64,000 nucleotides of DNA from Bacteroidales bacterium (GTDB lineage: Bacteria; Bacteroidota; Bacteroidia; Bacteroidales; UBA4181), in the NCBI GenBank assembly GCA_031275285.1, contig JAISOY010000061.1, positions 1 to 64,000 on the forward strand, read 5' to 3'. A program made the translations under genes and the position numbers. The notes under the pieces are model-generated. The model had not been told where the DNA came from. It searched no databases and saw only the letters and a list, made by a program, of their open reading frames with translations. This document shows, in pieces, positions 1-64,000 of the stretch. The first letter of the stretch is position 1. The number at the start of each line of letters is the position of its first letter.

Positions 1-844
1 TTACTTCTAATGATATATGAATAAGGCTGTTCTTATTCACTTCTAGAGGAGTGTATTTGAAACAATTTTCAACTAAGGGCTGGAAAATCATAGGGGGAAT
101 AGAGATATCCTTATTATCTCCTATATCATAAGAAAAGGTGATATCCTTCGCACTCTCGAAGCGAAGTTTCTGAAAGTCAATAAAATTTTCGATGTATTCA
201 ATATCCTTATATAGCGGTGTCAATTCCGTTTCGCAATCTTCCATTACATAACGCATCATCTGGGCCAGTTTTAGAACATAGCCCGATGTATATTCATCTT
301 TAAAATACGTCATTGAATAAATATTATTCAGCGCATTGAATATGAAATGGGAATTGATCTGGGATTTTAGCACCCGCACTTCCAGTATCTTCTTTTCGGA
401 TAATAATTCTTCTTTTTGCCTGGCGTCTTCCGTCGTTTTTTTGGAAAAGAAGATAATATTCGAGATAGCATAGGTCAGTGTGAAGAGTGTAAAAAACCTC
501 GCTCCGGAAAAAACAAATTTATATTCATGTTTGGGTGTAATATTGAAATGTTTGAATGTATACATCTCCAACCTGCTGCAAACATAAGCCAACGGTATAA
601 TCATCATGATCGAGAGAATAATGTATATGACTTTTTTTTCCTTCATCAACAGTTTAGGAATCAGTACTATCTGTGTCATATAATATATGATCATTATACT
701 TATAATCGTAATCAGGGCCATTATCAATGACAATTCAACATTTATCCATAACAACTGGATAAACATGATAATAAAGATAACCAGCCAGATAATTACTGTC
801 TGGAAACCGATTGAAGAGCGTATATAGTTTAATAATTTATTCAT
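1..844 (-). CDS. LytS/YehU-type sensor histidine kinase, C-terminus cut by window edge
   Basis: Reading the minus strand from the ATG at 844 gives an open frame of 281 codons that leaves the window without a stop. The N-terminal ~140 residues hold about four hydrophobic segments (for example around residues 14-32 and 38-60), then a short charged linker. Next comes the His_kinase (LytS family) signature QINSHFIFNALNNIYS, whose HF histidine is the expected phosphoacceptor. The N-box PLVENCFKY appears near residue 260, and the ATP-binding remainder lies beyond position 1. The family autophosphorylates and hands phosphate to LytTR-domain response regulators, which in Bacteroidota usually sit directly downstream, here outside the window. 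It is divergent from the MarR/RND operon; a functional link is possible but unproven. The kinase family call is secure; the stimulus is unknown. Confidence 0.9.
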   Translation of the reverse strand, partial: MNKLLNYIRSSIGFQTVIIWLVIFIIMFIQLLWINVELSLIMALITIISIMIIYYMTQIVLIPKLLMKEKKVIYIILSIMMIIPLAYVCSRLEMYTFKHFNITPKHEYKFVFSGARFFTLFTLTYAISNIIFFSKKTTEDARQKEELLSEKKILEVRVLKSQINSHFIFNALNNIYSMTYFKDEYTSGYVLKLAQMMRYVMEDCETELTPLYKDIEYIENFIDFQKLRFESAKDITFSYDIGDNKDISIPPMIFQPLVENCFKYTPLEVNKNSLIHISLEV

Positions 845-1123
845 GAAGGCTATTAAAGTAAAACTATTCAAAAATAATAATTACCGGGATATAAAAACAA
901 TATATTCAATCAATTTACCAATTGTATCTACCAAACTATTGATTTCATCAACAAATATGTTTTTAGGTTGGTTTTTGTCGACAAAAGCCTGTTTTTGGAG
1001 GATTAGAACTGTTACGTACGGATAATTTCCTGTTTTGTTGAATATTTTTTTTGAAGCCGGAATTGTGCCTGATTTTTGTTCCCGAACGTAAGAACACTTA
1101 TCATTTCAATTAATAAAATAAAA

Positions 1124-1576
1124 ATGGAACAGGTTAAAGAAAACAGTTTGGAAAATCTCAATGTCGATTTATTGATCGGCCATGTTTTCAAATTGTGGAT
1201 AAGAAACAGGAAGCAAATGCTGGATGAATTCAAAATTACAGGGCCTCAATACGATGTTTTATCGGCCATCTATCATCTAAGCGACATGAAAACGGAAATC
1301 ATACAGATGGATTTATCGGAAGTAACAGGAATAGATCCGATGACGATTTCCACCATTTTACGCAATCTGGAAAAGAATGATATGATTACCCGCATTCGTG
1401 GAACAGTGAATACCAGGGTGATATATATAAAATTAACCAAGAAGGGGAAATCTTTCTATGATCAGGCATTTTCGAAAATGTCGTCATGTTACGATAATTT
1501 CTACCGCCATATCGACGGGAAAAGTTTTACGGGCCAATTACTCGTATTATCCAATGAATTAAATAAACTAAAATAA
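1124..1576 (+). CDS. MarR-family transcriptional regulator
   Basis: This is a 150-residue protein. The reading frame stays open upstream to a TTG at 1076, but the ATG at 1124 (MEQVKEN) gives the normal MarR length and is preferred. A winged helix-turn-helix can be followed from about residue 35 to 110: the recognition region is ...DLSEVTGIDPMTISTILRNLEKN, shown here only in part as TGIDPMTISTILRNLE, followed by the wing with basic residues RIRGTVNTR. Flanking helices would form the dimer interface. It lies 7 bp upstream of the RND adaptor gene and probably shares its transcript, so the simplest inference is that it is a local ligand-responsive repressor of the efflux operon. No clear palindromic operator could be picked out by eye in the AT-rich 844-1123 region. 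Confidence 0.88.
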   Translation: MEQVKENSLENLNVDLLIGHVFKLWIRNRKQMLDEFKITGPQYDVLSAIYHLSDMKTEIIQMDLSEVTGIDPMTISTILRNLEKNDMITRIRGTVNTRVIYIKLTKKGKSFYDQAFSKMSSCYDNFYRHIDGKSFTGQLLVLSNELNKLK

Positions 1577-1583
1577 AACAACA

Positions 1584-2726
1584 ATGAAAACAACGATGAT
1601 TTTAATAGGTGGAGCGATGGCTCTTTTAAGTTTTGCTTCATGCGGGAGCAATAAGCAAACTCAGACAACAAACAAGGAAACACTGGGTCAGGAATATCCC
1701 GTAACGGTTGTGACAGCGAGGAACGCTGACATGCAGTCCGTATATCCTGCAACAATTAAGGGACAGGAGGATATTGAGATCAGGCCTCGTGTTGACGGCT
1801 ATATTGAAGAAATATATGTAGACGAGGGTTCTGTCGTCAAAGCAGGACAAATGTTATTTAAAATCAATTCTCCATCATCCGAACAGGCTTTAACTTCGGC
1901 CAAAGCTTCTGTTAACAGCGCCAAAGCACAGGTAAATACGGCAGAAGTGAATGTGGAACGTTACAGGCCTCTGGCGGAAAAGGGAATTGTGAGCAAAGTA
2001 CAGTTAAAAACGTACGAAAATTCCTATGAATCGGCAATGGCTACATTAGAGCAGGCAGAAGCCACATTAAAAAATGCAGAAGCCACCATGAGCTGGACAA
2101 AGGTAACCAGCCCTGTCGACGGTGTTGTCGGTTCAATACCTTACCGCAAAGGAAGTCTGGTTAATTATAGTAATGCGCTGACAACCATAGCCAATACGAA
2201 AAGTGTGTATGCTTATTTTTCTTTAAATGAACGGAGATTAATGGATTTTCTGGAAAATGTGGAAGGTAACACCCAATCCGAAAAGATTAAAAATATGCCT
2301 CCTGTTTCGCTGATCCTCGCAGATGGTTCTGAATATGAACAAAAGGGACGGATCGAGACCATAACGGGGATCGTGGATGTAACGACAGGCTCTGCAAATT
2401 TTCGTGCGGAATTTCCCAATCAATCAGGTAAATTAAGAAGCGGAACGAGCGCTAAAATAATCGTACCCAGAACGCTGAATGATGTGTTCGTGATACCTCA
2501 GAGAGCAACATTTACACAACAGGACAAAGTATTGGTTTATAAATTGGATGGCGATGTCGTACAACAACAGATCATATCCGTCCTTTCTATGCCGAACGGA
2601 CAGGAATATGCCGTAACGACCGGCTTGTCACATGGGGATGTCATTGTTTCAGACGGTGTTGCAACTCTCCGCAACGGAATGGCCATATCTACCAAAGGGA
2701 ATAACCAGACTGCTTTGAACCAATAA
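1584..2726 (+). CDS. RND efflux periplasmic adaptor (membrane fusion) lipoprotein
   Basis: This 380-residue protein starts with a lipoprotein signal; the lipobox LLSFASC puts the lipidated Cys near residue 20, so it should be anchored in a membrane facing the periplasm. The order is that of AcrA/MexA adaptors. A first biotinyl-lipoyl half (VDGYIEEIYVDEGSVVKAGQ, about residues 70-90) leads into a coiled-coil hairpin rich in Ala and Glu (about 95-165). The second lipoyl half (SPVDGVVGSIPYRKGSLV) and beta-barrel and membrane-proximal domains follow. It bridges the inner-membrane pump and the outer-membrane channel encoded next. It is 7 bp behind the MarR gene and 86 bp ahead of the pump gene. 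The drug or metabolite exported cannot be told from sequence. Confidence 0.95.
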   Translation: MKTTMILIGGAMALLSFASCGSNKQTQTTNKETLGQEYPVTVVTARNADMQSVYPATIKGQEDIEIRPRVDGYIEEIYVDEGSVVKAGQMLFKINSPSSEQALTSAKASVNSAKAQVNTAEVNVERYRPLAEKGIVSKVQLKTYENSYESAMATLEQAEATLKNAEATMSWTKVTSPVDGVVGSIPYRKGSLVNYSNALTTIANTKSVYAYFSLNERRLMDFLENVEGNTQSEKIKNMPPVSLILADGSEYEQKGRIETITGIVDVTTGSANFRAEFPNQSGKLRSGTSAKIIVPRTLNDVFVIPQRATFTQQDKVLVYKLDGDVVQQQIISVLSMPNGQEYAVTTGLSHGDVIVSDGVATLRNGMAISTKGNNQTALNQ

Positions 2727-2754
2727 GCTGATTTACAAAAATATATCTCATTTA

Positions 2755-2777
2755 TCCTCCTGCCAGAAGCAGGAGGA
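2755..2777 (+). other. Perfect intercistronic hairpin between adaptor and pump genes
   Basis: The arms TCCTCCTGC (2755-2763) and GCAGGAGGA (2769-2777) are exact reverse complements separated by the 5-base loop CAGAA. No T-tract follows, so it does not look like a simple intrinsic terminator. The 3' arm contains the anti-SD-like AGGAGG string. It sits in the only sizeable gap of the RND operon and could stabilise or process the transcript. Confidence 0.6.
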
Positions 2778-2812
2778 CAGGGAATCGTACACTCTAATAA
2801 AAAGAAGAAAAC

Positions 2813-5800
2813 ATGTTAAAGACATTTATAGAACGTCCGGTATTATCCACCGTAATATCCATTGTTATCGTGGTATTGGGGATCATCGGAATAAATATGT
2901 TGCCGATTGAGCAATATCCCGATATCGCACCTCCGACAGTACGCGTATCGGCATCATACAGCGGTGCAAATGCCGATGTGATCATGAATAGTGTGGTTAT
3001 ACCATTGGAAGAAGCGATAAATGGTGTAGAAGGGATGACATATATGACATCGTCTGCTTCGATAGGTTCTGCCAGTATTACGGTCTATTTCGAACAGGGT
3101 ACAAACCCGGATATGGCAGCAGTGAATGTTCAGAACCTGGTAAATCAGGCCTCGGCATTGCTTCCGGCCGAAGTAACACAGGCAGGAGTAACCGTAAGGA
3201 AACAGCAAACCAGTAATATCCTGATGCTCTCGCTTTCTTCCGAAAATCCCGAATATGATGACGGATTTCTCCAAAATTATGCGAATATCAATATTTTACC
3301 CCAAATAAAAAGGGTTCAGGGAGTCGGTAACGCGGAAGCATATGGGGCGAAGGATTATTCGATGCGGATATGGTTTAAGCCCGATGTAATGGCTTCCTAC
3401 AAAATTTCTACCAGTGAAGTCATTAACGCGCTGAGGGACCAGAATATTGAAGCAGCACCGGGTCAGTTGGGAGAAAGCGGCAACCAGGCATTTCAATATA
3501 CATTAAAATATACAGGACGTTTATCCTCCGTAGAGGAATTCGAAGACATCATCATTCGTTCCAACGACGGGAAAATAGTTCGCCTGAACGATGTTGCCAC
3601 AGTTGAACTGGGAACTTTACAATATAGCGTGTCTACAACTACCGACGGTAATCCTGCAATTATGATCGCCATTAACCAGACAGCCGGGTCGAATGCCACG
3701 GAAGTGATCACAAAAGTAAAAGCAGAATTGGAAAATGCCGAAAAAGATTTTCCTCCCGGAGTGAAGTTCACTTACCTTCAGGATGTCAGTGATTTTTTAA
3801 ATGCTTCCATCAGCAAGGTTATCACCACTTTACTTGAAGCATTCCTTCTGGTTTTCCTCGTTGTATTTATATTCCTGCAAAACTTCAGATCTACGCTGAT
3901 ACCGGCTATTGCCGTACCTGTGGCCATTATCGGTACATTCTTCTTTTTATGGATCATGGGCTTTTCCATTAACCTTCTTACTTTATTCGCTCTTGTACTG
4001 GCGATCGGTATCGTAGTTGATGATGCGATTGTGGTTGTTGAGGCTGTACATGCCGAACTCGAACGCGGTACAAAAGATCCGAAAGAGGCGGCAATTAAAG
4101 CCATGAAAGAAATAGCCCCTGCCATCATATCTATTACACTGGTCATGGCATCGGTATTTATTCCGGTAAGTTTTATCGGGGGAACCAGTGGTGTTTTCTA
4201 TCAACAGTTCGGCCTGACATTAGCTTTTGCCATTGCTATTTCGGCGGTGAACGCATTGACTTTAAGTCCTGCACTCTGTGCTCTTTTACTTAAACCACAT
4301 GAAGAAGAACATGGTAAGAAGAATTTTCTGAAACGTTTCTATTATTATTTCAATATCGGATTTAATGCCGCTACTTCAAAATATAAACAATCTCTTGTCT
4401 TTTTGGGAAAGAAAGGGAACCGGTGGATCACCGCGGCAATTATCATAGTTGCTACTGCCGTCTTATTCGGTTTAATGAGGATGATACCTACCGGATTTGT
4501 ACCGCAGGAAGATAGTGGCGGTGTGATGGCTACCATTACTCTGCCTCCCGGATCATCAATGGAAAGAACGGATTCTGTAGTACAGGCGGTGATTAAGATG
4601 GCGGAAGAAATACCGGAAGTGAAGCATATAGGGAGCCTTAACGGTTTGAGCTTCATGAGTGGAATGGGAAGTTCTTATGGTTCAGCTATCATAAAAATGG
4701 ATCATTGGGATAACCGGGAGATCACTGCAAACGAAGTTGCTGCAATCATGACGGAAAAAACCAAGTCAATAAACAATGCCACATTCATGTTTTTCGGTAC
4801 ACCCACAATTTCGGGTTTCGGTTTAAGCACCGGTGTAGCCATGAGTATGCAGGATCGTACCGGTGGTAGTATTTATGACTTCTACGACATCACCAACGAT
4901 TTCATTGCAAAAATGAATCAACGGGATGAGGTGATGGTAGCCATGACTACATTTAATCCTAATTTCCCTCAAAAACAAATTGAAGCCAATATGGCTAAGA
5001 TTAAGGATGCCGGACTTACTTTAAGCGAGATAATGGGGACATTACAGGCTTATATCGGCAGCCAGTATATCTCGAATTTCAATTTATATGGAAAACAATT
5101 CAGGGTAATGGTACAGGCTGCTCCTGAATATCGTACAAAACTGGATGATCTGGATGGTTTGTTCGTGAAAACGATCAGTGGAGAAATGGCTCCGGTAACG
5201 GAATTTTTAACAATAACCGATATTACGGGTCCCGAAACACGTACACGCTTTAATTTATACTCTTCCATGGATTTGACAATCATTCCTAATTATCGGGATG
5301 GTTACAGTACCGGTGATGTTATTAAAGCGGTTGAAGAGGTGAAAGAACAGACGCTTCCGTCAGGTTATTCATACGAATTTTCGGGAATGACACGTGAAGA
5401 ACAAAAAAGCAGCAGCCAGACCGTATTGATATTCGGGCTTTGTCTGATATTCGTTTATCTGCTGTTAGCCGCTTTATATGAAAGTTACATCCTGCCCTTG
5501 GCCGTTATTTTCTCTTTACCGGTAGGGTTAGCAGGAGTAATGATCTTCCTTGCCGCATTTGGTTTAAGCCAGGGGATTACCAATAATATTTATGTCCAGA
5601 TAGCCATGATTATGCTCATCGGATTACTTGCCAAAAACGCCATTTTGATTGTAGAATATGCCATACAACGGCGTCAACAGGGAATGAGTATCGTTGATGC
5701 GGCAATAAATGGAGCTGTGGCCCGTTTCCGGCCGATCCTGATGACATCTTTTGCTTTCATTTTCGGATTATTGCCTCTGGCAATCGCTACGGGTGCAGGT

Positions 5801-5980
5801 GCAATCGGTAACCGTTCAATCGGTATCAGTGCCATCGGAGGCATGCTTATCGGCACGCTTATCGGAGTAATTGTGATCCCTACGCTTTATATCATATTCC
5901 AGAAATTACAGGATAAATTCGGTAAGTCGGATACGGTAATTTCAACCGATGAATTAACAACACAACAAAATAACGGATAA
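2813..5980 (+). CDS. RND multidrug efflux permease (HAE1/AcrB family)
   Basis: At 1055 residues this is full length for the proton-driven HAE1 pumps of the inner membrane. Typical AcrB marks are visible. The N-terminus MLKTFIERPVLSTVISI begins with TM1. The TM4 proton-relay acidic pair is in VVDDAIVVVEAV (about residues 400-411), and the TM10 lysine is in LAKNAILIVEYA (about 938-949). Two large periplasmic loops separate the transmembrane bundles. The start ATG at 2813 gives the canonical N-terminus. The gene follows the adaptor and precedes the outer-membrane factor by 2 bp, so translation of the last two is probably coupled. It should export amphiphilic compounds from the periplasm or inner-membrane leaflet; the substrate is unknown. 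Confidence 0.97.
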   Translation: MLKTFIERPVLSTVISIVIVVLGIIGINMLPIEQYPDIAPPTVRVSASYSGANADVIMNSVVIPLEEAINGVEGMTYMTSSASIGSASITVYFEQGTNPDMAAVNVQNLVNQASALLPAEVTQAGVTVRKQQTSNILMLSLSSENPEYDDGFLQNYANINILPQIKRVQGVGNAEAYGAKDYSMRIWFKPDVMASYKISTSEVINALRDQNIEAAPGQLGESGNQAFQYTLKYTGRLSSVEEFEDIIIRSNDGKIVRLNDVATVELGTLQYSVSTTTDGNPAIMIAINQTAGSNATEVITKVKAELENAEKDFPPGVKFTYLQDVSDFLNASISKVITTLLEAFLLVFLVVFIFLQNFRSTLIPAIAVPVAIIGTFFFLWIMGFSINLLTLFALVLAIGIVVDDAIVVVEAVHAELERGTKDPKEAAIKAMKEIAPAIISITLVMASVFIPVSFIGGTSGVFYQQFGLTLAFAIAISAVNALTLSPALCALLLKPHEEEHGKKNFLKRFYYYFNIGFNAATSKYKQSLVFLGKKGNRWITAAIIIVATAVLFGLMRMIPTGFVPQEDSGGVMATITLPPGSSMERTDSVVQAVIKMAEEIPEVKHIGSLNGLSFMSGMGSSYGSAIIKMDHWDNREITANEVAAIMTEKTKSINNATFMFFGTPTISGFGLSTGVAMSMQDRTGGSIYDFYDITNDFIAKMNQRDEVMVAMTTFNPNFPQKQIEANMAKIKDAGLTLSEIMGTLQAYIGSQYISNFNLYGKQFRVMVQAAPEYRTKLDDLDGLFVKTISGEMAPVTEFLTITDITGPETRTRFNLYSSMDLTIIPNYRDGYSTGDVIKAVEEVKEQTLPSGYSYEFSGMTREEQKSSSQTVLIFGLCLIFVYLLLAALYESYILPLAVIFSLPVGLAGVMIFLAAFGLSQGITNNIYVQIAMIMLIGLLAKNAILIVEYAIQRRQQGMSIVDAAINGAVARFRPILMTSFAFIFGLLPLAIATGAGAIGNRSIGISAIGGMLIGTLIGVIVIPTLYIIFQKLQDKFGKSDTVISTDELTTQQNNG

Positions 5981-5982
5981 TC

Positions 5983-7377
5983 ATGAACAAGTATAAATTT
6001 ATATTAGGGTTTGTTGTCCTGGTAGGACTCACCTCCTGCGGGACAATGAAGCCGTATCAAACGCCGGTTACCGAAACCGGTAAACTGTATGGGGAAATGA
6101 CATCGACCGATACGGTCACCATAGCGGATATTCCGTGGAGGGAATATTTTTCGGATCAGAACCTGATTACTTTAATTGAGGAAGGAATCGAAAAAAATCA
6201 CGATTTGCGGATAGCATATACTCGTATTCAACAAGCCGAAGCAAACCTGAGTATGGCAAAAGCGGCTTGCTTTCCCGATATTTCATTGGTAGGCCAGGTA
6301 AATTATTCGGGAAACAGTTTTGGAAGCAGAGGAAAAGATGTGTTGGGTTATAATTCCACAAATTATACGCTTGGCATATCTGCCGGATGGGAACTGGATA
6401 TCTGGGGAAAACTCAGCAGTCAATCCAAAGCCAAATATGCTCAGTTTCTGAGTAGTCAGGCATACAAAGATCTCATTCAGACATCTTTGGTGGCGAATAT
6501 TGCCACATCCTATTATTCATTGCTGGCTTTAGATGAAAAGTTAGCCATTACAAGGGAAACCATCGTTTTACTTGAAAAAAGCGTTGAAACGATGGAGGAC
6601 CTGAAAGAATCCGGAGTACTGAACGGCGCAGCGGTGGAGCAAAGTAAATCTTTATTTTACAATACGCAAACAAGTATTCCCGACCTGGAAAGCCAGATCT
6701 GGCAATTGGAAAATTCAATATGCCTGATGCTTGGCCGTTCGCCCGGGCAAATAACCCGGTCTTCCATATTTGAGCAGCAATATCCCGACCATCTCGAATA
6801 CGGCATACCTGCACAGATGCTGGCGAAGCGTCCGGATGTACGACAGGCGGAGTTATCTTTCCGTTCGGCATTTGAGTTGACAAAAGCAGCCCGAGCCGGT
6901 TTTTATCCGGCAATCAGGATCACTTCCGGTACCATAGGATATGGAACAAATAATACATTGTCGGACTTCTTTAAGCCGGAAAATATCTTTGCCAACGTAA
7001 TCGGGGGATTGACCCAACCCATTTTTGCCAAAAAACAATTAACCGGAAACCTCAAAATAGCCAATGCCCAACAAGAGGAAGCCCTTTTGACATTTGAAAA
7101 AACGGTTTTATCTGCCGGGCAGGAAGTAACGAATGTTTTATTTTCATTTGAATCATCCCTGAAAAAGAATTATACGAGGGAAAAACAAATAGAAGCATGC
7201 AAGAACTCCGTTTATTTTACACAGGAATTACTGATAGCCGGTGATGCCAATTATACGGAGGTACTTACTGCCGAGCAGAACCTTTTATCGGCATTACTCA
7301 ATCAGGTAAATGACCGGTTAGAGCAATTGAATTGTACCGTAGAATTATACAGGATTTTGGGAGGTGGTATCGAATAG
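5983..7377 (+). CDS. RND outer-membrane factor lipoprotein (TolC/OprM/NodT family)
   Basis: This 464-residue protein has a lipoprotein signal, with the lipobox around VGLTSC placing the acylated Cys near residue 19. Two copies of the outer-membrane efflux domain follow: long amphipathic helices rich in Ala, Gln and Glu (for example RIQQAEANLSMAKAACFPDI) and the family signature RPDVRQAELSFRSAFELTKAAR, shown partly as KRPDVRQAELSF near residue 287. Length and order match NodT-type channels that trimerise into a beta-barrel plus periplasmic tunnel. The start codon lies 2 bp after the pump stop. It completes a self-contained adaptor-pump-channel set, and a strong terminator follows about 105 bp downstream. 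Confidence 0.95.
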   Translation: MNKYKFILGFVVLVGLTSCGTMKPYQTPVTETGKLYGEMTSTDTVTIADIPWREYFSDQNLITLIEEGIEKNHDLRIAYTRIQQAEANLSMAKAACFPDISLVGQVNYSGNSFGSRGKDVLGYNSTNYTLGISAGWELDIWGKLSSQSKAKYAQFLSSQAYKDLIQTSLVANIATSYYSLLALDEKLAITRETIVLLEKSVETMEDLKESGVLNGAAVEQSKSLFYNTQTSIPDLESQIWQLENSICLMLGRSPGQITRSSIFEQQYPDHLEYGIPAQMLAKRPDVRQAELSFRSAFELTKAARAGFYPAIRITSGTIGYGTNNTLSDFFKPENIFANVIGGLTQPIFAKKQLTGNLKIANAQQEEALLTFEKTVLSAGQEVTNVLFSFESSLKKNYTREKQIEACKNSVYFTQELLIAGDANYTEVLTAEQNLLSALLNQVNDRLEQLNCTVELYRILGGGIE

Positions 7378-7480
7378 TTCGTTTCCCATCGTAATAAATC
7401 CATCACTAAAACTTCCGGTAAGATGACTGGATTGAAATAAATACAAGAATAAATACCTAATAGACAGCTTGAATAAAATG

Positions 7481-7525
7481 AAAAAGAAGAAAGTGTCCAA
7501 CATATTTGACACTTTCTTCTTTTTT
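7481..7525 (+). terminator. Rho-independent terminator of the RND operon
   Basis: A long hairpin with arms AAAGAAGAAAGTGTC and GACACTTTCTTCTTT separated by about ten bases ends in a run of T. The stem is A/T-rich at its base with a GTGTC/GACAC core near the loop. The arms are symmetric enough that it could also stop transcription from the other strand. Confidence 0.85.
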
Positions 7526-7722
7526 GTATCCTTATCTGGTATCTACGAATACCCGTTTAGTATACCTAAAGATGGTTCGTAAAACTAAAAAATCAAATCA
7601 AAATAGGCAATAACTGACAGATTCATTTAACGGGTGTATACTCTGTATTTGTCAACATACCACAAGAATAACATTTTGTTTGCAGAGGAATTGATATCGG
7701 GTATACTATAATGATATGATCG

Positions 7723-7747
7723 AAACCGGCGCAAAAGTCCGGTTTTT
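7723..7747 (+). terminator. Orphan terminator-like hairpin with no gene in front of it
   Basis: AAACCGG (7723-7729) and CCGGTTT (7739-7745) form a 7-bp stem around a 9-base loop and run directly into TTTTT. There is no coding region between this and the RND terminator about 200 bp upstream. It may terminate a small RNA or act as an attenuator in the leader of the downstream gene. Confidence 0.5.
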
Positions 7748-7828
7748 AACTATTGATTTTCAAATTAGATTTTAAGGATAAATATTCGTTATAGGATAAT
7801 ATTCTATTTTTCTACAAAATCAGCATCT

Positions 7829-7836
7829 TATATTTG
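7829..7836 (+). promoter_or_regulatory. Candidate -7 element upstream of the epimerase gene
   Basis: TATATTTG matches the Bacteroidota -7 consensus TAnnTTTG. A T-run (TTTT) lies about 18 bp upstream in place of the -33 TTTG, so only half of the promoter is convincing. It would leave a leader of about 95 bases before the ATG at 7940. Confidence 0.35.
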
Positions 7837-7939
7837 AATTTTAAACGGAAATAAAACTTTACCTACCTGCAACTTATAGTGTGGGTTATAGGTTCTGGAA
7901 ATATTATCACATAATTATTGTTCATCTAAATAAATAATA

Positions 7940-8974
7940 ATGAAGATTCTTGTTACTGGGTGTGCAGGATTTATCGGATATCACATAACTCAAAAACTTT
8001 TATCATGCGGACATTCGGTCATTGGTATAGACAACCTTAATGATTACTATTCTCCTGCACTTAAAACTTCAAGGCTTACACAGCTTGGAATTAATATTTT
8101 TGACATAAAACAAAATATTCCTGTTTATGGGAAAAATAATTTGTGTTTTATTCAGGCTGATATAAATGATACTTCATTATATCCCACGATTTTGAAAAAT
8201 GAAAAAATAGAGGTTATTTGCCATTTAGCAGCCCAAGCGGGAGTACGGTATAGCATTGAAAATCCACAGCAATATATTTCATCTAACATAAATGGATTTT
8301 TCAATATCATTGAATATTGCAGGGCCAATCCTGAAACTAAATTAGTCTTTGCCAGTAGTTCAAGCGTATACGGTAATAATACTTCTGTTCCTTACAAGGA
8401 AACGGATATAACCGATACGCCAGTTAGCCTGTATGCCGCGACAAAGAAAGCGAATGAACTTATTGCACACAGCTATTCAGCATTATATGGTATTAATATC
8501 ATTGGGTTACGGTTCTTTACAGCCTATGGCCCATGGGGACGACCTGATATGGCTCCGTTTCTTTTCACAGAGGCTATTCTGAATGATCGTAAGCTGAAAC
8601 TATTCAATAATGGAAATATGTCGCGTGATTTTACCTTTATAGATGATATTACAGAAGGGATATATAAAGTTCTATTAAATAACCCTGACAGCACTTCGGG
8701 CCCTTTGTTTAGGATTTATAATATTGGAAATTCAACGCCTGTGCAACTCGAAGATTTCATTTCAACAATCGAACAGATTACGAAAAAAAAAGCACAGAAA
8801 GTATATGAAACGATGCAGCCAGGCGATGTAAAAGATACATGGGCTGATACTTCTCTTTTAAGGCGTGATTATGGCTATGCACCAACAACATCCATCAATA
8901 CCGGACTTGCTGCTTTTATTCAGTGGTATGAAGATTATTATTTAAGAGGATTGTATGACAATAAAAATGGATAA
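7940..8974 (+). CDS. NAD-dependent sugar-nucleotide epimerase, UDP-glucuronate 4-epimerase-like
   Basis: This 344-residue extended short-chain dehydrogenase has an N-terminal Rossmann motif TGCAGFIG (residues 6-13), the adenine-ribose region IDNLNDYYSPALK, the conserved serine stretch FASSSSVYG, and the catalytic tyrosine/lysine in LYAATKKANE (about residues 163-172). The DNLNDYY start and GLRFFTAYGPWGRPDMAPF block are typical of the UDP-glucuronate 4-epimerase (CapI/GAE) branch, which interconverts UDP-GlcA and UDP-GalA in the cytoplasm. A UDP-galactose or other UDP-sugar substrate is possible. It sits in front of GT83 and GT2 genes that could use a polyprenyl-linked form of the product. Confidence 0.85.
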   Translation: MKILVTGCAGFIGYHITQKLLSCGHSVIGIDNLNDYYSPALKTSRLTQLGINIFDIKQNIPVYGKNNLCFIQADINDTSLYPTILKNEKIEVICHLAAQAGVRYSIENPQQYISSNINGFFNIIEYCRANPETKLVFASSSSVYGNNTSVPYKETDITDTPVSLYAATKKANELIAHSYSALYGINIIGLRFFTAYGPWGRPDMAPFLFTEAILNDRKLKLFNNGNMSRDFTFIDDITEGIYKVLLNNPDSTSGPLFRIYNIGNSTPVQLEDFISTIEQITKKKAQKVYETMQPGDVKDTWADTSLLRRDYGYAPTTSINTGLAAFIQWYEDYYLRGLYDNKNG

Positions 8975-8976
8975 AT

Positions 8977-9204
8977 ATGCGGTATAGATATTTATTATTA
9001 TTTATTACTGCTTTTATATTCCGGGATTATACTCTGGCGAATGAGCTAAAGTATATCAGTGTTGTTGAGGAAGCTATTCAAAACGTCACATGGTTTACAT
9101 TCTATATTCATGGTGAAATTTACGCTGGTAAACCTCCGATGTAGTTCTGGTTTATTACCTTCTTTTGGTGTAATAATATTGATAAACAGATGGTTGGAAA
9201 ATGA
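8977..9204 (+). pseudogene. Decayed N-terminus of a GT83/ArnT-like glycosyltransferase
   Basis: Starting 2 bp after the epimerase stop, the frame reads MRYRYLLLFITAFIFRDYTL, then ANELKYISVVEEAIQ and HGEIYAGKPPM. This is the characteristic N-terminal pattern (ANE-KY---EEA---G---Y--KPP) of Bacteroidota ArnT-like proteins. A TAG at 9142 breaks the frame exactly after KPPM; FWFITFF then continues in frame to a second stop, TGA at 9202. The rest of the ~550-residue enzyme is missing. The intact gene at 9537 belongs to the same family and carries the same EKPPL motif, so this looks like a degraded tandem paralogue. Confidence 0.75.
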
Positions 9205-9529
9205 AGAGATGACAAAGTCGACAATAACAACTATTAAAGAAAACAAAATTATCCGGTACGCGTACTATAAGTTTAAAACGGTATCCAATATAGGTGTTTA
9301 TCCCAACGGTATCCTCCAACTAATGAATTCTGTTATGGAATTGTATTCGATAGTACAAAGTGAACAACAAACAATATTATTTGCAGGAAACAGGGAAATA
9401 CGATATTATGATAAATTTGCCGGTATGATTACCATGTATAATCCAGAATGCTCTTATGGAGAATATAGTTGGTATTTATCGGGTGAAAATAATAGAGATA
9501 GGATAATTAATAATAATTTCAATATATAA
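9205..9529 (+). other. Open stretch of unknown origin between two GT83 genes
   Basis: A frame that is open from 9059 continues to a stop ending at 9529. Its first part is a shadow of the broken GT83 gene; only the last ~105 codons (KENKIIRYAYYKF...YNPECSYGEYSWYLSGEN) have a protein-like composition. No family is recognised, and there is no clear start codon or leader of its own. It may be a remnant of the C-terminal part of a lost gene or a small real gene. I would not assign a function. Confidence 0.3.
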
Positions 9530-9536
9530 TAGTTTC

Positions 9537-11198
9537 ATGGAAAATATGCTCTCCCCCATATCGGATAAATTGATGGATATAAAATCTTGTTTATTGATCG
9601 TTACTGTTTGTTTCTTTGCATTTTTCATAAATAATAATATTATTCCCGCAGATCTGATGGAGTCCCGCAATCTGGCAACCGCTCAGGAAATGCTCAGAAC
9701 AGGAAACTACCTTATTCCGACAATGAACGGGGAACTCAGGCTTGAAAAACCACCGCTTCCGACATGGATTGCAGCAGGAGTGGAACATATTCTGCCAGAT
9801 AACCTTTCTGCACAACGCTGTATGACGGGAATCATTGCGACCATAATGGCACTGTTTCTTTACCTGCTAGTACGGAAAATGACAAAAGAACGCCTGTTGG
9901 CTCTTATTTCAGCCATCGTTTTAGTTACCTCGTATAATGTTATTATGATGGGGCGAACCGCTACATGGGATATTTATTGCCATAGCTTCATGCTTATTGC
10001 CATTTATTTAATCGTTTGCGCCTTTGAATCGAAAGGGGCACAATGGGGACGTTTTATATTGGCCGGTATCTTTATGGGATTATCCTTTTTAAGTAAGGGG
10101 CCTGTTGCATTTTATGCACTGTTATTGCCCTTTTTGCTTGGATATGGTTTTGTGATGCGACCTGAAATAAAAGGTAAAATTCCATCCGTTTGTGTAATGA
10201 TTGTCCTGTGTCTCTCGGTATCATTCTGGTGGCCATGCTACATTGCCGTTTTTCATCCCGAGACCGGGATGGCTGTCGCGGGCAAAGAATCTGCCAACTG
10301 GTTGAACCACAACGTCAGACCCCTGTGGTATTACTGGGGATTCGCTGCAGAAGCGGGTATATGGGCGTTATTCTGGGTAACCTCACTCTTTTATTTCTTT
10401 TGGCAGAAAAATACAGAACAAATAAAGACTTTTCGTTTCTCGATAATTTGGACATTCGTCGCCCTCATACTCCTGTCATTGATACCGGAAAAGAAAACAC
10501 GTTATTTACTTCCTTTGCTAATCCCGGGTTCCATAAATATTGCTTTTTATATCTGGTACAGCATACGGGACCTATCCACAAAAGGAAAGAAAATTCTTTT
10601 CAGGGTCAATGGATCGGTCGTGAGCGCTATCGCTCTCTGTATGCCAATCCTGCTATACCTGCTGTTTGTACGTAAAGAGGCGTTGTCCTGGCTTGTTTTT
10701 ATACTCACATCGTTAATTTTTATCGGATTAGCCCTATGGATGCTCGCCGGACTTTACGGAAAAAAGAGCATATTCCCGAGACGGATTTTCGTAGGAACGG
10801 CATTGGTAATGATAACGTTCCTGACTTTCTGTTTCCAATATGCTGGACAATTATTCATCAACCAACAAAGGTATAGCATCCATGCAGTGCGGGATAATCC
10901 GGCTATCGAAGGGCTGCCATTTTACCATAGTACAAAGGAAGGCATCCGCATGGAATTAGTTTATGAAGCGAACCGCAATATTACACCGCTTGACATAGAA
11001 AATGACAGTCTTTTTTACGCCAGCCTGCCATTTGTATTGGTTAGTACGGAAGCTGCCAAAGATATATTGCAAGGGAAACAGGTAACCATCGAATACATTG
11101 ATACATTCGACAACAACTGGCGCAAACCCGATAACAAATATTACAATAAAAATATGGTTAAAGAGGTTTCTATTATTAGAGGCAAAAATGATTATTGA
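9537..11198 (+). CDS. GT83 family (ArnT-like) polyprenyl-phosphate sugar:lipid glycosyltransferase
   Basis: This 553-residue integral membrane protein has roughly 11-13 hydrophobic segments. The first periplasmic loop carries the family signature ESRNLATAQEMLRTGNYL followed by GELRLEKPPLPTW (about residues 41-78), including the acidic residue and KPP motif of PMT/ArnT enzymes. The C-terminal ~130 residues form a soluble periplasmic domain. Family members transfer a sugar (L-Ara4N, GalA and others) from a polyprenyl phosphate donor to lipid A or another lipid on the periplasmic side. The epimerase upstream and the GT2 gene on the opposite strand suggest a uronic acid such as GalA as the sugar, by inference. 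Its 3' end overlaps the convergent LAB_N gene by 7 bp. Confidence 0.85.
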   Translation: MENMLSPISDKLMDIKSCLLIVTVCFFAFFINNNIIPADLMESRNLATAQEMLRTGNYLIPTMNGELRLEKPPLPTWIAAGVEHILPDNLSAQRCMTGIIATIMALFLYLLVRKMTKERLLALISAIVLVTSYNVIMMGRTATWDIYCHSFMLIAIYLIVCAFESKGAQWGRFILAGIFMGLSFLSKGPVAFYALLLPFLLGYGFVMRPEIKGKIPSVCVMIVLCLSVSFWWPCYIAVFHPETGMAVAGKESANWLNHNVRPLWYYWGFAAEAGIWALFWVTSLFYFFWQKNTEQIKTFRFSIIWTFVALILLSLIPEKKTRYLLPLLIPGSINIAFYIWYSIRDLSTKGKKILFRVNGSVVSAIALCMPILLYLLFVRKEALSWLVFILTSLIFIGLALWMLAGLYGKKSIFPRRIFVGTALVMITFLTFCFQYAGQLFINQQRYSIHAVRDNPAIEGLPFYHSTKEGIRMELVYEANRNITPLDIENDSLFYASLPFVLVSTEAAKDILQGKQVTIEYIDTFDNNWRKPDNKYYNKNMVKEVSIIRGKNDY

Positions 11199-11824
11199 TC
11201 CTTTCTGCCTGATTTATAGCCAATCATTATATTACGGGCATATACAATAAATCCAGTTGCTTGTCCGAGAATCAGTACCGGATCATGGCGAATAATAGCA
11301 TAGGATATAATCATTGCTGATCCGGTCAGGCTGATGATCCAGAACATAATCGGCAATACGGATTCTCCTGCCTTGCGTGAATAGCACCATTGGTAAATAA
11401 ATCGCAGTGTAAATGTAAACTGTCCTATAACTCCGAATACAATTAGCCAAACAGGAATGTTCTCTTGCATGAAAAGTTGTGTGACTGTATCGTTCCAATT
11501 CAAGAGGAAGTAACTAACGGCTGCGATCGGTATAGAGAAGAAAATAATCCGGAAAGCTTTTGGTAGTTTTTTCCATGATCCTTTTGAATCAAGGTTCCAG
11601 ATATAAATATAATAGGAGATAAATTGCCCCAGGATGATAGCAAAATCGTTACGTAACCATCCATATAGGCACAACAACAGCGAAGCTGCCATACTTAACT
11701 GCCAAAAAAGTGTCGGCGAAAGCACTTTACGTGCTCTTTCTGAGGCTATCCATTGTACTAGCAGACGGGCGGAAAAAAGTAGTTGTGCCAATAGTCCGAT
11801 AGCGAATATGAGATACTGATTCAT
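11192..11824 (-). CDS. LAB_N (lipid-A-disaccharide synthase N-terminal-like) membrane protein
   Basis: The protein has 210 residues from the ATG at 11824 (MNQYLIFAIGLLAQLLFSARLL); a longer frame exists to 11887 but that would overlap the upstream GT2 gene deeply. The chosen start overlaps the GT2 stop as ATGA. Two copies of the LAB_N motif are seen, each with helix - (L/F)R(L/F)(L/I)(V/Y)QW - helix: ARLLVQWIASERARKVLSP near residue 17 and LRFIYQWCYSRKAGESVLP near residue 133. Six or more hydrophobic segments are present. The function of the stand-alone family is not established. It is commonly encoded with GT2 polyprenyl-sugar synthases and ArnT-like enzymes, which is also the case here. Confidence 0.85.
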   Translation of the reverse strand: MNQYLIFAIGLLAQLLFSARLLVQWIASERARKVLSPTLFWQLSMAASLLLCLYGWLRNDFAIILGQFISYYIYIWNLDSKGSWKKLPKAFRIIFFSIPIAAVSYFLLNWNDTVTQLFMQENIPVWLIVFGVIGQFTFTLRFIYQWCYSRKAGESVLPIMFWIISLTGSAMIISYAIIRHDPVLILGQATGFIVYARNIMIGYKSGRKDQ

Positions 11825-12552
11825 ATCTTGCTGCTCTCGATGGAATAATTTATATATCGTTTTTTCATCCAGCGATAGGCAAAGCAATCTTTCAGCGGCC
11901 CGATAAGTCTGTTCCAGAGATGAAATTTCGATTGTCCGGCTATACGTGGGAAATGACGGACAGGTATTTGCTTGTATGTTCCTCCATTCTGAAGCATTAC
12001 TAAAGCTGGAAGAAACCGATGCATCCCGGTGAATAATGGAATTTTTTTTGCATTTTCAGTCTTTATTACTTTCAACGGACATCCCGTGTCAATAGCATCA
12101 TCATGTGTCATCATTCGCCTGAATCCATTTGCAAATTTCGATGATGCCCGTTTCACAAAACCATCCTTACGTCCTATACGAACACCTATAACCATTGCAT
12201 AATCCGGTGCATCAGTCAGAAGCAGGTTAAAATCTTCAGGAGCTGTTTGTAAATCTGCGTCTATATATCCCACATACTCCGAACACGTATAATCTATTCC
12301 TGCTTTTATTGCAGCACTCAAGCCTGCATTTTGAGAAAATGACAGGTAGAACATATTGTCGTGCCTTTCACAAACCTCTTTAAGCATATCCCCGCTATCA
12401 TCTTTTGAACCGTCATCTATAAACATGACACAGCTTCTCATGACTGCATTTTTTAAAAATGAAGACAATTCGGATTCAAGTCTTAAAATGTTATCCTGCT
12501 CATTATATACAGGAACAATAATTGTAAATTCGAATTTAGCGGTATTATTCAT
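11821..12552 (-). CDS. GT2 glycosyltransferase, polyprenyl-phosphate sugar synthase-like (DPM1/ArnC/RgtE type)
   Basis: This 243-residue GT-A fold protein opens with TIIVPVYNEQDNI and carries the nucleotide-binding FIDDGSKDDS, the metal-binding DxD motif in YIDADLQ (about residue 97), and a later acceptor region around IDTGCPLKVIKT. It lacks the C-terminal transmembrane pair of ArnC, so it should be a peripheral membrane enzyme like DPM1 or RgtE, loading a sugar from a nucleotide donor onto undecaprenyl phosphate. It is translationally coupled (ATGA) to the LAB_N gene and lies 7 bp after the remains of a PAP2 gene. Donor identity is inferred only from the neighbouring epimerase. Confidence 0.85.
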   Translation of the reverse strand: MNNTAKFEFTIIVPVYNEQDNILRLESELSSFLKNAVMRSCVMFIDDGSKDDSGDMLKEVCERHDNMFYLSFSQNAGLSAAIKAGIDYTCSEYVGYIDADLQTAPEDFNLLLTDAPDYAMVIGVRIGRKDGFVKRASSKFANGFRRMMTHDDAIDTGCPLKVIKTENAKKIPLFTGMHRFLPALVMLQNGGTYKQIPVRHFPRIAGQSKFHLWNRLIGPLKDCFAYRWMKKRYINYSIESSKI

Positions 12553-12559
12553 AAACAGC

Positions 12560-12969
12560 TTATTTTAGAAATTGGTTTTTGAATAGTAATGAACTGAAAA
12601 CAGCCATTCCAAAAGCATTAACAGAATGACAGGATACAAAGCCATACTTTCTCCCTGTATAATGATATAGTGTGTGCACCCATAGTGTCAGGATTATAAA
12701 TTGGTCGTAATAACCGACTAAAATAAGGTTTTATAATATTAGCGGTTATCCTTTCACACTGAAAAAACAATATAACAAGAGCAGCTAATAATGCTATCCA
12801 CTCTCTCCGGTTCTTTTCATAGATAATAAACCCTATCATAAAAAACGTAGTAGGAATCCATATCATTCTACCAAAATAACGCCACATAACGCAAACGGTA
12901 AAATAAGAGTGAACACCATGTCATGGCAAAAAATAACTCCCCATCAATTGAACTGGTTTCTTCAAACAT
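12560..12969 (-). pseudogene. Frameshifted and truncated PAP2-family phosphatase
   Basis: Three pieces in different frames of the minus strand line up with a membrane PAP2 phosphatase. MFEETSSIDGELFFAMTW starts at the ATG ending at 12969. RYFGRMIWIPTT through IIKPYFSRLLRP follows in a second frame, the Kx6RP motif here carrying one extra Leu. YTGRKYGFVSCHSVNAFG, in a third frame, corresponds to the conserved GFVSSHA histidine motif. The last piece ends at TAA (12560-12562) right after ...SLLFKNQFLK, so the third motif (SRxxxxxHxxxD) and the final helices are absent. The family includes lipid A phosphatases (LpxE/LpxF) and undecaprenyl pyrophosphatases. The remnant is directly upstream of the GT2 gene and must once have led that operon. 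Confidence 0.8.
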
Positions 12970-13123
12970 ATACTTTTCAAATAAAATGTAAAACAAAAAT
13001 ATCCGTTGATTTAGCAGAAATTTAGAATTTTGAACTTTCAGTGTCTAAAAAAAAATTAAAATTCTACTTTTCTATGAATTTGATTTGGTACTTTTGGTCG
13101 TATTTTATTTAAGTCTAAAATAT

Positions 13124-13495
13124 ATGGAAGTATTATATGATACTATCTGCAATATTCGCTGCATTAACGACAATATTTGCCAAGCAAGATTGGAATTAAG
13201 AACGTTGATTCCGATTTAGCTACTGCTTCCGTATTTGTGTAATATTGTTCTTAACATGGCAGGTTGTTCTGACCGGGAATAACTCTACCGGGATTAAGTA
13301 TCTTACGAAAACAAATCGGACTTATTTTATATTGTCAGGTATGGGAACCGGCTTGTTCTTGCTTTTTTAAGTGTCGCAACTCGGTGACGCATCTAATATT
13401 GTTCAATTGATAAATTAAAGCATTGTTTTTACAATTCTGTTCTCATTTCTCATTCTTGGGAAAACTAATTAATTGGATAGTGGTTTTAGATAGCC
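13124..13495 (+). pseudogene. Multiply frameshifted EamA-family (DMT) transporter remnant
   Basis: The pieces ILSAIFAALTTIFAKQDWN (from 13140), VDSDLATASVFV (from 13204), VLFLTWQVVLTGNN then YFILSGMGTGLFLLF, QLGDASNIVQLIN and IVFTILFSFLILGKTN appear in order on the plus strand. They sit in different frames, separated by stops and shifts. Together they follow the first EamA domain of a drug/metabolite transporter; the order LSA-FAALTTIFAK, SDLATA, LTW, LSG-ATGL, LGDAS, IILSF-ILGE is typical. The second EamA half is missing. No intact product can be made. Confidence 0.75.
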
Positions 13496-13546
13496 GTATG
13501 ATTGCTGGCAACTCTTTGATTATATTAATGGATAAATGAAAATAAT

Positions 13547-14230
13547 ATGAAAATATTGGTAATTGAGGACGAAAAAGAACTATCTAAAAATATCGTTAAG
13601 TTTTTATCAAATGACAGCTACCTTTGCGAGCAAGCCTATAATTTTGGTACAGCAATGGAAAAAATAACATTGTACAATTACGATTGCATTCTTCTTGATT
13701 TAAACCTCCCCGGCGGTGATGGTATTCAGATTTTGGAAGAAATTAAAGCCCGTAAAATAAACAGTGGTATTATTATCATATCCGCAAGAGGTTCGCTCAA
13801 TGATAAAATTGAAGGATTGAAAATAGGTGCGGACGATTACCTTTCTAAGCCATTTTCATTATCAGAATTAAGTATCCGCATTTATGTCCTTATCCGACGT
13901 CAGCAATTCTCGCATAACAATATTTTAAATTCCGGTGGTATAGAGATTGACCTACTTTCAAAGAGTGTGAAAGTAAAAGAGGAAATTGTCAATCTCACGA
14001 AGTCTGAATATGATCTTTTATTATTCCTTATAAACAACAAGTCCAGAGTTGTTTCCAAAGATGCTATCGCAGAACATCTTTCAGGAGATATGGCCGATAT
14101 GTTAGATAATCATAACTTTGTATATGCCCATATCAAAAACCTGAAAGCAAAATTTGCAGAGGCAGGTAGTACAAATATTATTAAAACCATTTATGGAACC
14201 GGATATCAATGGGTAGAACAAGAACGTTAG
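13547..14230 (+). CDS. OmpR/PhoB-family response regulator
   Basis: This 227-residue protein has a receiver domain (about residues 1-115). The acidic pair is in VIEDEKE, the phospho-acceptor Asp is in CILLDLNLP (Asp about residue 51), the conserved Ser is in IISARGS and the Lys is in YLSKPFS. An OmpR-type winged-helix DNA-binding domain follows (about 125-225, ending IKTIYGTGYQWV). Its stop lies inside the start of the kinase gene that follows, a 22-bp overlap, so the two are translationally coupled. It probably binds promoter DNA as a dimer; targets are unknown, though the adjacent lipid-modification genes are obvious candidates. Confidence 0.95.
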   Translation: MKILVIEDEKELSKNIVKFLSNDSYLCEQAYNFGTAMEKITLYNYDCILLDLNLPGGDGIQILEEIKARKINSGIIIISARGSLNDKIEGLKIGADDYLSKPFSLSELSIRIYVLIRRQQFSHNNILNSGGIEIDLLSKSVKVKEEIVNLTKSEYDLLLFLINNKSRVVSKDAIAEHLSGDMADMLDNHNFVYAHIKNLKAKFAEAGSTNIIKTIYGTGYQWVEQER

Positions 14231-15489
14231 CTATTAAAAGCATTTTTGGGTTTTTTCTCTACACGCTGTTGATCCTTTTATTTTGTGCCCCATTGCTATT
14301 TAAGGTCATGGAAAAATTCTATACAAAAGATCTGGATCAGTTGATAATATTTCGTCTTCAGGAATTTAAAAATAATCGACTGCCTTCGTTCAACACAGAA
14401 GATATCGAAGTATGGAACCGTTTCAATGAAGATATACTCATTTTACCTTTCGATAAAAAATATCCAGTGCAGGTAGTCAACCAAAAAAAGTTTTTCGATA
14501 AAGCAGAAGGGCATAATATTGATTTTCGTATTGTCTATGATACAATATTAATCGACTTCAACCCTTACATGTTGATGTCTCGGATACCAATGATTGAAAA
14601 ACATGATTTAATGAGGACTTTATCATCACAATATGGACTTTTATTTTTTGTTATATTGATTTCGTTGTCAACTGTTTACTATTATATGTCCAAGAAACTT
14701 TGGCGTCCGTTCCATTCGACACTTTCCAAAATACAGAATTTCAGCCTCGAAAAAGACGAACTGCCTAAATTCAGCAACACCAATACGACAGAGTTTGTTC
14801 AGTTGAACAGTATATTAAACGACCATATTTCCAATAACCTAAGCATATATAAAAAGCAGAAGGAATTTATAGAAAATGCATCACACGAACTCCAAACCCC
14901 ATTAGCAGTATTCAAATCACAATTAGATATGCTGCTCCAGCAACCTGATTTATCAAAGGAACAGATCGACATTATACAATCTTTATACTCAGTATCCTCC
15001 AGGATGACACGCCTGAATAAAAACCTTTTACTTTTAGCTCGTATAAACAATGACCAATATGGTAATATGGAAGATATAGATTTTGTTCAGACGTTATATA
15101 CTCAACTTCTATATTTACGTGAACGTGCCGAAAGTAATGGAATCAAGGTCAATGTTAGCATTGAAAAACCTTTGAACATTCATGCAAACAGGATATTGGT
15201 GGAAAGTTTGTTAACGAATCTAATCGTAAATGCCATACGGCACAATACTGAAGATGGAATAATTAATATCCGGGTATTTGATTGTGGGTTTGAAATATCA
15301 AATACAGGTGCGGCTCAAACACTTGAAAAGGATAAAATATTCAGGCGTTTTAATCGCACATCGGAGGAAAAGAAAGGTAATGGACTAGGTTTATCTATCG
15401 TTCATGAAATATGCAAAATGCATGGTTGGAAGACTCTATACGATTACAAAGATTGCCTACATAGTTTTGTTATTCGGTTTATTAAATAA
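14209..15489 (+). CDS. Sensor histidine kinase partner of the OmpR-type regulator
   Basis: This 426-residue protein has an N-terminal transmembrane segment (about residues 8-32), a periplasmic sensor region of about 110 residues and a second transmembrane segment (about 143-163). A HAMP-like linker and a HisKA domain with the phosphoacceptor in ENASHELQTPLAVF (His about residue 226) follow. The HATPase domain has an N-box in LLTNLIVNAIRHN and a G-box in GNGLGLSIVHEI. The ATG at 14209 overlaps the regulator gene by 22 bp. It probably senses an envelope signal and phosphorylates the regulator. A terminator lies 65 bp downstream. Confidence 0.95.
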   Translation: MGRTRTLAIKSIFGFFLYTLLILLFCAPLLFKVMEKFYTKDLDQLIIFRLQEFKNNRLPSFNTEDIEVWNRFNEDILILPFDKKYPVQVVNQKKFFDKAEGHNIDFRIVYDTILIDFNPYMLMSRIPMIEKHDLMRTLSSQYGLLFFVILISLSTVYYYMSKKLWRPFHSTLSKIQNFSLEKDELPKFSNTNTTEFVQLNSILNDHISNNLSIYKKQKEFIENASHELQTPLAVFKSQLDMLLQQPDLSKEQIDIIQSLYSVSSRMTRLNKNLLLLARINNDQYGNMEDIDFVQTLYTQLLYLRERAESNGIKVNVSIEKPLNIHANRILVESLLTNLIVNAIRHNTEDGIINIRVFDCGFEISNTGAAQTLEKDKIFRRFNRTSEEKKGNGLGLSIVHEICKMHGWKTLYDYKDCLHSFVIRFIK

Positions 15490-15553
15490 AATACATGGGA
15501 AGCTACTTGATAGTAGTTAAAAAGAATGAAAATACAGCAATTCAAATATTTTC

Positions 15554-15575
15554 AGCCTCTTTGGAGAGGCTTTTT
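15554..15575 (+). terminator. Intrinsic terminator of the two-component operon
   Basis: AGCCTCT (15554-15560), loop TTGG, AGAGGCT (15565-15571) and a T-tract form a compact 7-bp G/C-rich hairpin 65 bp after the kinase stop. Confidence 0.8.
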
Positions 15576-15743
15576 GAAGTGCTGTAAGGTGCAATTATTT
15601 GTGTTATTATCCGCGCTCCCAAATCGTTACGGACTACTGAAATAAGCCTATCATTTGCAATGAAATTTATTTAATTATCAATTACTTGCATTTTTTTTTG
15701 AGTTCTTTAAAAAAAAATATATCACATGTATTAAAAAAAAACA

Positions 15744-15751
15744 TATTTTTG
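15744..15751 (+). promoter_or_regulatory. Candidate -7 promoter element of the aromatic leader
   Basis: TATTTTTG fits TAnnTTTG and would start transcription near 15758, about a dozen bases before the leader-peptide ATG at 15771. No TTTG is found at the expected -33 spacing; an A-run lies upstream instead. Confidence 0.45.
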
Positions 15752-15770
15752 CAGGACAAATAATTGATAA

Positions 15771-15875
15771 ATGATTCAAAAGCACCATATGATTCAGTCT
15801 CTGTTCTCTTCCTTTTGGGGAGGTTATTTCTTTTACTTTTATTTTAGCCGGATAATGGTTCGGGAACGGAATTGA
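15771..15875 (+). CDS. Phe/Tyr/Trp-rich leader peptide of a transcription attenuator
   Basis: A 34-codon open frame (ATG 15771, TGA 15873-15875) encodes a peptide with the core FWGGYFFYFYF at residues 15-25. Overall it has six Phe, three Tyr and one Trp codon, nine of those ten within codons 15-25. It lies 70 bp upstream of prephenate dehydratase, the first step specific to Phe synthesis. A terminator follows between it and the gene. Such a cluster is the hallmark of leader peptides that sense charged tRNA-Phe and tRNA-Tyr by ribosome stalling. It is too short for normal gene calling. No Shine-Dalgarno is evident, as is usual in this phylum. Confidence 0.85.
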   Translation: MIQKHHMIQSLFSSFWGGYFFYFYFSRIMVRERN

Positions 15876-15933
15876 TATGTGTGTATAAAAATAAATCAGT
15901 GAATCCCGAAAGCAGATGTTTTCGGGATTTTTT
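15859..15933 (+). promoter_or_regulatory. Attenuator: antiterminator arm and terminator before pheA
   Basis: The terminator consists of AATCCCGAAA (15902-15911), a 7-base loop, TTTCGGGATT (15920-15929) and six T ending at 15933. A segment near the end of the leader peptide, TTCGGGA (15859-15865), is exactly complementary to TCCCGAA (15904-15910) and would form an alternative, antiterminating helix. A ribosome stalled on the aromatic codons (about 15813-15845) leaves 15859-15865 free, so the antiterminator forms. A ribosome that reaches the stop at 15873 covers it, so the terminator forms. The geometry is therefore correct for attenuation by Phe/Tyr availability. Confidence 0.8.
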
Positions 15934-15945
15934 ATTTAAAAACGG

Positions 15946-16800
15946 ATGTGTAAGGAACAAAAAGAGATCAAAGCAGCCATAATGGGCGGATATGGAACCT
16001 TCCATGAGATAGCAGCGCTTCATTACTTCAAAGATGTAGAAGTAGAAATCATCCCAAGTGAATCATTTGATGATCTTTTTCGTCTGATGAAGCAAGGAGC
16101 TGCACAACATGCAATATCAGCGATAGAAAATTCAGTGGCAGGAAGTATCTTACCTAATTATAATCTGATCAATAATTCTGATCTCCAGATAACAGGGGAG
16201 ATTTATCTGAGGGTATGCCAGAATTTAGTAGCCCTTTCCGGACAGACCATTGACGATCTGCATGAAGTTTATTCACACCCGATGGCTATCCTGCAATCCA
16301 AGCCTTTTTTTGATAAATATCCACATATTAAACTTATTGACGGACGCGACACGGCATCTTGTATGCGTGACATCAGTGTCAACGGATTGAAAGGAGTAGG
16401 TGCTATCGGCAGTCGTTACGCAGCAGAGAAATTCGATCTGGAGATATTGTCAGCAAGTATCGAAACCAATAAGAAAAATTATACCCGTTTCCTGATTTTA
16501 ACCGATAAAGAATATCTTCCCAGTAACAAATCATATAATAAGTCTTCCATTTCGTTTGCTTTGGCAGATGAAATAGGAAGTTTGTCGAAAGTATTATCTA
16601 TTTTTTCGTATTTCAATATCAACCTTAGTAAAATTCAGTCTTTACCCATTATCGGGAAAGAATGGGAATATCTTTTTTATGTTGATCTTGAATTCTCTAA
16701 TGAAGAGATATACCGGCAATCGCTGGTTTCAGTAGCACCTTTTATCAGTAACCTGAATATTATGGGAGAATATTGTAAAGGAAAAGTAATCTCTGAATAG
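15946..16800 (+). CDS. pheA: Prephenate dehydratase
   Basis: This 284-residue cytoplasmic enzyme converts prephenate to phenylpyruvate. The PDT domain spans about residues 8-185, with GGYGTFHEIAA at the start, the substrate motif AISAIENSVAGSI, and KNYTRFLIL carrying the catalytic TRF motif (Thr about residue 178). A regulatory ACT domain follows (about 205-275). It includes GSLSKVLSIFSYFNINLSKI and ends in QSLPIIGKEWEY, where family members have an ESRP motif; here the Glu and Arg positions read Gln and Leu. That could change feedback binding of Phe. It is the first structural gene behind the aromatic leader and is followed 37 bp later by DAHP synthase/chorismate mutase. Together they supply prephenate and use it for Phe. 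Confidence 0.93.
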   Translation: MCKEQKEIKAAIMGGYGTFHEIAALHYFKDVEVEIIPSESFDDLFRLMKQGAAQHAISAIENSVAGSILPNYNLINNSDLQITGEIYLRVCQNLVALSGQTIDDLHEVYSHPMAILQSKPFFDKYPHIKLIDGRDTASCMRDISVNGLKGVGAIGSRYAAEKFDLEILSASIETNKKNYTRFLILTDKEYLPSNKSYNKSSISFALADEIGSLSKVLSIFSYFNINLSKIQSLPIIGKEWEYLFYVDLEFSNEEIYRQSLVSVAPFISNLNIMGEYCKGKVISE

Positions 16801-16837
16801 TAAATAAACATTAACTAAAATAGTAAATAATTATATA

Positions 16838-17923
16838 ATGGAAATCAATTTAAATATATCCGAACCTTTAATTCCTGGTATTGATTGCACTAAGCCGATA
16901 ATACTGGCCGGTTCATGTAGTGCCGAAACAGAAGAGCAGGTAATGGCTACGGCACGACAACTGTCTGAAAATGGGATCGAGGTATTCCGTGCGGGAATCT
17001 GGAAACCCCGTACCCGTCCGAATGCTTTTGAAGGAGTTGGTTCGATCGGATTGTCCTGGTTGAAACGGGTAAAAGAAGAAACCGGAATGAGGATTGCTAC
17101 TGAAGTGGCTAATGTAAAGCATGTATATGATGCTTTGAAAAACGGAGTGGATGTACTTTGGATCGGTGCAAGAACTTCAGCTAATCCGTTTGCCGTACAG
17201 GAAATAGCTGATAGCCTGAAAGGGGTAAATGTTACTGTCCTTGTCAAAAATCCTGTAAATCCTGATGTCGAACTATGGATTGGGGCACTGGAAAGAATAA
17301 ATGCAGCCGGGGTAACCCACCTTGGCGCTATACACCGTGGTTTTTCCAGCTACGGAAAAAGCGAATACCGGAACGAACCACACTGGCAGATCCCGATAGA
17401 ATTGCGTCGTCGTGTTCCGAATCTTCCGATCATTGTGGATCCGAGCCATATTGCCGGAAAGCGTGATTTAATAATGGATTTATGTCAATCTGCACTGGAT
17501 CTCAATTTTGATGGATTGATCATTGAATCACATTGCGATCCGGATAATGCATGGAGTGATGCTGCACAACAGGTTACTCCCGAACACTTAGATTATATTA
17601 TTAAAAATCTGGTGCTTCGGTCTCAGGACGTTGATAACAAAAAGGCAGTAACATTGGAAGAATTACGAATGCAGATTGATAAACTGGATGATGAAGTGTT
17701 ACATCTGATGGAACAAAGAATGGCCATTGCTGAAAAGATAGGTTTTTTCAAAAAGGAAAACAATGTTACTATTTTCCAGTCTAACCGATGGCAGGAATTA
17801 TTGAAACAACGGATCAATATCGGTTTGTCGAAGGGATTAAGTACTGACTTTGTTCAAAAGATTTATACAGCTATCCATGAAGAATCTATTCAACATCAAA
17901 AAGCGATCATGAATAAAAAATGA
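16838..17923 (+). CDS. Bifunctional 3-deoxy-7-phosphoheptulonate synthase / chorismate mutase type II
   Basis: The protein has 361 residues in two parts. The first ~265 form a KDSA/DAHP-synthase-type barrel: LAGSCSAETEEQ at about 25-36, FRAGIWKPRTRPNAFEG, WIGARTSANPFAVQE, and the metal/substrate motifs VDPSHIAGKRD and IIESHCDP. These condense PEP with erythrose 4-phosphate. A helical AroQ-type chorismate mutase follows (about 270-355: EELRMQIDKLDDEVLHLMEQR in part, AIAEKIGFFKKEN). This fusion is normal in Bacteroidota and provides both entry to the shikimate pathway and the chorismate-to-prephenate step. It shares the operon and attenuator with pheA and ends in a strong terminator. Confidence 0.95.
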   Translation: MEINLNISEPLIPGIDCTKPIILAGSCSAETEEQVMATARQLSENGIEVFRAGIWKPRTRPNAFEGVGSIGLSWLKRVKEETGMRIATEVANVKHVYDALKNGVDVLWIGARTSANPFAVQEIADSLKGVNVTVLVKNPVNPDVELWIGALERINAAGVTHLGAIHRGFSSYGKSEYRNEPHWQIPIELRRRVPNLPIIVDPSHIAGKRDLIMDLCQSALDLNFDGLIIESHCDPDNAWSDAAQQVTPEHLDYIIKNLVLRSQDVDNKKAVTLEELRMQIDKLDDEVLHLMEQRMAIAEKIGFFKKENNVTIFQSNRWQELLKQRINIGLSKGLSTDFVQKIYTAIHEESIQHQKAIMNKK

Positions 17924-17944
17924 TATTATATCAGTCAATACCTG

Positions 17945-17989
17945 AAAAAAACAATAGTTTTCCTGGACTTGGAAAACTATTGTTTTTTT
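17945..17989. terminator. Bidirectional terminator between the aromatic operon and the giant minus-strand gene
   Basis: A near-perfect hairpin: AAAAAACAATAGTTTTCC, loop TGGACTT, GGAAAACTATTGTTTTTT. A-tract and T-tract flank it on both sides, so it can serve the plus-strand aromatic operon and the convergent 12.9-kb gene ending at 18067. Confidence 0.88.
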
Positions 17990-18066
17990 ATTATGCCCAA
18001 TAATTTTGATTTTTTAAGTAGAACAGATATCCATTACTACTTCTTGATAACTATGCCTGGGATGAC

Positions 18067-21000
18067 CTAATTAGGTTTGTTCGGAACACGGTATACCGGA
18101 CCAGTATCCGTACGTGGTTTTATTAAAATGGATTTTGTTGCACTACCCTGGCAACCGTTGTCATCGGTTACAGTTACAGATACGGTTTTCGTTCCGGTAT
18201 CGCTCCATGTAAAGTGTTCCTGACCGGTAGTTCCGGCACCTTCCATGGTACCACCCGTACCGGAAGCGATTGTCCACTGATAAATATCATAACCGGCATC
18301 GGTATCGAATATTACGCGGTCACCGATACAGGCCTCGTCAACACTGTTGATGGCCGGAGTAATATCAGGACAGGCTTCGGATACGAAAATATTTACTCTT
18401 GCAGTGTCGCAGGTTGCAGGCATATTGGAACATAATGTGTAAGTAAAGCCATCGGTGCCGATATAGTTCTGATCGGGAGTATATGTAAACGTACCATTAG
18501 CTGCATTGAAGGTCAGCTGACCGTGGTCCGGTTGCCTGATAACAGTGGCCGTCGGAACAGCACCCTGTGGGTATATATCGTTTTTCAGGACACCCTCAGC
18601 AGTATTGGATACAGTCAACACATCGTTTTCAACCACAACATATATATCAGGAAGTGCCACATGATGACCGGCAGAAATCTCATCGGATAATACCGTAATA
18701 TGAACTTGTGCTTTAGTACAGGCACCGTCCGGATCACATATCCGGTAAGTAAATGTATCAACACCAGTAAATCCTGCATTGGGCGTATAACTGAATGTAT
18801 TGCCGTTTTGTGTCAATGTACCTCCGGATACTCCCGAAACAAGTACAGGTGTAGATAATGCGTCACCATCAGGATCTATATCGTTCTTCCGTACATCGGA
18901 ATCCGTCAATGATTGTCCCATTTTGATAAGATAATCATCATCCTGTGCAACAGGCGCACGATTAGTAGAAGTCCTTGCATCCAATATAGTGATACGTAAC
19001 CATGCTGAAACTGTAAATCCGCAATAATTGACCACGGAGTATTGAATACTGTCTTTTCCTGTGAAGTCTATGTCTGGCGTATATGTATAGTTGCCATCTT
19101 TTGTTACTGTAATATTTCCGTTTTTCGGAGCAGTATGACTTGATACTGTTTGTACTGATCGGTCACTTTCGAAATCGTCCCAGACAAAATTACCGGTAAC
19201 ACTTTGGTTGACATAAGTGTATATGCGGTTATCCACAGCCTGCGCGAAATTGAACTTTTCACTGATTTCTATTCCTTCCAGTACCGAAGTACAACCGTTT
19301 GCATCTGTAAGCAATACATTGTATGTACCTGTGGAAAGTCCCCGGATAGTATCAGCACCGGCAGTTACGGGTATAGTGGTCATCCCGCCGTCCATGCTTA
19401 ATGTTAAGGGTGATGCATCACCTTTGATCGACAGGTAGATATTTCCGCCGTCCATGCCGTTACATGTTGCATGATCAATACCGGTCAAACTAACTGATAC
19501 TCCTGTCGTATTGATAATGCGGACTGTGTCAGAAGTTTCGCATCCGTCTGCGTCTTTAGCAAATATTTTATGTAATCCGGCACTAAGGTTAACCATTTCA
19601 GGTGAGTTGGCCATTGCTACCCAGCCTTTTCCATTTAAACGGTAACTATATTCAGGGGTTCCCCCGGTAAGCGTAATACTTGCCGTGCCGTTTGTATTAC
19701 AGGCCGATGGCGTAACCTGGCTGAGCATCATTTTCAGCCCGGAAGTCGCTGTTATTTCTACTTCACCGGCTGTAGCGATACAGTTGTCAGCATCCATCAC
19801 ATTGATCACATACCTTCCGGCCGGGAAACTGGTGCCGAGCACTCCGTCAGCCGGAAGAACAGCATAACTACCGTTATTTATCTGGTAACGATAGGGCGAG
19901 ACACCTCCATTCACCCGAAGTTTAATAGAGCCATCGCTACTTGTACAGTTTCCTGCGTTACCAGTCTGAACGGTTGCACGGAGATTACTGTTGGCCGGAT
20001 TCAGATTAACAGGATTACTGACAGATGGGGCACAACCCGCATAAAGTTTATCTTTAACATATACACGATAACTGCCTGCAGTAAGATTTTCAATCAGGCC
20101 ATTCGCCGGAAGGTCAGTATATGTTGCACCACCGTCGATACTGTACTGGTAGTCGCCACTACCGCCTGTTACGGTAAGCATGATACTTCCGTAGTCTGTC
20201 CCGCATTCGGGTAATGAAGTAACGCTGATCGAACCTATTTGCGGCATTTTGTTCACATTAACACCAAAGTACACTCCTTCGGAGTCACAGCCTGATCCGC
20301 TGCTCGCAATAGCCCAGTATAACGTTCCTTCCTGTAGCGTCACATAGAATGGTGTTTGGCTGGAAAGGAAGGTCAGGCTGCCGTCGGATTCTTCCCTGTA
20401 GAAGGACATTGTACCGCTACCGGTTGTTTCCCTGAAGAAATGACTCAGCTCAACCCGTGTGCCTTCGCAAACAGTAGTGTCACTGTTGCCGGTAAGTTCC
20501 AGCACAGGTATCTGGTTGACACGTACCGGGAAATATGTCCGGCTCAGTTCCCTTGGCGGACTGGTTGGTAGGCTGTATTGCGCCCATACGGTATAGTCGC
20601 CTTCTTTCGGCCACACGACCCTGGCTACATTTTCGTTGACATAGTTCACTTCGGAAGAACCTTCGAGAGGGATACGTACCGGCGTGGCTCCCGATACGCC
20701 GTCGGGCTTGATCACATTCCATTTGTAAGTCTGCATACCCGGAACGGTGTGATAATACGAGGTGTCGGCCTGGCAGATGGTGTCAGTACCCATGATGGTA
20801 GCCAGCGGGAAGATTCCTGTTTCGCAGAACGCATTCCCCCTTACCACGACTACCAGTTGTTTTTCCAGTTCAATATAAACGCTGTCGAACAGGAAGTCCA
20901 TCGTATCCGAAGGAGCTACGAGTGTCGAAAGGTGCACGAACGAACGTACTAATGTGTCGTCCGGAGTGAGTGTGCTGCTGTTGTCCCTGTCCACATAGAA

Positions 21001-24000
21001 ATCGAAGAAGAGTGAATCGCCGGCATAGAATTGTGTTTCCGCTTTCAGGAAAATATCCCCGTACCACAGGTCGTCAATTGTCCTTCCAAAACTGGCATCG
21101 GTAACACTGAACCTGTAACGTTCCACATCCATTGTCGGATAAACGCCTCCGCGCGTGGAGTTGAAAGCGCATTTTATGCCACGACACTCAGCAGAGTCGG
21201 TGTAGATAATCTCGCTATAGAAATCGTATGTGCCGCAAAGCGCGCCAATTGCATGGAATTTAAGTTCAACAATGATTTCATCACCTTCCTTGAGGCCGGA
21301 TAATACCGGCAGGCCGAACTCAACTCCGAACTGATCGATAATGGTTGTTATATGGCTTCTGTCGGGTGCGTTTTGTACCGGCTTATAACTTTCCGGTACT
21401 ACTGTCATTCCTTGCGGTATCAGCGCCACCATAGACTCTTTCTCGCCGGTAAGCTGGTCGCCATGTACTACCGCCCGCAGCTGCCATGTTACCGTGTCAT
21501 TGGTATTGTTGGTTACCATGTTGTGGCTGAACGTACTGAACAATTCGTATGTGTTCAGGTTCGCAGCATCCTGCTCGGTATAGAATATTGCCGTGGGAGC
21601 GGTAATTACCGGTAGTTTATTATCGCATCCGTCCGTGGCATAGAGATAGAAGTCCATGGGCGAACCGCTGTAGAAATCACATTCGGCAGCTACGGTTATC
21701 TGTACCTGCAACGAATCGCCATGTTGCAGTATATCCGGTAAATTCCATGTTGTTCCGGTAATATCGACCACAGAATCCGTCAATTCCGTCCATACACCCG
21801 AATTGTAGGGTTGCATTACAGATGCGCCCTTTATGGTCAATCCTGAGGCGTAGGTATCGTGCAACCTGAGTTGGAGATTGCTCAGGTCGCCCTCTTCGGT
21901 CGCCTTAATTTTCACCACATACATGGTGTCAACGCAGATTCCCTGATAACCTGACGGTTGATCTATCACTTCAAGCGATACATCGGTAAGCACCGGATGT
22001 ATTTGCAGGAATATGGTATCGGCAATATAACCACATACGGGCGAGCCATTATTAGCCATATCCCTTGCTCTTACAAACAATTTGACAGTGGTTCCTGCTT
22101 CCGTCGGGCCGGGAGTATAAGTTACATCCGCTACAAGGGCGCTTGGCGAAAACTGTGTTGTTACGGTTTCGTTCAATACTCCGTTTTTGTCATACCAACC
22201 ATACCACATTTCGCCGGTATAACTCGAAACGGCATTTAACCTGACGGTGCTGTTGTCACAGACACTCGTTCCGTCCGGCGCTTCGATATGCAGGGTTGGT
22301 TTCGCTAATACTTCTACTGTGATGTATTCCTGCATACTCGTACAACCGTTAACTTTGCTCTTAGCCTGCACGAAGTAAGTATTCGTTCCTGCCGGAGGCG
22401 TTACGGCAGTCGGATCGGCTATTTCTGTCGTTCCATCGATATCGAGGAAAGTATAATCTACCATATTGTCATCAGGGATCGCATCCGTCAGATCCACGAC
22501 AGTGCCTTCGCATAACATTTCCGGATTGGTCACATTAAACACCGGTAATGCAAATCCCGTGATTTTAATCATTTTGGTCGTGCTCAGGCAACCATTCGGT
22601 TGGGTAACTGCCTGCACATAGAAAGTGGTGTCGCCGGCGGCAATCATCACAGCATCGGGATCATCAACGGGAGTTACCCCATCGTTCTGATAGAAATTAT
22701 ATGCTGCGGATATATTGGACGCAACTAATTCTGCCAGATTGAAAGTGTGTTCGGCACAGACGGCGGTATCTCTCACCGAAATTACCGGGTTAGGGTTCGC
22801 AATGATAGTGAACGTATAAGTTTCGCCGTTGCAACCTCCTGCCTTCGCTAATACCGTGATGGTAGCCGTATCGGGCAATGCACTGGTATTGGTTACCGTA
22901 AATGCCGGTATAGAGGACGATGTTCCGCTTGCCGCCAACCCGATACCTGTTTTGTTGTTTGTCCACACGTATGTGGTTCCTGCCATCGTGCTGTAGAAAG
23001 TTACCGGCAATGATTCGTTCCCGTGGCATACTCCCTGTTCGGGAACATCGAAGGTTACAACCGGTATCGGTTTCCCGGTAACGGTGATCATCTTCATTTT
23101 CATCTCGCTCTTGCAACCCGTCGAATTATCGGTAGCCTGCACGAAATAAATGGATCCTGCAACCGGAACCCTCACGGCTTCGGGTGTAGCTACGGGCGTT
23201 TCCTGGTCATTTTCGTAGAAAATATAGGTCAACGAAGGATTTACAGGTACGGTTGTCCGCAGATCCACTGTTTCGCCCGGGCAAACAGCATCCGGATCGG
23301 TTACAGTAAAGTCGGGAGTTTCGTTCACGGTAAGGCCGGTGAAACTTGCTGTCCCCACACAAGTGGTCGAATTATCGACAACTTCAAGGTCTAACTGATG
23401 CGTTACATTATAATCCCAGTGAACTACCACAGAGTCAAGGTCAAACTCAACGATACTACCGCCTGTGATCGACCATGTATAAGTATAGCCGGTAGCATCA
23501 CCCGGTAAACCGGTTGCCTTATAGGTTGTCTCTACTCCTTCGCATACAACGGTTGCACCTGTGATGCCCGGTGTGGGCGGGATTTGTACTGTCACAACGG
23601 AAGCCTCACTCAATTCGCTTTCGCAACCTTCGGCAGTGAATCCCTGTACGGTAAAGCTACCTGCCTGTGTTTCATCTATGGTAATGGTAGCTGTGACGGC
23701 AAATGCTACACCATCCCTGTACCACTGGTAGGTGTTGTAATCCGACGCTTCCAGCGTTACGCTGCCGGTGCTGCAAATATGGCCGTTGTCGGGTGTCATG
23801 GCAACGGACGGAGCCGCCGGTTTCGGGCCAATCAGTATTTCGGCCTCATTGCTTTCAGAATTGCCGCAACTTGATTCCACCACATATTTCAATTTCTTAC
23901 CATGATCGGCGTCCGTAAATCTCTTGGTTGTCAGGTCAACGCGCACGCCGTCGAATAGCCAGTATACATCGCCTCGTGTTGCGCCCCGGTCATTAACAAT

Positions 24001-27000
24001 CACTGTTCCAGGAGTCAACAAACCGCCCGTGCATACCGTGAAATCATCGGCAATGCCGAGGATAACCGGTGGAGCATTTACCGTAACGGCTACGCCGATT
24101 GTGGTATCATTGCCGCAGGCAGAAGTAATGAAATAGCTCAATAAACTGCTGTTGTCGGCATATGTGAGGTCGGTCGTTGCCGGATCAAACGGAAGATTGT
24201 CCAGCAACCAACCCTGGCTAATAACAGGCGTACCATATTCGGTAACCACAGGTATTTGCGGGGTTATTTTATTGCCTTCGCAGATGGCGGCAGGAACTGT
24301 AACTATGCCTATTGTGGGTTTGTCGGTTACTGTAATATTGATGCTTACCGTAGTTTCGCATTTCGATGCCGTATGTACCACTTTCAGTTCAAGCGTCGGA
24401 GCGCCGCCCTGTTCCCATCTTACATTTACGGAAGCATTAATGTTGCTGCCTTGTATGGTACCGCCGCTGGCAGTCCATTCGTAAATGTAGTCTGCCGGGT
24501 TTCCGGTGAGGCCGCCAATGGTGTAATTTTCAATCACATCGTCGCATACGGAGATTGAACCTAAGATAACAGGCACAAGTGCAGCCTGTACGCTAACTGT
24601 TGAAGGTGCGCTCAATTCGCTCTGGCAACCGTCGGCGCTGGTTCCCTCCACGGTATAACTTCCCGTTTGGGTTTCGTCAACGGTGATGGTTGCGTTGGTG
24701 GAGAATGCTACGCCATCCTTGTACCACTGGTAAGTGGCATAGTTGGCTGTAGAAAGGGTTACGCTTCCCGTACTGCAGATAATTCCGTTGAGCGGACTCA
24801 TCACGATGTCGGGAGCTGTCGATTTGGCTTCGAATTGCAGCGTTGCTTCGTTACTTTCGAAAGTTCCGCAATCCGATTCCACCACATATTTCAGTTTTTT
24901 GCCTTCGTCGGATGATCCGAATACTTTAGTAGCGAGGTCTACCCGAACGCCGTCGAACATCCAGTAAGCATCGCTCACCGTAGCGCCGCCGGTTACAACA
25001 GGCGTGGTGATGGTCAACCGCGTATCTAAACAAACGGTTTGCGGGTCGGCAATATCCGTGATGCGGACGGCATTCACCGTGATGGCGACTGCCAGCGTGG
25101 TATCGTTGCCGCAAGCCGAAGCTGCGTAATATTGCAGCATCTTGCCGTGGTCATCATAAGTAACCGCAGTGGCCGGATCGAATGCCACTCCGCCGAGTAG
25201 CCAGCCCTGTGTGGTGACGGGTGTTCCGCGTTCAGTAACGGACGGAACCTGCGGGCTTATCTTACTGCCTTCGCAAACAGCAGCGAGTGCGGTGATGCTA
25301 CCTAGCAACGGTTTAGCATGAACGGTAATCCGGACGCCTTCGCTGATGGTTTCGCCTGATCCGCTTATTACTTTATATTGCAGTATTTTATTGTTATCGG
25401 TATAGGTCATTGTTGTCATAGCCGGATCGAATACCACTCCGCCGAGTAGCCAGCCTTTACTGACCAATGTCGCTCCGTGGAGATCGTAATCCGGTTCGGT
25501 TACTATGAGCAAATCGCCTTCACATACAGGAGCGGGCACAACGGGCTTGTCCACTGTAGGCTTACCTATAACGCTGATGATAATACTTGTACTTGCCGAA
25601 CAGCCATTGCTATTGGTGACAGTATAGGTGATTTCATGATCACCTTCGCCGGCTATGGCAGGATCGAAGAATGCTTTTCCTGCACTGGTTACCACGCCTA
25701 AGCCTGAAAAATCAGTATGAATGACATCACCACCAAAAACAGGAGTTCCGGTAAGGATGAATGTTCCTGAAGCGATACCTACTACCGTTTGTGTGTTGGT
25801 GATTTCCGGTTCGGGAGCCTGTAATACGATAACCATTACCGAATCCTTGCCGGCGCAATTAACATCTGCTATAGAATATACAATCCAGTGTTCGCCGGTT
25901 CCGGCTTCAACAGGATCGAACATGTTTCCGTTCATTCCGTTACCGGTTAAAGTACCACCGGCAGGATATACATCAATGATGATGGGCGCTTCGTTGGAAC
26001 AAATGGTTGCCGGAACATTGCTGAATGAAATATCCGGAGCGGGCAATACATTTATTTCAATGCTGTCCGCATTTGGGCAACCCTTATTGGTCACCGTATA
26101 GTATATCCGGTGCTGGCCGCTTCCGGAAAGAACAGGATCGAATGTTGAACCGGTTACGCCGTTACCACTGAATGTGCCACCTGCCGGAATTGCCGTCAGG
26201 GTTATCGAAGCATCGAACTGGCATATAGCCATGTTGTCCGTTGTGGTAATATCTACTGCTACTTTCTGCCCTACGCTTACCGTGACTTTCACCCGGTCGC
26301 TTTCGCAAAGGTCTTCGGAACTAACGTTGACCCAGACTTCGTAATCGGCTGTCAGTGCCGGCGTTTCAAATGTATCGCCCCTGCCGAGCAGGTTGCCGTC
26401 CGTAGCAGCATCCCACCATTTGAATTCGGGGTTGGCAACGGCTGCTGAGGCTACGGTGAGTATTGCCGTTTCTCCTTCGCATATACCGACATCTTCTGCT
26501 GTCGGCGCAGGAGCTTTATCTGTCGCAAGCCTGATTACCACCGGATCGGATGTTTTTGTGCAACCTGCCTGGGTGGTTACCGTTACGGTATGTGTACCCG
26601 GCGCTGCATCCTGCACACGGGTGGTGGCGCCGTTTGACCATATGTAGCGGTACGTCTGGCCATTCGGGGCTTCGTTGGCACTAAGGGTTATCTGCTCACC
26701 AGGACATACGGTGAATGTTCCGGCAGGTGAAATAATAGCTTCGGGAGTAAGATTCACCGTTACCTTAACGCTTGGTGAATATACCTTGCAACCTTTATTG
26801 TCGGTAAATACCATCATGTATTCGCCGGATTCGGTTACAGTAAGTTGTTGCCATGTTCCAACCGAAGTGGTGTCGGTTTCAGTCCAGCGCACCCATTCGT
26901 AAAATCCGGTGGTTGAGCGGCTACTGGTGAGTGTTACACTACCACCTTCGCAGAAGGTAGTGGTACCGCTGGTAGTAATGGACGGGGCAAGCAATGTAGA

Positions 27001-30000
27001 GCCGTCGCGAACTTCAACGCGCTGCGAAGTAATTTCGCACAGTTCGCCTTCCACAAGCGCGGAAACCGTTACGCGGTAATAGCCGGCCTGGGTTACGATA
27101 ATGCTCTTGGTGGTTTCGCCGGTGTTCCATTTATAGGTAACGTCGCGTCCCTGCGAATCGAATGCTTCGAGTTTCACCCAGCCGCCTGCTTTGCAAATAC
27201 TGACGGGGCCGGCAGGATATACTTCCACAGAGGCGGATGACAGGCTGCTCAGTTCGAGTGTTTCCGATCTGTTGCTACAGCCTGTAATCGTATCGGTAAT
27301 TGTCACTGCATAATTACCATTTTCGTCTATTACGATACCGAAGGTGTTTCCGTCAGGGTAATTCTCCCATACGCCTGGCGAAGTCTCCCATGTCCAGTTA
27401 TACTTATACAGGTCGGATTTGGTGGAAATAAGCGCTACCGTGAGGTCGGGACAAATATTGTTGGAACCGACCACGGTAATGTCGGGTTGGCGTGGAGCCA
27501 TGTTCACGTAAATATTCTTGTTGGGCGAACGGAAGACACAACCCTCGGGATAGGTGATCTCTACCCAGTAGGTTTGCGTACCGAAACGTGCCGGTGCATC
27601 ATAAACAATGGAAGATGTGGTTTCGGTCGTGTTCCATAAATAAGAAGAACCGGCAGGTGCATCAACTGAAAGTGTCAGCTTATCGCCCTGGCAGATGGTA
27701 TCCTTTGCGGAAACGATCACCGGCGAATAAACGGGTTTAACCGTAACGTCGATACTGTCTTTCTGGACGCAACCGTTCGCATCGGTTACGGCAACAATAT
27801 ACCGGTCTTCGACATTCGCATAGATCGACCGGGTAACAGCTCCTGTATTCCACAGATATGCTTCGCCGGCTGTTACGGTAAGCCTTACCGAATCGTATGC
27901 ACAGATATTCAGGTCGCCATTGGCAGAAATTACCGGCTTGGTGGTCGCAAAATCCGTGATGTATATCGTATTGGTGGTTTCAACACAACCACTCGTGCCC
28001 GTTACTTCGGCATAATATGCGCCTGCCGTTGTGGCGATGAACGTATCGTTGGTCCATGCAGGATTGTTGTTCCATACAAATGTGCTGCCTGCTTCGGCGC
28101 CATCTATAAAAAGGGCAATGCTTCCGCCGGGGCACAACTGGGTTCTGTCGTCTTCCGACCTGGCAAATACAAAATTGTCCGCCAGCATCACTACCATGGT
28201 ATCCGATACTGCACTGCAAGTAGTGGCATATTCAACAGCAACTACATATTTTCCGGTATCGGCAAGTGTAATGCTACGGGTTTCCTCGCCGGTATTCCAA
28301 TAATATGCCATCGCTGCGGTTGATTCCAGTGTTACCAGTGTTATCTGGTTGGGGCATATCCTGATGGTGTCGTTGGTAATCGTAAAGTTGGATGAAATAA
28401 TCGGTTTTTCCGGGGCTGCTGCCTCAGTTACCGTTACCGGCGCCGATACGAACTGGCATCCTTCGGCAGTGGTAATGATGACGGAATAGCTTCCGGCTGT
28501 TGTAACATTGATATCCGGGGCTGTTTCTCCGGTCGACCATCTGTGAGTGTATGATTCATCCACAGGCGTTACCATCAAAGTAAGCGGTTCGCTGCCGCAG
28601 ATCACGGCATTGCCGGCATCCACTATAGGAGTGATTTCTTCCACGCCGGTTACTTCAATCGCATCGGCCTGTACGGCACAGCCGTTGGCGTCATAAGCGA
28701 CGGCCGAATAACTTCCCGTATCGGCATAAGCCACAATAATACTCTGCGTGGTTTCGCCGTTGCTCCATAACCATGTATCACCCGCGCTGATGCTTAATGT
28801 TACCGTTGTACCGGGGCACAAATCCAATTGTCCGGATACGGCCTGTATTTCGGGTTGGATGGTTACGGCCACTTCAGTGAGTGCAAAATCTGCCGTTGAT
28901 GTACAACCATAAGCATCCTCCACCTTAAGGGTATAGGTTCCCTCAGCGTTCACCGTAATGGCTTGCGACTCCTCACCGGTCGACCAGGTGTATTTCGTTG
29001 CATCGGCAGCGGTGAGCGTCACGGAACCACCTTCACATAATACGGGATGCGATGCGGTGATGGCTGCCAAGGGGATTGTGGAGTTGTTCGAATTAACGGT
29101 TATTGCAGGTGCAGCAAACTGACAGCCCAATGTGTCAAGTACGGCATGATATACACCTGTTTCGCCGGCCTGTACTGTTGTGCCTGTTTCTCCCGTAAGG
29201 ATAGCGCCGTCCTTATACCACTGTATGTTGCCTGTGTGCGGCGCCAGTGAAAGGGTAACAGGCGTGTCGTAACATATGGTCAGACCATCGGGATATGAAA
29301 TTTCGGGGCGAACGTCGTGTACGATGATTTCCGCTGAATCGGCCGTAGCCTGGCAACCGTTGGTATCGGTGATGCGCACGGTATATTTCCCGGCTTCCGA
29401 TACGGAGATGGATTGTGATGTTGCACCGTTACTCCATTGATATGCTGTTGCTCCATCGTTGGCTGTTAAAGTCTGACTGATTCCGAAACATATTTCCGTT
29501 GTTCCGGCCGGTGTGATCGTTGCTACAGGAGCGACGGCTGTTCCGTCGATCAGTGTAACCGGATCGGAAGTAGCCTGACAGCCGTTAATGTCAGTGATGG
29601 TTACTGTGTAATTGCCGCCCTGGGTTAACCAGACGGTTCGGGTTGTAGCACCGTTACTCCACAGGTATTCGTGCGACTCGCTCGAACGAAGGGCAACCGA
29701 ACCGCCAACGCAAATCACGTTGGAACCTTCGATGGTAATGACCGGTTGCGGTATGTTTGTGATAAATTCGGCATAGAATACGGCTGAGGTATCCACGCAA
29801 CCTTCGGCGGAACCGAAACTGACCAGGCGAAATTCGCCTGATGTGGAAACCTGTATGTATTCATCCGTAGAATGGTCTCTCCAGTCTGCTCCGTCATAAC
29901 GTTGCCATTGCCGGCTATTGGCAGGCGAAGCGGTCAGCACGAGTTCTTTACCCACACATATAGGCATGACGCTTGTGGTCGAAATGACCGAAGGTTCCAG

Positions 30001-30927
30001 ATCAAGACAAGGAGGCACGTAACAGAATACAGCTGCATCCGTGCTTTCTCCGCCGCGATAGTAACCGCCCGTGGGTTCGCCAAGCGATACATCGTCGATA
30101 CAATCCTCAGCTATACCCACGCTTTCTCCACCGCCATAAAAGTTTTCGCCCGTGAGCGATTCCTCAAGTGTGTGACAGGCCGTTTCGGTAAGCATGATGC
30201 GTGACGAATCGCCGTTGAACATGCTGCCACCGGCCGATTCGAGCTCGAAACAGGAAATGGCCATCACACGCGAAGCGCCGCCTACAAACAAGGTGCCTTC
30301 GCCAAGCAACATATTGCTGCATGAAAGTATTTCCATATAGCTGCGTCCGCCCTGATACATGGGCAGGTCTACGTCGATGATCGCAGGTTTCTCAAGGCAG
30401 TTCACATAATAATCGTTGCTTGCACCGCCTTTATATATGCCGACTGTTTCACCGTCCGGAGTTAGTTGAACCGGCATACCGCAATACACGGCATCGCCAT
30501 AATTTCCACCTCCTGTATACGGTGTGGTTTCACCATCGGATAAGCGCATGGGTTCAATACAATCCAAAATCACAATAGTGGCGCTGCCACCCTTGTACAA
30601 TCCGTCTACTGTTTTGCCATCCACACTGAGTATTACATCGGGTTCGCATCCCATCAACGCATCGTTGGAATCACCGCCCTTGAAAATGGAAGATTCTTCG
30701 CCGATAACAGTTCCATCAGGAAATTGATAACAAGCCATGTTCATGTATCGTGAAATGCCGCCCAGGTAAATGTTGTTTTCAGCGGCTATTTGTGCAGATG
30801 CTTTATTGGTGAAAAACAAGGCAAAGAAGATGATTCCGATTAACCTTATTGCGTTGCCGGATCCCGGAGGATTTTGATCCCCCCGAGGTCGTATTACTTT
30901 GGATAATATGTGCAGATGATCGTACAA
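18067..30927 (-). CDS. Giant secreted multidomain adhesin-like protein (Ig-like, PKD, SprB and cadherin-like repeats)
   Basis: This is a 4286-residue protein. The only usable start in frame is a TTG at 30927; the first in-frame ATG lies behind the signal peptide (hydrophobic core about residues 28-40, likely cleavage after ASAQ, residue 46). Residues 53-305 hold ten ~26-residue repeats of the form Y-GG-S......C. About 14 Ig/PKD-like modules follow, each with a W(S/N)(N/T)G...T core and paired Cys. A tandemly duplicated ~330-residue block (GWLL / DGVRVD / YQWY-DGVAF / PKD) comes next, then NDG-TPV modules and a DUF11-like region. Four SprB-type modules, three cadherin-like modules (FTGVDTFTYRI type) and a last PKD-like domain complete it. 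It ends in TGPVYRVPNKPN. Neither a type A nor a CHU_C-type type IX secretion C-terminal domain is recognisable. The role is probably cell-surface adhesion; the ligand is unknown. Confidence 0.9.
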   Translation of the reverse strand: MYDHLHILSKVIRPRGDQNPPGSGNAIRLIGIIFFALFFTNKASAQIAAENNIYLGGISRYMNMACYQFPDGTVIGEESSIFKGGDSNDALMGCEPDVILSVDGKTVDGLYKGGSATIVILDCIEPMRLSDGETTPYTGGGNYGDAVYCGMPVQLTPDGETVGIYKGGASNDYYVNCLEKPAIIDVDLPMYQGGRSYMEILSCSNMLLGEGTLFVGGASRVMAISCFELESAGGSMFNGDSSRIMLTETACHTLEESLTGENFYGGGESVGIAEDCIDDVSLGEPTGGYYRGGESTDAAVFCYVPPCLDLEPSVISTTSVMPICVGKELVLTASPANSRQWQRYDGADWRDHSTDEYIQVSTSGEFRLVSFGSAEGCVDTSAVFYAEFITNIPQPVITIEGSNVICVGGSVALRSSESHEYLWSNGATTRTVWLTQGGNYTVTITDINGCQATSDPVTLIDGTAVAPVATITPAGTTEICFGISQTLTANDGATAYQWSNGATSQSISVSEAGKYTVRITDTNGCQATADSAEIIVHDVRPEISYPDGLTICYDTPVTLSLAPHTGNIQWYKDGAILTGETGTTVQAGETGVYHAVLDTLGCQFAAPAITVNSNNSTIPLAAITASHPVLCEGGSVTLTAADATKYTWSTGEESQAITVNAEGTYTLKVEDAYGCTSTADFALTEVAVTIQPEIQAVSGQLDLCPGTTVTLSISAGDTWLWSNGETTQSIIVAYADTGSYSAVAYDANGCAVQADAIEVTGVEEITPIVDAGNAVICGSEPLTLMVTPVDESYTHRWSTGETAPDINVTTAGSYSVIITTAEGCQFVSAPVTVTEAAAPEKPIISSNFTITNDTIRICPNQITLVTLESTAAMAYYWNTGEETRSITLADTGKYVVAVEYATTCSAVSDTMVVMLADNFVFARSEDDRTQLCPGGSIALFIDGAEAGSTFVWNNNPAWTNDTFIATTAGAYYAEVTGTSGCVETTNTIYITDFATTKPVISANGDLNICAYDSVRLTVTAGEAYLWNTGAVTRSIYANVEDRYIVAVTDANGCVQKDSIDVTVKPVYSPVIVSAKDTICQGDKLTLSVDAPAGSSYLWNTTETTSSIVYDAPARFGTQTYWVEITYPEGCVFRSPNKNIYVNMAPRQPDITVVGSNNICPDLTVALISTKSDLYKYNWTWETSPGVWENYPDGNTFGIVIDENGNYAVTITDTITGCSNRSETLELSSLSSASVEVYPAGPVSICKAGGWVKLEAFDSQGRDVTYKWNTGETTKSIIVTQAGYYRVTVSALVEGELCEITSQRVEVRDGSTLLAPSITTSGTTTFCEGGSVTLTSSRSTTGFYEWVRWTETDTTSVGTWQQLTVTESGEYMMVFTDNKGCKVYSPSVKVTVNLTPEAIISPAGTFTVCPGEQITLSANEAPNGQTYRYIWSNGATTRVQDAAPGTHTVTVTTQAGCTKTSDPVVIRLATDKAPAPTAEDVGICEGETAILTVASAAVANPEFKWWDAATDGNLLGRGDTFETPALTADYEVWVNVSSEDLCESDRVKVTVSVGQKVAVDITTTDNMAICQFDASITLTAIPAGGTFSGNGVTGSTFDPVLSGSGQHRIYYTVTNKGCPNADSIEINVLPAPDISFSNVPATICSNEAPIIIDVYPAGGTLTGNGMNGNMFDPVEAGTGEHWIVYSIADVNCAGKDSVMVIVLQAPEPEITNTQTVVGIASGTFILTGTPVFGGDVIHTDFSGLGVVTSAGKAFFDPAIAGEGDHEITYTVTNSNGCSASTSIIISVIGKPTVDKPVVPAPVCEGDLLIVTEPDYDLHGATLVSKGWLLGGVVFDPAMTTMTYTDNNKILQYKVISGSGETISEGVRITVHAKPLLGSITALAAVCEGSKISPQVPSVTERGTPVTTQGWLLGGVAFDPATAVTYDDHGKMLQYYAASACGNDTTLAVAITVNAVRITDIADPQTVCLDTRLTITTPVVTGGATVSDAYWMFDGVRVDLATKVFGSSDEGKKLKYVVESDCGTFESNEATLQFEAKSTAPDIVMSPLNGIICSTGSVTLSTANYATYQWYKDGVAFSTNATITVDETQTGSYTVEGTSADGCQSELSAPSTVSVQAALVPVILGSISVCDDVIENYTIGGLTGNPADYIYEWTASGGTIQGSNINASVNVRWEQGGAPTLELKVVHTASKCETTVSINITVTDKPTIGIVTVPAAICEGNKITPQIPVVTEYGTPVISQGWLLDNLPFDPATTDLTYADNSSLLSYFITSACGNDTTIGVAVTVNAPPVILGIADDFTVCTGGLLTPGTVIVNDRGATRGDVYWLFDGVRVDLTTKRFTDADHGKKLKYVVESSCGNSESNEAEILIGPKPAAPSVAMTPDNGHICSTGSVTLEASDYNTYQWYRDGVAFAVTATITIDETQAGSFTVQGFTAEGCESELSEASVVTVQIPPTPGITGATVVCEGVETTYKATGLPGDATGYTYTWSITGGSIVEFDLDSVVVHWDYNVTHQLDLEVVDNSTTCVGTASFTGLTVNETPDFTVTDPDAVCPGETVDLRTTVPVNPSLTYIFYENDQETPVATPEAVRVPVAGSIYFVQATDNSTGCKSEMKMKMITVTGKPIPVVTFDVPEQGVCHGNESLPVTFYSTMAGTTYVWTNNKTGIGLAASGTSSSIPAFTVTNTSALPDTATITVLAKAGGCNGETYTFTIIANPNPVISVRDTAVCAEHTFNLAELVASNISAAYNFYQNDGVTPVDDPDAVMIAAGDTTFYVQAVTQPNGCLSTTKMIKITGFALPVFNVTNPEMLCEGTVVDLTDAIPDDNMVDYTFLDIDGTTEIADPTAVTPPAGTNTYFVQAKSKVNGCTSMQEYITVEVLAKPTLHIEAPDGTSVCDNSTVRLNAVSSYTGEMWYGWYDKNGVLNETVTTQFSPSALVADVTYTPGPTEAGTTVKLFVRARDMANNGSPVCGYIADTIFLQIHPVLTDVSLEVIDQPSGYQGICVDTMYVVKIKATEEGDLSNLQLRLHDTYASGLTIKGASVMQPYNSGVWTELTDSVVDITGTTWNLPDILQHGDSLQVQITVAAECDFYSGSPMDFYLYATDGCDNKLPVITAPTAIFYTEQDAANLNTYELFSTFSHNMVTNNTNDTVTWQLRAVVHGDQLTGEKESMVALIPQGMTVVPESYKPVQNAPDRSHITTIIDQFGVEFGLPVLSGLKEGDEIIVELKFHAIGALCGTYDFYSEIIYTDSAECRGIKCAFNSTRGGVYPTMDVERYRFSVTDASFGRTIDDLWYGDIFLKAETQFYAGDSLFFDFYVDRDNSSTLTPDDTLVRSFVHLSTLVAPSDTMDFLFDSVYIELEKQLVVVVRGNAFCETGIFPLATIMGTDTICQADTSYYHTVPGMQTYKWNVIKPDGVSGATPVRIPLEGSSEVNYVNENVARVVWPKEGDYTVWAQYSLPTSPPRELSRTYFPVRVNQIPVLELTGNSDTTVCEGTRVELSHFFRETTGSGTMSFYREESDGSLTFLSSQTPFYVTLQEGTLYWAIASSGSGCDSEGVYFGVNVNKMPQIGSISVTSLPECGTDYGSIMLTVTGGSGDYQYSIDGGATYTDLPANGLIENLTAGSYRVYVKDKLYAGCAPSVSNPVNLNPANSNLRATVQTGNAGNCTSSDGSIKLRVNGGVSPYRYQINNGSYAVLPADGVLGTSFPAGRYVINVMDADNCIATAGEVEITATSGLKMMLSQVTPSACNTNGTASITLTGGTPEYSYRLNGKGWVAMANSPEMVNLSAGLHKIFAKDADGCETSDTVRIINTTGVSVSLTGIDHATCNGMDGGNIYLSIKGDASPLTLSMDGGMTTIPVTAGADTIRGLSTGTYNVLLTDANGCTSVLEGIEISEKFNFAQAVDNRIYTYVNQSVTGNFVWDDFESDRSVQTVSSHTAPKNGNITVTKDGNYTYTPDIDFTGKDSIQYSVVNYCGFTVSAWLRITILDARTSTNRAPVAQDDDYLIKMGQSLTDSDVRKNDIDPDGDALSTPVLVSGVSGGTLTQNGNTFSYTPNAGFTGVDTFTYRICDPDGACTKAQVHITVLSDEISAGHHVALPDIYVVVENDVLTVSNTAEGVLKNDIYPQGAVPTATVIRQPDHGQLTFNAANGTFTYTPDQNYIGTDGFTYTLCSNMPATCDTARVNIFVSEACPDITPAINSVDEACIGDRVIFDTDAGYDIYQWTIASGTGGTMEGAGTTGQEHFTWSDTGTKTVSVTVTDDNGCQGSATKSILIKPRTDTGPVYRVPNKPN
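23320..25314 (-). repeat. Tandem duplication of a ~330-residue block inside the giant adhesin
   Basis: Minus-strand units at about 25314-24326 and 24325-23320 encode the same ordered modules. These are CEG(S/N)KI-PQ with GWLL, a Y-FDGVRVDL module ending KKLKYVVES, ICSTGSVTL with TYQWY(K/R)DGVAF, and a PKD-like module ending in a CETT or CVGT stretch. The copies have diverged, so the event is old. Boundaries are approximate. Confidence 0.7.
30866..30883 (-). other. Hairpin with a six-G run between start codon and signal peptide of the giant adhesin
   Basis: On the plus strand GGAGGAT (30866-30872) and ATCCCCC (30877-30883) pair (one G-U) around a 4-base loop. The C-run at 30879-30884 reads as GGGGGG in the gene. 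It lies about 15 codons after the TTG start. It could slow translation or be a slippage-prone site. Confidence 0.4.
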
Positions 30928-31222
30928 GGCTTTTGATATTCCGGCTTCTTAATAAATTTAATGCTGTAATCTGAGTTTTACGCCTCCGGGATACTTTGCT
31001 GATATGATACTAAAGTATCTGTCGATTTAATTTTCCGATTAAAACTCATACTCCATCAATTCTTTTATTTTCCCGTATTGTATTTTTTTTAAAATCGTGC
31101 CATGTAACCATATTTTCTACATGATTAAAATGATTAATAACCACATCCCATTTCAATGGTAAGGTGAAATATTTTCGAAAAGTTCCACCATAATTTATGG
31201 CATAATTAGGCCCCGGAGGTTT

Positions 31223-32935
31223 TTAAAGCGCCGTTCTTACACCACGGCCGCCAACAGCAGGACTACGTGCCGTACCGACATTATTGATAAAATACCTGTC
31301 GGATATCCTTGCACGGGCAGCCTGGTCGAGGTAACTACCTCCCCTGAAACCCAATCCGGCGCCGGTAACACCAGGCCAGCCGCCGCTAATCGGCAGGTCG
31401 GGCGTCGTGCCGATGCCAATTTCACCGTTGCCATGTCCGCCGGCAAATGTACGTCCGAGCTGTATGCCTATTGAAATACAACGTTCCCAGAGGTTACCCG
31501 ACATTTCCATGACTCCGTAATAGCTTCCGCCCGATTTTTCGCGGCTGCTCACCGGGGTGGCAAAAGCGCCTGCCCGCAATGGGCCGTCAATATTGGCATT
31601 GGTTCCGCCGCCGACAGTGGTAGTGGTTCCCGCCGCGGTAGCTACGGCACAATTGCCGGTGGCATTCGAAGGCGCTTCGTTGGACATACCCTTGTTCGAA
31701 AAATTGGATGTATTATTGATGGTTGTCGAACCCCAGGCATATTGCGGCCTGAGTGAAGCTGTTCCGGGAACGGCTTCCGTGCCGCGGCATACTTTTTCGA
31801 ACTCAAGTTCGGTCATCGGCCGAAGTCCCGCCCATATCAGCCATGCGTAAATATCGTTTGTGTTCAGGTAATTGCAGGGCAAATAGGCTGCCGTGGCGGA
31901 AGATAATTCATATTCGGCAGGATTGTCAGCCGTACCGGTACCGGTTTTTTTAGTAATGGCATACCGCCCTGCTGCTGTGCCGGAATAATGGTAAGTGCCT
32001 GCATTTTTTACCGATACGAGATTCTTGTTCAGGAATTGCACATACTCGCCCTGGGTGATTTCATATTTCATGCAATAAAAAGCGCGGAAACCTTTGGGAT
32101 AGGCGCCCGGTATGGCTGTATAATATGCTGTTGTAAAATAATTGGCATTGCTGCTTGCTATAACGTGGTTAGTCAGGGAAGTAGTTCCGGCATTATCGGG
32201 AGTAACCGGTTTTACTGTATTATGACTGGATAACATGGCCTGTAAGCTTTGCCTGTAAGTTTGATTTGACGTAGAATTATAGTAAATCCATGCGTTTGAG
32301 AAGTTTCCCGGCACTGTTTCTGCAGATACTGTAAATGGAGCATCAGCCCGTGCGGAATTGGTGGTAAGATTTGAACGGTTTATTGTAAAATGTCCGTCGG
32401 AAGTATAATCACCCAGTAAAAAGGCTCCTTGGGGTATATATACCATTTCGGTAGCCAATACGCACACTTCCACCTGTTCTCCGCCGGTCAATCCGTTCTT
32501 TCCAAAATCCCAGTTCAGTTCAACATCCGTAAAGGCAATGGTACCATTACCGGGCTCCTTGCGGTATATAAAAGCGCCCACGCCAACGGTGGTATTCGTG
32601 CCACTCACTACAGCAACAGAATTGCCTAAACTAAGCAAAGCATTGTCGGGTACTTTATGGTTACCCGCCGTTGTGGAGATATAAGCGTGGTTCCAGTTAT
32701 CACCCGGCAGGGTACGGTATTTGATAAATACCCATGCGGCGTCGTAATTAGACGGAGAGTTTGCTGCGACTTCCAACCGCCAGGAATGATCCCAGGTGAG
32801 TGAAAATTTTACCTGAGCACTTTTTTTATCAGCATTGGTGGTTACTTCCGTATTCAATACCTGGATCCCACTGCCAAATAAAGGGAATCCCCCAACCAGG
32901 AAAAGTAAAAAAAAGAATAAATATTTCTTAACCAT
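31223..32935 (-). CDS. Secreted formylglycine-generating-enzyme-fold (SUMF1/FGE-sulfatase) protein
   Basis: The protein has 570 residues from the ATG at 32935 (MVKKYLFFFLLFLVGGFPLFGSG, a clear signal peptide); an ATG eight codons upstream is also possible. Residues about 25-175 form a beta-rich domain (IQVLNTEV...VELNWDFGKNGL). From VYIPQGAFLLGD a SUMF1-type domain runs to the end: YEITQGEYVQFLN, LRPMTELEFEKVCRG, EMSGNLWERCISIG, LGFRGGSYLD and the terminal GGRGVRTAL in place of GFRC. The paired Cys of true FGE near the C-terminus is not seen, so sulfatase activation is unlikely and a binding role is more probable. It lies 295 bp upstream of the giant adhesin on the same strand and is divergent from the beta-helix genes. 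Confidence 0.88.
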   Translation of the reverse strand: MVKKYLFFFLLFLVGGFPLFGSGIQVLNTEVTTNADKKSAQVKFSLTWDHSWRLEVAANSPSNYDAAWVFIKYRTLPGDNWNHAYISTTAGNHKVPDNALLSLGNSVAVVSGTNTTVGVGAFIYRKEPGNGTIAFTDVELNWDFGKNGLTGGEQVEVCVLATEMVYIPQGAFLLGDYTSDGHFTINRSNLTTNSARADAPFTVSAETVPGNFSNAWIYYNSTSNQTYRQSLQAMLSSHNTVKPVTPDNAGTTSLTNHVIASSNANYFTTAYYTAIPGAYPKGFRAFYCMKYEITQGEYVQFLNKNLVSVKNAGTYHYSGTAAGRYAITKKTGTGTADNPAEYELSSATAAYLPCNYLNTNDIYAWLIWAGLRPMTELEFEKVCRGTEAVPGTASLRPQYAWGSTTINNTSNFSNKGMSNEAPSNATGNCAVATAAGTTTTVGGGTNANIDGPLRAGAFATPVSSREKSGGSYYGVMEMSGNLWERCISIGIQLGRTFAGGHGNGEIGIGTTPDLPISGGWPGVTGAGLGFRGGSYLDQAARARISDRYFINNVGTARSPAVGGRGVRTAL

Positions 32936-33340
32936 AACTCTAAACTTTAAGTATTGCATTATTATTTTGACTCAATAATTCCTTTAACATATTTTAACCA
33001 ATATTAAGCATACGAATATAAACAATAAAAGTTACCAAAATCCTAAAGGAATTTAAAATTTACATTAAAACATATAAAAATCTTTAAGTCCTGAATAGGT
33101 ATCTTAAGACGTTCTTTTCGACATTGCTCTTATTGAACAATAGCTTGTCTTAGGCAAAGAAATTGATATATACTAAAACCTATTTGTAAAAATAATTGTT
33201 TATATATTATAATAGTAATCGGATGTTTGGTGTCAACAAAAAATATAACCTTCCATGTATAAAAGGATCAGTTGCTATAAATTGAAACTTATCCCGGATT
33301 TGATCGTATAATGAAATAATTAATTAAAATTCAGCTTAGA
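32936..33340. other. Divergent AT-rich intergenic region of the surface-protein locus
   Basis: About 400 bp separate the FGE-fold gene (minus) from the first beta-helix gene (plus). I see no coding frame. A one-mismatch -7 element (TATATTCG on the minus strand, 33013-33020) and an enterobacterial-looking TATAAT at 33307-33312 are present, but neither has a correctly spaced upstream element. Promoters for both transcripts must lie here. Confidence 0.4.
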
Positions 33341-34444
33341 ATGAATCGTATTTTACAATATATAATAGTGTTGTTGTTTTTACCATGCATCGTAGTACAT
33401 GCTAAAATACTCAGGGTAAATAACGATGGCAGCATTCAGGGTGTATATGCCTCTTTTTCTGCTGCAGTAGGTGCAGCAGTTAATAATGATACCATACATA
33501 TTGAAGGATCTGTAACTCCGTATACAGGAAATGTAACCATCAGCAAGCCTTTGGTGATTATCGGCCCGGGTTATTTGTTATCCTATTCCCCTGAAACACA
33601 ATTTAACAAACAATCAGCCAAGATTAATTTTGATATTACGTTTGCCTCCGGTAGCGAAGGATCGGTACTTGCAGGAATTGAACATTATAATATGGGTGCT
33701 ACTACTGGTTTTCAGATAAATCCGACAGGGCATACCGGGAATAAAGTGATCATTAATACCGGCAATATAAAAGTAATCAATTGCAAGTTGTATTTTTTAC
33801 AGTTGAAAAATGATGTGGCTATTAGTAATGTTTCATTGCAGAAATGTTTTTTTAACCCCGGTGTAGTATATGTTAACGGAGGAACGGCATTAGTTTCCGG
33901 ATTGAGTATCAGTAATTGTTTTTTCCGTAACGATAACGGTAATTGGTCGGTCATTCACGGAGCTGACGCCAATACTTCTTCTGGCTGGAGGATCAGTAAC
34001 AATACCTTTTACTGGGCATACCGGTTAACCGTATATCGTTCCCAGATATCCGACAATGCTTTTTTTACCACCAACAGTACCAATGTGTTAAATGCAGACG
34101 AAACCAATACATACACCAATAATGTAATGAATTATGTGATTGGCGGAATGCAGAACAATCTCAATGGGAATATTGTCACTAATCTTGGTGTGGAATATTG
34201 GTTTTCCAGATCCGGGAATAGCGAGCTTTTAGATACTTATTATACTTCAGCCACCAACGGGACGGATTGTCCGTTACGTGACTCGGCAGAACCTGCTAAT
34301 GACAGGAAACAAAAAGGAATGTACGGAGGTGGGACCCCGTATGTTAAAGCGGGGATGTTCAGGGCTCCGTCCGTATATGATATACAGATGGACAACGAAG
34401 TGGGCGATCAGTTTGACATGACCATAAGGGCAAGGGTACACTGA
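33341..34444 (+). CDS. Secreted beta-helix-like protein, paralogue 1 of 3
   Basis: This 367-residue protein has a signal peptide (MNRILQYIIVLLFLPCIVVHA, cleavage near residue 21) followed by ILRVNNDG. The next part is DTIHIEGSVTPY and PLVIIGPGYLLS, which looks like the first coils of a right-handed parallel beta-helix. Through the middle, short N-rich strands recur (VINCKLYFLQL, ISNCFFRND, ISNNTFYWA, ISDNAFFTT), as in pectin-lyase-fold proteins. It ends PSVYDIQMDNEV...MTIRARVH. No catalytic signature of a polysaccharide lyase is evident, so enzymatic activity is not claimed. The gene leads a four-gene plus-strand cluster that ends in the 3402-residue repeat protein; gaps are 63 and 67 bp to the next two. 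Confidence 0.85.
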   Translation: MNRILQYIIVLLFLPCIVVHAKILRVNNDGSIQGVYASFSAAVGAAVNNDTIHIEGSVTPYTGNVTISKPLVIIGPGYLLSYSPETQFNKQSAKINFDITFASGSEGSVLAGIEHYNMGATTGFQINPTGHTGNKVIINTGNIKVINCKLYFLQLKNDVAISNVSLQKCFFNPGVVYVNGGTALVSGLSISNCFFRNDNGNWSVIHGADANTSSGWRISNNTFYWAYRLTVYRSQISDNAFFTTNSTNVLNADETNTYTNNVMNYVIGGMQNNLNGNIVTNLGVEYWFSRSGNSELLDTYYTSATNGTDCPLRDSAEPANDRKQKGMYGGGTPYVKAGMFRAPSVYDIQMDNEVGDQFDMTIRARVH

Positions 34445-34507
34445 TCATTATTTACTTTACCCGAGAGTTATCGAATAAATATAATATAAAATCAATAAAT
34501 TTTCAAA

Positions 34508-35635
34508 ATGAAGAAGTCTTTAATCATCCTAATTTGTCTGATTACCGGTGGATATAGTGTTACCGCTGCCATATGGAGAGTGAACAACAATCCGGGGGTA
34601 GCATGTGACTATACTAATTTCACACAGGAAGTAATAGATAATGCTTCCGCAGGTGATACGATTCATATTGAAGGATCCGTGACCCCATATAATGCGACAG
34701 TCCAAGTGGACAAAGAGTTGTATATCCTGGGTCCGGGTTATGACCTTACAGCCAATACCGAAACCCAGCATTATAAACAATCGGCAAAAATAAATAGCAT
34801 TAAATTTTCGTCCGGTAGTGAAAAATCAGTTTTGGCAGGAGTGGAGCATATGGCTCATGCCCAGGCTACTACTACAGGTATTACTGTGGCTATTACCGGG
34901 ACTACCTGGACCGGGCCGCGCATTACAGTAGCTGCGAGCAATATAAAAATCATTAATTGCCGTTTGTACTGGATCGATATCGACAACAGCGGAACAGGAG
35001 AACTGAAGGACATCGACATTAAAAAATGTTGGTTCAGTCCGGGACTGGTCAGGACAACAACTGCGAACGGAGCCAATATCTTAGGCCTGAATATCGGGAA
35101 TAATTTTTTCAGGAATCAACATGCCACATCTGCGTATTCTACTATCATTCTGGACAGCAACACCACGGCTAATATTATCAGTAATACCTTTTACGGGGGA
35201 TTTGTCGTTACAGTGACCAATAGCAGCACAATCAACAATAATGTATTTTTTAATATCTCCAATAAAGTGGCGACTGCACTGACCAATGATCCGACCAATT
35301 CTTATAACTACAACATATTCAATGTTGCAAGTCTGGGCGGAATGATCAATGCGCAAAACAACAATGTACAAAACCTGGAGACCGTTCCATTGAACTGGTT
35401 TTCCGGCTCCGGAGGGAACGAATTAGTCGATGCGTATTTCTCTGCAAAAAGCGGTTCTCCTTCACCTATTATCGATGCAGGTGGTGTAGCAATCAATCAA
35501 CTGGGAATGTACGGCGGTTTGTCTCCATACAACTTATCCGGTCTTACTTCCATTCCGGCAGTTTACGAAATAGTAATGCCTAACGAGGTGTCGGCTGACG
35601 GATTTGATGTAACCATCAAAGTCAGGGCACACTGA
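34508..35635 (+). CDS. Secreted beta-helix-like protein, paralogue 2 of 3
   Basis: This 375-residue protein has a signal peptide (MKKSLIILICLITGGYSVTAA). The mature start IWRVNNNPGVACDYTNF, the block DTIHIEGSVTPYNATVQV, ILGPGYDLTANTETQHYK and the closing segment PAVYEIVMPNEVSADGFDV ending KVRAH match its two neighbours. In between lie Asn-rich short strands (IINCRLYWIDI, ISNTFYGGF, INNNVFFNI) suggesting a beta-helix. It is a tandem duplicate of the gene before it but substantially diverged. The product should be exported to the periplasm or cell surface. No known ligand or enzymatic motif is visible. Confidence 0.85.
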   Translation: MKKSLIILICLITGGYSVTAAIWRVNNNPGVACDYTNFTQEVIDNASAGDTIHIEGSVTPYNATVQVDKELYILGPGYDLTANTETQHYKQSAKINSIKFSSGSEKSVLAGVEHMAHAQATTTGITVAITGTTWTGPRITVAASNIKIINCRLYWIDIDNSGTGELKDIDIKKCWFSPGLVRTTTANGANILGLNIGNNFFRNQHATSAYSTIILDSNTTANIISNTFYGGFVVTVTNSSTINNNVFFNISNKVATALTNDPTNSYNYNIFNVASLGGMINAQNNNVQNLETVPLNWFSGSGGNELVDAYFSAKSGSPSPIIDAGGVAINQLGMYGGLSPYNLSGLTSIPAVYEIVMPNEVSADGFDVTIKVRAH

Positions 35636-35702
35636 TACAAAATATTATTAGCTGTTATCATTCATGAAAGCAACCATAAAGAACAACAATAGAAATAAGA
35701 AC

Positions 35703-37091
35703 ATGAAAAAGATTTGTATATATATATTCGTATTGGCCGGTTTTTTTGCATCGCAAAATCTACATGCAAAAATATGGCGTGTCAATAATAATCCCGGTAA
35801 AAGTTGTGATTTCACCAATCTTACCGATGCTTTACGCTCCAAAAATGTATCGGAAAAAGATACGATCCATATCGAAGGATCCGTAACGCCTTATGGTAAG
35901 GATACCCAAACTGCGACCAATTGCGATACCATAAGACAAAAACTGGTTATTATCGGTCCCGGATATCAGTTGAGCAGTAATGCCGAGACGCAGCATTTTA
36001 AGGAATCTGCAAAAGTAAAAACACTGCATGTCGCTTCTACAGCAGCAGGAACCATCATTGCCGGTATCGAACAGGTGGCGCCTAATGTATCCGCCAGTTA
36101 TTATTCGGGAACAGGCCTTGTGGGAGCCTATAGGGTGGTTAGTACCAGTTATTATGCTTCAACTGTCGGCTGGGGTGACAATGCCTTATTTTACAAATTG
36201 AGGATTGAGGCAGACAGCGTAACGGTTTCCCATAGTAAGTTGTTTTACGTGGACCTTTATAATGTTAACCGTGAACTTAAAAACATTACCATCACCAAAT
36301 GTTTCTTCAATCCAGGGTTGATCGCTGCCGCTGCCGGAGATAAACAGGTGACCAATGTCATTATTTCCAATAATTATTTCAGAAACGAGTGGAATATTGG
36401 TAACTCCTATTGGAATACGATCTGGTATTCGAATCTGGTGATCGATTTCAGGGGTGCTACGGCTTACGGACAAAATACCAATAATTTTACCATGTGGTCC
36501 AGTGATATATGGCTTTTTCCTGTCATTAATCCGGTCATACAAAACAATACCTTTTATAGCTCCTTCAGTATCCTTGCCAAGGGGTGCCAGGTATATAACA
36601 ACCTGTTTTTCCCGACAAACGCATATTATGGTGGTAGTCTGGTTAACTACAATATGTTCGGGTTATTCCAGAGCATAAGCCGACCACACGTTACAAGGAA
36701 CAATATTGTTTATAACGCTGTAGTGTGGGGATCTCCTTCGGCAACTCCTGCCGGTGCAGACAACAATAATACCAACAATTATGGTGGAATGATGCCGGGT
36801 ATAGACGGAAATAAATACAGTAGCCTTGCCGAATCAAACTGGTTTGCGGCTACCACCAACAGGGCTAACCAGGTATATGACAAAAGTTATGAATTAGGTT
36901 CAAGTTCTCCTGCACTCGATGACAACAAGGATGTTACGAAGCAACGTGGTATGTTCGGAGGTCTTGCTCCTTATGTTCTTTCTGGTTTATATACAATTCC
37001 GGCGGTATGGGATATATCTATCCCTACTTATCCTACGGGAGAAGTGCCGTCTACCGGTTTTGAGGTACGGGTAAAGGTAAAATCCCATTAA
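35703..37091 (+). CDS. Secreted beta-helix-like protein, paralogue 3 of 3 (longest copy)
   Basis: The protein has 462 residues from the ATG at 35703 (MKKICIYIFVLAGFFASQNLHA, a good signal peptide); the frame extends 13 codons further to 35664 but that would add a polar Asn-rich leader. The mature protein starts KIWRVNNNPGKSCDFTNL and contains DTIHIEGSVTPY, VIIGPGYQLSSNAETQHFK and the usual Asn-rich strands. It has an insertion of about 90 residues rich in Tyr, Trp and Ser in the middle compared with the other copies. It ends PAVWDISIPT...GFEVRVKVKSH. Together the triplet and the following giant gene form a co-directional set; the 187-bp gap after this gene contains its own promoter-like element. 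Confidence 0.83.
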   Translation: MKKICIYIFVLAGFFASQNLHAKIWRVNNNPGKSCDFTNLTDALRSKNVSEKDTIHIEGSVTPYGKDTQTATNCDTIRQKLVIIGPGYQLSSNAETQHFKESAKVKTLHVASTAAGTIIAGIEQVAPNVSASYYSGTGLVGAYRVVSTSYYASTVGWGDNALFYKLRIEADSVTVSHSKLFYVDLYNVNRELKNITITKCFFNPGLIAAAAGDKQVTNVIISNNYFRNEWNIGNSYWNTIWYSNLVIDFRGATAYGQNTNNFTMWSSDIWLFPVINPVIQNNTFYSSFSILAKGCQVYNNLFFPTNAYYGGSLVNYNMFGLFQSISRPHVTRNNIVYNAVVWGSPSATPAGADNNNTNNYGGMMPGIDGNKYSSLAESNWFAATTNRANQVYDKSYELGSSSPALDDNKDVTKQRGMFGGLAPYVLSGLYTIPAVWDISIPTYPTGEVPSTGFEVRVKVKSH

Positions 37092-37204
37092 TTTACCTGA
37101 ACGTATTTATCTGTGGTATTTTCCTGTTCTTGTTTAATCAGGGAACAGGGGTACTGCAGATAAATATTTCATTATATGGGCGCCCGGCTCAGGATATTTA
37201 TTCC

Positions 37205-37235
37205 TTTCCGGGATCTGTACCCGAAAATACTTTTG
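37205..37235 (+). promoter_or_regulatory. Candidate promoter of the 3402-residue repeat protein
   Basis: TTTC (37205-37208), a 19-bp spacer and TACTTTTG (37228-37235) match the Bacteroidota TTTG-N19-TAnnTTTG pattern with one mismatch in the -33 box. It would give a leader of about 40 bases before the ATG at 37279. Confidence 0.45.
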
Positions 37236-37278
37236 ATTTATCGCTAATTCTAAAAGAATTACGAGATAAAACACGTAA

Positions 37279-40200
37279 ATGAATCACATACGCCAAATTT
37301 CCATATATATCTTCCGGTCCTTGCACAACAGGGTACGGATGATGATTTTATTCCTTTTCATTTTTTCTTTCCACGCTTTCTCACAGGGACAGCAGGAAGA
37401 GGATCCGGTAGAAATAAAACGAATCGAATATTTTATCAATACGGATCCAGGAGTCGGAAAAGCGATTCAGGTTCCCGTTGCATTAAACACGGAAATAACC
37501 AGGCGTATAGACAATATCAATGTATCACATCTGCCTGAGGGCATACATCGTATATCCGTACGAACCCTGGATAATGAAGGCGTATGGAGCATCACCCAGA
37601 CATATACGTTTCTTCGCGTTAAAATGCGTGTCAGGCCGGATATTGTACTATTGGAATATTTTATCGATGATGATCCCGGATTCGGAAACGCAACCAAAGT
37701 CAATATCGCTCAGGAAGGACAGGTTCCCGATATCTCCGAACTGGTCAATATCCTGGTAGACGGTATAAACAGCGGTATCCATACCCTTTATATCCGTGCT
37801 AAAGACAAGACTGGCCGGTGGAGCATTACCCAGCAACGGACATTCCAGTTGTTTTATCAGGAAGTCTCACCGGACCTCACCGGACTGGAATATTTCATCG
37901 ATGTTGATCCCGGATTCGGCAAAGGTTCTTTCAGGCCTCTTTCCGGACAAACCGGAATCGAACAGGTGGCCGTTGATATTTCTGATGTAAAACCGGGATT
38001 TCACAAACTTTATGTCCGGAGCAGGAATGTTTCCAGGCATTGGAGCATCACCCAGATCAGTACGTTTATCAAAACAGAGATCGAAACCGGGACTGATGTT
38101 GCCGATGTAGAATATTTTGTGGACAAGGACCCGGGATTTGGCGAAGGGAAAAAGGTGAATATCACTGCCGGTAAAAATGTAACGGCATATTTTCCTGTTA
38201 ATCCGGATACATTAAAAGCGGGTATCCACACACTCTACGTGAGGGCTAAAAACAGTAATGGCAGATGGAGCCTTGTCCAAAGCCTTAATTTTATGAAGTT
38301 TGACCAACAGGCAGTTGCTGACGTCGACTATCTGGAATACTTCATCGATAAGGATCCTGGATTTGGTGAAGCAACAAATATCCCGATCACACCCGGCGGG
38401 AATGTTATTAAGCCGTTCACCATAGTCCTACCGGATTTGGCTGACGGATTCCACCGGTTGTACGTACGTGCCAGGAATACATCCGAAAAATGGAGTATTA
38501 CCCAAAGCCAGGCATTTATAAAAACGAGAGCATTCCAGTCCGGAAAAATTACAGGGTTGGAATGGTTTATCGATACCGACCCGGGATTCGATAATGCTGA
38601 AAGTGAAAATATACAGGACGGTGATACAGAAAAGTTATTTAATGTTAATATAGATGTCCTGAATAACGGGTTACATACGTTATACATCCGTACAAGGGAT
38701 GAAGATGGGCAATGGAGTATTACACAGGATATTCCTTTCATTAAAATGGAACAGGAAATATCCGCCAACATTATTGCCTACGAATATTTCATCGACAAAG
38801 ATCCCGGATTTGGCATGTCAGATACCTATATCACCATTACTCCCGGGCATAATATCAAAGAGACGTTCACGGTAAACATATCTTCCCTGGAAAACGGACT
38901 GCATACTTTATATGTACGGGTCCTTGACGATCAGGGTGTATGGAGCGTCACCCAATATCAAATATTCCTGAAAACAACCAGGCCTACCCGTTCTGATCTG
39001 GTAGCCATGGAGTATTTTATTGATTCGGATCCGGGATTTGGTTCCGGTATTCCTGTCGGAATTTCAGGAACAAGTGCGACTCATGCCTTTATACTGGATG
39101 TGGCTTCATTAAGTGAAGGTCTACACACCTTGTATGTCCGTGCTCTGGATGATAAAAAACAATGGAGTATTACGCAGGATGTAACCTTTAATATATTTAA
39201 AGATGAAAGGGAGATCGATGATATCGTTGAAGTAGAATGGTTCCTGGATACCGATCCGGGATTTGGCAATGCCCCTTCTTCCCAGCGTTTCACCTATTCA
39301 ACGCCACAACGGACAGTGATCCAGCCATTCGCAGTAGATATAGAAACCCTTCCGTTAGGATGGCATACTTTATATGTCCGGGCAAAGAATGAAAAAGGTA
39401 ACTGGAGTATCACCCAGACCCAGTCGTTCTTGAAGATCAAATCACGTGATATAGAAACATTGGAATATTTTATCGATCATGATAAAGGATTCGGCAATAA
39501 CAACAATATTCCGATTACCCCCGGTACAGAAATAACTACAACACTGAAAATACCGACCTCCACGCTGGAAGACGGTATACATACCCTTTATGTACGCGGC
39601 TTGAACAAAGCCGGCGACTGGGGAATTACACAATTGCAGTCATTTATTAAAATAACCCCTACACGTAATATTCCGGATATAAACCTGGTGGAATATTTCG
39701 TGGATACTGATCCCGGTTTCGGAAAAGGAACTCCGGTCAATATCTCTAACACAGCCAACGGACAGGCCCTGATCCCTATCAATGGTAACGAATACGGCGA
39801 CGGTACCCATACCCTGTACATACGTACACAAAATACAGATAAAACGTGGAGTATCACACATAGCATACAGTTCCTGAGTATTACCCTTGAAACGATACCC
39901 AATGTCGTTGCAGCAGAATGGTTCATTGATAAGGATCCGGGATTCGGGGAAGCAACTCCTGTTCCCTTCCCGAATTCAGGTACACATGTAACACATACAT
40001 TTAATATTCCGTTGACATCCTCAATCAAGGAAGGAGTACATACCCTGTATATACGGGCACGTACACAAACCGGTATATGGAGTATCACCGGATATAAAAC
40101 ATTCTATAAAGTAACTGTTCCGGAAAATGCAAACCTGCAACAACTGGAATATTTTATAGATAATGATCCGGGAGTTGGAAAGGCAGAAAAAATCGCCCTT

Positions 40201-43200
40201 TCACAACAAAAAAATACGGAAAAATCGTTCACGGTATCACTGGATAATCTCAGTACCGGATTCCATACTTTGTATATCCGTTCACAAAATACCTCAGGCA
40301 AGTGGAGTATCACACAATCCAAACAAATTTTGATCTCGGAAATACCTGATGATTACCAGATTTCTGATGTAATAGCATTGGAATGGTTCATTGATAGTGA
40401 TCCGGGAATTGGTTCAGCCAATAAAGTTTTGCTGGCAGGTAACGAGATAGGACAGAATACCAGTAAAACTTTTGCCGTCGATATCTCATCTATAGGACCG
40501 GGCTTACATACATTTTATGTCCGTGCAGTAAACAGTAAAAACAGATGGAGCATTACCCACCGGCAAACATTTATTAAATCAGACAGTCCTACAAGCGGCC
40601 ATGAATTAGCCGATGTTGTCCGGTTGGAATATTTCATTAATATAGACCCCGGATTTGGCGAAGGAATACCGGTTTCATTACCTGAATCCCCCAATACCGG
40701 TACCGCCTTTGATGTTAATCTGGATGAGTTGGCCAACGGGACCCATACGCTTTATATCCGGGCATTGGATAAGAACGGCAAGTGGGGACATACGCAAAGC
40801 TTCTCATTTGTTCGTGTGGATATTCCTGTAGGAGTTAACAATAATGTCGTTTATCTGGAATATTTCATTGATAATGATCCGGGTTTAGGTAAGGCGAAAT
40901 CGATCCCGATCACCCCCGGCCAAAATATCATAGTCAATAACTTTTTTATATCACTGGAAGACATATGGTTCGGATTGCATCAATTATATATCCGGGCAAG
41001 AGACGAACGGGGATTCTGGTCGATCATGCAGATGTCTGAATTTTTTGTGGTGGATAATCCAAGAATTGGCGGTTACCCTGATATCGTCGCCCTTGAATAT
41101 TTCTTTGATGACGACCCCGGTTTCGGACAGGCTACAGGAGTTGATATTCCCAATAAAGGCATCAATGTCAGCCATCGTTTCTTTGTGGATGTAGATGCTA
41201 TTCCCGAAGGTATGCACATATTATATATCCGGGGAAAAAACAGCCAGGGACAATGGAGTCAGACACAGGATATCAGTATATACAGAATGGAAGTACCGCA
41301 ATTTGAGGGTATCAAAAGCATTGTAGGGTTCGAATATTTTATCGATACGGATCCCGGATTTGGTGAAGCTAATTTTATAGCCGCCCTGATACCGGATCAA
41401 AGCATACAACAGAGTGTTACTGTCGATGTCAATACACTTTCGGAAGGAATTCACACGGTATATGTGAGGGCAGTGGATGAAACCGGAGTATGGAGTCATA
41501 CCCAGCATTACAGTTTTGTACGGATACAGGTTAAGCCGCTATCTCCTGTTACAGCATTGGAGTGGTTTATCGATAAAGATCCGGGATTCGGCAAAGCCTC
41601 GAAGATAAATATCACTTCTGGAACATCCGTTACGAGGAATTTTAATGTCTCCATTCCTGATACCATTAAGCCGGGTTTTCACAGCCTGTATGTGCGTTCG
41701 CTTAATGAAGATAAATTATGGAGTGTAACCCACTCTATCAACTTCGCAATTATTCAAATCCGGAAAATTCCGGGATTGACCGAATTGGAATACTTCATTG
41801 ATGAGGATCCTGGATTCGGTGAAGCAATTTCAATACCTATCACTCAGGGTAGTATGGATGAGATTAAAACAGCGACCATACCATTGGCTGGTGTTAATGA
41901 AGGATTACATATCTTATATGTACGTGCTAAAAATGAAGAAGAAGCATGGAGTATTACACAATATATGCCGTTTACTGTCGTAAAGATTGTTCGTGATGTA
42001 AAAATCACCGCTCTGGAATATTTTATCGATTCAGATCCCGGATTCGGAGAAGCGACTTCCATATCCATCTCTCCCTCCACTACCATCGATAAAACCTTCC
42101 CGGTTGACATCGATGCGGAAGATCCCGGCTTACATAACCTGTACATACGGGCACGTGATGAGAATAATAAGTGGAGTATCACCCAGGATATCACTTTTAT
42201 TAAACTGGAAGAGATCAAAGATGCGAAAATCGTCAAAGCTGAATATTATATCGATGATCTGAAAGAATTCGGAGCAGGTACCGATATTCCGGTAACGGAA
42301 GGAAAATATATCCAGGAAGTCGTATCAGTGAATACATCCACTCTTCTCGACGGCATACACACTGTTTTTGTAAGAGTCAAGGATGATCAGGGTATCTGGA
42401 GTATCACTCAATACCAGCAATTTGTCAAACAGTCGAAACATGTTCCATCAGCCACAACAGCCTTGGAATGGTTCATCGATAATGATCCGGGATTCGGTCG
42501 GGGAGAACCTGTTCCTGTTACCTCAGGGACTATGAACTTCCCTGTCAATCTTGCTGCTTTCTCTCCGGGATTACACACACTCTATATCCGCGCTAAAAAT
42601 AGTCAGGAAGATTGGAGTATTACGCATGATATTACCTTTATCAAACTCGATGAAGATATATTTGCCAATATTATCGCCTATGAATGGTTCATTAATGATG
42701 ATCCGGGATTCGGACAGGCAACAAGTTATACTGAAATAACCCCTGCACAAAGGATATCCCGCACCGTTACGGTGGATATTTCTTCTCTTGCGGAAGGTAT
42801 CCATACCATGTTTGTACGTGTACTCGACGACAATAATACGTGGAGTATTACGCAAAGCCAGTCATTCATGAAAGTAAAAGGCATTGAACCTGGAAAGATC
42901 ACCGGGCTGGAATGGTTCATCGATACCGACCCGGGAATGGGTAACGCTACTCCCGTGGAAATACAATCCGGTCAGACGGAAAAATTATTTATCATAGACC
43001 TCACGTCTTTGACTAACGGAATGCATACCTTATATGTCCGTGCCCGGGATGTTGATGGAAAATGGAGTATTACGCAGGATATTACATTTATATCTTTGGA
43101 TGAAAGAACTCCGGATAATGTGATTGCTTATGAATATTTTATCGATAAAGATCCGGGATTCGGCAAAGCTTCAGGATATACTTCGGTAACTCCTGCCCAG

Positions 43201-46200
43201 AAAGTAACCAGGACTTTCACCGTCAATACCTCCGGTCTGGATGACGGACTACATACGCTATACATCCGTGCCCTCAATGAAGGTAAAGAATGGAGTATCA
43301 CCCAATCCCAGACTTTCATAAAGACAACCCGGCCTAAAGACCTTGATCTGATTTCGCTGGAATATTTCTTTGATACTGATCCCGGTTTCGGAGCAGGAAT
43401 ACCTGTGGCCTTATGGGGCACGAATGCTACCAACTCGTTCTCGGTCGATGTAAGTACTCTTAATGAAGGCTTACATACACTATACATCCGTGGACAAAAC
43501 AGCGATAAAAAATGGAGTATTACACAGGATATTACGTTCCTTCTGTTCAATGTAAATGAAATATCCGATATTGTGGAAGTCGAATGGTTTGTCGATACTG
43601 ATCCCGGATTCGGTAATGTTCCTTCAGAACAAAGATTCGAATATTCAACTCCCCAACATACTATTGTCCGGACATTCCCTGTCAATACGGAAAATCTGTC
43701 ACTCGGATTACATCATCTATATGTCCGTGCCAAAAATGAAAGGGATGCATGGAGTATCACACAGCACCACTCTTTCATGAAGGTAAAATCCCAGAGTGTA
43801 GAAGCATTGGAATATTTTATCGATACGGATAAAGGATTTGGTAAAAATACCATCATTCCAATTGCTACTCCCGGGGCAAATGTTTCCGCAACATTCAATG
43901 TCCCGACCCAGGATCTGGGTGACGGTATCCATACTTTATATGTCCGGGGATTAAATGAAAAGGGTTATTGGGGGATCACTCAATACCAGGCCTTCATTAA
44001 GGTAACACCTGCCCTGAATGCTGCCGATGTTAATCTTGTGGAATACTTTATCGATACTGATCCGGGATTTGGTGAAGCCAACCGTATAAATGTAACACCA
44101 TTAGATAATGGCCCTGTATTTATACCAGTTGCTGATAACGAATACACTGAAGGGGCACATATTTTCTATGTCCGTTCACGCAATACAAAGGGAGAATGGA
44201 GTATCACCCAAAGTATTCCTTTCCTTACGATAGCAGCTGAAATAGTGCCCGATGTTACAGCGTTGGAATGGTTTATCGATGAAGAACCCGGATTCGGACA
44301 GGGCATCCCGGTGGCTATTCCGGAACCTGGAACCCATGTAATCCGGACATTCAATATTCCATTAAGTACTGTTGACGACGGACTCCATACTTTGTATGTA
44401 CGTGCCCGTACTCAGACCGGTATCTGGAGTATTACCCAATACAGGACATTTATTAAAGTATCGCCGACCCAGGAAACAGACCTTTTGCAGCTGGAATACT
44501 TTATCGATACTGATCCTGGAATCGGTAAGGCTGAAAAAGTTGCCCTTTCATCGCAAAAAACAGCCGATAAATCATTTACGGTTTCTTTAGATAATGTTTC
44601 ACCGGGGCATCATACCTTATATGTCCGGTCACAGAATACCGAGAAACATTGGAGTATCACTCAATCTATACAGATATTGGTATCTGAAATACCGGTTATT
44701 CCCGATATTACTGCCGCAGAATGGTTTATCGATGATGATCCTGGATTCGAAAGTGCTAATAAAGTTTTATTGTTGACCAACGAGATAGGTCAGAATGTCA
44801 GGAAAACATTCACTGTTCAGTTGCCGGATAATACATCTTCCGGATTACATACATTCTATGTCAGGGCAAAAAATGCACAAAATCGTTGGAGTCATACCCA
44901 ATACAGCCAGTTTGTCAAAGTGGAAGGAGCCGGAAGGGAGATACCCAATGCCGTAGCCCTGGAATATTTTATCGATAAAGATCCGGGATTCGGAAAAGCC
45001 GTACGGAAAAATATCAGCTTAACCGACAACACGGTCAATATATCCATTGATACAGTTTCGGCAGGTATCCATACTCTTTATGTCCGGACTATCGACGCTG
45101 ACAGTCTTTGGAGTATTACGCACAGTATTGACTTCATGAAAATGGAGATTAGAAAAGTTCCTAAAGTCACTGCTATAGAATGGTTCATTGACGAGGATCC
45201 GGGATTCGGGGAAGCAAATGATGTTACTCCGGTATTTACTGCATCGCAAAATGTAACCCATACATTTGCGGTATCTCTCAATGGATTAAATGACGGAATA
45301 CACACATTCTATGTACGTGCCAAGGATAGTCTTGAAAACTGGAGCATTACACAGTATTCGACATTTATCAAATCATCTGTCAGATTATTACCTGAAGTTG
45401 TCGCTGTTGAATACTTCCTGGATACAGATCCCGGATTCGGACAGGGGACTCAACTGCCCGTCACTAATGCAAATACCCCGGTCAGCATCATGTTCACTAC
45501 GGATATGATTACCGAAGGTGCTCATACATTATATGTCCGGACGCTCAACAATAAGAAAGAATGGAGTATTACTCAAAGCATCAAATTGCTGGTATTCAAT
45601 ATGGAATCCATAGAACCTTCTAAAGTGATGGCGCTGGAATATTTCATTGATAATGACCCGGGATTTGGTAATGGTAAGAAAATCAACATCAGTCCGACAT
45701 CTCTCGATGTAAGCAGGAAAGTAACCATTCAGGTTGCAGATATTGCCGACGGTATCCATACCCTTTATGTCCGTGCCATGAATGAAGAGGAAAAATGGAG
45801 TATCACACATTACAGTATTTTCTTAAAAGTAAAAGCTGAAAATGCCATGGGTCTTCCGGATATTACCAGGATAGAATATTTCTTTGATACCGATCCCGGT
45901 GTCGGACTGGGAAACCCCATCAGTACCTCGCCTGACCGTAATGTAGATATGTTCTTCGATATTGACCCTTCCGGGTTGGAGTTAGATGTGATCCATACAC
46001 TTTATATCCGTGCTATCAGTACGGCCGGAAAGTGGTCTATTACCCATAGTTTTGAATTTACGCCCAAGAAGATCCCTGAAGAAGAGCAGACAGGCAGGCC
46101 GGTAGGAGGCTCTATCACTCCTTCAAGCAGTGAAATATGTGAAAATGAAGACGCTTATATCCGGTTAACTGTCGTCGATTATAAATCAAGGATATTGAAT

Positions 46201-47487
46201 TGGCAACAACGTCATTATGACGAAAATGGTCTGCCGACATCCCTTGACTGGACAAATATTGCAGGAAGCATTCCTTCTATAACCGTGTCGCCCAAGGTTC
46301 CCGGTATATGGAAATACCGTGCCGTAATCACCAATGGAGACCGTGAACCGGTATATTCCGATTATGCTGAAATAAAAGTAATTGCTTCTGCAAAAGGAGG
46401 TTTTGTTACCGCTGAAGCCATGCCCGAATACCTGTGTTCCAGCAAACCCATTAAACTCATTCTGGAAGAATACAAGGGAGATGTAGTTAAATGGCAGGGT
46501 AGGAATACTACTGTCACTCAGGACTGGACAGACATTCCGTTGAACAACGATACGATTGAAGTTACTCCGGATGCAGGTGGCGTTTGGGAATACCGTGCAT
46601 TGGTTGCTGCAGGCACATGTAATGATGAATTTTCCAAATCATTGAAAGTTAATGTGGTCGATGCAACAACAGGCGGCGAAATACTTCCTGATTCTATCAG
46701 TCCCTGTATCGGAAAAACCATTGAGTTAAATGCCCGGAACTATCTCGGAAAGATCATCAGGTGGCAAAGTTCTGTTGATGAAGGAAGCACATGGTCCAAT
46801 ATTATCTTTACGGAAGAAAATTTCATTACCACCTTGTATGATAAAAATGAAACATGGTTCCGTGCTGTTGTAAAAGCAGGTAATTGTGATGAAACATATT
46901 CCGAACCTGCCGTAATTACACCGGTAGATAAGATTGAAGATGCCGGGGAAATAACCGGATCGGATGTAGTCTGCGCCCCGACGTCTGTCAGTGTTAAATA
47001 CAGGGTGGCCTCGATAGCAGGAGCCGAAGAATACGAATGGACTGTTCCGGCAGGAGCGATTATTGACGGAATGAGTAATACCAACGAAATACAGGTTCAT
47101 TTCCCACAAAGCGCTCAATCAGGTCTTGTAACGGTGAAAGGAAAGAGTACCACTTGCGGTGTCGGTGCGCCGAGCGAACTCTTCGTTCAGGTAAACCAAA
47201 AACCGGCAACACCAGTAATAACCGGTCCTGCATCCGTATGCGTAGGTCAACCTGCAGAATACGAAGTTCCGGCAATACCGGGCGCCGTATACACCTGGTC
47301 GTTACCTGTAGGATGGACCGGAACATCGACCAGCAATACGATCACAGTCATCCCGTCAGGTATCGGCGGTACCATCAGTGTAACTGTAACCGCTCCTAAC
47401 GGATGTGTCAGCGATGAAGGTACATTGGATATCACTGTTTCGCAGGGAACACCAACAGGTCCGATTTATCGCTTGCCAAACTTTTGA
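37279..47487 (+). CDS. Giant secreted protein with 38 EYFIDxDPGFG repeats
   Basis: This is a 3402-residue protein. A signal peptide core lies at about residues 21-33 with likely cleavage after HAFSQ. From about residue 45 to 2935 I count 38 modules of ~76 residues. Each starts E(Y/W)F(I/V/F)(D/N)xDPGFGxG, continues with a hydrophobic strand and xxGxHTLY(V/I)RAxN, and ends WSITQxxxFxK. The acidic DxDPGFG turn may bind a metal, by inference. After the array come three modules of ~95 residues with paired Cys (starting GGSITPSSSEIC) and two PKD/Ig-like modules. The tail is TGPIYRLPNF, matching that of the other giant protein in the window. No recognisable type IX C-terminal domain is present. It is probably a fibrillar surface protein; the partner is unknown. 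Confidence 0.92.
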   Translation: MNHIRQISIYIFRSLHNRVRMMILFLFIFSFHAFSQGQQEEDPVEIKRIEYFINTDPGVGKAIQVPVALNTEITRRIDNINVSHLPEGIHRISVRTLDNEGVWSITQTYTFLRVKMRVRPDIVLLEYFIDDDPGFGNATKVNIAQEGQVPDISELVNILVDGINSGIHTLYIRAKDKTGRWSITQQRTFQLFYQEVSPDLTGLEYFIDVDPGFGKGSFRPLSGQTGIEQVAVDISDVKPGFHKLYVRSRNVSRHWSITQISTFIKTEIETGTDVADVEYFVDKDPGFGEGKKVNITAGKNVTAYFPVNPDTLKAGIHTLYVRAKNSNGRWSLVQSLNFMKFDQQAVADVDYLEYFIDKDPGFGEATNIPITPGGNVIKPFTIVLPDLADGFHRLYVRARNTSEKWSITQSQAFIKTRAFQSGKITGLEWFIDTDPGFDNAESENIQDGDTEKLFNVNIDVLNNGLHTLYIRTRDEDGQWSITQDIPFIKMEQEISANIIAYEYFIDKDPGFGMSDTYITITPGHNIKETFTVNISSLENGLHTLYVRVLDDQGVWSVTQYQIFLKTTRPTRSDLVAMEYFIDSDPGFGSGIPVGISGTSATHAFILDVASLSEGLHTLYVRALDDKKQWSITQDVTFNIFKDEREIDDIVEVEWFLDTDPGFGNAPSSQRFTYSTPQRTVIQPFAVDIETLPLGWHTLYVRAKNEKGNWSITQTQSFLKIKSRDIETLEYFIDHDKGFGNNNNIPITPGTEITTTLKIPTSTLEDGIHTLYVRGLNKAGDWGITQLQSFIKITPTRNIPDINLVEYFVDTDPGFGKGTPVNISNTANGQALIPINGNEYGDGTHTLYIRTQNTDKTWSITHSIQFLSITLETIPNVVAAEWFIDKDPGFGEATPVPFPNSGTHVTHTFNIPLTSSIKEGVHTLYIRARTQTGIWSITGYKTFYKVTVPENANLQQLEYFIDNDPGVGKAEKIALSQQKNTEKSFTVSLDNLSTGFHTLYIRSQNTSGKWSITQSKQILISEIPDDYQISDVIALEWFIDSDPGIGSANKVLLAGNEIGQNTSKTFAVDISSIGPGLHTFYVRAVNSKNRWSITHRQTFIKSDSPTSGHELADVVRLEYFINIDPGFGEGIPVSLPESPNTGTAFDVNLDELANGTHTLYIRALDKNGKWGHTQSFSFVRVDIPVGVNNNVVYLEYFIDNDPGLGKAKSIPITPGQNIIVNNFFISLEDIWFGLHQLYIRARDERGFWSIMQMSEFFVVDNPRIGGYPDIVALEYFFDDDPGFGQATGVDIPNKGINVSHRFFVDVDAIPEGMHILYIRGKNSQGQWSQTQDISIYRMEVPQFEGIKSIVGFEYFIDTDPGFGEANFIAALIPDQSIQQSVTVDVNTLSEGIHTVYVRAVDETGVWSHTQHYSFVRIQVKPLSPVTALEWFIDKDPGFGKASKINITSGTSVTRNFNVSIPDTIKPGFHSLYVRSLNEDKLWSVTHSINFAIIQIRKIPGLTELEYFIDEDPGFGEAISIPITQGSMDEIKTATIPLAGVNEGLHILYVRAKNEEEAWSITQYMPFTVVKIVRDVKITALEYFIDSDPGFGEATSISISPSTTIDKTFPVDIDAEDPGLHNLYIRARDENNKWSITQDITFIKLEEIKDAKIVKAEYYIDDLKEFGAGTDIPVTEGKYIQEVVSVNTSTLLDGIHTVFVRVKDDQGIWSITQYQQFVKQSKHVPSATTALEWFIDNDPGFGRGEPVPVTSGTMNFPVNLAAFSPGLHTLYIRAKNSQEDWSITHDITFIKLDEDIFANIIAYEWFINDDPGFGQATSYTEITPAQRISRTVTVDISSLAEGIHTMFVRVLDDNNTWSITQSQSFMKVKGIEPGKITGLEWFIDTDPGMGNATPVEIQSGQTEKLFIIDLTSLTNGMHTLYVRARDVDGKWSITQDITFISLDERTPDNVIAYEYFIDKDPGFGKASGYTSVTPAQKVTRTFTVNTSGLDDGLHTLYIRALNEGKEWSITQSQTFIKTTRPKDLDLISLEYFFDTDPGFGAGIPVALWGTNATNSFSVDVSTLNEGLHTLYIRGQNSDKKWSITQDITFLLFNVNEISDIVEVEWFVDTDPGFGNVPSEQRFEYSTPQHTIVRTFPVNTENLSLGLHHLYVRAKNERDAWSITQHHSFMKVKSQSVEALEYFIDTDKGFGKNTIIPIATPGANVSATFNVPTQDLGDGIHTLYVRGLNEKGYWGITQYQAFIKVTPALNAADVNLVEYFIDTDPGFGEANRINVTPLDNGPVFIPVADNEYTEGAHIFYVRSRNTKGEWSITQSIPFLTIAAEIVPDVTALEWFIDEEPGFGQGIPVAIPEPGTHVIRTFNIPLSTVDDGLHTLYVRARTQTGIWSITQYRTFIKVSPTQETDLLQLEYFIDTDPGIGKAEKVALSSQKTADKSFTVSLDNVSPGHHTLYVRSQNTEKHWSITQSIQILVSEIPVIPDITAAEWFIDDDPGFESANKVLLLTNEIGQNVRKTFTVQLPDNTSSGLHTFYVRAKNAQNRWSHTQYSQFVKVEGAGREIPNAVALEYFIDKDPGFGKAVRKNISLTDNTVNISIDTVSAGIHTLYVRTIDADSLWSITHSIDFMKMEIRKVPKVTAIEWFIDEDPGFGEANDVTPVFTASQNVTHTFAVSLNGLNDGIHTFYVRAKDSLENWSITQYSTFIKSSVRLLPEVVAVEYFLDTDPGFGQGTQLPVTNANTPVSIMFTTDMITEGAHTLYVRTLNNKKEWSITQSIKLLVFNMESIEPSKVMALEYFIDNDPGFGNGKKINISPTSLDVSRKVTIQVADIADGIHTLYVRAMNEEEKWSITHYSIFLKVKAENAMGLPDITRIEYFFDTDPGVGLGNPISTSPDRNVDMFFDIDPSGLELDVIHTLYIRAISTAGKWSITHSFEFTPKKIPEEEQTGRPVGGSITPSSSEICENEDAYIRLTVVDYKSRILNWQQRHYDENGLPTSLDWTNIAGSIPSITVSPKVPGIWKYRAVITNGDREPVYSDYAEIKVIASAKGGFVTAEAMPEYLCSSKPIKLILEEYKGDVVKWQGRNTTVTQDWTDIPLNNDTIEVTPDAGGVWEYRALVAAGTCNDEFSKSLKVNVVDATTGGEILPDSISPCIGKTIELNARNYLGKIIRWQSSVDEGSTWSNIIFTEENFITTLYDKNETWFRAVVKAGNCDETYSEPAVITPVDKIEDAGEITGSDVVCAPTSVSVKYRVASIAGAEEYEWTVPAGAIIDGMSNTNEIQVHFPQSAQSGLVTVKGKSTTCGVGAPSELFVQVNQKPATPVITGPASVCVGQPAEYEVPAIPGAVYTWSLPVGWTGTSTSNTITVIPSGIGGTISVTVTAPNGCVSDEGTLDITVSQGTPTGPIYRLPNF
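38542..40600 (+). repeat. Nine-module superrepeat, copy A (modules 6-14)
   Basis: Modules 6-14 of the array have the same individual peculiarities, in the same order, as modules 25-33. These are GKITGLEWFIDTDPG, then IIAYEYFIDKDPGFG, then a long module with QRF-YSTPQ, a module reading DKGFG instead of DPGFG, one with a NEY-(D/E)G(T/A)H stretch, one with PGTHV or SGTHV, one with KAEK(I/V)ALS, and one with NEIGQN. This shows duplication of a nine-module block of about 2.05 kb. Confidence 0.8.
42892..44940 (+). repeat. Nine-module superrepeat, copy B (modules 25-33)
   Basis: This is the partner of the block at 38542-40600, offset by about 4.35 kb (19 modules). It has the same order of module variants, including the DKGFG module (module 29) and the NEIGQN module (module 33). 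The two copies are clearly diverged at the base level, so the duplication is old enough to have been kept by selection rather than recent slippage. Confidence 0.8.
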
Positions 47488-47515
47488 TTGATAATTGAAA
47501 ATTGATAATTGAAAA
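47488..47515 (+). repeat. Exact 14-bp tandem repeat just after the giant gene
   Basis: TTGATAATTGAAAA occurs at 47488-47501 and again at 47502-47515, beginning at the first base after the stop codon, followed by a partial, diverged third copy (TGAAAAATTA). Such short A/T tandem arrays are common noncoding features, sometimes variable between strains. Confidence 0.75.
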
Positions 47516-47585
47516 TGAAAAATTAACTACGGTGAGCTCACAGGTGTGATGATATAAATAAAATGTATAGAATAATAATCTGAAT

Positions 47586-47630
47586 AATATCCTTATCTTT
47601 AACATGATGTTTTTGATAAGGATATTTTTT
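47586..47630 (+). terminator. Intrinsic terminator downstream of the 3402-residue protein gene
   Basis: AATATCCTTATC (47586-47597) and GATAAGGATATT (47615-47626) form a 12-bp stem with a 17-base loop followed by TTTT. It is 98 bp after the stop codon and 16 bp ahead of lemA, so it insulates the two units. Confidence 0.75.
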
Positions 47631-47646
47631 ATAAGTAAATATAATC

Positions 47647-48207
47647 ATGAATATTGTGTTTCTCATTTTAGGAATCGTTGTCGTATTGCTGATTATCTGG
47701 ATCATTGTTGTTTATAATAGATTAATAATTAATAAAAACCGGATGCATGAGGCATGGAGCATGATCGATGTTTTTTTGAAAAAACGTTATGATCTGGTAC
47801 CCAATCTGGTAGAAATAGTCAAAGGGTATAGCGCCCATGAAAAAAAAGTACTGGAAGAAGTTACCCGTTACCGCTCCGAGGCGATGCAGGCTAAAAGTAC
47901 GGAAACACAGATTCCTCAGGAAATGAAGCTTGAAAAATCATTACATCGTTTGTTGGTGGTCATGGAAAAATACCCCGACCTGAAAGCGGACCAACATTTT
48001 CTGAAATTACAACAACAATTGAGCGACATGGAAAGCGATCTGGAAATGGCGCGCCGTTATTATAACGGTACTGTCAGGGAAAACAACATCTATCAGGAAA
48101 GTTTTCCGTCCAATATTATTGCAAAAATTTTTCACTTCCGTAACGGAATATTCTTTACATCGGAATTACACGAAAGGTCAGTACCCAATATTCATCTTGA
48201 GTCATGA
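47647..48207 (+). CDS. lemA: LemA-family protein
   Basis: This 186-residue protein has a single N-terminal transmembrane helix (about residues 3-23) and a helical-bundle domain. The LemA signature is present: YNRLIINKNRMHEAWSMIDV, LKKRYDLVPNLVEIVKGY and ARRYYNGTVRENN, with FPSNIIAKIFHF near the C-terminus. The N-terminus should lie outside with the coiled helices in the cytoplasm, or the reverse; topology in the family is unsettled. The biochemical role is unknown. The gene overlaps the next by 4 bp (ATGA), a pairing of LemA with a DUF2207 membrane protein often seen in bacteria. Confidence 0.93.
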   Translation: MNIVFLILGIVVVLLIIWIIVVYNRLIINKNRMHEAWSMIDVFLKKRYDLVPNLVEIVKGYSAHEKKVLEEVTRYRSEAMQAKSTETQIPQEMKLEKSLHRLLVVMEKYPDLKADQHFLKLQQQLSDMESDLEMARRYYNGTVRENNIYQESFPSNIIAKIFHFRNGIFFTSELHERSVPNIHLES

Positions 48208-50090
48208 AAAATATTCTTTGTGCTGTTTTATTGCTGCTTTCATTTTCGGTTTCCGGTAGCAAACAGTCTGAAAGGATCATCCGCTTCCATTCGGATATCC
48301 TGATTGATACCACCGGAAGAGTGCAGGTAATCGAACAGATCAGGGTATATGCTGCAGGTATTGATATCCGGAGGGGTATTGTCAGAAGTATTCCCCTATA
48401 CAGGGAAGACCATTCCGGTAAAAAACAGAAAATGGATTTTAAAATCCTTTCCGTTCAACGTGATGGAAAAGATGAAGATTTTAAAACCGAAACAGCCGGC
48501 AATAACAGGGAAATATACATTGGCAGTGGCGATACCTACCTAAAACCGGGGATTTATGAATATACCATTACTTATGAGAGTTACGGGCATGTCGGTTTTT
48601 TCGATACCTACGATGAATTATACTGGAATGTGACAGGAAACGACTGGGTATTCAATATTGAACAGGCTTCCGCTTCCGTAACTCTTCCTAATAACACTCC
48701 GTATATCGAAGCAGCCTGCTATACGGGTTCATACGGTTCTACCCGGAAAGATTGCTCTATAACTGGAGAAAACGGAAAGCCGGCATTTCAGGCCAAACAG
48801 ATTCTGCTTCCAAATGAAGGGTTTACTATTGCTGTCTCTTTCCAGCGGGATATCATCAAACGTCCGCCACCGCCTACCATGGCCGAATTGTTATGGAATA
48901 AATTCAGGAGGTTCATCAGCCCTTTGCTCTGTGTATTGATCATGGCCTGCTTTTACATCTTTACCTGGCGGAAAGTGGGTAAGGATCCCGAAAAACCGGT
49001 AGTGATACCGACCTTTAAGCCACCACACGGCTGGTCGCCTGCCACAATAAGGTATTTATACAAAAGGAGATACGATAATAAAACATTTACCTCATCTATC
49101 ATTGAACTGGCTGTTAAAAAAGTTATCCGGATAAAATACGAAGCAAAAAAATATATGCTGGAAAAAATAAGTAATGATGTTGTCAACTTATCCGATGAAG
49201 AAAAAGAGATATACCACATTTTTTTCTCAGATAGAAAACAGCTGGAAGTTTCGGATAAAAACCACAAAAGGTTTTCAAAAGCCAATAATCGTTTGAGCAA
49301 CTCATTGAGTTACCAATGGAACATCAAGGATTATTTCCGTCACAATGCTGGCTATGTCTGGAAAGCTGTTTTGTTGATACTCGTGTTGTTTACACTGAAT
49401 ACGTTCTTTTCAGGCACCAATATGGATTTATTCGGTTTGATAGCCACCATGCCGTTCGTTCTTCTGGGATTGGTAGTAATGGTTGTGGGGATGAAGTTGG
49501 AAACAGGATGTATTAAGTATTTTCTCATCATTTTTGGCGCCATATTCGTAATACCGATACTGCTTATCCAGGCTTTTGTCCTTTTTCAGGAAGATTGGGT
49601 GGTACCTGTATTCGTTTTGCTAATGATCGTACCTTTTGCCTTTTATATATATCTTATAAAAGCACCGACAGAGCTAGGTGCAAAAACAACTGCAGAGCTG
49701 GAAGGATTCAAAATGTATCTGGAAACAGCGGAAGAAAACCGGCTTAACCTGCTTACTCCTCCGGATATGACTCCTGAACTATTCGAAAGGCTATTACCTT
49801 ATGCCATAGCATTGGACGTGGAAAACGAATGGAGTAAAAAATTTGATAATATATTGCAGCAAGCCAATTATCAACCCGAATGGTACATCAGCGACAAAGC
49901 ATTCAGGTATGGTATTTTTGCAGGCGCCTTTTCCCGTTCGTTCAATTCATCTGTTTCGTCTGCCCGTATCGATCCTACGGTATCTTCCGGTTCCGGAAGC
50001 AGTTCTGGGTCGGGAAGTTGGAGTTCCGGAAGCAGTGGTGGCGGATTCTCCGGCGGCGGTGGCGGTGGCGGTGGCGGAAGAGGCTGGTAG
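48204..50090 (+). CDS. DUF2207 membrane protein with Gly/Ser-rich C-terminus
   Basis: This 628-residue protein has a signal peptide (about residues 1-18). The extracytoplasmic DUF2207 domain (about 22-240) contains RIIRFHSDILIDTTGRVQV, GIDIRRGIVRSIPL and YDELYWNVTGNDW. A transmembrane helix lies near 240-258, followed by a cytoplasmic segment (KPPHGWSPATIRYLY), then paired transmembrane helices around 390-480. The last ~40 residues are almost only Gly and Ser (GGGFSGGGGGGGGGRGW), normal for the family. It is translationally coupled to lemA. The function is unknown, possibly envelope-related. No terminator is apparent after it. Confidence 0.92.
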   Translation: MKNILCAVLLLLSFSVSGSKQSERIIRFHSDILIDTTGRVQVIEQIRVYAAGIDIRRGIVRSIPLYREDHSGKKQKMDFKILSVQRDGKDEDFKTETAGNNREIYIGSGDTYLKPGIYEYTITYESYGHVGFFDTYDELYWNVTGNDWVFNIEQASASVTLPNNTPYIEAACYTGSYGSTRKDCSITGENGKPAFQAKQILLPNEGFTIAVSFQRDIIKRPPPPTMAELLWNKFRRFISPLLCVLIMACFYIFTWRKVGKDPEKPVVIPTFKPPHGWSPATIRYLYKRRYDNKTFTSSIIELAVKKVIRIKYEAKKYMLEKISNDVVNLSDEEKEIYHIFFSDRKQLEVSDKNHKRFSKANNRLSNSLSYQWNIKDYFRHNAGYVWKAVLLILVLFTLNTFFSGTNMDLFGLIATMPFVLLGLVVMVVGMKLETGCIKYFLIIFGAIFVIPILLIQAFVLFQEDWVVPVFVLLMIVPFAFYIYLIKAPTELGAKTTAELEGFKMYLETAEENRLNLLTPPDMTPELFERLLPYAIALDVENEWSKKFDNILQQANYQPEWYISDKAFRYGIFAGAFSRSFNSSVSSARIDPTVSSGSGSSSGSGSWSSGSSGGGFSGGGGGGGGGRGW

Positions 50091-50302
50091 ATCTTTTGGA
50101 ATTTTTATTCGACTTATACGAATAATTGCCAATGGTTTTTAATTGTAGAAAAGCGATTTTAGAAAAATCAATATTATACATTCAATCAACCTAAATCATA
50201 TTTGGTTCATTTACCAGTATATCGAAACCAGGCTTGCGGTAATTTTAATACTTCTTCATGTGCTTCCGGATGTAAAATCAAACAACGAACAGGATAATTC
50301 GT

Positions 50303-50310
50303 TATATTTG
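50303..50310 (+). promoter_or_regulatory. Candidate -7 element upstream of ilvN
   Basis: TATATTTG fits TAnnTTTG and lies 56 bp before the ilvN ATG. No TTTG is present at the -33 position. The 275-bp gap after the DUF2207 gene is otherwise empty, so an ilvN promoter is expected in it. Confidence 0.4.
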
Positions 50311-50365
50311 ACCGGATAAATGAATAATTTTTGTAGTAAAAAGCATATTATTGAAAAATAATCAT

Positions 50366-50929
50366 ATGGAAAACAAGATATTATATACTGTAACTATTTT
50401 TTCTGAGAATACAGTCGGTCTGCTCAATCAGGTGACAACTGTTTTTACCCGCAGGCAGTTGAATATTGAAACATTATCTGTTTCTCCTTCAGCAATAGTG
50501 GGTATCCACAAATTCACCATCACTGCTTTTTCCGATCGTGAGACCATCGAAAAAGTTGTGTTGAGCATTGACAAGCGTGTAGATGTCCTCAAATCATATT
50601 ACAGTACCGATGAAGAATTGATCCATCAGGAAATTGCCCTGTATAAACTTTCTACTCCTGAATTTTTGGAACAGATCTCAGTGGAAGAACTGATCAGGAA
50701 ACATAATGCCATCATACTGGATATCAATAAAGATATTGTAGTTATTGAGAAGACAGGGCATTATGCCGATACAAAAGCACTATTCAATGAATTGAACGAA
50801 AAGGTACGGGTACTGCAATTTATCCGTTCAGGGCGGATTGCTATTACCAAATCAAAAATAGAGCGATTGAGTGATATGCTTTCTGATATTGAACAAAGGA
50901 GGAAAAAGAAAGAGAAAAAGTTATCCTGA
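50366..50929 (+). CDS. ilvN: Acetolactate synthase small (regulatory) subunit
   Basis: The protein has 187 residues from the ATG at 50366 (MENKILYTVTIFSENT); an in-frame TTG at 50351 is less likely. The ACT domain occupies about residues 5-80 (SENTVGLLNQVTTVFTRRQLNIETLSVSP), followed by the C-terminal IlvN domain (IVVIEKTGHYADTKALFNEL, VLQFIRSGRIAI). It binds valine and controls the catalytic subunit IlvB in branched-chain amino-acid synthesis. Unusually for Bacteroidota, ilvD and ilvB are not immediately upstream: the neighbour is the unrelated LemA/DUF2207 pair. The thioesterase gene follows after 13 bp. Confidence 0.93.
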   Translation: MENKILYTVTIFSENTVGLLNQVTTVFTRRQLNIETLSVSPSAIVGIHKFTITAFSDRETIEKVVLSIDKRVDVLKSYYSTDEELIHQEIALYKLSTPEFLEQISVEELIRKHNAIILDINKDIVVIEKTGHYADTKALFNELNEKVRVLQFIRSGRIAITKSKIERLSDMLSDIEQRRKKKEKKLS

Positions 50930-50942
50930 TAAAGTAATACAG

Positions 50943-51680
50943 ATGTTACCAGTTATAGGCGATTATACATTTCCGGTCGAAGCATATTCAAATGATTTCC
51001 GAGGGAAGTCTACCCTTCAGGCTGTGGGTGGTTTTTTGATGCAGGCAGCAACACGTCATGCAGAAGAAAGAGGGTTCGGGTATTCCTTTATGTTGCAGAA
51101 TAACAGGACCTGGGTTTTATCCCGTCTGGTCATTGAAATGTCGGATTATCCGGTGAACGATACCCGTATGCTTGTAAGTACCTGGGTTCCGGAAGTTAAT
51201 AAATTATTTACCGAACGTTGTTTCTCCTTATCTGATAGTACAGGGAAGAATATCGGATACGCCAGGTCATTATGGGCAGCCATAGACCTGGAAACCCGGC
51301 GGCCTACTAATATTCTGGACCTGCAAGGATTCAAAGGATTCATACATGGAGCACCCTGCCCGATAGAGAACGTTCATAAGATCCCTCCTATAAAAGAGCA
51401 GTGTCTTGTTGAATCATTCATGGTAAAATACAGCGACCTTGATGTCAATAAACATCTTAATAGTATGAAATACGTCGAACATTTTGCCGATACTTTTTCG
51501 TTGGAGATGTACCAGCAAAAAGATATCCGGCGGTTTGAGATCTGTTTCATGGCTGAGGGGCAATATGGGACTAAGTTAGATATTTTCAGGAAAGCAGAAG
51601 AGAATGATACTTTTGTTCTTGAAATGAGGAATCCGGAAAGAGCGATTTGTTCGGCAAGAATAGCCTGGGATAGCTTGTAA
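50943..51680 (+). CDS. Acyl-ACP thioesterase (FatA/FatB-like)
   Basis: The protein has 245 residues from the ATG at 50943 (MLPVIGDYTFPVEAY). A longer frame reaches back into ilvN, but its extension is Lys-rich and overlaps, so it is rejected. Two hot-dog domains are visible: the first contains FRGKSTLQAVGGFLMQAA and the second SDLDVNKHLNSMKYVEH with the family's Asn/His catalytic motif (VNKHLN). It hydrolyses acyl-ACP to release free fatty acids in the cytoplasm. Its place between ilvN and ilvC is the usual one in this phylum. A metabolic link between branched-chain precursors and branched fatty acids is a reasonable inference. Confidence 0.9.
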   Translation: MLPVIGDYTFPVEAYSNDFRGKSTLQAVGGFLMQAATRHAEERGFGYSFMLQNNRTWVLSRLVIEMSDYPVNDTRMLVSTWVPEVNKLFTERCFSLSDSTGKNIGYARSLWAAIDLETRRPTNILDLQGFKGFIHGAPCPIENVHKIPPIKEQCLVESFMVKYSDLDVNKHLNSMKYVEHFADTFSLEMYQQKDIRRFEICFMAEGQYGTKLDIFRKAEENDTFVLEMRNPERAICSARIAWDSL

Positions 51681-51705
51681 AGCTATTGATTTTTGCTGAA
51701 AGATA

Positions 51706-51736
51706 TTTGTACTTTCACTGATATGCATTAACTTTG
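51706..51736 (+). promoter_or_regulatory. Bacteroidota-type promoter in front of ilvC
   Basis: TTTG (51706-51709), a 19-bp spacer and TAACTTTG (51729-51736) match the -33/-7 consensus exactly. Transcription would start near 51743, giving a ~60-base leader before the ilvC ATG at 51803. This is the clearest promoter in the window and shows that ilvC can be transcribed apart from ilvN. Confidence 0.7.
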
Positions 51737-51802
51737 CAGCCGTTTTTTACCGCAATGCGGACATGGAATAGTAATTTTTTTGTATCATATATATCAATAA
51801 AA

Positions 51803-52849
51803 ATGGCGAAAATAAATTTTGGAGGAGTAGTAGAAGACGTGGTAACACGCGAAGAATTTCCGGTAAGTAAAGCCCGTGAAACTTTAAAAAATGAAATAAT
51901 TGCGGTCATTGGCTATGGTGTGCAGGGTCCAGCACAGTCATTGAATATGCGTGATAACGGATTCAAAGTAATTATCGGACAAGCTCCTGAGTTTAAAGCT
52001 GACTGGGATAGGGCAGTGGCTGACGGATGGGTTCCGGGAGAAACACTCTTTCCTATTGAAGAAGCTGCGAAAAAAGCAACCATTATACAATACCTGGTTT
52101 CCGATGCAGCACAACGTGCTTTGTGGCCGGTATTGAAACCCTGTCTGAAAGCAGGTGATGCTTTGTATTTTTCCCATGGTTTTTCTGTTACATATAAAGA
52201 ACAAACAGGAGTCATTCCTCCTGATGATGTTGATGTGATCCTGGTTGCGCCCAAAGGTTCAGGAACCAGTGTACGTCGTAATTTTCTGGCCGGAACAGGT
52301 ATCAATTCCAGTTATGCCATCTTTCAGGATGCAACAGGAAGGGCCTTGGAACGTACATTAGCTATTGGTATTGCCATTGGTTCAGGTTATTTATTCCCTA
52401 CTACTTTCGAGCAGGAAGTTTACAGTGACCTTACCGGGGAACGTGGTGTACTGATGGGGGCTTTAGCCGGCATTATGGATGCGCAATATAAAGTTTTGCG
52501 TGATAATGGCCATACTCCCAGTGAAGCGTTCAACGAAACTGTTGAGGAACTTACCCAAAGCTTGATCCGTTTGGTTGATGAAAACGGTATGGATTGGATG
52601 TACGCCAATTGTTCCGCAACGGCTCAACGTGGCGCATTAGACTGGAGGCCTCGTTTTGCTGAAGCTGTGATGCCTGTATTTGAAGATTTATATGCCCGTG
52701 TAAGAGACGGACGTGAATGTCAGAGAGTACTTGATTCAACTGGTGGCCCTAATTATAAGGCGGAACTGGAAAAAGAATTGAAAGAATTACGCGAATCTGA
52801 ATTGTGGCAGGCCGGTGAACAGGTACGCAAACTTCGTCCTGGTAAATAA
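51803..52849 (+). CDS. ilvC: Ketol-acid reductoisomerase
   Basis: The protein has 348 residues from the ATG at 51803 (MAKINFGGVVEDV); a start at 51734 would precede the promoter's transcription start and is rejected. The Rossmann motif is IGYGVQGPAQSLN (about residues 37-49), and the catalytic region includes APKGSGTSVRR, SDLTGERGVLMGALAG and the acidic/Lys residues of the knotted helical domain (TVEELTQSLIRL). It performs Mg2+- and NADPH-dependent isomeroreduction of acetolactate and acetohydroxybutyrate in the Val/Ile pathway. It is the last gene of the ilvN-thioesterase-ilvC group, with its own promoter and a terminator 46 bp downstream. Confidence 0.95.
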   Translation: MAKINFGGVVEDVVTREEFPVSKARETLKNEIIAVIGYGVQGPAQSLNMRDNGFKVIIGQAPEFKADWDRAVADGWVPGETLFPIEEAAKKATIIQYLVSDAAQRALWPVLKPCLKAGDALYFSHGFSVTYKEQTGVIPPDDVDVILVAPKGSGTSVRRNFLAGTGINSSYAIFQDATGRALERTLAIGIAIGSGYLFPTTFEQEVYSDLTGERGVLMGALAGIMDAQYKVLRDNGHTPSEAFNETVEELTQSLIRLVDENGMDWMYANCSATAQRGALDWRPRFAEAVMPVFEDLYARVRDGRECQRVLDSTGGPNYKAELEKELKELRESELWQAGEQVRKLRPGK

Positions 52850-52894
52850 CTCTTATTGTTAGCGGTAATAGCATAACAGAATAGAAATATCTTG

Positions 52895-52924
52895 AAAAGT
52901 TGCAGGTTTTACTTGCAACTTTTT
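52895..52924 (+). terminator. Intrinsic terminator of ilvC
   Basis: AAAAGTTGCA (52895-52904) and TGCAACTTTT (52914-52923) form a 10-bp stem around a 9-base loop, running into a T-rich tail. Confidence 0.82.
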
Positions 52925-52930
52925 GTTTTT

Positions 52931-53245
52931 TATAGATACCCGTAAATAATCCTGATTATTCTTTAAGTTGCTGTACTTATAATCTGAATCGATATTTTTG
53001 TTTCTTATAGAACAGTATAGTTAGCGTATTATTCAGGAATGAAACGCTGTGAAAAGGATAGGAGGATAGTAGTGGAGCGGATTTATCGTGGGAAAGAAGT
53101 GTTCGAATGGAACATCTATTCTGTTTTTTCTAACATGAAAAAACAGCAGGTAATCCTAAAGATTAACTTTTCCATGATTACAAAGAATATCTTCTGCTTT
53201 GAATATAATATTTATCAATTGCTGAAAAACACCCCGGTATATAAT
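52931..53245. other. Gene-free stretch between ilvC and the TPR lipoprotein gene
   Basis: A plus-strand open frame begins at 53039 but runs through the minus-strand terminator and into the 3' end of the opposite gene. Its predicted sequence has no recognisable motif, so no gene is called. No RNA structure other than the two flanking terminators was noticed. Confidence 0.5.
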
Positions 53246-53281
53246 AAAAAAGAAAGCACCCTAGAGGATGCTTTCTTTTTT
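53246..53281 (-). terminator. Intrinsic terminator of the TPR lipoprotein gene
   Basis: AAAAAAGAAAGCA (53246-53258) and TGCTTTCTTTTTT (53269-53281) form a 13-bp hairpin with a 10-base loop, 18 bp after the minus-strand stop at 53300. Confidence 0.85.
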
Positions 53282-53299
53282 ATTAAGGTTAATTTAATC

Positions 53300-55009
53300 T
53301 TATTGTACGATAGATTTGAAAGTGCTGTCTTCAAAATATTTAGCAAATTCAAGATCTTTCTTTGCGTTGGCTTTCAATTCAGCGCTCTTAGTACAAGCTG
53401 TACGTAAGTTATTCATGACCAAATTGTTGTTTCCTTCTCTTGCACCAACGATTGCTTTCAGGTAATAAACCAAAGCATCTTCACTTTTGATAGAATTCAA
53501 AGTATTCAATGCTTCCTGGTTTTGTTTTGCCAATAACTTAGCTAAAGCAGCATTTACTTCAACCTGATTTCCAAAATAACTGATAGCTTCGCTATATTTT
53601 CCTTGGATAACTTTGATGGTACCTAAATTATACTTGGCATCTTCGCTGGATGCTGAAGTCAATAATTCTTCTGCTTCAGCAATGTTCCCGTCACGTAATG
53701 CAACAACAGCCAGGTTATTTTTAACGATATCGTTATTTTCTAAGGATTTTGCTTCATTCAAAGCTGTCTTTGCATCGCTGGTACGTCCAAGGTTCAAATA
53801 AGCAACACCTAAGTTGTTTTTGGTACGGTAGTCATTCGGATAATAGCGTGCTGCGGCTTGGTAAACAGATAACTTCCTGTTGTTATCATCAGTCAATGTT
53901 CCGGCATAAAGAATTTCTTCCAATTTCAATTTGCTGGGATCCTGATTGAATTGAGCGGTAATTTCCTGATCGGATAAACCAACTACTTCAATATTAACAG
54001 TCATTTTTGAACGACGCAGTTGAGGAAGGATGCTTTCTTTGATTTCTTCATATGCTGATGCAATATTCTTGATCTCACGTTCACGAACAATAGGATCGGA
54101 ATACATAGACAAAACACGAAGAATTAATTGCTTGTCAGCTAAGTTTGATTCTTCCATTAATTTTTTGAAACCATCCCAATCTTCAGGAGTAACTACTACT
54201 TTCAGGAAATCAGATTTTACTATTTCTTCTACTTTAGCTGCTTTGAAATTCTTAGCAAAGAAAGCTTGTCCTGTTTTTTCACGAGCATGAGATAACTTGT
54301 CGTTCAAATCATAAGGACCTTCCGGTGAAGCATAAGCTGATAACTGGGCGCCGGTAATATTGACTCTTTCATTGTCTTTAGCCGCCTTTACAGCATCAGT
54401 AAATTCTTTAATTTCCGGTTTCTTTGTTTCAGATGTGCGAACATTTGATTGTTGCAATGCATATTTAATGTCGGCTTCATAAGCATCCGGAGTAATACGT
54501 ACGTATTTATCAGGAGCATAAGTAGCTTTGCCGTCTTTTTCAACCAGCTTACTGGTAGTGATGATACCATCAGCTAATTTATAGTCATCAAATGCCAAAG
54601 ATTTAGAACCTTTGGATGCAGATGCCCTCAACATTAACTGAGAAACCTGAAACTCTGGTTTGTAGGTAACTTTAGATGAATAGCTGAAAGTTCCGCCATC
54701 ATATTTAATTACCTTATTGTTTTCTTTCACTGACTCGCCTTGTACCTTATATGTAGTATAAGCCAGTTCGTTATTTCCACTTACCAGGACAGGAGTTAAC
54801 TCCATGATCACAGATTTGTTGAAATATTTTGCAGGATAAGTTCCGTTAACAGTAACTGCAACTTCGTCACCTACTAATTCTAATACAGGAGGATTTACTG
54901 TGTATTTCACCTGGTCTGCATTCTTCTTCATTTTTTTTAAAGAACCGCAACCACTGAATGTAATGCCTACGACCAACGCAGACACCAAAATCAAATTATT
55001 CCTTTTCAT
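53300..55009 (-). CDS. Tetratricopeptide-repeat lipoprotein
   Basis: The protein has 569 residues from the ATG at 55009 (MKRNNLILVSALVVGITFSGCG), a lipoprotein signal with Cys at about residue 21; the frame is open for 22 more codons but without lipoprotein sense. Residues about 40-200 are beta-rich (VLELVGDEVAVTVNGTYPAKYF). An OmpA-like stretch follows (RVNITGAQLSAYASPEGPYDLNDKLSHAREKT, quoted in part as YASPEGPYDLNDKLSHARE, about 243-261). The last ~200 residues form TPR units (YYPNDYRTKNNLGVAYLNLG, IVKNNLAVVALRDGNIAEAE). The protein probably sits in the outer or inner membrane facing the periplasm and acts as an envelope scaffold; its partner is unknown. It stands alone between two terminator-bounded units. 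Confidence 0.88.
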   Translation of the reverse strand: MKRNNLILVSALVVGITFSGCGSLKKMKKNADQVKYTVNPPVLELVGDEVAVTVNGTYPAKYFNKSVIMELTPVLVSGNNELAYTTYKVQGESVKENNKVIKYDGGTFSYSSKVTYKPEFQVSQLMLRASASKGSKSLAFDDYKLADGIITTSKLVEKDGKATYAPDKYVRITPDAYEADIKYALQQSNVRTSETKKPEIKEFTDAVKAAKDNERVNITGAQLSAYASPEGPYDLNDKLSHAREKTGQAFFAKNFKAAKVEEIVKSDFLKVVVTPEDWDGFKKLMEESNLADKQLILRVLSMYSDPIVREREIKNIASAYEEIKESILPQLRRSKMTVNIEVVGLSDQEITAQFNQDPSKLKLEEILYAGTLTDDNNRKLSVYQAAARYYPNDYRTKNNLGVAYLNLGRTSDAKTALNEAKSLENNDIVKNNLAVVALRDGNIAEAEELLTSASSEDAKYNLGTIKVIQGKYSEAISYFGNQVEVNAALAKLLAKQNQEALNTLNSIKSEDALVYYLKAIVGAREGNNNLVMNNLRTACTKSAELKANAKKDLEFAKYFEDSTFKSIVQ

Positions 55010-55072
55010 AGTCACTTGATTATTATTTGTTTTTAAGATTAAATTTTCGAGTATAAATATAAAATAATTACG

Positions 55073-55080
55073 CAAATTTA
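55073..55080 (-). promoter_or_regulatory. Candidate -7 element of the TPR lipoprotein gene
   Basis: On the minus strand TAAATTTG matches TAnnTTTG and would give a leader of about 55 bases. The -33 box at the correct distance is not convincing. Confidence 0.45.
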
Positions 55081-55302
55081 AAGATTATTTTTTCAAAATA
55101 AAAGCCTAAGGTTATTTAAATATAAGAAAAATAATGACTTTTTTCTTTGATAAAATCCAGACGATATGTCAAAAAAATGTAACGTTTTGTTTAACAGTTA
55201 AATATGATTATTTTTTCTTTATTGGAAACTGTATCCCCAACTTTTGGGAGAGTTACTCTTTTAACTTTTATTAACAAGATTTTCATGAAAGTGTTCACTT
55301 GT

Positions 55303-56733
55303 TTAATGAATATATTCCGCTCTGGATGCATCCAGTCGCAACATAATAAATAACAAAATTGTGAATGCCCATAATGAAGATCCTCCATAACTAAAAAAAG
55401 GTAAAGGAATACCTATAACCGGAACCAGGCCAATGGTCATTCCTATGTTAATGGTACAATGTAAAAATAAAATACTGATCACACAATAAGAATAAACACG
55501 ACTAAAGACAGATCGCTGTCGTTCGGCAATAAATAACAGCCGGAGCAAAAGTGCCGTAAACAGTATTACTACTACCGATGTCCCTACAAATCCCCATTCT
55601 TCACCAACAGTACAAAAGATAAAATCAGTGCTTTGTTCAGGAACGAAATTGTATTTGGTCTGTGTTCCCTGTAAAAAACCTTTACCGGTCAGTCCTCCGG
55701 AACCGATAGCTATTTTTGATTGGTTAACATTGTACTCAATCCCCAGTGGGTCCGATTCCATTCCGAGCATCACAAGTATACGTTTCTGCTGATGTGGACT
55801 AAGGACATCGTCAAATACAAAGTCAACCGAAAATGTAAATAATAAAGCACTTAATATAAAGAAGACAACAGTACGTACATGGGGAATCCGGCGAATGGCT
55901 GATATAATAATGAAGACAACAGATATAGTTATTGCCGCGGCCAAAAGTATCTCATGAACCTCAAAACGTTTCTTGAGCAACAGATTGATTCCTAAGAAGA
56001 CACTAAATATAAGTAAGAATAAACCGCTACCTTTGAAAACGTGCTTGACCTGTTTACTCATGATCAGGTAAACTGTAAAGCCTAATAGGATCAGTCCGCC
56101 AACCAGGTAAGCCTGGGCACCCTGCATCAGCAGGGAAAGAATAAATAAGAATACAGCCAGAATGCCGAATAACAGGATGCTTTGAGGCAACCCCTCCCGG
56201 TACAGGACAATCAAAAATGCCAGGTATACAAGGCAGGAACCAACATCCGGCTGCAGAAGTATAAAAGCCGGTGAAAGAAAAATAATCAAGCCAATGAAAA
56301 AAATATTTTTCAACTCCATCATTCTGCCGTTGTAGTTTCCCAGGTATTTTGCTAATGCAAGACTCGTTGCAATTTTGGCAAATTCGGAAGGTTGTATTTG
56401 TAGGTTGCCGATCACAAACCATGATTTAGCTCCGTTGACTTCACGGCCAATGACCAACACCGCAATCAATGTCAATATGCAGAATATAAATATCGGGTAA
56501 GCAAACGAAGTATAAAAACGGATATCCAATAAACAGACAATAACGGCCAACAGTATCGCAGCAATGATCCAGACCAGTTGTTTTCCGTAACGTTGGGAAA
56601 AAGCAAAGATACTGGTATGTTGTTCGTCATACACGGCAGCATATATATTGAACCATCCCATCAATACCAGGATGAGATAAAGACCGATGGTGATCCAGTC
56701 AAGGCTGGTAATAAGATTAGTTTGCCGCCTCAC
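55303..56733 (-). CDS. rodA: Rod-shape peptidoglycan polymerase (SEDS family)
   Basis: This 476-residue polytopic protein has about ten transmembrane segments and the SEDS pattern: WFNIYAAVYDE near the start, GAKSWFVIGNLQIQPSEFAKI (shown in part as WFVIGNLQIQPSEFAK), LQPDVGSCLVYLAF with the catalytic Asp, and GIPLPFFSYGGSSLWA near the C-terminus. RodA polymerises glycan strands during elongation together with PBP2. Its start overlaps the PBP2 gene by 17 bp. It is the last gene of the purH-mre-mrd operon on the minus strand. The long central cytoplasmic/transmembrane stretch (about 220-320) is longer than in E. coli, as is common in Bacteroidota. Confidence 0.95.
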   Translation of the reverse strand: MRRQTNLITSLDWITIGLYLILVLMGWFNIYAAVYDEQHTSIFAFSQRYGKQLVWIIAAILLAVIVCLLDIRFYTSFAYPIFIFCILTLIAVLVIGREVNGAKSWFVIGNLQIQPSEFAKIATSLALAKYLGNYNGRMMELKNIFFIGLIIFLSPAFILLQPDVGSCLVYLAFLIVLYREGLPQSILLFGILAVFLFILSLLMQGAQAYLVGGLILLGFTVYLIMSKQVKHVFKGSGLFLLIFSVFLGINLLLKKRFEVHEILLAAAITISVVFIIISAIRRIPHVRTVVFFILSALLFTFSVDFVFDDVLSPHQQKRILVMLGMESDPLGIEYNVNQSKIAIGSGGLTGKGFLQGTQTKYNFVPEQSTDFIFCTVGEEWGFVGTSVVVILFTALLLRLLFIAERQRSVFSRVYSYCVISILFLHCTINIGMTIGLVPVIGIPLPFFSYGGSSLWAFTILLFIMLRLDASRAEYIH

Positions 56734-58564
56734 GGTTATCGTATTTATTAAAGTTCAACATCCGGTCTTCCAGCCATGGGCGGGTTGTAGAACCAGTCAG
56801 GTATTTTTCTATCATCAGCGAAGCTACCGGAGCCGCCCATGTTCCTCCGTATCCTACATTTTCAACATATACGGCTATCGCTATTTTGGGTTTGTCCATG
56901 GGGGCAAAAGCCATAAAGGTAGCATGGGTATCCCCATGCGGATTTTCTGCCGTGCCGGTTTTTCCACACATATCGATTCCCGGAATGGCAACGGATCTTG
57001 CTGTTCCACCCGGACCTGTTACTGCTAAAAACATTCCTTCCCGTATAGGTCTGAAATGAGATGTATCTACTACCGTATAGCGCTTCTCGGCATATTTTTG
57101 AGGAATAGTATCACGGCCATTTATTTTTTTTATCAGATGGGGAACATGATAATAGCCACCATTGGCAATCAATGCGGCAAAATTAGCCATCTGAACCACG
57201 GTATTTCCCATTTCAGCCTGTCCGATGGATAAAGAAACAATGGTAAGAGACCTCCAGGATGTTGCTGTCGGAAAATACTTTTTGTCGTAGTATTCTACCG
57301 GGGGCACGTTTCCGGCTAACTCCTGAGGCAAATCTATGCCTAGTTTCTGTCCAAAGCCAAAGGACAGAATATCTTTACGCCATTCCATATAATTTTCACG
57401 GGTAGTTCCGGCGGATTGGTTATCCAGAAAATTTCTGAATACAAGAGCAAAATAGGTATTGCATGAATTGCCGATGGCTTGAGGTAAATTCAAAGGCGAT
57501 CCATGATAATGGCATCTCTGTGAGAATCGTCCCACATAATATCCACCATGGCAACCGAATAATGTTGAGGGGGTGAGTGATCCCTGTTGTAAACCGACCA
57601 GACCCTGAGCGACTTTAAATGTCGATCCCGGAGGATAAAAGGCCATTACAGAACGGTCAAAAAGAGGCTTACTTGGAGCATTGTTCAATTTCCTGTAATT
57701 TTCAGACCGAATCCTGCCAACCAATAACGAAGGATCATAATTAGGCACAGAGACCATGGCCAGGATTTCTCCTGTAGATGGCTCAATAGCTACTACTGCG
57801 CCCCGCACTTTTGACATCAGTTTTTCCGCATAAACCTGTAATTCTGCATCAATAGTAATGGTTAAATCATTACCTACCACGGCCATAGTATCCATATCAC
57901 CATTGCGGAAGGAATTTACAATACGATTGTGTACATCCACTAAATAAATATTTACACCTTTCTTTCCCCTGAGCTCTTTTTCGTAGTATTTTTCTATTCC
58001 TGTTTTTCCAATATAATCTCCTATTTTATAATAACCGTCCTGTTTGATCTCGGATGAATCGACTTCGGCAACATAACCCAGCAGGTGCGGAGCAATTGGA
58101 AGCACATAGTTCCGTAGCGTACGTGCCTGGACAAAAAAACCGGGGAATTTATATAGATGTTCCTGTAGTACTGCATAGGTCTCAGCCGACATCTGCTTAA
58201 GAAATAGGGATGGTCTGTATGAGGAATATCCGCGGTCCTTTTTTAACCGGGCAAAGGTTTCTTTCAATTCGGGAACAGTCAGACCCAGTATTTTCGCCAG
58301 TTCTGTAGTGTCAAACGGTTTCACATGTCGAGGGGTAACCATCAGGTCATAAGCGGCCTGATTGTTCACGATCTGCCGGCCGTTACGGTCCAGGATCAAT
58401 CCTCGTGCAGGATATTGAGTCTGCAGACGTTGTGAATTGTTATCTGCGCTTATTTTATACGAAACATCGATCACCTGTAAAAAAAATAACCTGATGATCA
58501 GGATCAGGGCAACTAAAATAATGGTTCCGCCAATGACATATTTCCGTATATCGTACTGATTCAT
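56717..58564 (-). CDS. mrdA: Penicillin-binding protein 2 (elongation transpeptidase)
   Basis: The protein has 615 residues from the ATG at 58564 (MNQYDIRKYVIGG), which overlaps the mreD stop as ATGA; the frame stays open 9 codons further upstream, but that is inside mreD. It has one transmembrane anchor (about residues 10-30), a pedestal/dimer domain and the transpeptidase domain. The active-site serine is in PPGSTFKVAQG (about residue 311), the second motif is in IGNSCNTYFA and the third is CGKTGTAENP (about 533). It cross-links peptidoglycan in lateral wall growth with RodA and the MreBCD complex. Confidence 0.95.
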   Translation of the reverse strand: MNQYDIRKYVIGGTIILVALILIIRLFFLQVIDVSYKISADNNSQRLQTQYPARGLILDRNGRQIVNNQAAYDLMVTPRHVKPFDTTELAKILGLTVPELKETFARLKKDRGYSSYRPSLFLKQMSAETYAVLQEHLYKFPGFFVQARTLRNYVLPIAPHLLGYVAEVDSSEIKQDGYYKIGDYIGKTGIEKYYEKELRGKKGVNIYLVDVHNRIVNSFRNGDMDTMAVVGNDLTITIDAELQVYAEKLMSKVRGAVVAIEPSTGEILAMVSVPNYDPSLLVGRIRSENYRKLNNAPSKPLFDRSVMAFYPPGSTFKVAQGLVGLQQGSLTPSTLFGCHGGYYVGRFSQRCHYHGSPLNLPQAIGNSCNTYFALVFRNFLDNQSAGTTRENYMEWRKDILSFGFGQKLGIDLPQELAGNVPPVEYYDKKYFPTATSWRSLTIVSLSIGQAEMGNTVVQMANFAALIANGGYYHVPHLIKKINGRDTIPQKYAEKRYTVVDTSHFRPIREGMFLAVTGPGGTARSVAIPGIDMCGKTGTAENPHGDTHATFMAFAPMDKPKIAIAVYVENVGYGGTWAAPVASLMIEKYLTGSTTRPWLEDRMLNFNKYDNREAAN

Positions 58565-59070
58565 TTTGAACGTGCTGTAAGAAACTGACAAAGAAGTATC
58601 AGCAGGATGGTGAATATGCTACTGGCAACAGCCCGGAGAGTTGCGGGTAAAAAATCATTGAACCCGAATGATTCAACCCAGAAAAGTACCAGGTGATGCG
58701 CTAATACCAATATGGTAATATATTTCATGAACCAGGAAAAGCCCAAAGAAGGTACAGTAGGTGACATGCCGGGTTCGTATCCGTCATGGGGGGCAATAAA
58801 GCCTAACAGGTGAAACCGTAAATATGCCATAAAAACAGTGGCAATCGTATGATAACCTATTGTAGCGGAAGCAACATCGATCACCATTCCTATAGCAAAG
58901 GAAGACAATAACAATAGCCAGGCCGGTGTTTCAAAAGGCAACCATAATATAAACAAAACATACAGGTAGGGGTTGACAAATCCGCTGAACTGGATGTTGT
59001 TCAATATGAAAAGCTGTATGAAGACCAACAGCACAAACCGTAAAATATTTATCGATACAGTTCTGATCAT
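58561..59070 (-). CDS. mreD: Rod shape-determining protein MreD
   Basis: This 169-residue integral membrane protein has five to six hydrophobic segments (for example FVLLVFIQLFILNNIQF at the start and FTILLILLCQFL at the end), matching MreD in length and hydropathy. Sequence conservation in this family is low, so the call rests mostly on context: 4-bp overlaps with mreC upstream and mrdA downstream. It links the MreB cytoskeleton to the wall-synthesis machinery in the inner membrane. Confidence 0.9.
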   Translation of the reverse strand: MIRTVSINILRFVLLVFIQLFILNNIQFSGFVNPYLYVLFILWLPFETPAWLLLLSSFAIGMVIDVASATIGYHTIATVFMAYLRFHLLGFIAPHDGYEPGMSPTVPSLGFSWFMKYITILVLAHHLVLFWVESFGFNDFLPATLRAVASSIFTILLILLCQFLTARSK

Positions 59071-59897
59071 TGGTCTCCGGATATTTGTTGTTCCAATAAA
59101 TCCTGCTCCTCTTTCATATGATCTTCAATAACGGAAACATAGAATAATTTGCGAAAGTCCGTAGACAATAAAACTTTGATCGCATAAAAATTTCCATCCT
59201 TTTTACTGAATTCATCGACAATGCCGACCGAAATACCTTCGGGAAAGCTGTCCGAATAACCCGATACCACCAAGGTATCCCCGATTGCAACAGGTGCATG
59301 TAAAGGAATTTCATTCAGTAATGCATGGCGATATGAACGGCCATCCCATGTCAATGATCCGTAAAAATTATTTTTCTTGAATTTGGTACTTACCCTGAAA
59401 TTCCGGTTGATGACAGGTAAAACCGTCGCGAAATGTTCAGATACCCCGTGAATAATACCGACAATACCATCAGGACAGGTCACAGCCATGTTTACTTTGA
59501 TCCCTTGTCGCCTACCTTTATTTAAAGTGATGAAATTATATTGTTTGTTGACTGTGCTGTTGATCACTTCGGCATATAAGATCGAATATTTTTTGAAATA
59601 AAGCGAATCAAAAGATGCTACACGAGAAGAATCCAGATCATAAAATGCTTCGGACAAGCGATTACGGAGGGTTGTGTTTTCCTCCAGTAATTGCCGGTTA
59701 ATTTCATTCAGATGAACATATTCCCGCCAGGTACTTACCTGTTCATAAACTCTCCCGGAAAAAGAGCCGGTAGCCCGGACAAATGAAATCCTTTGGATGT
59801 AATTGTTCTGAACCAGCAAGAATATAGCGATTCCCTCTAATAAAAGAAAGAGGAAAAATGTATAATGCTTCTGGAAAAAACGAAAAAGTGTACGCAT
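59067..59897 (-). CDS. mreC: Rod shape-determining protein MreC
   Basis: This 276-residue protein has an N-terminal transmembrane helix (about residues 11-30) and then a coiled coil (about 55-90, YVHLNEINRQLLEENTTLRNR, in part). The periplasmic beta domain contains ITLNKGRRQGIKVNMAVTCP, a typical MreC stretch, and GIVGIIHGVSEHFATVLPV. It dimerises in the periplasm and contacts PBP2. It lies 84 bp after mreB and overlaps mreD by 4 bp. Confidence 0.93.
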   Translation of the reverse strand: MRTLFRFFQKHYTFFLFLLLEGIAIFLLVQNNYIQRISFVRATGSFSGRVYEQVSTWREYVHLNEINRQLLEENTTLRNRLSEAFYDLDSSRVASFDSLYFKKYSILYAEVINSTVNKQYNFITLNKGRRQGIKVNMAVTCPDGIVGIIHGVSEHFATVLPVINRNFRVSTKFKKNNFYGSLTWDGRSYRHALLNEIPLHAPVAIGDTLVVSGYSDSFPEGISVGIVDEFSKKDGNFYAIKVLLSTDFRKLFYVSVIEDHMKEEQDLLEQQISGDQ

Positions 59898-59981
59898 TAC
59901 ATGATTGGTTCACCGTTCGGTGACAGCAAACAGTTCCGGATGAACAAAAACGACCGGTCGGCAACTGTTAGCTGCGAAGTA

Positions 59982-61001
59982 TTATCGCATCAAGAAAGAA
60001 AACTTATCTACATTTTTCAAAGCAATTCCGGTACCCCGGGCAACAGCACGCAAGGGATCTTCAGCTACTTTGAAAGGAATATTGATCTTATCGGTAAGCC
60101 TTTTGTCCAGTCCTTTCAGCAAAGCGCCTCCACCTGCCAGGTAAATACCGTGGTTAACAATATCGGCGTATAACTCCGGAGGAGTTTGCTCCAGGACGTC
60201 CAAAATGGCTGTTTCGATCCGGGAGATAGACTTATCCAGGCAATGCGATATTTCCTGGAAAGATACGGGAACTTCCACAGGAAGTGCAGTCATCAGGTTG
60301 GGACCGCGGACGATAAAGTCGGACGGTGGATTTTCCAGGTCAGGTAAAACTGATCCTACCTGTATTTTTATATCTTCAGCGGTACGTTCCCCGATCCGGA
60401 TATTGTGTTGCTGCCGCATGTAATCCTGGATGTCGGCTGTAAATACATCTCCGGCAACAGTAATAGAACGGTTACATACAATACCGCCAAGGGCAATCAC
60501 AGCTATTTCGGAAGTTCCGCCTCCTATATCTACCACCATATTTCCTTCAGGTGCCGTCACATCAATCCCGATCCCTATTGCTGCAGCCATTGGCTCATAA
60601 ATCATATACACATCCCTGCCTCCCGAGTGTTCTGCTGAATCACGGACTGCACGGACTTCCACTTCGGTACTGCCCGAAGGGATACAGACAACCATACGGA
60701 TGGAAGGTGTGAACCAATGCCCCCGTGTAGGGATCATTTTGATCATTCCTTTGATCATCTGCTCGGCTGCATTAAAATCTGCAATTACACCATCCCGTAA
60801 AGGACGGATAGTTTTAATGTTCTCATGTGTTTTTCCGTGCATCTGGCGGGCCTTTTCACCAATGGCTACCAGTTTTCCGGATACACGGTCGATAGCGACA
60901 ATAGACGGCTCGTCAACGACTACCTTATCGCCGTATATGATGATGGTATTGGCTGTGCCGAGATCCATCGCGATTTCTTGTGTGAAGGAGAATAATCCCA
61001 T
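59982..61001 (-). CDS. mreB: Actin-like cell-shape protein MreB
   Basis: This 339-residue protein starts MGLFSFTQEIAMDLGTANTI and carries the actin-type ATP-binding motifs: phosphate 1 DLGTANT (about residues 13-19), phosphate 2 VVDIGGGTSEIAVI (about 160-173) and the adenosine motif GIYLAGGGALLKGLD (about 285-299). It polymerises into membrane-bound filaments that guide lateral wall synthesis. It lies 71 bp after purH in the operon, and its N-terminal amphipathic segment is conserved. Confidence 0.97.
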   Translation of the reverse strand: MGLFSFTQEIAMDLGTANTIIIYGDKVVVDEPSIVAIDRVSGKLVAIGEKARQMHGKTHENIKTIRPLRDGVIADFNAAEQMIKGMIKMIPTRGHWFTPSIRMVVCIPSGSTEVEVRAVRDSAEHSGGRDVYMIYEPMAAAIGIGIDVTAPEGNMVVDIGGGTSEIAVIALGGIVCNRSITVAGDVFTADIQDYMRQQHNIRIGERTAEDIKIQVGSVLPDLENPPSDFIVRGPNLMTALPVEVPVSFQEISHCLDKSISRIETAILDVLEQTPPELYADIVNHGIYLAGGGALLKGLDKRLTDKINIPFKVAEDPLRAVARGTGIALKNVDKFSFLMR

Positions 61002-61072
61002 GTATGATGATATTTTGTTTCAGGCTTTCGGCGATAAGACCTTTTTGCCTGAAGGATTGATGAATGTTAATT

Positions 61073-62599
61073 CTAATGTTTAAAATGACGGATCCCGGTA
61101 AACACCATTGCAATAGATAACTTATTGCAACAGTCTATTGACTCGTTATCGCGTATGGATCCTCCCGGCTGTACGATTGCTTTTATTCCTTCTTCTCCGG
61201 CTATTTCTACACAATCCGGAAAAGGGAAGTAAGCATCACTGGCCATTACGGCCCCATTCAGATCAAAATCAAATGTTTTTGCTTTCTTTACAGCTTGCTT
61301 CAAAGCGTCTACCCTTGAAGTCTGGCCAATACCACTGCCAAGTAATTGCTTATTTTTGGCCAATACAATGGCATTGGATTTACTATGTTTGACTATTTTA
61401 TTGGCAAATACCATATCTGCCAGTTCTTTTTTGCCCGGATGAACATCGGTCACCGGGTTCATTTTATCAGCAGTTTCTGTTGCATTATCCTTATCCTGAA
61501 GTACGACCCCGTTCAATAATGAACGAAATTGCTGTCCGGGAAGTTTTGTGTCTTTTAACCGAAGCAAAATCCTGTTCTTTTTTGCTTTTAATAATTCAAC
61601 GGCTTCCTTCGTAAAAGAAGGTGCGATCAATACCTCATAAAACAGTTGGTCTATTTCCAGGGCTGTCTTTTCATCGATCTCACGATTGGTGATCAACACA
61701 CCTCCGAATGCGGAGACAGGATCACCTGCCAAAGCTTTTTTCCAGGCATCCAGTATGTTTTCGGATGAGGCCAGGCCACATGCATTATTGTGTTTCAATA
61801 TGGCAAAAGTAGGTTCATCGAACTCATTGATGAGGTTTACTGCCGCATCGATATCCAGTAAGTTGTTATAGGATATCTCTTTTCCGTTTAACTTTTCGAA
61901 AAGTCCGTCAAAATTTCCAAAAAACAGTCCTTTCTGGTGGGGATTTTCTCCATAACGAAGGGTCATCCCGTCGGTATAGCTTTGTTTAAAGACAGGTTCG
62001 CCCAGTTCTTTATTGAAGTAATTAAATATTGCAGAATCGTAATGGGATGAAACATTGAATGCAGCAGCTGCAAACTTTCGCCGATCTTCCAGCGTGGTTT
62101 CACCACCTTTCTCATTCAATAAATTCAATAATGGCAAATATTCGCGTTTAGAAGGAACGATCAGAACGTCTTTATAATTCTTGGCTGCTGCACGGATCAA
62201 TGAAATACCGCCAATATCTATTTTCTCGATTACAGATGCTTCAGAAGCCCCGGACGCTACGGTTTCTTCAAAAGGATATAGATCCACGATCACGAGATCA
62301 ATATCCGGAATACCGTACTTAGCTGCTTCTTCAAGGTCTTTGGATTCATCACGACGATATAGTATGCCTCCGAATATTTTTGGGTGTAATGTTTTTACAC
62401 GTCCTCCGAAAATGGACGGATACTCCGTTAACGATTCAACAGAGGTTACTGGTACACCAAGTCCTTCTATAAAACTTTTCGTACCGCCTGTTGAATATAT
62501 TTTTACCTGTAAGTCATTTAATTTTTTGACAATTACGTCAAGATTGTCTTTATGATAAACCGAGATTAGTACCGACTTTATTTTTTTTGTTTTACTCAT
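61073..62599 (-). CDS. purH: Bifunctional AICAR transformylase / IMP cyclohydrolase
   Basis: The protein has 508 residues from the ATG at 62599 (MSKTKKIKSVLISVYHK); an ATG four codons upstream at 62611 is an alternative. The IMP cyclohydrolase (MGS-like) domain covers about residues 1-140 (IYSTGGTKSFIEGLG, DLVIVDLYPFEETV). The transformylase domain follows, with the Lys-His catalytic pair in AILKHNNACGLA and the closing SDAYFPFPDCVEIAGEEGIKAIVQPGGSIRDNESIDCC (quoted by short motif: FPFPDCVEIA). It catalyses the last two steps of de novo IMP synthesis. Placing it at the head of the mre operon ties a purine enzyme to cell-shape genes by transcription only; this order is common in Bacteroidota. 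Confidence 0.96.
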   Translation of the reverse strand: MSKTKKIKSVLISVYHKDNLDVIVKKLNDLQVKIYSTGGTKSFIEGLGVPVTSVESLTEYPSIFGGRVKTLHPKIFGGILYRRDESKDLEEAAKYGIPDIDLVIVDLYPFEETVASGASEASVIEKIDIGGISLIRAAAKNYKDVLIVPSKREYLPLLNLLNEKGGETTLEDRRKFAAAAFNVSSHYDSAIFNYFNKELGEPVFKQSYTDGMTLRYGENPHQKGLFFGNFDGLFEKLNGKEISYNNLLDIDAAVNLINEFDEPTFAILKHNNACGLASSENILDAWKKALAGDPVSAFGGVLITNREIDEKTALEIDQLFYEVLIAPSFTKEAVELLKAKKNRILLRLKDTKLPGQQFRSLLNGVVLQDKDNATETADKMNPVTDVHPGKKELADMVFANKIVKHSKSNAIVLAKNKQLLGSGIGQTSRVDALKQAVKKAKTFDFDLNGAVMASDAYFPFPDCVEIAGEEGIKAIVQPGGSIRDNESIDCCNKLSIAMVFTGIRHFKH

Positions 62600-62627
62600 T
62601 ATTTTATTCACTGATACAATAAGTTTA

Positions 62628-62635
62628 CAAAAGTA
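62628..62635 (-). promoter_or_regulatory. Candidate -7 element of the purH-mre operon
   Basis: On the minus strand TACTTTTG fits TAnnTTTG, 29 bp ahead of the purH ATG. No exact TTTG lies at the expected upstream spacing. Confidence 0.45.
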
Positions 62636-63008
62636 TTAAAATTCTATCTATTTTTTTAGCTAAAATGATAAGAAAAAATAAATCAGTAAAAAAAATATTT
62701 TTAAGTGTCGATTTATGGTCAGATATTCTTTTCAATTTTCCGGAAAAATGCCTGTTTGTGGGGATGTTTTCAATAGGTCAGCCAGCATAATAAAATGACA
62801 GTAATCAATACAAGTCAATTTTAATACTGCGTTTGCCATTTAACACTGTTTGTAAACTGAAAAATAAAGCATTCACATAAAATGAATAAATGTCATCATT
62901 CTTTATTGGAAAAAATGTAATTTTGCATTTTGTTCTTTGAATAACAATATTTCTTACCTATAACATAAGATGATTTCAATTGGTTAATTGAGATTCAAAT
63001 AAGACTTT
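62636..63008. other. Gene-free divergent region between purH and ssrA
   Basis: This is an AT-rich stretch without a plausible protein frame. The two outward-facing promoter elements (62628-62635 minus and 62918-62925 plus) are the only signals I can support. Confidence 0.5.
62918..62925 (+). promoter_or_regulatory. Candidate -7 element of ssrA
   Basis: TAATTTTG matches TAnnTTTG and lies about 83 bases before the mature tmRNA 5' end at 63009, so the RNA would be made as a precursor with a 5' leader to be trimmed. A -33 box is not clear. Confidence 0.45.
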
Positions 63009-63401
63009 GGGGCTGTTTGGTTTTGACAGCAAGGTAAATGGGTATTGTAAGCATGCCGAGCCACGTGATATGTCTCGTAAATCCGGGTCACAAAACAATA
63101 AATGGCGAAAATAATTACGCTCTTGCTGCTTAATCGAATTATAGTAGATTAGCTTAATCCGCGCACAAGGTGCATGGACAAGACGTTCCTCGTAAACCAA
63201 GTCCTGCGGTTTGCGGTTCAGGGGCGCTCGTGAGACAGGAATAGTTGTAGCTTTTTCTCAGAGCCGCGGCGAAACTTTAGAGGATAAGATGGCAGTAGGT
63301 TGCCGCCTGCCGGCTGTCATTCGAAAATCAATAAGCGGATAAGCATGTAGAAAGCATATTTGTTTCTTGTTTGGACACGGGTTCGACTCCCGTCAGCTCC
63401 A
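63009..63401 (+). ncRNA. ssrA: Transfer-messenger RNA (tmRNA)
   Basis: The 5' GGGGCTG (63009-63015) pairs with CAGCTCC (63394-63400), forming the tRNA-Ala-like acceptor stem. The T arm is visible as ACGGG-TTCGACT-CCCGT near 63377-63393. The tag frame at 63104-63133 decodes as GENNYALAA followed by TAA, the normal Bacteroidales-type proteolysis tag. CCA is not encoded (A at 63401 is followed by CGA), so it must be added. tmRNA rescues ribosomes stalled on broken mRNAs together with SmpB. No intron-like insert is seen. A terminator lies 43 bp downstream. Confidence 0.97.
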
Positions 63402-63443
63402 CGATAAATATTGACAATCAGCTTATTGTGATATTTAAGGACT

Positions 63444-63470
63444 AAGAAAGGGACTAATAGTCCCTTTCTT
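63444..63470 (+). terminator. Intrinsic terminator of ssrA
   Basis: AAGAAAGGGACT (63444-63455) and AGTCCCTTTCTT (63459-63470) are exact reverse complements with a 3-base loop and a T-rich tail (CTTTTAT). Confidence 0.85.
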
Positions 63471-63498
63471 CTTTTATGATTTTCTTGCTAAAGTTATA

Positions 63499-63506
63499 TA
63501 AATTTG
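63499..63506 (+). promoter_or_regulatory. Candidate -7 element before the right-edge gene
   Basis: TAAATTTG fits TAnnTTTG and would start transcription near 63513, about 23 bases before the ATG at 63536. The -33 box is poor. Confidence 0.35.
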
Positions 63507-63535
63507 AGCAATTTAATTTGAGTGCCAATAATAGT

Positions 63536-64000
63536 ATGGAATATATTCACGAAACGGGGTATCAATTATTATCGATAAAATATCTGTTTGAATTGCAGGA
63601 AAAAGAAGGACAAGCTGCCGACTTCATTCAATACATCCCTAAGTGCAATATTTTCAATAAGGACGGATATTTTAGGGAAGTGAATGAATATCTGGTCATT
63701 CACAATAATGAATACATCAAAAGATTACTCGAAACCCACCTTCAACATACAGAACGTATCATTGATATTTGGAATAAGGTGCTTTCCATCATACCCGAAA
63801 ATAAAACGTTTGAAACGATATGGGATAATAGATATGATATTTATTGTTCTTTCAGGCAAAACTTGGATTTCCCTTTTCAAGAATTATATCTGGTAAGAAA
63901 CAGGTTGCCAGAAGTATATTTTGGTAATACGGCAATAAGTGAACATCGATATTGGAATCTTGGCAACCAAACCACATTGTCAAACTTTAATCTGAATAAC
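63536..64000 (+). CDS. Hypothetical protein, C-terminus cut by window edge
   Basis: From the ATG at 63536 (MEYIHETGYQLLSIKYLFEL) the plus-strand frame stays open for 155 codons to the end of the window. The predicted sequence is rich in aromatic and charged residues (FIQYIPKCNIFNKDGYF, HTERIIDIWNKVLSIIPE, LRNRLPEVYFG-type segments) with no signal peptide or transmembrane helix, so a cytoplasmic protein is likely. I do not recognise the family. It follows ssrA, a frequent integration site for mobile elements, but no integrase or attachment repeat is visible within the window. Confidence 0.6.
   Translation, partial: MEYIHETGYQLLSIKYLFELQEKEGQAADFIQYIPKCNIFNKDGYFREVNEYLVIHNNEYIKRLLETHLQHTERIIDIWNKVLSIIPENKTFETIWDNRYDIYCSFRQNLDFPFQELYLVRNRLPEVYFGNTAISEHRYWNLGNQTTLSNFNLNN

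Follow-up and report, generated by a model that had tools for sequence, protein, structure and literature searches.

A Phe/Tyr transcription attenuator predicted upstream of pheA and conserved in Bacteroidia

The pheA gene of a Bacteroidales bacterium, contained in the window analyzed here (a contiguous stretch of 64,000 nucleotides), is preceded by a short ORF rich in Phe and Tyr codons near a predicted transcript start, by an intrinsic terminator before the first gene of the operon, and by an antiterminator strand that competes for the terminator and covaries with it. We consider it highly probable, from comparison of the sequences, that these elements constitute a ribosome-mediated transcription attenuator of pheA and the adjoining DAHP synthase/chorismate mutase gene that senses charged tRNA-Phe and tRNA-Tyr. 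The mechanism is already known; what is new is its near-universality in the class Bacteroidia, the mixture of Phe and Tyr codons, the quantified spacing and the tandem forms.

Anatomy of the pheA leader

The earlier note on this DNA had described a 34-codon frame upstream of pheA, and the sequence and its translation bear this out, the encoded peptide being MIQKHHMIQSLFSSFWGGYFFYFYFSRIMVRERN (Table 1). The codons of its YFFYFYF run begin 34 to 16 nt upstream of the antiterminator start. A Leu-rich alternative frame (TTG at 15764) was rejected, as other frames over the run are seldom started by ATG in relatives. Bacteroidetes promoters have a -7 element with the consensus TAnnTTTG. A match to it, TATTTTTGC, has its last base 19 nt 5' of the leader ATG and predicts a transcript start near position 15758. 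The motif was present at 90 of 142 loci, versus 21 loci on the reverse strand, and among these 90 it lies mostly 14-36 nt 5' of the leader ATG, a fairly fixed distance.

Table 1. Features of the pheA leader and operon in the window
Feature	Positions	Strand	Basis
Predicted promoter -7 element, TATTTTTGC	15744..15752	+	Fits Bacteroidetes TAnnTTTG
Leader peptide ORF, 34 sense codons, ATG 15771 to TGA 15873-15875	15771..15875	+	Sequence, translation, class-wide conservation
Sensing run YFFYFYF (putative stall codons)	15825..15845	+	Aromatic codons conserved in this zone
Weak hairpin CCGGAU/GUUCGG, candidate region 1:2 protecting segment 2	15848..15863	+	Minimum free energy fold
Segment 2 (antiterminator strand), TTCGGGA	15859..15865	+	Complementary to 15904-15910; clade invariance; class-wide covariation
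Intrinsic terminator (segments 3 and 4), 13-pair stem followed by T run	15901..15930	+	Fold; presence in nearly all relatives
Segment 3 core, TCCCGAA, pairing with 15859-15865 or inside the terminator	15904..15910	+	Sequence
pheA, regulated gene 1, encoding prephenate dehydratase with an ACT region at the C terminus	15946..16800	+	Pfam PDT 4.6e-48
DAHP synthase/chorismate mutase fusion, regulated gene 2	16838..17923	+	Pfam DAHP_synth_1 1.6e-37, CM_2 8.2e-22

An intrinsic terminator had been reported 27 bp after the leader stop; it is present, although it begins 25 nt past the stop. The proposed complementarity of segment 2 to the 5' arm of the terminator is perfect. Predicted energies in the window are -16.1 kcal/mol for the terminator versus -11.4 kcal/mol for the duplex of segments 2 and 3 (2:3), and their means over 144 loci are approximately equal (-15.2 and -15.4 kcal/mol, respectively). 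A strong helix protecting segment 2 (region 1) was sought across the loci and is not evident in most of them, so an untranslated leader might either terminate or read through. The CCGGAU/GUUCGG hairpin of the window is not conserved class-wide as an ungapped helix, and the score for an ungapped 1:2 helix (10.8) is near the shuffled level (10.1). Segment 2 is somewhat less accessible with its native upstream sequence, having an unpaired probability of 0.256 versus 0.366 when that sequence is shuffled.

Pfam matches confirm the operon content claimed previously, pheA followed by a DAHP synthase/chorismate mutase gene that starts 37 nt downstream; the match of pheA to the ACT domain is weak (7.7e-5, under the curated cut-off). 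Prephenate dehydratase, DAHP synthase and chorismate mutase serve the synthesis of Phe and Tyr, the same amino acids that the leader is predicted to sense. Elsewhere in the window, positions 18067-30927 of the opposite strand hold a repeat-rich ORF of 4286 amino acids, read from a TTG, that resembles the large secreted cell-surface proteins of Bacteroidota.

Conservation of the leader across Bacteroidia

Loci of pheA were drawn from related genomes and from a phylum-wide sample, and 450 nt upstream of each was scanned. An ORF counted as an aromatic leader when 6 or more of 10 residues were aromatic, the full set being such a leader together with a terminator and a helix between a segment following the run and the 5' arm of the terminator. 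For the class Bacteroidia 156 distinct loci were sampled, a few of them on contigs labelled otherwise. Aromatic leader ORFs were found at 147 of these loci and the full set at 134, the remaining 22 failing the strict criteria; a terminator before pheA was found in nearly all relatives. Among 1560 dinucleotide shuffles, leader-type ORFs occurred in 85 and the full set in a single one, and the 156 reverse strands yielded 8 leader-type ORFs and no full set. The loci gathered come from Parapedobacter, Ancylomarina (both of which have the element), Carboxylicivirga, Desertivirga and Paradesertivirga, among others, as well as from metagenome-assembled genomes labelled Saprospiraceae, Prevotellaceae, Bacteroidaceae and Paludibacteraceae. 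The refutation test set beforehand was absence of the small frame from close relatives; the frame with its Phe and Tyr codons is kept in close and distant relatives alike.

Two complete Phe/Tyr attenuators, with leader, antiterminator and terminator all present in both units, stand in tandem before pheA at 17 loci (L010, L029, L037, L040, L043, L059, L060, L071, L073, L075, L077, L078, L079, L081, L082, L098 and L196). At one locus of a close relative (L004, from the same record as L033), the leader frame reaches the terminator without meeting an in-frame stop and continues into pheA, owing either to an error in the sequence or to a genuine frameshift.

In other classes of the phylum, 30 of 33 loci (L140-L172) are without an attenuator, a weak case (L148) being counted as none. 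Attenuators outside the class Bacteroidia were seen at L146, L160, L165 and L112. The pheA genes of these four are closer to the query than those of most other non-Bacteroidia genomes, which suggests that pheA and its attenuator may have been transferred horizontally together.

Amino acids sensed

The runs of 144 leaders contain 1196 aromatic codons, namely 658 for Phe, 482 for Tyr and 56 for Trp. Both Phe and Tyr are present in 141 of the 144 runs, and none has more than one Trp. All four Phe and Tyr codons (TTT, TTC, TAT and TAC) are used, and 142 of the 144 frames start at ATG; read in the other frames, the run seldom lies in an ORF that opens with ATG (8 and 6 of 144). The mixed codon usage and the ATG starts point to selection that acts at the level of the peptide and not solely at that of the nucleotides. 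Control by Phe and Tyr, possibly with Trp, had been proposed at the outset; codon content agrees with the first two, and Trp is unlikely to matter for sensing, given its 56 codons among 1196 and the position of the single TGG of the window, which at about 43 nt 5' of the antiterminator falls outside the conserved zone of 15-38 nt. The Phe/Tyr mixture fits an operon feeding the synthesis of both amino acids.

Covariation and spacing of the alternative helix

In the nine loci of the window's clade TTCGGGA is invariant, and the spacer has drifted. Across the class the helix is wholly different in sequence, as in GAGCAGGA/TCCTGCTC (L024), AAGGTGAGGC/GCCTCACCTT (L093) and GCCGGGACT/AGTCCCGGC (L096). 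Over 144 loci the mean helix score was 18.6 with a locus's own terminator arm versus 13.3 with permuted arms (standard deviation of the permuted mean 0.22; z 23.7, a descriptive value, since the loci share descent and are not independent, and arms common to relatives narrow the gap between own and foreign scores). The own arm scored above the median of foreign arms at 136 of the 144 loci. The alternative pairing is thus conserved with covariation, a check that the earlier note had proposed.

The antiterminator strand starts 10.6 +/- 3.1 nt past the last aromatic codon, versus 14.6 +/- 9.4 nt in shuffles; the helix was searched only 3' of that codon, which sets the lower bound of this spacing by construction but not its narrow spread. 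Aromatic codons are conserved 15-38 nt before the antiterminator, reaching 97% at 18-23 nt and declining beyond about 40 nt. Where the stop codon falls with respect to the antiterminator start is more variable, with a standard deviation of 14.5 nt. Counted from the first base of its A-site codon, a ribosome has its front edge about 13 nt ahead. With this spacing, a ribosome stalled on the last Phe or Tyr codon would just clear the antiterminator strand, and with the stop position of the window a ribosome at the stop would cover it. A narrow distance from run to antiterminator together with a wandering stop is what the front edge of a stalled ribosome predicts.

Proposed mechanism and alternatives

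From these parts, their conservation, covariation and spacing, we infer a sequence of coupling, stalling, termination and read-through as follows. Transcription would begin about 13 nt 5' of the leader ATG, with a ribosome trailing the polymerase. When Phe and Tyr are ample, the ribosome would pass the YFFYFYF run and reach the UGA at 15873, where its footprint would hide TTCGGGA, leaving TCCCGAA free to form the terminator (3:4), and transcription would stop before pheA. When either amino acid is scarce, the ribosome would stall within the run with its front edge just short of 15859; TTCGGGA would then pair with TCCCGAA (2:3), the terminator would fail to form, and transcription would run on through pheA and the DAHP synthase/chorismate mutase gene.

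The leader might instead act through translation, by re-initiation or by an effect on mRNA stability, rather than through transcription termination. A few loci have a loose geometry, the stop lying as far as about 28 nt beyond the start of the helix, such that a terminating ribosome may miss segment 2. Against this, the hairpin and its T run end shortly 5' of pheA in nearly all loci, the competing helix targets that very hairpin, and the gap from stop to pheA is usually 55-180 nt, which allows no tight coupling for re-initiation. We therefore regard a translational mode of action as very unlikely.

Even less probable is that the terminator merely ends transcription of the upstream two-component system (13547-15489) and that the Phe/Tyr frame arises by chance from T-rich sequence. 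The two-component system genes do run in the same direction as pheA, and FYFYF-type runs number 20 in the genome versus 24 for a control pattern, the frequency expected by chance in an AT-rich genome, so that the run by itself was rejected as evidence. A promoter is nevertheless predicted between the two-component system genes and the leader, and among the FYFYF-type runs of the genome the full architecture occurs only at pheA. Chance is ruled out by conservation, as given by the contrast of the sampled loci with their shuffles and reverse strands, and a chance frame is refuted by the class-wide association of leader, antiterminator and terminator before pheA, with covariation.

It is just as hard to credit that a trans-acting sensor (a T-box, an RNA-binding protein or a riboswitch ligand) controls the terminator while the peptide is incidental: some 5' structure does exist, in that upstream sequence lowers the accessibility of segment 2, but what has been conserved is the Phe/Tyr run with its spacing from segment 2, and an Rfam scan of the window and 20 related loci detected no leader or T-box family at the gathering score, the only matches being to tmRNA and one tRNA elsewhere.

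Other amino-acid attenuators in Bacteroidia

Most sampled hisG loci (L200-L216) have His-rich leaders followed by a terminator, and most sampled trpE loci (L221-L233) have WW or WWW leaders followed by a terminator; neither set has a shuffled control. The genome of the window carries a leader, MNIVLTNNFWWWRSQLFRVVNS, upstream of trpE (L273, about 1130-1280 of contig C198). A TATATTTGC promoter and a strong terminator accompany this WWW leader, which is probably the Trp attenuator of the genome. The antiterminator here seemingly pairs with the loop and 3' arm of the terminator and not with the 5' arm. An initial scan upstream of trpE came up empty because an additional ORF lies between the WWW leader and trpE. 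Upstream of hisG in the same genome, no leader was found. Before ilvD (at 24202 of contig C98; L301), the genome has a VVVV leader, MNLISISHIVSLVVVVLISKN, with a terminator and a 13-nt antiterminator, probably a Val (branched-chain) attenuator; a comparable VVVV leader precedes ilvD at L295. These His, Trp and Val leaders repeat the logic seen at pheA and add to the case for attenuation there. At the cut-offs used, no Thr/Ile leaders were found before thrA.

It is conceivable, and we put it forward only tentatively, that attenuation is the ancestral and dominant control of amino-acid synthesis in Bacteroidia (Phe/Tyr, Trp, His and branched-chain), in a streamlined form that dispenses with a strong protector hairpin. 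If so, an untranslated leader would read through rather than terminate, and the stacked attenuators of some lineages would give a steeper response.

Relation to known systems and significance

The pheA attenuator of E. coli is pheL, represented in Rfam by the Phe_leader family. The element described here resembles it in having a short Phe-rich leader upstream of pheA, antiterminator and terminator helices that exclude each other, and the logic of ribosome stalling. It differs in lacking an Rfam match, in mixing Phe and Tyr codons, in an operon that includes the shared DAHP synthase/chorismate mutase, and in its 1:2 hairpin, which in the classical case is strong and at most Bacteroidia loci is weak or not apparent. 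As in the trp, his, thr, ilv and leu attenuators of Proteobacteria and the trp and ilv attenuators of Actinobacteria, control codons would let a stalled ribosome free the antiterminator strand; taxon and sequence are different.

Naville and Gautheret (2010) stated that, as far as they knew, leader-peptide systems had been demonstrated in Proteobacteria and Actinobacteria alone, to which they added Firmicutes (PMC2965389). Within the same bacterial class as the window, a transcriptome study of Flavobacterium psychrophilum mentions "strong clues" for leader-peptide attenuation at amino-acid operons, in a main-text passage that does not name the operons and gives no sequence, structure or class-wide analysis (PMC9723704). 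A transcript map of B. thetaiotaomicron reports small ORFs reminiscent of attenuation leaders (PMC7366714). The mgtCBR leader of Salmonella is a known case of tandem attenuators (PMC3641672), in a system different from the tandem Phe/Tyr attenuators. In the main texts of openly readable papers we found no published description of the Bacteroidia pheA element. A search for literature on transcription-translation coupling in Bacteroidota likewise returned no paper.

Bacteroidia are dominant in animal guts and in many further habitats, yet little has been described of how their amino-acid synthesis is controlled. Their genes mostly do without Shine-Dalgarno signals. The near-universal presence of a Phe/Tyr attenuator leads to the prediction that translation keeps close behind transcription at these leaders. 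The anatomy of the element and its narrow spacing rule provide a basis for annotation rules, and the attenuator would explain a class of small ORFs that gene callers overlook.
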